From NCBI GenBank assembly GCA_016203265.1, contig JACQNB010000075.1:1-11100 (forward strand): a stretch of DNA of 11,100 bases, written 5' to 3'. A model generated the notes under the pieces. That model saw only the letters and a program-made list of their open reading frames with translations. It made no database searches and was not told where the DNA came from. Numbering within the stretch: position 1 is the stretch's first letter; the number at the start of each line of letters is the position of its first letter. The position numbers were made by a program, and so were the translations under genes. This stretch comes from Candidatus Woesearchaeota archaeon (GTDB lineage: Archaea; Nanobdellota; Nanobdellia; Woesearchaeales; ARS49). Positions 1 through 11,100 of this stretch are shown here, one piece after another.

Positions 1-122
1 AAAATATCTTGAATATATAACGAATTCTCAACTCCTATTAGCATTATTGAAATCTCCGAAAAGCCTCATTGAGTTAGTGCACGCAACACCGCGCACGATG
101 AAGAAAATCATAGAAAGAAACA
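1..122. other. AT-rich left edge, no gene seen
   Basis: I see no convincing gene here. Read on the minus strand, the stretch just past the nuclease stop (about 100-121) is pyrimidine-rich with several T runs, which suits an archaeal oligo-T type terminator for the gene that ends at 123. A TATA-like tract (aatatata) around 12-20 could, on the minus strand, serve a gene beginning just outside the window. Both readings are weak inferences from base composition. Confidence 0.3.
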
Positions 123-659
123 TTAACGCTTCCGAAATGAAGTAAGTGTCAATTCTCTCTCCAACACTTCCTTCTTTCCAAATGAGATGTTGACTGCTGC
201 TGTTCGCACTTTCGTGCACGGCTCAACTAACTTATGCACTTCCGTCACGAATCCCAAATCATGCAGTTTCTGAATCGTGACGATCTGTCGCATACTCAGT
301 TGTTCATGCCCTAATTTGCACTCCACAAACTTCATCTCGCCTGAGAGAGGATGATAACAAAGGAAGTCAGGCATGCCATGATGAACCGAAGAAAGGTAAC
401 ACACGCGATCAAGCACGTCCTCGCCTTTCATCTCTTTCAACAAGTTCGAAAGCAGTTCATAGTGTTTGCGCACGTGAGGATACATATCGCTATACGCGTG
501 CAAAAATCCTCCTCTCCACACGTGCCAGCCCTGCTTCTGCAATCGGCGCCGTAATTGCAGTTCAGAAAGCCCAATGCGGCTTTTGTACGGATAGTTGCGC
601 ATGGGGACATAAACAGTCTTGATGATGAGCCCAAATTCGAGAAGCGTTGCCTGGCGCAC
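123..659 (-). CDS. VRR-NUC-like PD-(D/E)xK nuclease
   Basis: This 178-aa protein has the core of the VRR-NUC branch of the PD-(D/E)xK nuclease superfamily. G95-M-P-D98 is followed by a strand, then F-V-E113-C-K115, then E-Q-L-S-x-x-Q near 119-125 and a conserved L-x-x-L-G-F turn. D98, E113 and K115 are the expected metal and catalytic residues. The first 90 residues are basic and aromatic and may bind DNA. The start chosen is a GTG at 659, because a TATA-like CTATTTGA on the coding strand (682-689) is centred 26.5 bp upstream, as at the other genes here; an ATG at 602 is the alternative and would remove 19 residues. Such domains occur in structure-specific DNA-repair nucleases, in restriction-type enzymes and as single-domain phage proteins. 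No methylase, helicase or phage gene is adjacent, so its exact role is open. Confidence 0.75.
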   Translation of the reverse strand: MRQATLLEFGLIIKTVYVPMRNYPYKSRIGLSELQLRRRLQKQGWHVWRGGFLHAYSDMYPHVRKHYELLSNLLKEMKGEDVLDRVCYLSSVHHGMPDFLCYHPLSGEMKFVECKLGHEQLSMRQIVTIQKLHDLGFVTEVHKLVEPCTKVRTAAVNISFGKKEVLERELTLTSFRKR

Positions 660-681
660 GAAAAGGAAGGAAAACAGTCAT

Positions 682-689
682 TCAAATAG
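682..689 (-). promoter_or_regulatory. TATA box of the VRR-NUC gene
   Basis: On the minus strand this reads CTATTTGA, in the 56-bp gap after the S16 protease gene stops. Its centre lies 26.5 bp from the GTG at 659. That implies a leaderless transcript independent of the protease gene, and it decides the longer start. Confidence 0.5.
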
Positions 690-715
690 GCTACGCATAC
701 ATGTCCAGTGCAAAT

Positions 716-2371
716 CTAACGCTTGCGTTTCTTCGGCTGGAACAACGAAGCCAGAATCCAACCCAAAGCAATGCCGCCAAACACGAGCAAAAGGTCGGAA
801 AGCAACGGTATCCGCAGGCTCGGCTTGGATTCCGCAAAATACACGTCCAGCGTGCTCAATTCGTTCGCGTATTCCGCGAACAATAGCGCCGAATACTTGT
901 CCTCGGACTGCAAGGCCTTCGCATACTCATAGTAAGAATAACCAATAATGGGGAAAATCTGTTTTGCCTGCGCGCGAACTAGCGCGCGCTGTGTCGCGGC
1001 CAACTTCACCGAAATAATCTCATCCGTCCGATTCTCCTCAACGCCCAAGACAGAAAGCACGCTGTCGGCTTCGGATTTGGCTTTGGCCGCCTCATGCAAA
1101 CAGATGATGTACTGTCCGGTCTTGGCCTGCTCTTCCGCATAATTCAAGGTCTTGCGCGTCTGCTGCAGACCGTCAGGATACACGGTCTGGACATAATTAT
1201 AGCGTTCTTCGGCCTCCCCGAGTTTCTCTTCGCACGAGCGACGGAGACTTTCGTTCGTGAACGTCGCCTTGCGTCCAGGAGTTCCGAAGAACGTGCCCCA
1301 CGCGCGTGCGCTATTGAGCCGTTCAATCGCGTACGCCAGTTCGCGCGTGTTCTCGGGCGTCACCGAATTCTCTTTCGCCAATCGTTCCAGCGCTTCCTGC
1401 GCTTCGCCGATGCGTTCCTTCACGAGCATGTACGTCTGCAAATCAGTGATGGTCGTCAAAGGCTGCTCTTCGGCATTAAGAGCGAATGTCGCCTTCAGTT
1501 CTGCCGCGACGCGTTCCTGGAACTCGTCAATCATGATGCCTTGCAATTGGTATTCGGTATTCTCGAGGTTCGCGCGGAAACAGTACGACGCCGCGGAATA
1601 ATATTCCCCCTGCGCCGCGTACGTGTCGGCGATGGACGTGAAGTTCTCAGCGCGGGACGTCAACGGCTCTTCTCCGCAAAGTTCATCAGCCACCTTTTGC
1701 ATCGTCGCCTTATACGCGGGATCCATCACGAAAGGTCGTTCATCACGAACAACACGCGTGTTCGTGAAGTGCGCAAGCGCTTCATCAAGCGTCGCGACTT
1801 CGACGACTTCAACGCCAAGTGTCGCGCCGAGCGCAATCAAATCGGTCGTTTCGCCGCCATCCTTATACACGGACGTGCCGGCCGGAATGAGCACTTTGGT
1901 GATGCCTCCTTTGGCTGCCGCCGCAAGCTTGTCCTTGGTGCCGCCAACCGGACCGATAAGCCCGCCGGAGTTGATGGTGCCGGTCATGGCCACGCTTTCG
2001 TTGAGTTTGCGGTCAGAAATGAGCGCGGCGGCCAACACCGCTGCCGAGCTTCCGGCAGACGGTCCACCAACGATGCCGGGTGACGCCTGAATCGCGTAGA
2101 AGAAATCAGTGCCGCTGCAGTCTTTGTCCAATTCAGTGCACGCCACCTGCTGCGCAAGACGCAAGGACACCTGCGTCGCGATCTTGGTCAACGGAAACGT
2201 GTCCAAGAACACCCTTCCCGAACCGGGCTGCGTCTGCAGGCTCAAGTCAGCCAAAATGCCGGTGCTGTTGCCGTCCTCTTCCAGCAACGCAAGCAGTTTG
2301 ACGTGCGCTTCGGCTGCGGAAACGTTAGGAATAACGAGCAGGAGAAGGAACAAGAGTAATGCTCGTTTCAT
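716..2371 (-). CDS. Exported, membrane-anchored S16 (Lon-like) Ser-Lys protease, COG1750 type
   Basis: A 551-aa predicted extracytoplasmic serine protease without an ATPase domain. Residues 1-19 form a signal peptide (basic K-R start, Leu-rich core, A-A-E junction). Residues about 25-205 match the Lon proteolytic fold: G-G-P-S105-A-G-S carries the catalytic serine, and G-P-V-G-G-T-K146-D-K-L-A-A the catalytic lysine, followed by the typical K-V-L-I-P-A strand. The middle (about 220-515) is helical, Glu/Ala/Arg-rich and TPR- or coiled-coil-like. A hydrophobic segment at about 520-542, followed by a K-K-R-K-R tail, should anchor it with the protease outside. Family members are found across archaea as predicted archaeal serine proteases with unknown substrates. 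The start is set by the TATA box centred 25.5 bp upstream. A Kazal-type inhibitor is encoded about 1.7 kb away, but any link is speculative. Confidence 0.85.
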   Translation of the reverse strand: MKRALLLFLLLLVIPNVSAAEAHVKLLALLEEDGNSTGILADLSLQTQPGSGRVFLDTFPLTKIATQVSLRLAQQVACTELDKDCSGTDFFYAIQASPGIVGGPSAGSSAAVLAAALISDRKLNESVAMTGTINSGGLIGPVGGTKDKLAAAAKGGITKVLIPAGTSVYKDGGETTDLIALGATLGVEVVEVATLDEALAHFTNTRVVRDERPFVMDPAYKATMQKVADELCGEEPLTSRAENFTSIADTYAAQGEYYSAASYCFRANLENTEYQLQGIMIDEFQERVAAELKATFALNAEEQPLTTITDLQTYMLVKERIGEAQEALERLAKENSVTPENTRELAYAIERLNSARAWGTFFGTPGRKATFTNESLRRSCEEKLGEAEERYNYVQTVYPDGLQQTRKTLNYAEEQAKTGQYIICLHEAAKAKSEADSVLSVLGVEENRTDEIISVKLAATQRALVRAQAKQIFPIIGYSYYEYAKALQSEDKYSALLFAEYANELSTLDVYFAESKPSLRIPLLSDLLLVFGGIALGWILASLFQPKKRKR

Positions 2372-2391
2372 GGGTTTGACCGTGCATAAGA

Positions 2392-2405
2392 GCTATTTAA
2401 GGATT
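2392..2405 (-). promoter_or_regulatory. BRE/TATA promoter of the S16 protease gene
   Basis: The minus strand reads AATCCTTAAATAGC, a purine/AT BRE-like stretch followed by the TATA box TTAAATAG (2393-2400). The TATA centre is 25.5 bp from the ATG at 2371, so the mRNA should be leaderless. The same 14-mer, with at most one change, recurs at 4695-4708 and 4968-4981. Confidence 0.75.
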
Positions 2406-2491
2406 GTGAGCGCCCCAGAACAACCGTTCCCCGGCAGCTGCGCCTACAGAACGCTTCCCAGATCTTGCCGTCCGTGGCGAGCCTTGTTGAG

Positions 2492-2608
2492 TCACAAATA
2501 CTGAAGCAACGACAACAAAAGAAAGCTCAAGCAAGCAGCATTGAAACCCGAGCGTACGCCCTTGCGGACGTACGCGCGGGAAAAAGAGGTGATCATAACT
2601 CGCGTTAC
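2492..2608 (-). ncRNA. Candidate structured small RNA (or 34-aa peptide mRNA)
   Basis: The region sits in an otherwise unexplained 384-bp gap. Downstream of a strong minus-strand TATA box (TTTATATA, 2631-2638), the predicted start near 2608 coincides with a small hairpin, stem TAAC/GTTA with loop GCGA (2596-2607). About 15 bases further comes a 15-position hairpin at 2547-2580: four pairs, one C/T mismatch, ten pairs including one G-T wobble, and a GCAA loop. Both loops are GNRA tetraloops only on the minus strand, which argues for an RNA read in that direction. A T-rich run follows (about 2503-2525). The sequence does not show RNase P or SRP RNA signatures. The same transcript could encode a 34-aa peptide (ATG at 2596, stop at 2492) with a basic start and a Leu-rich end. 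The 3' boundary is a guess. Confidence 0.3.
2547..2580 (-). repeat. Inverted repeat / GCAA-capped hairpin
   Basis: The arms GCGTACG and CGTACGC are perfect 7-bp complements. On the minus strand they enclose T-C-C, the loop G-C-A-A and G-G-G, making ten consecutive pairs, with four more pairs (CCCG/CGGG) outside a single mismatch. This is the most stable foldable element visible between genes in the window. It lies far from either flanking start codon, so it is unlikely to be an attenuator of those genes. Confidence 0.65.
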
Positions 2609-2621
2609 TACTCGACTATGG

Positions 2622-2640
2622 TATATATAGTATATAAAGC
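2622..2640. promoter_or_regulatory. Orphan TATA-rich tract in the 2.4-2.75 kb gap
   Basis: The tract tatatatag-tatataaagc contains good archaeal TATA matches in both directions. On the minus strand TTTATATA at 2631-2638 would start transcription near 2608, exactly where the first hairpin begins. On the plus strand initiation would fall near 2661, where no credible gene follows. It belongs to neither flanking gene, because both have their own TATA boxes. Confidence 0.5.
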
Positions 2641-2724
2641 TTTCTGTCAGACCGCACTCGAGAGTGGTACTCTTCATGCCATCTGCAATAGCTATATCGC
2701 CCTACACACCTAGAGACGTCATAC

Positions 2725-2732
2725 TTTATATG
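2725..2732 (+). promoter_or_regulatory. TATA box of the MBL-fold lipoprotein gene
   Basis: TTTATATG, centred 27.5 bp before the ATG at 2756, fits a leaderless transcript and fixes the start. Confidence 0.7.
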
Positions 2733-2755
2733 CATTGTGAACGATACGCGCAACC

Positions 2756-3643
2756 ATGCAAAAATGGCTGCTGTTGCTCCTGCTGACGGGCTGTACGACC
2801 GCCAATCTCATCCTCGATTTACCCATAGACACACCAACAACGTACGGTGAAGGCATCCTGACGTTGACGATGTTCGACGTCGGCCAGGGGCAGGCCATTC
2901 TCATCCGGTTGCCGGAAGGCGAAACCATCCTGTATGACGCAGCCAAAAGTGGCGAACGCCTCACCAGCCACCTCAAGAACGCGAGCATCACGACATTGGA
3001 CTACGCCATCATCAGCAACCTGGACGCGGACCATGCCGCAGGACTGATCAAGGGCTTTGACGTTTTCACGGTCAAGCACTATCTCCAACCGTCAGTCCCG
3101 TGCGACACGAAAACGTGCGCCTCGCTCAACGCCAAGGCAGCCGCGGAAGGCAGCACGCTCTTGGACTGGCACGATGGCGACGCGTTCGTCATCAGCGGCG
3201 CGAGGATCGACGTCCTCAATCCCGACGCGCCGTTGGCGTTCAGCGGCGACAACGACAACAGCATCGTCCTCAAGCTAACGTACAAGAACGTCAGCATCCT
3301 TCTGCCGGGAGACTGCGAACTCAAGTGCGAAGACGCGTTGGTCGAACAGTACGGCAACCGGCTCCAAAGCGACGTCTACATCGCGGGCCATCACGGCAGC
3401 AAGACGTCCAGCAGCAAGCCGTTCGTTGACTCCATCAACCCCGAACTCGCGTTAGTCAGCGTCGGCAAGACCAACCAGTACGGCCATCCTGCTCCGGCAG
3501 TCATCGATCGCCTCAATCAAACGACGAACGGCTACGTGTTCAGAACCGACGAGTCAGGAACGCTCACCGTCACGACCGACGGGCAGACGATTGAAGTGAG
3601 GGACGCAAAAGGAATCATTGCGTGGGTGGCTGCAAATCCTTAA
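2756..3643 (+). CDS. Metallo-beta-lactamase-fold lipoprotein, ComEC C-terminal type (COG2333)
   Basis: A 295-aa protein with a short signal peptide ending in a lipobox (L-L-T-G-C13), so it is probably lipid-anchored outside the cell. The rest matches the soluble MBL domain found at the C-terminus of ComEC/Rec2 DNA-uptake proteins: F-D41-V-G-Q-G-Q-A, then S-N88-L-D90-A-D92-H93, L-P-G-D186, A-G-H212-H213-G-S and Y-G-H244-P. In relatives the metal motif usually begins S-H-x-D-x-D-H; here the first His is Asn88, which may alter the metal site. Standalone secreted forms are thought to act on nucleic acid or phosphoesters, but the substrate is unknown. No ComEC channel gene is nearby. Its last 29 bp overlap the convergent Nudix gene. 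Confidence 0.8.
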   Translation: MQKWLLLLLLTGCTTANLILDLPIDTPTTYGEGILTLTMFDVGQGQAILIRLPEGETILYDAAKSGERLTSHLKNASITTLDYAIISNLDADHAAGLIKGFDVFTVKHYLQPSVPCDTKTCASLNAKAAAEGSTLLDWHDGDAFVISGARIDVLNPDAPLAFSGDNDNSIVLKLTYKNVSILLPGDCELKCEDALVEQYGNRLQSDVYIAGHHGSKTSSSKPFVDSINPELALVSVGKTNQYGHPAPAVIDRLNQTTNGYVFRTDESGTLTVTTDGQTIEVRDAKGIIAWVAANP

Positions 3644-4055
3644 GGTTGGTCTTTCTTCCGGCGGCAATATCCTCAAGAATCGCCTTATCGTCCCACATCA
3701 ATTCAAGATGGCGAATTTCTTCGATGGAATGCAGTCCCAACCCATCGCCTTCCTTTTGCTGTTTGCGTAATTGATCGAGCTGAATGGTCAAAGGCGCGAC
3801 AAAGACAAACAATTCACGGGAAGGCCCCCCATCCGGAGATTGGGCAACCGTGTATCTGCCGAAAAACTGAGGAATGAGGGAAATCTGCAATTCCTCATGC
3901 GCTTCACGTATGACTGCCTTTTCCGGTGTTTCTCCTTGTTCGATGCCACCGCCAAAGAAGCCCCACATGTTCGGGCGATATTTTGGATGAGCATCCCGAT
4001 GCTGCAAAAGCATGCGTTTCTCTTGAATGAGCGTAAAAATGGCGATTCTGCGCAT
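3615..4055 (-). CDS. Nudix hydrolase
   Basis: A 146-aa single-domain Nudix protein hydrolysing a nucleoside-diphosphate-linked (NDP-X) compound; the exact substrate cannot be told. The Nudix box is complete except for one position: G36-x5-E42-x7-R50-E51-x-x-E54-E55-x-Q57-I58, with Gln where the consensus has Gly. The W-x-F-F-G-G-G approach to the box is typical of MutT-like members. The ATG at 4055 is preferred because it overlaps the stop of the Kazal gene as TGATG, a classic translational coupling; a GTG two codons upstream is possible. It is the last gene of the three-gene minus operon starting at 4674. Its 3' end overlaps the convergent MBL gene by 29 bp. Confidence 0.85.
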   Translation of the reverse strand: MRRIAIFTLIQEKRMLLQHRDAHPKYRPNMWGFFGGGIEQGETPEKAVIREAHEELQISLIPQFFGRYTVAQSPDGGPSRELFVFVAPLTIQLDQLRKQQKEGDGLGLHSIEEIRHLELMWDDKAILEDIAAGRKTNLKDLQPPTQ

Positions 4056-4261
4056 CAACACTCGCCTTCTCTGTACGTTACTTTAGCACAACCGGCAAAA
4101 CAAGAATTACTATAAGTCTTTCCGTCACTCCCGCACACCGGAGCATAATTCGCGGTGCAGATGCAGCTCGGGCCTTCTTCGCCGCCGGAAACAGGAGCTT
4201 CAGAAGGCGGGGTTGTACACGCAATCAAGAATAACAACAGGAACAGCAGCGTTCGTCTCAT
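4055..4261 (-). CDS. Kazal-type protease inhibitor, small exported lipoprotein
   Basis: A 68-aa protein. Residues 1-14 form a signal peptide (M-R-R, Leu/Phe-rich core) and L-I-A-C15 resembles a lipobox. A Thr/Pro/Ser linker follows, and residues 33-68 form one Kazal domain: C33-I-C35, Y-A-P-V-C43-G-S-D-G-K-T-Y-S-N-S-C54, C58 and terminal C68, the six cysteines expected for three disulfides. Canonical Kazal domains block serine proteases through the reactive loop between the second and third cysteines. Here it would be displayed on the outer face of the membrane. The ATG overlaps the stop of the 138-aa gene (ATGA), and its own stop overlaps the Nudix ATG. Some Kazal-like domains act as structural modules, so inhibition is an inference. 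Confidence 0.8.
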   Translation of the reverse strand: MRRTLLFLLLFLIACTTPPSEAPVSGGEEGPSCICTANYAPVCGSDGKTYSNSCFAGCAKVTYREGEC

Positions 4262-4674
4262 TTGATGAGCTGGTGCTTTCTCAAAATCTCCTTGAACTTG
4301 TCGTAGTCGGGAGTCTGCTTGAATTCGTGGATTGCGTCGCCGTCCATGCGTTTCATCACGGCCAGCGAAATGCGCGCGACTTCCTTCAAATCAGCCGTCG
4401 CGTCCGTCGAACTCACTTGCGATTGGACTGCTTCCTCGGAAACGTCTTCAGGCACGTCTTCCGCGCCGAAAAGCTTGTCGACCATGCCGGAAATCCATCC
4501 TTTCTTCGGCTGTTCATCAATGACTTCGGATGCCATAGGTTCTGCCTCTTTACTGTTCTTGTACGGGTGCACCGTCGGGTGCAGCGCCGGCTTGAAAAAA
4601 CTCCAATCTGATTTCCTGCGCTGAGACAGGTACGAGTCCATGTCGCGCCTGAGCTGTCTCCGCCGTTCATCCAT
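4258..4674 (-). CDS. Conserved-looking hypothetical protein, 138 aa
   Basis: I do not recognise the family. The first 25 residues are strongly basic with Arg-rich helix character, followed by aromatic and His/Pro stretches (W24, F26, F27). Residues 45-95 are acidic and low in complexity, with a short amphipathic patch (W60-I-S-G-M-V-D-K-L-F-G). Residues 95-138 look like a compact helical domain ending L-R-K-H-x-L-I-K. No signal peptide or membrane segment is visible. It is first in the operon with the Kazal lipoprotein (ATGA overlap) and the Nudix hydrolase. Its own promoter lies 25.5 bp upstream, so translation should be leaderless. It could be a small adaptor or nucleic-acid-associated protein, but there is no direct evidence. 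Confidence 0.75.
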   Translation of the reverse strand: MDERRRQLRRDMDSYLSQRRKSDWSFFKPALHPTVHPYKNSKEAEPMASEVIDEQPKKGWISGMVDKLFGAEDVPEDVSEEAVQSQVSSTDATADLKEVARISLAVMKRMDGDAIHEFKQTPDYDKFKEILRKHQLIK

Positions 4675-4694
4675 GGCGTTCCACGAGCATCACG

Positions 4695-4708
4695 GCTTTT
4701 TAAGGATT
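4695..4708 (-). promoter_or_regulatory. BRE/TATA promoter of the hypothetical-Kazal-Nudix operon
   Basis: The minus strand reads AATCCTTAAAAAGC; TATA TTAAAAAG is centred 25.5 bp before the ATG at 4674. It differs by one base from the elements at 2392-2405 and 4968-4981. Confidence 0.7.
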
Positions 4709-4732
4709 ATGGTAGTGGAATATCGTCGTGAA

Positions 4733-4948
4733 CTAGTCTTCGCCAATGGTCGTTTTGCCGCACACGGTGCAGTACATCTGGCCGTCCGTCACGCCGGCAC
4801 CGCAGGAAGGGCAGGTGTTCAGGACATCATCGGCCGGGTTCTCCTCGATAAGCTCGGAAACCATTGGCTGAGGAGGTTGCGGCGCGCCGCACAGGCCGCA
4901 GAACTTGTCATTCGGCGCGATGACTCCGTTGCAACGTTGACATGGCAT
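4733..4948 (-). CDS. Double zinc-ribbon protein
   Basis: A 71-aa protein made of two zinc ribbons of the DZANK type. The first uses C-Q-R-C plus F-C-G-L-C near the N-terminus, and the second C-P-S-C plus Y-C-T-V-C near the C-terminus, joined by a Pro/Glu-rich linker of about 25 residues. The start is placed at the ATG at 4948 rather than the in-frame ATG at 4966, because the TATA box (4969-4976) is centred only 6.5 bp from 4966 but 24.5 bp from 4948. Such proteins are common in archaea and usually mediate protein or nucleic-acid contacts. It shares a divergent promoter region with the JAMM-PolX operon. Confidence 0.75.
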   Translation of the reverse strand: MPCQRCNGVIAPNDKFCGLCGAPQPPQPMVSELIEENPADDVLNTCPSCGAGVTDGQMYCTVCGKTTIGED

Positions 4949-4967
4949 GCGTTCCCAAACAACCATC

Positions 4968-5003
4968 GCTATTTAAGGATTGTTGCACGGCTAGCTATAT
5001 AAA
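4968..5003. promoter_or_regulatory. Divergent promoter pair: zinc ribbon / JAMM-PolX
   Basis: The minus-strand TATA TTAAATAG (4969-4976), preceded by the shared AATCC BRE, serves the zinc-ribbon gene starting at 4948. The plus-strand TATA CTATATAA (4995-5002) serves the JAMM gene starting at 5026. Start codons are 78 bp apart and TATA centres 26 bp apart, leaving 18 bp between the two boxes for both BREs. Confidence 0.75.
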
Positions 5004-5025
5004 CAAGCAGCACCAACAGAAAGCC

Positions 5026-5475
5026 ATGTGGAAGAAAGCCGTGCGCTGGGCGCTCCGCGCGTCAGGACTGGAAGAGTTCGTCTTTCACTCAGTCTTCATC
5101 GAACGCGACGTCATCCAGGCAGTCATCGATTTCGCGAAAAACGCGCATCCGAACGAGTTCTCGGCCTATCTGCAGGGCAAGGTGAGCAACAAGGTGCTGC
5201 ACGTCACGGGCATCGTGTACGAGCACTATCACGCGAACGAGAGCCAGGCCGTCATCAGCGCAGATTTGCCGTTACTGCACGAAGTCGTGGGCACGGTCCA
5301 CAGCCATCCGAGCTTCAACAACCTGCCCAGCAGCGTGGACAAACGGGGCTTGTTCACGATGGGGCTGGTCAACCTCATCATCTGCCGTCCGTACACGTTC
5401 AACCGCGTTGCCGCGTATAGCACGAACGGCAGACCGATGGACTTCACCATCGTGGAGAAGGTAAAAGCGAAATGA
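5026..5475 (+). CDS. JAMM/MPN+ metalloprotease (JAB domain)
   Basis: A 149-aa single-domain protein with an intact JAMM zinc motif: E44 (in P-N-E-F), then H92-S-H94, seven residues, S102-x-x-D105. These are the zinc ligands and catalytic residues of Rpn11/AfJAMM-type isopeptidases. In archaea JAMM proteins can remove ubiquitin-like SAMP modifiers from proteins; a Cys-releasing or other peptidase role is also possible. The ATG at 5026 is chosen over an in-frame ATG at 4942, because the TATA box is centred 27.5 bp upstream and 4942 lies inside the divergent zinc-ribbon gene. The stop overlaps the PolX start as ATGA, so the two genes are translationally coupled. No ubiquitin-like partner gene lies in the window. 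Confidence 0.85.
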   Translation: MWKKAVRWALRASGLEEFVFHSVFIERDVIQAVIDFAKNAHPNEFSAYLQGKVSNKVLHVTGIVYEHYHANESQAVISADLPLLHEVVGTVHSHPSFNNLPSSVDKRGLFTMGLVNLIICRPYTFNRVAAYSTNGRPMDFTIVEKVKAK

Positions 5476-7175
5476 AGAACCAGGAGCTCGCGACGATATT
5501 CTATGAAATGGCTGACCTGTTGGAAATCCTGCAAGTACCGTGGAAACCGAACGCGTTCCGCAAGGCCGCGAGGACCATCGAGACGTTGAGCAAACCCATC
5601 GAGGACGTCTACGCAAACGGCGGCGTCAAGGCGCTCAAGGAACTGCCGGGTGTGGGCGACGCCATCGCGAACAAGACCGAAGAATTCCTGAAAACAGGAA
5701 AAATCAAGGAGTTGCACGAGCTCGAACAGCGGATTCCGAAAGGGGTCGATGAAATGATGCACATTCCCGGGCTCGGCCCCAAGAAAGCAGTCATGCTGAA
5801 CAAAGAACTGCACATCAAGAATTTGCGCGACCTCCAACGTGCGGCAGAAACCGGCAAAATCCGGAAACTCGCGGGCTTTGGCGAGAAGAGCGAGCAGGAA
5901 ATCCTGAAAGGATTGAGCTTGCACGCGCAGGGGCAGGAACGCAAATCGTTGCTCATGGGTCTTGATATCGCGCGCGAACTGCAATCGCGACTCAAAACGT
6001 TGGCGGGTGTCGAACGCGTCGAAGTCGCGGGCAGCGTCCGAAGAAGAAAGGAAACCATCGCAGATATTGACCTGTTCGTCACGAGCAAGAACGCCGCGAA
6101 AGTCATGGATTTTTTCACGACGATGTCGGACGTTACAAGAATCCTTGCGAAAGGCCCGACCAAGTCGGCCGTGCTCATCGGCAACCTGCAGGCGGACGTG
6201 CGCGTGCTGGAACCGAAATCGTTCGGCGCGGCGTTGCAGTATTTCACGGGCAGCAAAGAGCATAACGTGCGCGTGCGCCAGATCGCGATTGACAAAGGAT
6301 TCAAGCTCAATGAATACGGCCTGTTCACGCGCGCAGGAAAATACGTCGCGGGCAAGACAGAGCAGGACATCTACAAAAAGCTCAATCTGCAGTATCCTGA
6401 ACCCGAACTCCGGGAAAATACCGGCGAAATCGAGGCAAAAAAGCTGCCGACGTTGATTCCGTACGACGCCATCAAGGGCGATTGCCATATGCACACGCGT
6501 TGGAGCGACGGCGGCAACACGACGGAAGAGATGGTGCGTGCTGCCATCGAAAAAGGCTATGAGTATCTCGCCATCACCGACCACAGCAAGAGTTCCATTA
6601 TCGCGAACGGGTTGGACGAAAAGCGACTGCTGAAGCACTGCGAAGAAATCGACACGCTGCAGAAGAAATTTCCGCAAATCGTAATCTTGAAAGGAAGCGA
6701 AGTGGACATCAGGAAGGACGGCTCGCTCGACTACAAACCTGCCATCTTGAAACAACTGGATATTGTGATGGCGAGCGCGCACCAGCGATTCACGCCCGAC
6801 CGAGCAGCAGCAACGCAACGCTATCTGAAAGTCATCCAGTCCGGCAACGTCACGGCCATCAGCCATCCGACTGGACGACTCATCAACGCGCGCGAGCCCA
6901 TCGACTTTGATTTCGAGAAGGTAGCGCAGGCCTGCGCTGACGCGAACGTCTTCCTGGAAATCAACAGTTCACCCAGTCGTTTGGATTTGAAGGACTCATT
7001 GATCAGGACGGCAAAGGAGCTCAACGCACCGTTCATCATCAACACCGACAGTCACACCACGGAGCATTTGCGGTTCATTGAGCTCGGCATCGCGCAGGCA
7101 CGCAGAGGCTGGCTGGAGGCGAAGGACGTCGTGAATACGTTGCCGAGAAAGAAGTTCTTGAGTGCGATAAAATGA
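5472..7175 (+). CDS. polX: DNA polymerase X family with PHP domain
   Basis: A 567-aa protein of the usual length for microbial PolX. Order: an 8-kDa-like helical region with helix-hairpin-helix motifs (about 55-75 and 93-110: L-P-G-V-G-D-A-I and I-P-G-L-G-P-K-K), then the nucleotidyltransferase palm with G187-S188-V-R-R and catalytic D198-x-D200 and D242. The C-terminal PHP phosphoesterase (about 335-567) has H339-x-H341, D370-H371, E410, H437, H465 and D526-x-H528, all the expected metal ligands. It should fill short gaps in base-excision or end-joining repair, with 3'-5' exonuclease or 3'-phosphatase activity from the PHP domain. The ATG overlaps the JAMM stop by ATGA. No truncation or frameshift is seen. 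Confidence 0.93.
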   Translation: MKNQELATIFYEMADLLEILQVPWKPNAFRKAARTIETLSKPIEDVYANGGVKALKELPGVGDAIANKTEEFLKTGKIKELHELEQRIPKGVDEMMHIPGLGPKKAVMLNKELHIKNLRDLQRAAETGKIRKLAGFGEKSEQEILKGLSLHAQGQERKSLLMGLDIARELQSRLKTLAGVERVEVAGSVRRRKETIADIDLFVTSKNAAKVMDFFTTMSDVTRILAKGPTKSAVLIGNLQADVRVLEPKSFGAALQYFTGSKEHNVRVRQIAIDKGFKLNEYGLFTRAGKYVAGKTEQDIYKKLNLQYPEPELRENTGEIEAKKLPTLIPYDAIKGDCHMHTRWSDGGNTTEEMVRAAIEKGYEYLAITDHSKSSIIANGLDEKRLLKHCEEIDTLQKKFPQIVILKGSEVDIRKDGSLDYKPAILKQLDIVMASAHQRFTPDRAAATQRYLKVIQSGNVTAISHPTGRLINAREPIDFDFEKVAQACADANVFLEINSSPSRLDLKDSLIRTAKELNAPFIINTDSHTTEHLRFIELGIAQARRGWLEAKDVVNTLPRKKFLSAIK

Positions 7176-7199
7176 GTAGAGTTTGAATCACCGCAATCA

Positions 7200-7207
7200 A
7201 TTTAAAG
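7200..7207 (+). promoter_or_regulatory. TATA box of the 122-aa orphan gene
   Basis: ATTTAAAG, in the 54-bp gap after polX, is centred 26.5 bp before the ATG at 7230. It gives this gene its own leaderless promoter. Confidence 0.6.
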
Positions 7208-7229
7208 TCATTCTCATCGACGATAAATT

Positions 7230-7598
7230 ATGTACCTCATTGAACTTCATTATCGTCCGCATGAGCAATTGAAACGACTTGCAGGAGGCTTAGGCAAATA
7301 TGAATTCGTGATTCCTTTACGACAACTTACCAGGGCAAGAAAAAAAGCAATTGAACTACCACATATTAATGCATACCTTCATGATGATAAACCTTCTGAA
7401 TTAGAAAAAGAATTACTTGTTTTCTACCGCGGCGTCGTCATCGCCATTCCAACAGTCGATAATTTATGTGCTACTCCTCTCGAAAGTTATCGCAGAAAAG
7501 GCTGGCCTGGACTTAAACTGCATTCAGATGATCATTTTGCTTTGCGTTATGCGGCAGATAAACTAGGCGGCTTACCTACGGACAAAACAGAAAAATAG
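7230..7598 (+). CDS. Hypothetical protein, 122 aa, AT-rich
   Basis: Not recognised. The protein is basic, with His-rich patches at the start (H-Y-R-P-H), an R-Q-L-T-R-A-R-K-K-A helix near 31-40 and an S-D-D-H-F-A-L-R-Y-A-A-D-K stretch near the end. No signal peptide or membrane helix is visible. Codon choice differs from the neighbours: many A/T-ending codons (TTA, ATT, CCT, GAA), against the G/C-ending codons of polX on one side and the 188-aa gene on the other. This suggests recent acquisition or relaxed selection. It has its own TATA box at the leaderless distance, which supports a real gene despite the unknown family. Confidence 0.65.
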   Translation: MYLIELHYRPHEQLKRLAGGLGKYEFVIPLRQLTRARKKAIELPHINAYLHDDKPSELEKELLVFYRGVVIAIPTVDNLCATPLESYRRKGWPGLKLHSDDHFALRYAADKLGGLPTDKTEK

Positions 7599-7621
7599 TT
7601 GCAAGGATGGCATTCTTTAAC

Positions 7622-8188
7622 TCAGTACTGTTCCTGCTGGAACTTCCCGAACAGAATCAGTTCAACCACGGTCTTTCCGAGCACGTCCTTGTGCGTGAAC
7701 TGCGTCTTCAGTTCTGCCTGCGAAAAGCGCTTGCGCAACGCGTCGACTAACAGCGCCTTGTCATCCTTCGACACGGTCCCGATGATGTGGACCAACCCGA
7801 AGCGCGCGTCACCGTCGATATCAGAAAGCTGCGACACGACCTGTTGTCGCGTGCGTTGGGTGTCGAGCGTGGCGAAGAACTCCTTCTTGAAGGTGTCGAC
7901 GACGCGCAGGTTGTCGAATGAAAGCTTGCGGTACAGCGTGCACGGTTCTGCGCGGCTCGCCTGCTTGATGAAGTCCATCGCGGCTGGCGACGAACGCAGT
8001 TCTTCGGAAAACTGCCAGCCGACGGGGTCCTCGAACAGCATCTCGCCCTGGCGCGCCTGCACAGTCTCGACCAACCGGCGGATTTCGCGCAGACTCGAAG
8101 CCGATTCCGCGATGTTCAGGTCGACCGCGATGCCGGGCGCTTGGATGCGCGCGCGAATTCTTCCTCGCTGGACGAGAACCTCTTTCAC
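7622..8188 (-). CDS. Hypothetical protein, 188 aa
   Basis: Not recognised. The gene begins with GTG at 8188, supported by a TATA box centred 27.5 bp upstream. Codon use is G/C-ending, like most genes in the window. The protein is charged and soluble, with no signal peptide. It has a small N-terminal beta-rich part (about 1-27), a helical middle (30-85), an L-Y-R-K-L-S-F-D-N-L patch, and a C-terminal part with alternating strand and helix (F-G-L-V-H-I-I-G-T-V followed by a Lys/Asp helix), which may be a small alpha/beta domain. It diverges from the DUF192 gene, but shared regulation is the only functional hint. Confidence 0.7.
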   Translation of the reverse strand: MKEVLVQRGRIRARIQAPGIAVDLNIAESASSLREIRRLVETVQARQGEMLFEDPVGWQFSEELRSSPAAMDFIKQASRAEPCTLYRKLSFDNLRVVDTFKKEFFATLDTQRTRQQVVSQLSDIDGDARFGLVHIIGTVSKDDKALLVDALRKRFSQAELKTQFTHKDVLGKTVVELILFGKFQQEQY

Positions 8189-8210
8189 GAAAAACGCACA
8201 GGCATTTGCA

Positions 8211-8245
8211 TTTAAATAGTTTTAGGTGACCAAAACATTAAATAG
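8211..8245. promoter_or_regulatory. Divergent promoter pair: 188-aa gene / DUF192
   Basis: The minus-strand TATA CTATTTAA (8212-8219) serves the GTG at 8188, and the plus-strand TATA TTAAATAG (8238-8245) serves the ATG at 8267. The distances are 27.5 and 25.5 bp. TATA centres are 26 bp apart and the start codons 79 bp apart, essentially the geometry seen at 4968-5003. Confidence 0.75.
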
Positions 8246-8266
8246 CGCGCGAGGGAACGGGAACGC

Positions 8267-8572
8267 ATGCGGCACATCCTGCGACATCCCATCCTGTGCA
8301 GATCCCAGCTCGCGAAAGCCCGCGGCCTGATGTTTTCGCCGAAGAGAACGCTCGTCTTCGAGTTCAGGAAGGATACGCACGTGCCGTTGCACATGCTGTT
8401 CGTCTTCTTTCCGATTGACGTGCTCTACCTAAACAAGAACAAAAAAGTCATCGAAGTCAAATCGAACTTCAAGCCCTTCACTTTCTACACGCCGAACGTG
8501 AAAGCGAGATACGTCGTCGAACTGCCCTACCGCGCGAACGCGAGCGTCGGCGACTCCGTAACGTTTAAATAA
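8267..8572 (+). CDS. DUF192 family protein
   Basis: A 101-aa protein matching DUF192 (COG1430). It has the A-R-G-L-M-F opening after a short helix, then a strand pair (T-L-V-F-E-F), H-M-L-F-V-F-F-P-I-D-V-L-Y-L-N, the V-I-E-V-K turn, F-Y-T-P, and A-x-Y-V-V-E-L-P near the end. Family members are small beta-barrel proteins found in bacteria and archaea, often exported. This one lacks a clear signal peptide, so it may be cytoplasmic. Molecular function is not established for the family. Translation should be leaderless from the TATA at 8238-8245. Its final codons contain the TATA box of the downstream tRNA. Confidence 0.85.
   Translation: MRHILRHPILCRSQLAKARGLMFSPKRTLVFEFRKDTHVPLHMLFVFFPIDVLYLNKNKKVIEVKSNFKPFTFYTPNVKARYVVELPYRANASVGDSVTFK
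8564..8571 (+). promoter_or_regulatory. TATA box of tRNA-Trp, inside the DUF192 stop region
   Basis: TTTAAATA overlaps the last two sense codons and the TAA stop (8570-8572) of the DUF192 gene. Initiation about 26 bp downstream would begin near 8594, giving a leader of roughly 14 nt to be removed by RNase P. Confidence 0.6.
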
Positions 8573-8607
8573 GCCCCGACGAGGATTCTCTCCATCCGGT
8601 GCAAATC

Positions 8608-8680
8608 GGAGTCGTCGTCCAACCTGGTAGGACGACCGCCTCCAGAGCGGTTAATCGGGGTTCAAATCCCTGCGACTCCA
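8608..8680 (+). tRNA. trnW: tRNA-Trp (anticodon CCA), intronless
   Basis: A 73-nt cloverleaf with all stems closed. Acceptor GGAGTCG pairs with CGACTCC plus discriminator A. D stem GTCC/GGAC carries the AACCTGGTA loop. Anticodon stem ACCGC/GCGGT carries loop CTCCAGA, which places CCA at 34-36. The variable loop is TAAT. T stem CGGGG/CCCTG, with one G-T pair, carries loop TTCAAAT. CCA is not encoded. There is no intron, whereas tRNA-Trp in many archaea carries one. The 3' end touches the stop codon of the convergent glycosyltransferase gene (8681-8683) with no spacer. Confidence 0.95.
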
Positions 8681-10126
8681 TCAAGCGTAGGCACTCGTAA
8701 CGTCTTTGTGAAGGGTAGGAATATGACGGTGTTTCTGCGCGGTCGCTAACTTGATAATGGGCATCACCCACCACATCTCGAGGGCAATCCACGCCGTGTT
8801 TATCGCCCAATTCGCGGATGGGCCATGCTGGAACACATTCAGAAAAATTCCGACAACGCCTGCGCCGAGCACTATCATTTGGGGCAGCACGTGCTTCAGG
8901 CGTCTCCCCGCACGTTCAATTTTCTCGGTCACGCGATAAGGTCTCTTTTTGGGATGCAATGCCAGAAAAACCGCACCAAGATAGACTGGCCACATCGACA
9001 CCCAAAATTGATTGTTCTCACTTCCGTGGTTGAGCCAGCTATAGAACCAGACGACCGCAAGTAAGCCGGGCAACCGGATGAACAAGTAATCGTATCCTGC
9101 ATTGACAACGGAATAGTTGAGCAGCAACGAAACGGCAGGCATGATGAACAGGATAGGAATGAACACGCCTGACACAAGATAGTGGTAGGTCATTTCGAGA
9201 TAATGGAGCCGTTGATGCACAGAAAGACCTTTTGCGAACAATGGATTTTTCCTGAAAAAGATGCGTAATGAATCAGCAGCCCAGGTGCCGCGTTGTTTGT
9301 AGATGTTCTTGATGTCTTGCGGAGCAAGTCCGGTCGTATATGGCTTGTTCACATAGACACTTTTCAGTCCGCGCTTGTGCAGCTCATAGGAGGTGGTAAG
9401 ATCCTCGACAAGGTTCCACGTGACGAATCCGCCAATCTTCTCGAGCGCGGCACGACGGTAAATGACTCCGCTACCGCAACTGATGGGGCATCCTTTCTTG
9501 TTCTTCCCTGCCTGCATGTGCTCGTAGAACAGATGGTCATGGTTGAAATCGCGGTCGTGCACATCAAAACGCTGGCGCGTCGTGACAAATGCGACCGCAG
9601 GTTCCTCAAAATAGCCCATCAACTCCTTCAAAATCTCGGAGTCAGGAACTTGATCTGCGTCCAGCGTGAGCACAAAGGGAGATGCGCTCTGCTGCAAGCC
9701 ATAATTCAGGTTGCCCGCTTTTGCGTGTTCGCGAGAGGGACGGGAAAGATACTGCACGCCCAAACCACGCGCCAGTTTGCGAAGCTCTTCACGATTACCA
9801 TCGTCAAGCAAATAGACCTGTTTCAGGGGATAATCAATAACGCTTGCGCCATAAAGGGTTTTGCCAATCATCCCTATGGGTTCGTTGTAGCACGTAACAA
9901 AAACATCGACGGTTGGAAGCGCGCCTTGGGCGGGTTTTGTCCGATAATTGTATTCACGATCCCAATGACAAAGGAGAAAAAGCAAGGTCATCGAGAAGAG
10001 TCCCCATTCTCCGATACTGAAGATGATCCCAACAAGACCATTCACGCGCGGGAAGACCCACAACAAGTAGACAAGATTAAGTGCGATAACAACAAGGAGG
10101 GCTCTGCGAATGTTCAACAGACCCAC
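8681..10126 (-). CDS. Membrane GT2 glycosyltransferase (BcsA/cellulose-synthase-like)
   Basis: A 481-aa processive-type family 2 glycosyltransferase. Two N-terminal membrane helices (about 8-25 and 30-53) precede the GT-A domain: V-D-V-F-V-T-C-Y-N-E-P, L-L-D108-D109-G-N, L-D156-A-D158, then L-V-E241-D242-L, the catalytic base region. At the usual Q-x-x-R-W site it reads Q278-R-G-T281-W282. Four or more helices follow (about 315-445), with a basic loop between. It would transfer a sugar from a nucleotide-sugar at the inner face of the membrane and may extrude a polymer. The polymer is unknown. The start is a GTG at 10126, the first usable start after an in-frame stop; a weak TATA (CTTTATCG, 10142-10149) lies only about 20 bp away, so a TTG at 10117 or co-transcription with the regulator are alternatives. 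Confidence 0.88.
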   Translation of the reverse strand: MGLLNIRRALLVVIALNLVYLLWVFPRVNGLVGIIFSIGEWGLFSMTLLFLLCHWDREYNYRTKPAQGALPTVDVFVTCYNEPIGMIGKTLYGASVIDYPLKQVYLLDDGNREELRKLARGLGVQYLSRPSREHAKAGNLNYGLQQSASPFVLTLDADQVPDSEILKELMGYFEEPAVAFVTTRQRFDVHDRDFNHDHLFYEHMQAGKNKKGCPISCGSGVIYRRAALEKIGGFVTWNLVEDLTTSYELHKRGLKSVYVNKPYTTGLAPQDIKNIYKQRGTWAADSLRIFFRKNPLFAKGLSVHQRLHYLEMTYHYLVSGVFIPILFIMPAVSLLLNYSVVNAGYDYLFIRLPGLLAVVWFYSWLNHGSENNQFWVSMWPVYLGAVFLALHPKKRPYRVTEKIERAGRRLKHVLPQMIVLGAGVVGIFLNVFQHGPSANWAINTAWIALEMWWVMPIIKLATAQKHRHIPTLHKDVTSAYA

Positions 10127-10157
10127 CGTTCGCGAGATGTACGATAAAGATCACTTG

Positions 10158-10355
10158 TCATATCGGATAAAGCTGCTGCGTGCCTGGTTTTTTGACGATT
10201 TTGATGAGTTTGAAGTATGCAAGACTTTCGCAATGCTCTTTCAGCGAACGGGGATTGGTGCCAATCTTACGCTCGAGTTGGCTCATCGTGATGCCAGGCA
10301 CCTTCTTGATGACCTCATAAATAACGCGTTGCACGTGGAGGCTCTTCCGCTTCAT
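10158..10355 (-). CDS. Small winged-helix DNA-binding regulator
   Basis: A 65-aa protein consisting of just one winged helix-turn-helix. A first helix (about 5-18) is followed by T-M-S-Q-L-E-R-K-I-G and the recognition helix N-P-R-S-L-K-E-H-C-E-S-L, then a two-strand wing (K-L-I-K-I-V-K-K-P-G-T-Q-Q-L-Y). Basic residues dominate. The ATG at 10355 lies 25.5 bp from the TATA centre (10377-10384). Two similar palindromes flank that TATA box, so the protein probably binds them and represses its own gene and perhaps the divergent zinc-ribbon gene. It lies 31 bp upstream of the glycosyltransferase and may control it through read-through. The ligand or signal is unknown. Confidence 0.8.
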   Translation of the reverse strand: MKRKSLHVQRVIYEVIKKVPGITMSQLERKIGTNPRSLKEHCESLAYFKLIKIVKKPGTQQLYPI

Positions 10356-10356
10356 G

Positions 10357-10370
10357 CTACATTATCGTAG
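10357..10370. promoter_or_regulatory. Operator 1 (imperfect palindrome)
   Basis: CTACATTATCGTAG lies between the TATA box and the start codon of the winged-helix gene, where a bound protein would block RNA polymerase. It matches operator 2 at 12 of 14 positions, with identical CTAC/GTAG arms. Confidence 0.6.
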
Positions 10371-10376
10371 AAATGT

Positions 10377-10410
10377 TTATATAGCAATATGCTACAATAT
10401 TGTAGTATAA
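10377..10410. promoter_or_regulatory. Divergent promoter pair: winged helix / mini zinc ribbon
   Basis: The minus-strand TATA CTATATAA (10377-10384) serves the regulator start at 10355. The plus-strand TATA-like TAGTATAA (10403-10410) is 26.5 bp before the ATG at 10433. TATA centres are 26 bp apart and starts 78 bp apart, as at the other two divergent pairs in the window. The plus-strand box is the weaker call. Confidence 0.6.
10392..10405. promoter_or_regulatory. Operator 2 (perfect 14-bp palindrome)
   Basis: CTACAATATTGTAG is fully self-complementary. It sits just upstream of the regulator's BRE and overlaps the first bases of the plus-strand TATA-like box. The centre-to-centre distance to operator 1 is 35 bp. 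Confidence 0.65.
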
Positions 10411-10423
10411 CTGAACACGCCGA

Positions 10424-10519
10424 ATGAAGAACATGCTGACAAAAACCTGTCTGAACTGCAAAAAACTGAACACGATAGAACGCATCCAGTGCCTGCATTG
10501 CGGCGCTTGGCTTCTGTAA
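10424..10519 (+). CDS. Mini zinc ribbon, 31 aa (28 aa from the second Met)
   Basis: A very small open frame encoding two C-x-x-C knuckles, C-L-N-C and C-L-H-C, separated by ten residues, enough for one zinc ribbon. The second ATG at 10433 is favoured because a TATA-like box is centred 26.5 bp before it, and because it reproduces the 78-bp start-to-start spacing of the other divergent promoters. It is divergent from the winged-helix gene and shares operator 2, so it may be co-regulated and could be a protein partner or rubredoxin-like metal module. Its size makes the call uncertain; the paired cysteines and the promoter are the support. Confidence 0.5.
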   Translation: MKNMLTKTCLNCKKLNTIERIQCLHCGAWLL

Positions 10520-10532
10520 CTTCTGGAAGTGA

Positions 10533-10784
10533 ATGATGACGAAGCGATGGTTGGATGCTTTGATGATTCCTTCTTTAGTGCACAGTATCCAGTGGTGCCT
10601 CCGCATGAATAGGGATCCTTTGATTGATGAGGAGTTCGGGGACATATGGAACGCCTGCAAAAAATTCACGTTGACGTCGAAGGAACGAGGTTACGCACTC
10701 TATAAATCAGTCGAATATGTCATCAAAAATGATGTCCAAGGAGACTTTATTGAATGTGGCGTTTGGAAAGAGGGAGTGTCATGA
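10533..10784 (+). pseudogene. TylF/MycF-type O-methyltransferase, N-terminal part, frameshifted
   Basis: Residues about 25-80 of this frame match the start of the TylF (macrocin O-methyltransferase) family: D-P-L-I-D-E-E-F, then F-T-L-T-S-K-E-R-x-Y-A-L-Y-K-S-V-E-Y-V-I, then G-D-F-I-E-C-G-V-W-K, the SAM-binding entry. The frame then stops (TGA at 10782), whereas relatives continue G-G-S. Stepping back one base at about 10767-10772 gives R-G-S-V-M and continues with I-W-I-Y-D-T-F-N-G-M, the next family motif. A single missing base therefore splits the motif. The catalytic remainder (about 120 residues in full-length relatives) is absent, being replaced by a MazG-like domain. An ATG at 10605 is the family-like start; 10533 lies 13 bp after the zinc-ribbon gene. 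Confidence 0.7.
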
Positions 10785-11100
10785 TTATCATGAAAACATT
10801 GCTTGCATTCGGCGTAAAAGACAGGCAGATATGGATTTATGACACGTTCAATGGCATGACGACAAAGGCAGGATGCCTTGAAAAAGGCATGTTAAACATC
10901 ACCATAGAAGAAGTGATGAAAAAGGTCTTAGAAGAAATCACGGAATTAGGGGAGGCATTTGAAGATAGAAGTCAAGATTCGGCGCATTTTCGTGAAGAAA
11001 TAGGTGACGTCTTTTTCGTTTTGGTGAATTTAGCCAGGCACGCGGGAATTGATCCTGAGACTTTAGTAAAAGAAAACGTACGAAAGTATCTCAAAAGATG
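10754..11100 (+). CDS. TylF fragment fused to MazG-like NTP pyrophosphohydrolase (partial, runs off the edge)
   Basis: This frame is open from just after a stop at 10751 to the window edge. It has ATGs at 10754, 10781 and 10790. The first part (10769 to about 10860) is the continuation of the TylF-type motif (I-W-I-Y-D-T-F-N-G-M). From about 10889, itself an ATG, it reads as an all-alpha MazG-type domain: L-E-E-I-T-E supplies E-E-x-x-E, R-E-E-I-G-D supplies E-x-x-D, then V-L-V-N-L-A-R-H-A-G-I-D-P-E-T, typical of the end of the domain. MazG enzymes hydrolyse nucleoside triphosphates to monophosphate and pyrophosphate, often cleaning non-canonical nucleotides. No TATA box sits at the right distance before 10889, so the MazG part may depend on the upstream remnant for expression. 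The end lies outside the window, probably only a few codons away. Confidence 0.7.
   Translation, partial: MWRLERGSVMIIMKTLLAFGVKDRQIWIYDTFNGMTTKAGCLEKGMLNITIEEVMKKVLEEITELGEAFEDRSQDSAHFREEIGDVFFVLVNLARHAGIDPETLVKENVRKYLKR

Follow-up and report, generated by a model that had tools for sequence, protein, structure and literature searches.

The window, a stretch of 11,100 nucleotides of DNA from a Candidatus Woesearchaeota archaeon, ends in an open reading frame that joins the beginning of a TylF-type O-methyltransferase to a MazG nucleotide pyrophosphohydrolase domain. Our comparisons suggest that this join is probably a chimeric contig tip, an artefact of assembly or library preparation, rather than a two-part enzyme, and that one TylF gene very likely spans the break between the contig that ends here (C27) and a second contig (C39) of the same draft genome. 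The window corresponds to the whole of contig C27 (11100 of 11100 bases) in draft genome G000, which consists of 646,027 bases in 99 contigs, is 74.39% complete and has a low estimated contamination (0.16). The TylF–MazG finding is confined to the last 500 or so bases of C27, and the contig stops at position 11100, beyond which the preliminary description had recommended an extension. The features considered below are the following:

8681..10126, minus strand: neighbouring family-2 glycosyltransferase, cellulose-synthase-like (PF13641, E 1.9e-25; PF03552, E 9.7e-20)
10605..10769, plus strand: N-terminal part of TylF, as far as the GDFIECGVWK motif (PF05711, 27.5 bits, profile 67-105, in the frame 10533-10784)
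10764..10775, plus strand: approximate place of a one-base frame change inside TylF (PF05711 match switching frames; direct sequence reading)
10772..10861, plus strand: TylF continuation in the shifted frame, up to YDTFNGMT (identity to relatives; alignment with the TylF of genome G011)
10862..10903, plus strand: 42 bases at the join, like neither TylF nor MazG relatives (2 of 14 residues, 37-50, identical to protein P0002)
10904..11098, plus strand: MazG nucleotide pyrophosphohydrolase domain, apparently lacking its N-terminal end and interrupted by the end of the contig (PF03819, 40.2 bits; 59 of 65 residues identical to P0002)
11100..11100, no strand: end of contig C27 (C27 = 11100 bases)

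A TylF-type start and a frame change at the end of contig C27

The preliminary description had read a TylF-type start with the motif GDFIECGVWK, broken by a single-base frame change, and profile searches bear this out. The frame 10533-10784 matched PF05711 with 27.5 bits (E 2.3e-6, profile 67-105) and the frame 10754-11098 with 25.6 bits (E 8.6e-6, from profile 102), both over the family cut-off of 23; without its first 12 residues the second match drops to 16.6 bits, below the cut-off. Since the second frame matches the profile from position 102, the TylF domain crosses from one frame to the other at approximately 10764-10775. The YDTFNGM motif reported for the other frame was likewise present, at 10838-10858, and TylF sequence can be aligned only until approximately 10861. 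The gene begins at 10605, unless one of the earlier in-frame starts from 10533 onward is used.

For comparison, 126 proteins were used, namely 120 listed of 8000 TylF relatives (one evidently that of G011, a genome from the same family of organisms with an intact TylF) and the six matches of a search with the fused frame. The five best-scoring proteins were 64-71% identical to the N-terminal part (10605..10769) over 54-57 residues, and the seven best-scoring ones, excluding the window's own, were 60-67% identical to the continuation (10772..10861) over 29-30 residues. A complete SAM-binding and catalytic TylF domain is not found in one frame, given the frame change, the end of alignable sequence near 10861 and the location of the C-terminal part on C39. 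As both TylF frames and the MazG domain exceed their Pfam cut-offs, the homology to the two families is not a chance resemblance.

The MazG part and the join

The shifted frame runs, as first described, without a stop into a MazG-like domain, with EEITE at 10931-10945 and EEIGD at 10994-11008, and remains open to the contig end. The frame 10754-11098 matched PF03819 with 40.2 bits (E 4.3e-10, cut-off 22), and the metal-binding motifs EExxE and ExxD of the MazG pyrophosphohydrolases are kept, with residues E60, E61, E64, E82 and D85 invariant in an alignment with five relatives. The nearest relative, P0002, is a 153-residue Logan protein encoded on a 7089-base Logan contig, and the protein search aligned it to the fused frame with 81% identity over 65% of the query. 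In an ungapped comparison, 59 of 65 residues were identical from residue 51 (base 10904) of the 115-residue frame, and before this residue identity collapsed to 2 of 14 (residues 37-50) and 2 of 36 (the residues before). Moreover, a GFD[WF] motif stands just before this point in all five nearest MazG relatives and is missing from the C27 frame, and the MazG piece therefore looks truncated. GFD[WF] is absent also from the more distant MazG ORFs of G011 and of G001, a genome of the same genus as G000; judged from these sequences, it is a mark of the nearest-relative subgroup only. The C27 piece thus differs from the MazG pyrophosphohydrolases closest to it (PF03819) in that it does not hold a full-length domain with their N-terminal region, GFD[WF] being absent and the C-terminus lying beyond the contig end.

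Several origins of the MazG piece were considered. A copy from elsewhere in the draft genome was discarded, as no second PF03819 match (E ≤ 0.001) and no second P0002-like match (E ≤ 10) was found there. A viral origin was likewise set aside, with no relative among the viral contigs and four phage matches, all weak. One of these, H3, matched the frame from residue 26 onward and might therefore have held part of the TylF end; the matched stretch had only MazG-type Pfam matches over the cut-off and lay inside a 352-residue MazG ORF, and H3 was rejected as a relative of the fusion.

The join can be refined to the 42 bases between approximately 10861, the end of alignable TylF, and 10904, the start of similarity to the nearest MazG relative. 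Both genes look broken at this join, and the filler between them appears to resemble neither. A repeated element was rejected as the source of the filler: with three mismatches allowed, 24 of its bases recurred at no other place in the draft genome, and a second copy was found for neither of two short patterns searched. Between the last 500 bases of C27 and either C39 or the rest of C27, no word of 14 or 16 bases was shared, and one of 12. A perfect hairpin with a 7-bp stem and a 4-base loop lies inside the filler (10873-10890); it is one of five such hairpins (7-bp stem, loop of 3-8) in C27, and the fold at the join is of modest stability (z -2.14, with 7 of 200 shuffles equally good).

A TylF C-terminal part at the edge of a second contig

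A PF05711 search of the draft genome at E ≤ 0.001 returned two matches on C27 (profile 68-129 and 102-161), one on C39 (3107-3343, minus strand, profile 177-258) and no further one. Contig C39 has 3348 bases; at its edge the TylF frame is open, and from there it extends for 88 residues to a stop codon, with no stop or frame change in these 88 codons. This part scores 59.5 bits against PF05711, and it ends at the usual C-terminus of the family, residues 1-88 aligning to 158-246 of the 246-residue P0032. When aligned to the intact TylF of G011, the two C27 parts and the C39 part cover separate regions of it, with identities of 36, 47 and 53%. In all of the 120 relatives examined (the best 120 of 8000, one evidently G011's own), the gap between the C27 and C39 parts measures 50-55 residues, with a median of 53; in an intact gene, approximately 150-165 bases would therefore lie unseen between them.

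PF05711 is uncommon among the relatives of G000: in a set of 57 genomes (G000 and 56 relatives) it was detected in three at E ≤ 0.001 and in two over the cut-off, G000 being counted both times, and a second complementary TylF half present by chance is thus unlikely. A close intact copy of the G000 gene was not found in other assemblies, the best-scoring proteins among the 126 compared being 71% identical to the N-terminal part and 63% to the C-terminal part; the highest identity to the C39 part apart from itself was 65%, among the best 120 of 753 relatives. We infer that the C27 and C39 parts belong to one gene, the middle 50-55 residues of which lie on neither contig. The parts resemble the TylF/MycF/NovP-type O-methyltransferases (PF05711) in that they match the start and the end of the family over the cut-off, whereas the G000 gene is split over two contigs, with approximately 50-55 residues unseen, and carries a one-base frame change.

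Gene order in a genome of the same genus

Fourteen ORFs of C27 and two of C39 were compared with the whole 138.5-kb contig C4 of G001; a further G001 stretch and single stretches of G011 and G028 were included. Eleven of the 14 C27 ORFs had collinear matches at 86.8-96.7 kb of G001:C4, and ten of these also agreed in orientation; the glycosyltransferase, a small ORF at 10158-10355 and ORF 7230-7598 had no match in that contig. Both C39 ORFs matched it at 99.7-102.8 kb, with the TylF edge of C39 turned toward the right end of C27, and the counterparts of the two contigs therefore lie 3 kb apart on a single G001 contig. Furthermore, the large C39 protein found its best match outside G000, 55% identical, at this same place in G001 (28 genomes searched). 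From this gene order, C27 and C39 most likely adjoin in the genome, the TylF start on C27 being directed into the TylF end on C39. G001 itself gave no PF05711 match in the profile search of the 57 genomes; between its C27-like and C39-like blocks it has other ORFs, including a SelR-domain protein and an amino-acid permease.

The stretch that differs between these two genomes of one genus is edged by a tRNA-Trp gene and covers positions 8608-10861 of the window in C27 and L080:16656-19695 in G001. It holds the glycosyltransferase, the small ORF and TylF in C27, and the SelR-domain protein, an ORF with no Pfam match and the amino-acid permease in G001, with the tRNA-Trp on opposite strands in G000 and G001; this arrangement suggests a site of turnover beside the tRNA. 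Within the collinear block, the Lon-like ORF 716-2371 (PF05362 Lon proteolytic domain, E 1.5e-11) forms a single-gene inversion, its orientation with respect to the adjoining genes being reversed in G001. ORF 7230-7598, unmatched in this otherwise collinear block, encodes 122 residues with no Pfam match at E ≤ 0.01 and has a third-position G+C of 0.28, compared with 0.49-0.79 in the other 13 C27 ORFs measured; it is perhaps a recent arrival. A Kazal-type serine protease inhibitor domain (PF00050, E 1e-9) was recognized in the 68-residue protein encoded at 4055-4261; a protein of this kind would not be expected of a genome this small, and the G001 counterpart is 61% identical over 41 residues.

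Search for the fusion in other genomes

The preliminary description had presented the joined domains as a possible new architecture and proposed a search for the same fusion in related genomes and protein databases, which gave no backing to that view. The fused frame matched G000 alone among 371 genomes of the phylum (E ≤ 1e-6). In a large collection it yielded 12 candidates that resolved into six proteins, one being the window's own and the other five MazG proteins without TylF. The 12 loci recovered from genome_contigs all matched only from residue 50 or later, viral_contigs gave no match, and the only one of the four weak phage matches to begin ahead of the MazG part was H3, the ordinary MazG protein described above. 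Among the 57 genomes, three matched at E ≤ 0.001: G000 itself, G040 through the MazG part and G011 through the TylF part. PF03819 was detected in 27 of the 57, on the same contig as a PF05711 match only in G000, and was absent from the best 120 of 8000 and the best 120 of 753 TylF relatives. One candidate, P0116 (one of 120 TylF relatives), was rejected: its EEIGD followed by V, L, I or A stands at residue 40 of a TylF protein and is not MazG. A conserved TylF–MazG fusion was thus found in no independent genome searched.

YabN-type proteins consist of a tetrapyrrole methylase joined to MazG, and one relative recovered from the large collection, P0003, is named as such. They resemble the C27 frame in having a methylase domain in front of MazG; unlike them, the C27 frame has only half a TylF domain, and the YabN methylase belongs to another fold class than TylF. 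The literature search found nothing on MazG with TylF or on MazG with a tetrapyrrole methylase, and YabN was not named among the matches listed.

Explanations for the join

Of the three readings offered in the preliminary description, chimeric assembly is the best supported, by the C39 part, the G001 gene order and the sharp break in MazG similarity, although it falls short of proof. A simple deletion fusion with loss of the TylF end is unlikely, since that end is kept on C39, where it is open for 88 codons to its normal terminus and adjoins C27 by gene order. Plain decay of a gene donating its promoter to MazG is unlikely on the same grounds.

For a chimeric tip speaks the position of the TylF start and end, both at contig edges, complementary, and facing each other by G001 order. 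An artefact is also favoured because the odd stretch occupies the last 340 bases of the contig, about a read or two in length, and because two broken genes are joined there with a frame change in the same stretch. On the other side stand the low estimated contamination of the draft genome and the fact that GFD[WF] is not universal in MazG. The GUNC paper (PMC8201837) describes misassemblies as relatively rare, which also counts against an artefact. The join is, moreover, in frame and stop-free; one join in three is expected to be in frame by chance, and this feature alone is consequently weak evidence. The 239-base tip has a G+C content of 0.397, both TylF parts have 0.416 and the rest of C27 has 0.528 (10 of 530 windows as low), and the low value shared by tip and TylF is explained equally well by one low-G+C island and by a tip of foreign origin. 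The 42-base filler and the lack of a shared 14-base word with C39 or the rest of C27 mean that this is not a classical shared-word misassembly. We infer that neither the MazG join nor the frame change exists in the real DNA and that both arose during assembly or library preparation.

The main rival is a real rearrangement, broken to broken, in which a segment with a truncated MazG gene interrupts TylF, either in this strain or in part of the strains of the population, and the remainder of TylF follows on C39; the methyltransferase gene would then be a pseudogene, and MazG would be expressed at most from the TylF promoter or from its own ATG at 10889. We regard this as the less likely course of events, though one to be taken seriously. 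An insert between C27 and C39 would agree just as well with the gene order and with the TylF parts facing each other, low G+C is common to MazG and TylF, the filler and its hairpin resemble a scar of illegitimate recombination, and contigs often break at strain-variable sites. However, an inserted gene is usually complete, and this MazG piece is without the N-terminal motif of its five nearest relatives; moreover, no second copy of the filler was found in the draft genome, and the C39 part of the supposed pseudogene is free of stops and frame changes over 88 codons.

Two separate and unrelated TylF genes, of which the one on C27 is decaying and the other lies on C39, would agree with a middle region found on neither contig, so that continuity is not directly seen, and with a draft genome that is only 74.39% complete. 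Nevertheless, the rarity of TylF in the clade, the lack of overlap between the parts and the gene order that makes the contigs neighbours render this highly improbable, and the C39 part is cut at the contig edge, whereas the C27 part stops 240 bases from its own. There is equally little to be expected of a real deletion fusion expressed as a functional chimeric protein: no stop interrupts its frame between 10754 and the end of the contig, and the EEITE and EEIGD motifs are intact, but the rest of TylF is not lost and is apparently adjacent, the TylF remnant would comprise no more than the beginning of the SAM-binding fold, itself interrupted by a frame change, the MazG N-terminal region is unlike that of the nearest relatives, and the architecture was seen in no other genome or protein searched. 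It is just as far-fetched that illegitimate recombination at the variable tRNA-Trp locus placed a truncated MazG under the methyltransferase promoter, giving a short TylF–MazG chimera from an inner start codon.

Implications

Under the chimeric-tip explanation, a single TylF-type O-methyltransferase gene in the variable stretch next to tRNA-Trp would be split between C27 and C39, the assembly having broken inside it. The last 240 or so bases of C27, filler and MazG together, would be a chimeric tip derived from another place in this genome or in the sample. The one-base frame change shortly before it would be an error of this same weakly supported contig end. A real join would amount to one more gene-breaking rearrangement, of modest interest. 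The case illustrates that the tip of a contig can mimic a new two-domain enzyme when the draft genome is fragmented, and it provides a test that needs no reads, in which the missing half is sought at other contig edges and the gene order of a relative is used. With a chimeric tip, the organism would have no fused protein, and the gene would make an ordinary SAM-dependent O-methyltransferase. From its family and its glycosyltransferase neighbour alone, this enzyme perhaps methylates a sugar of a surface glycan made by that glycosyltransferase.
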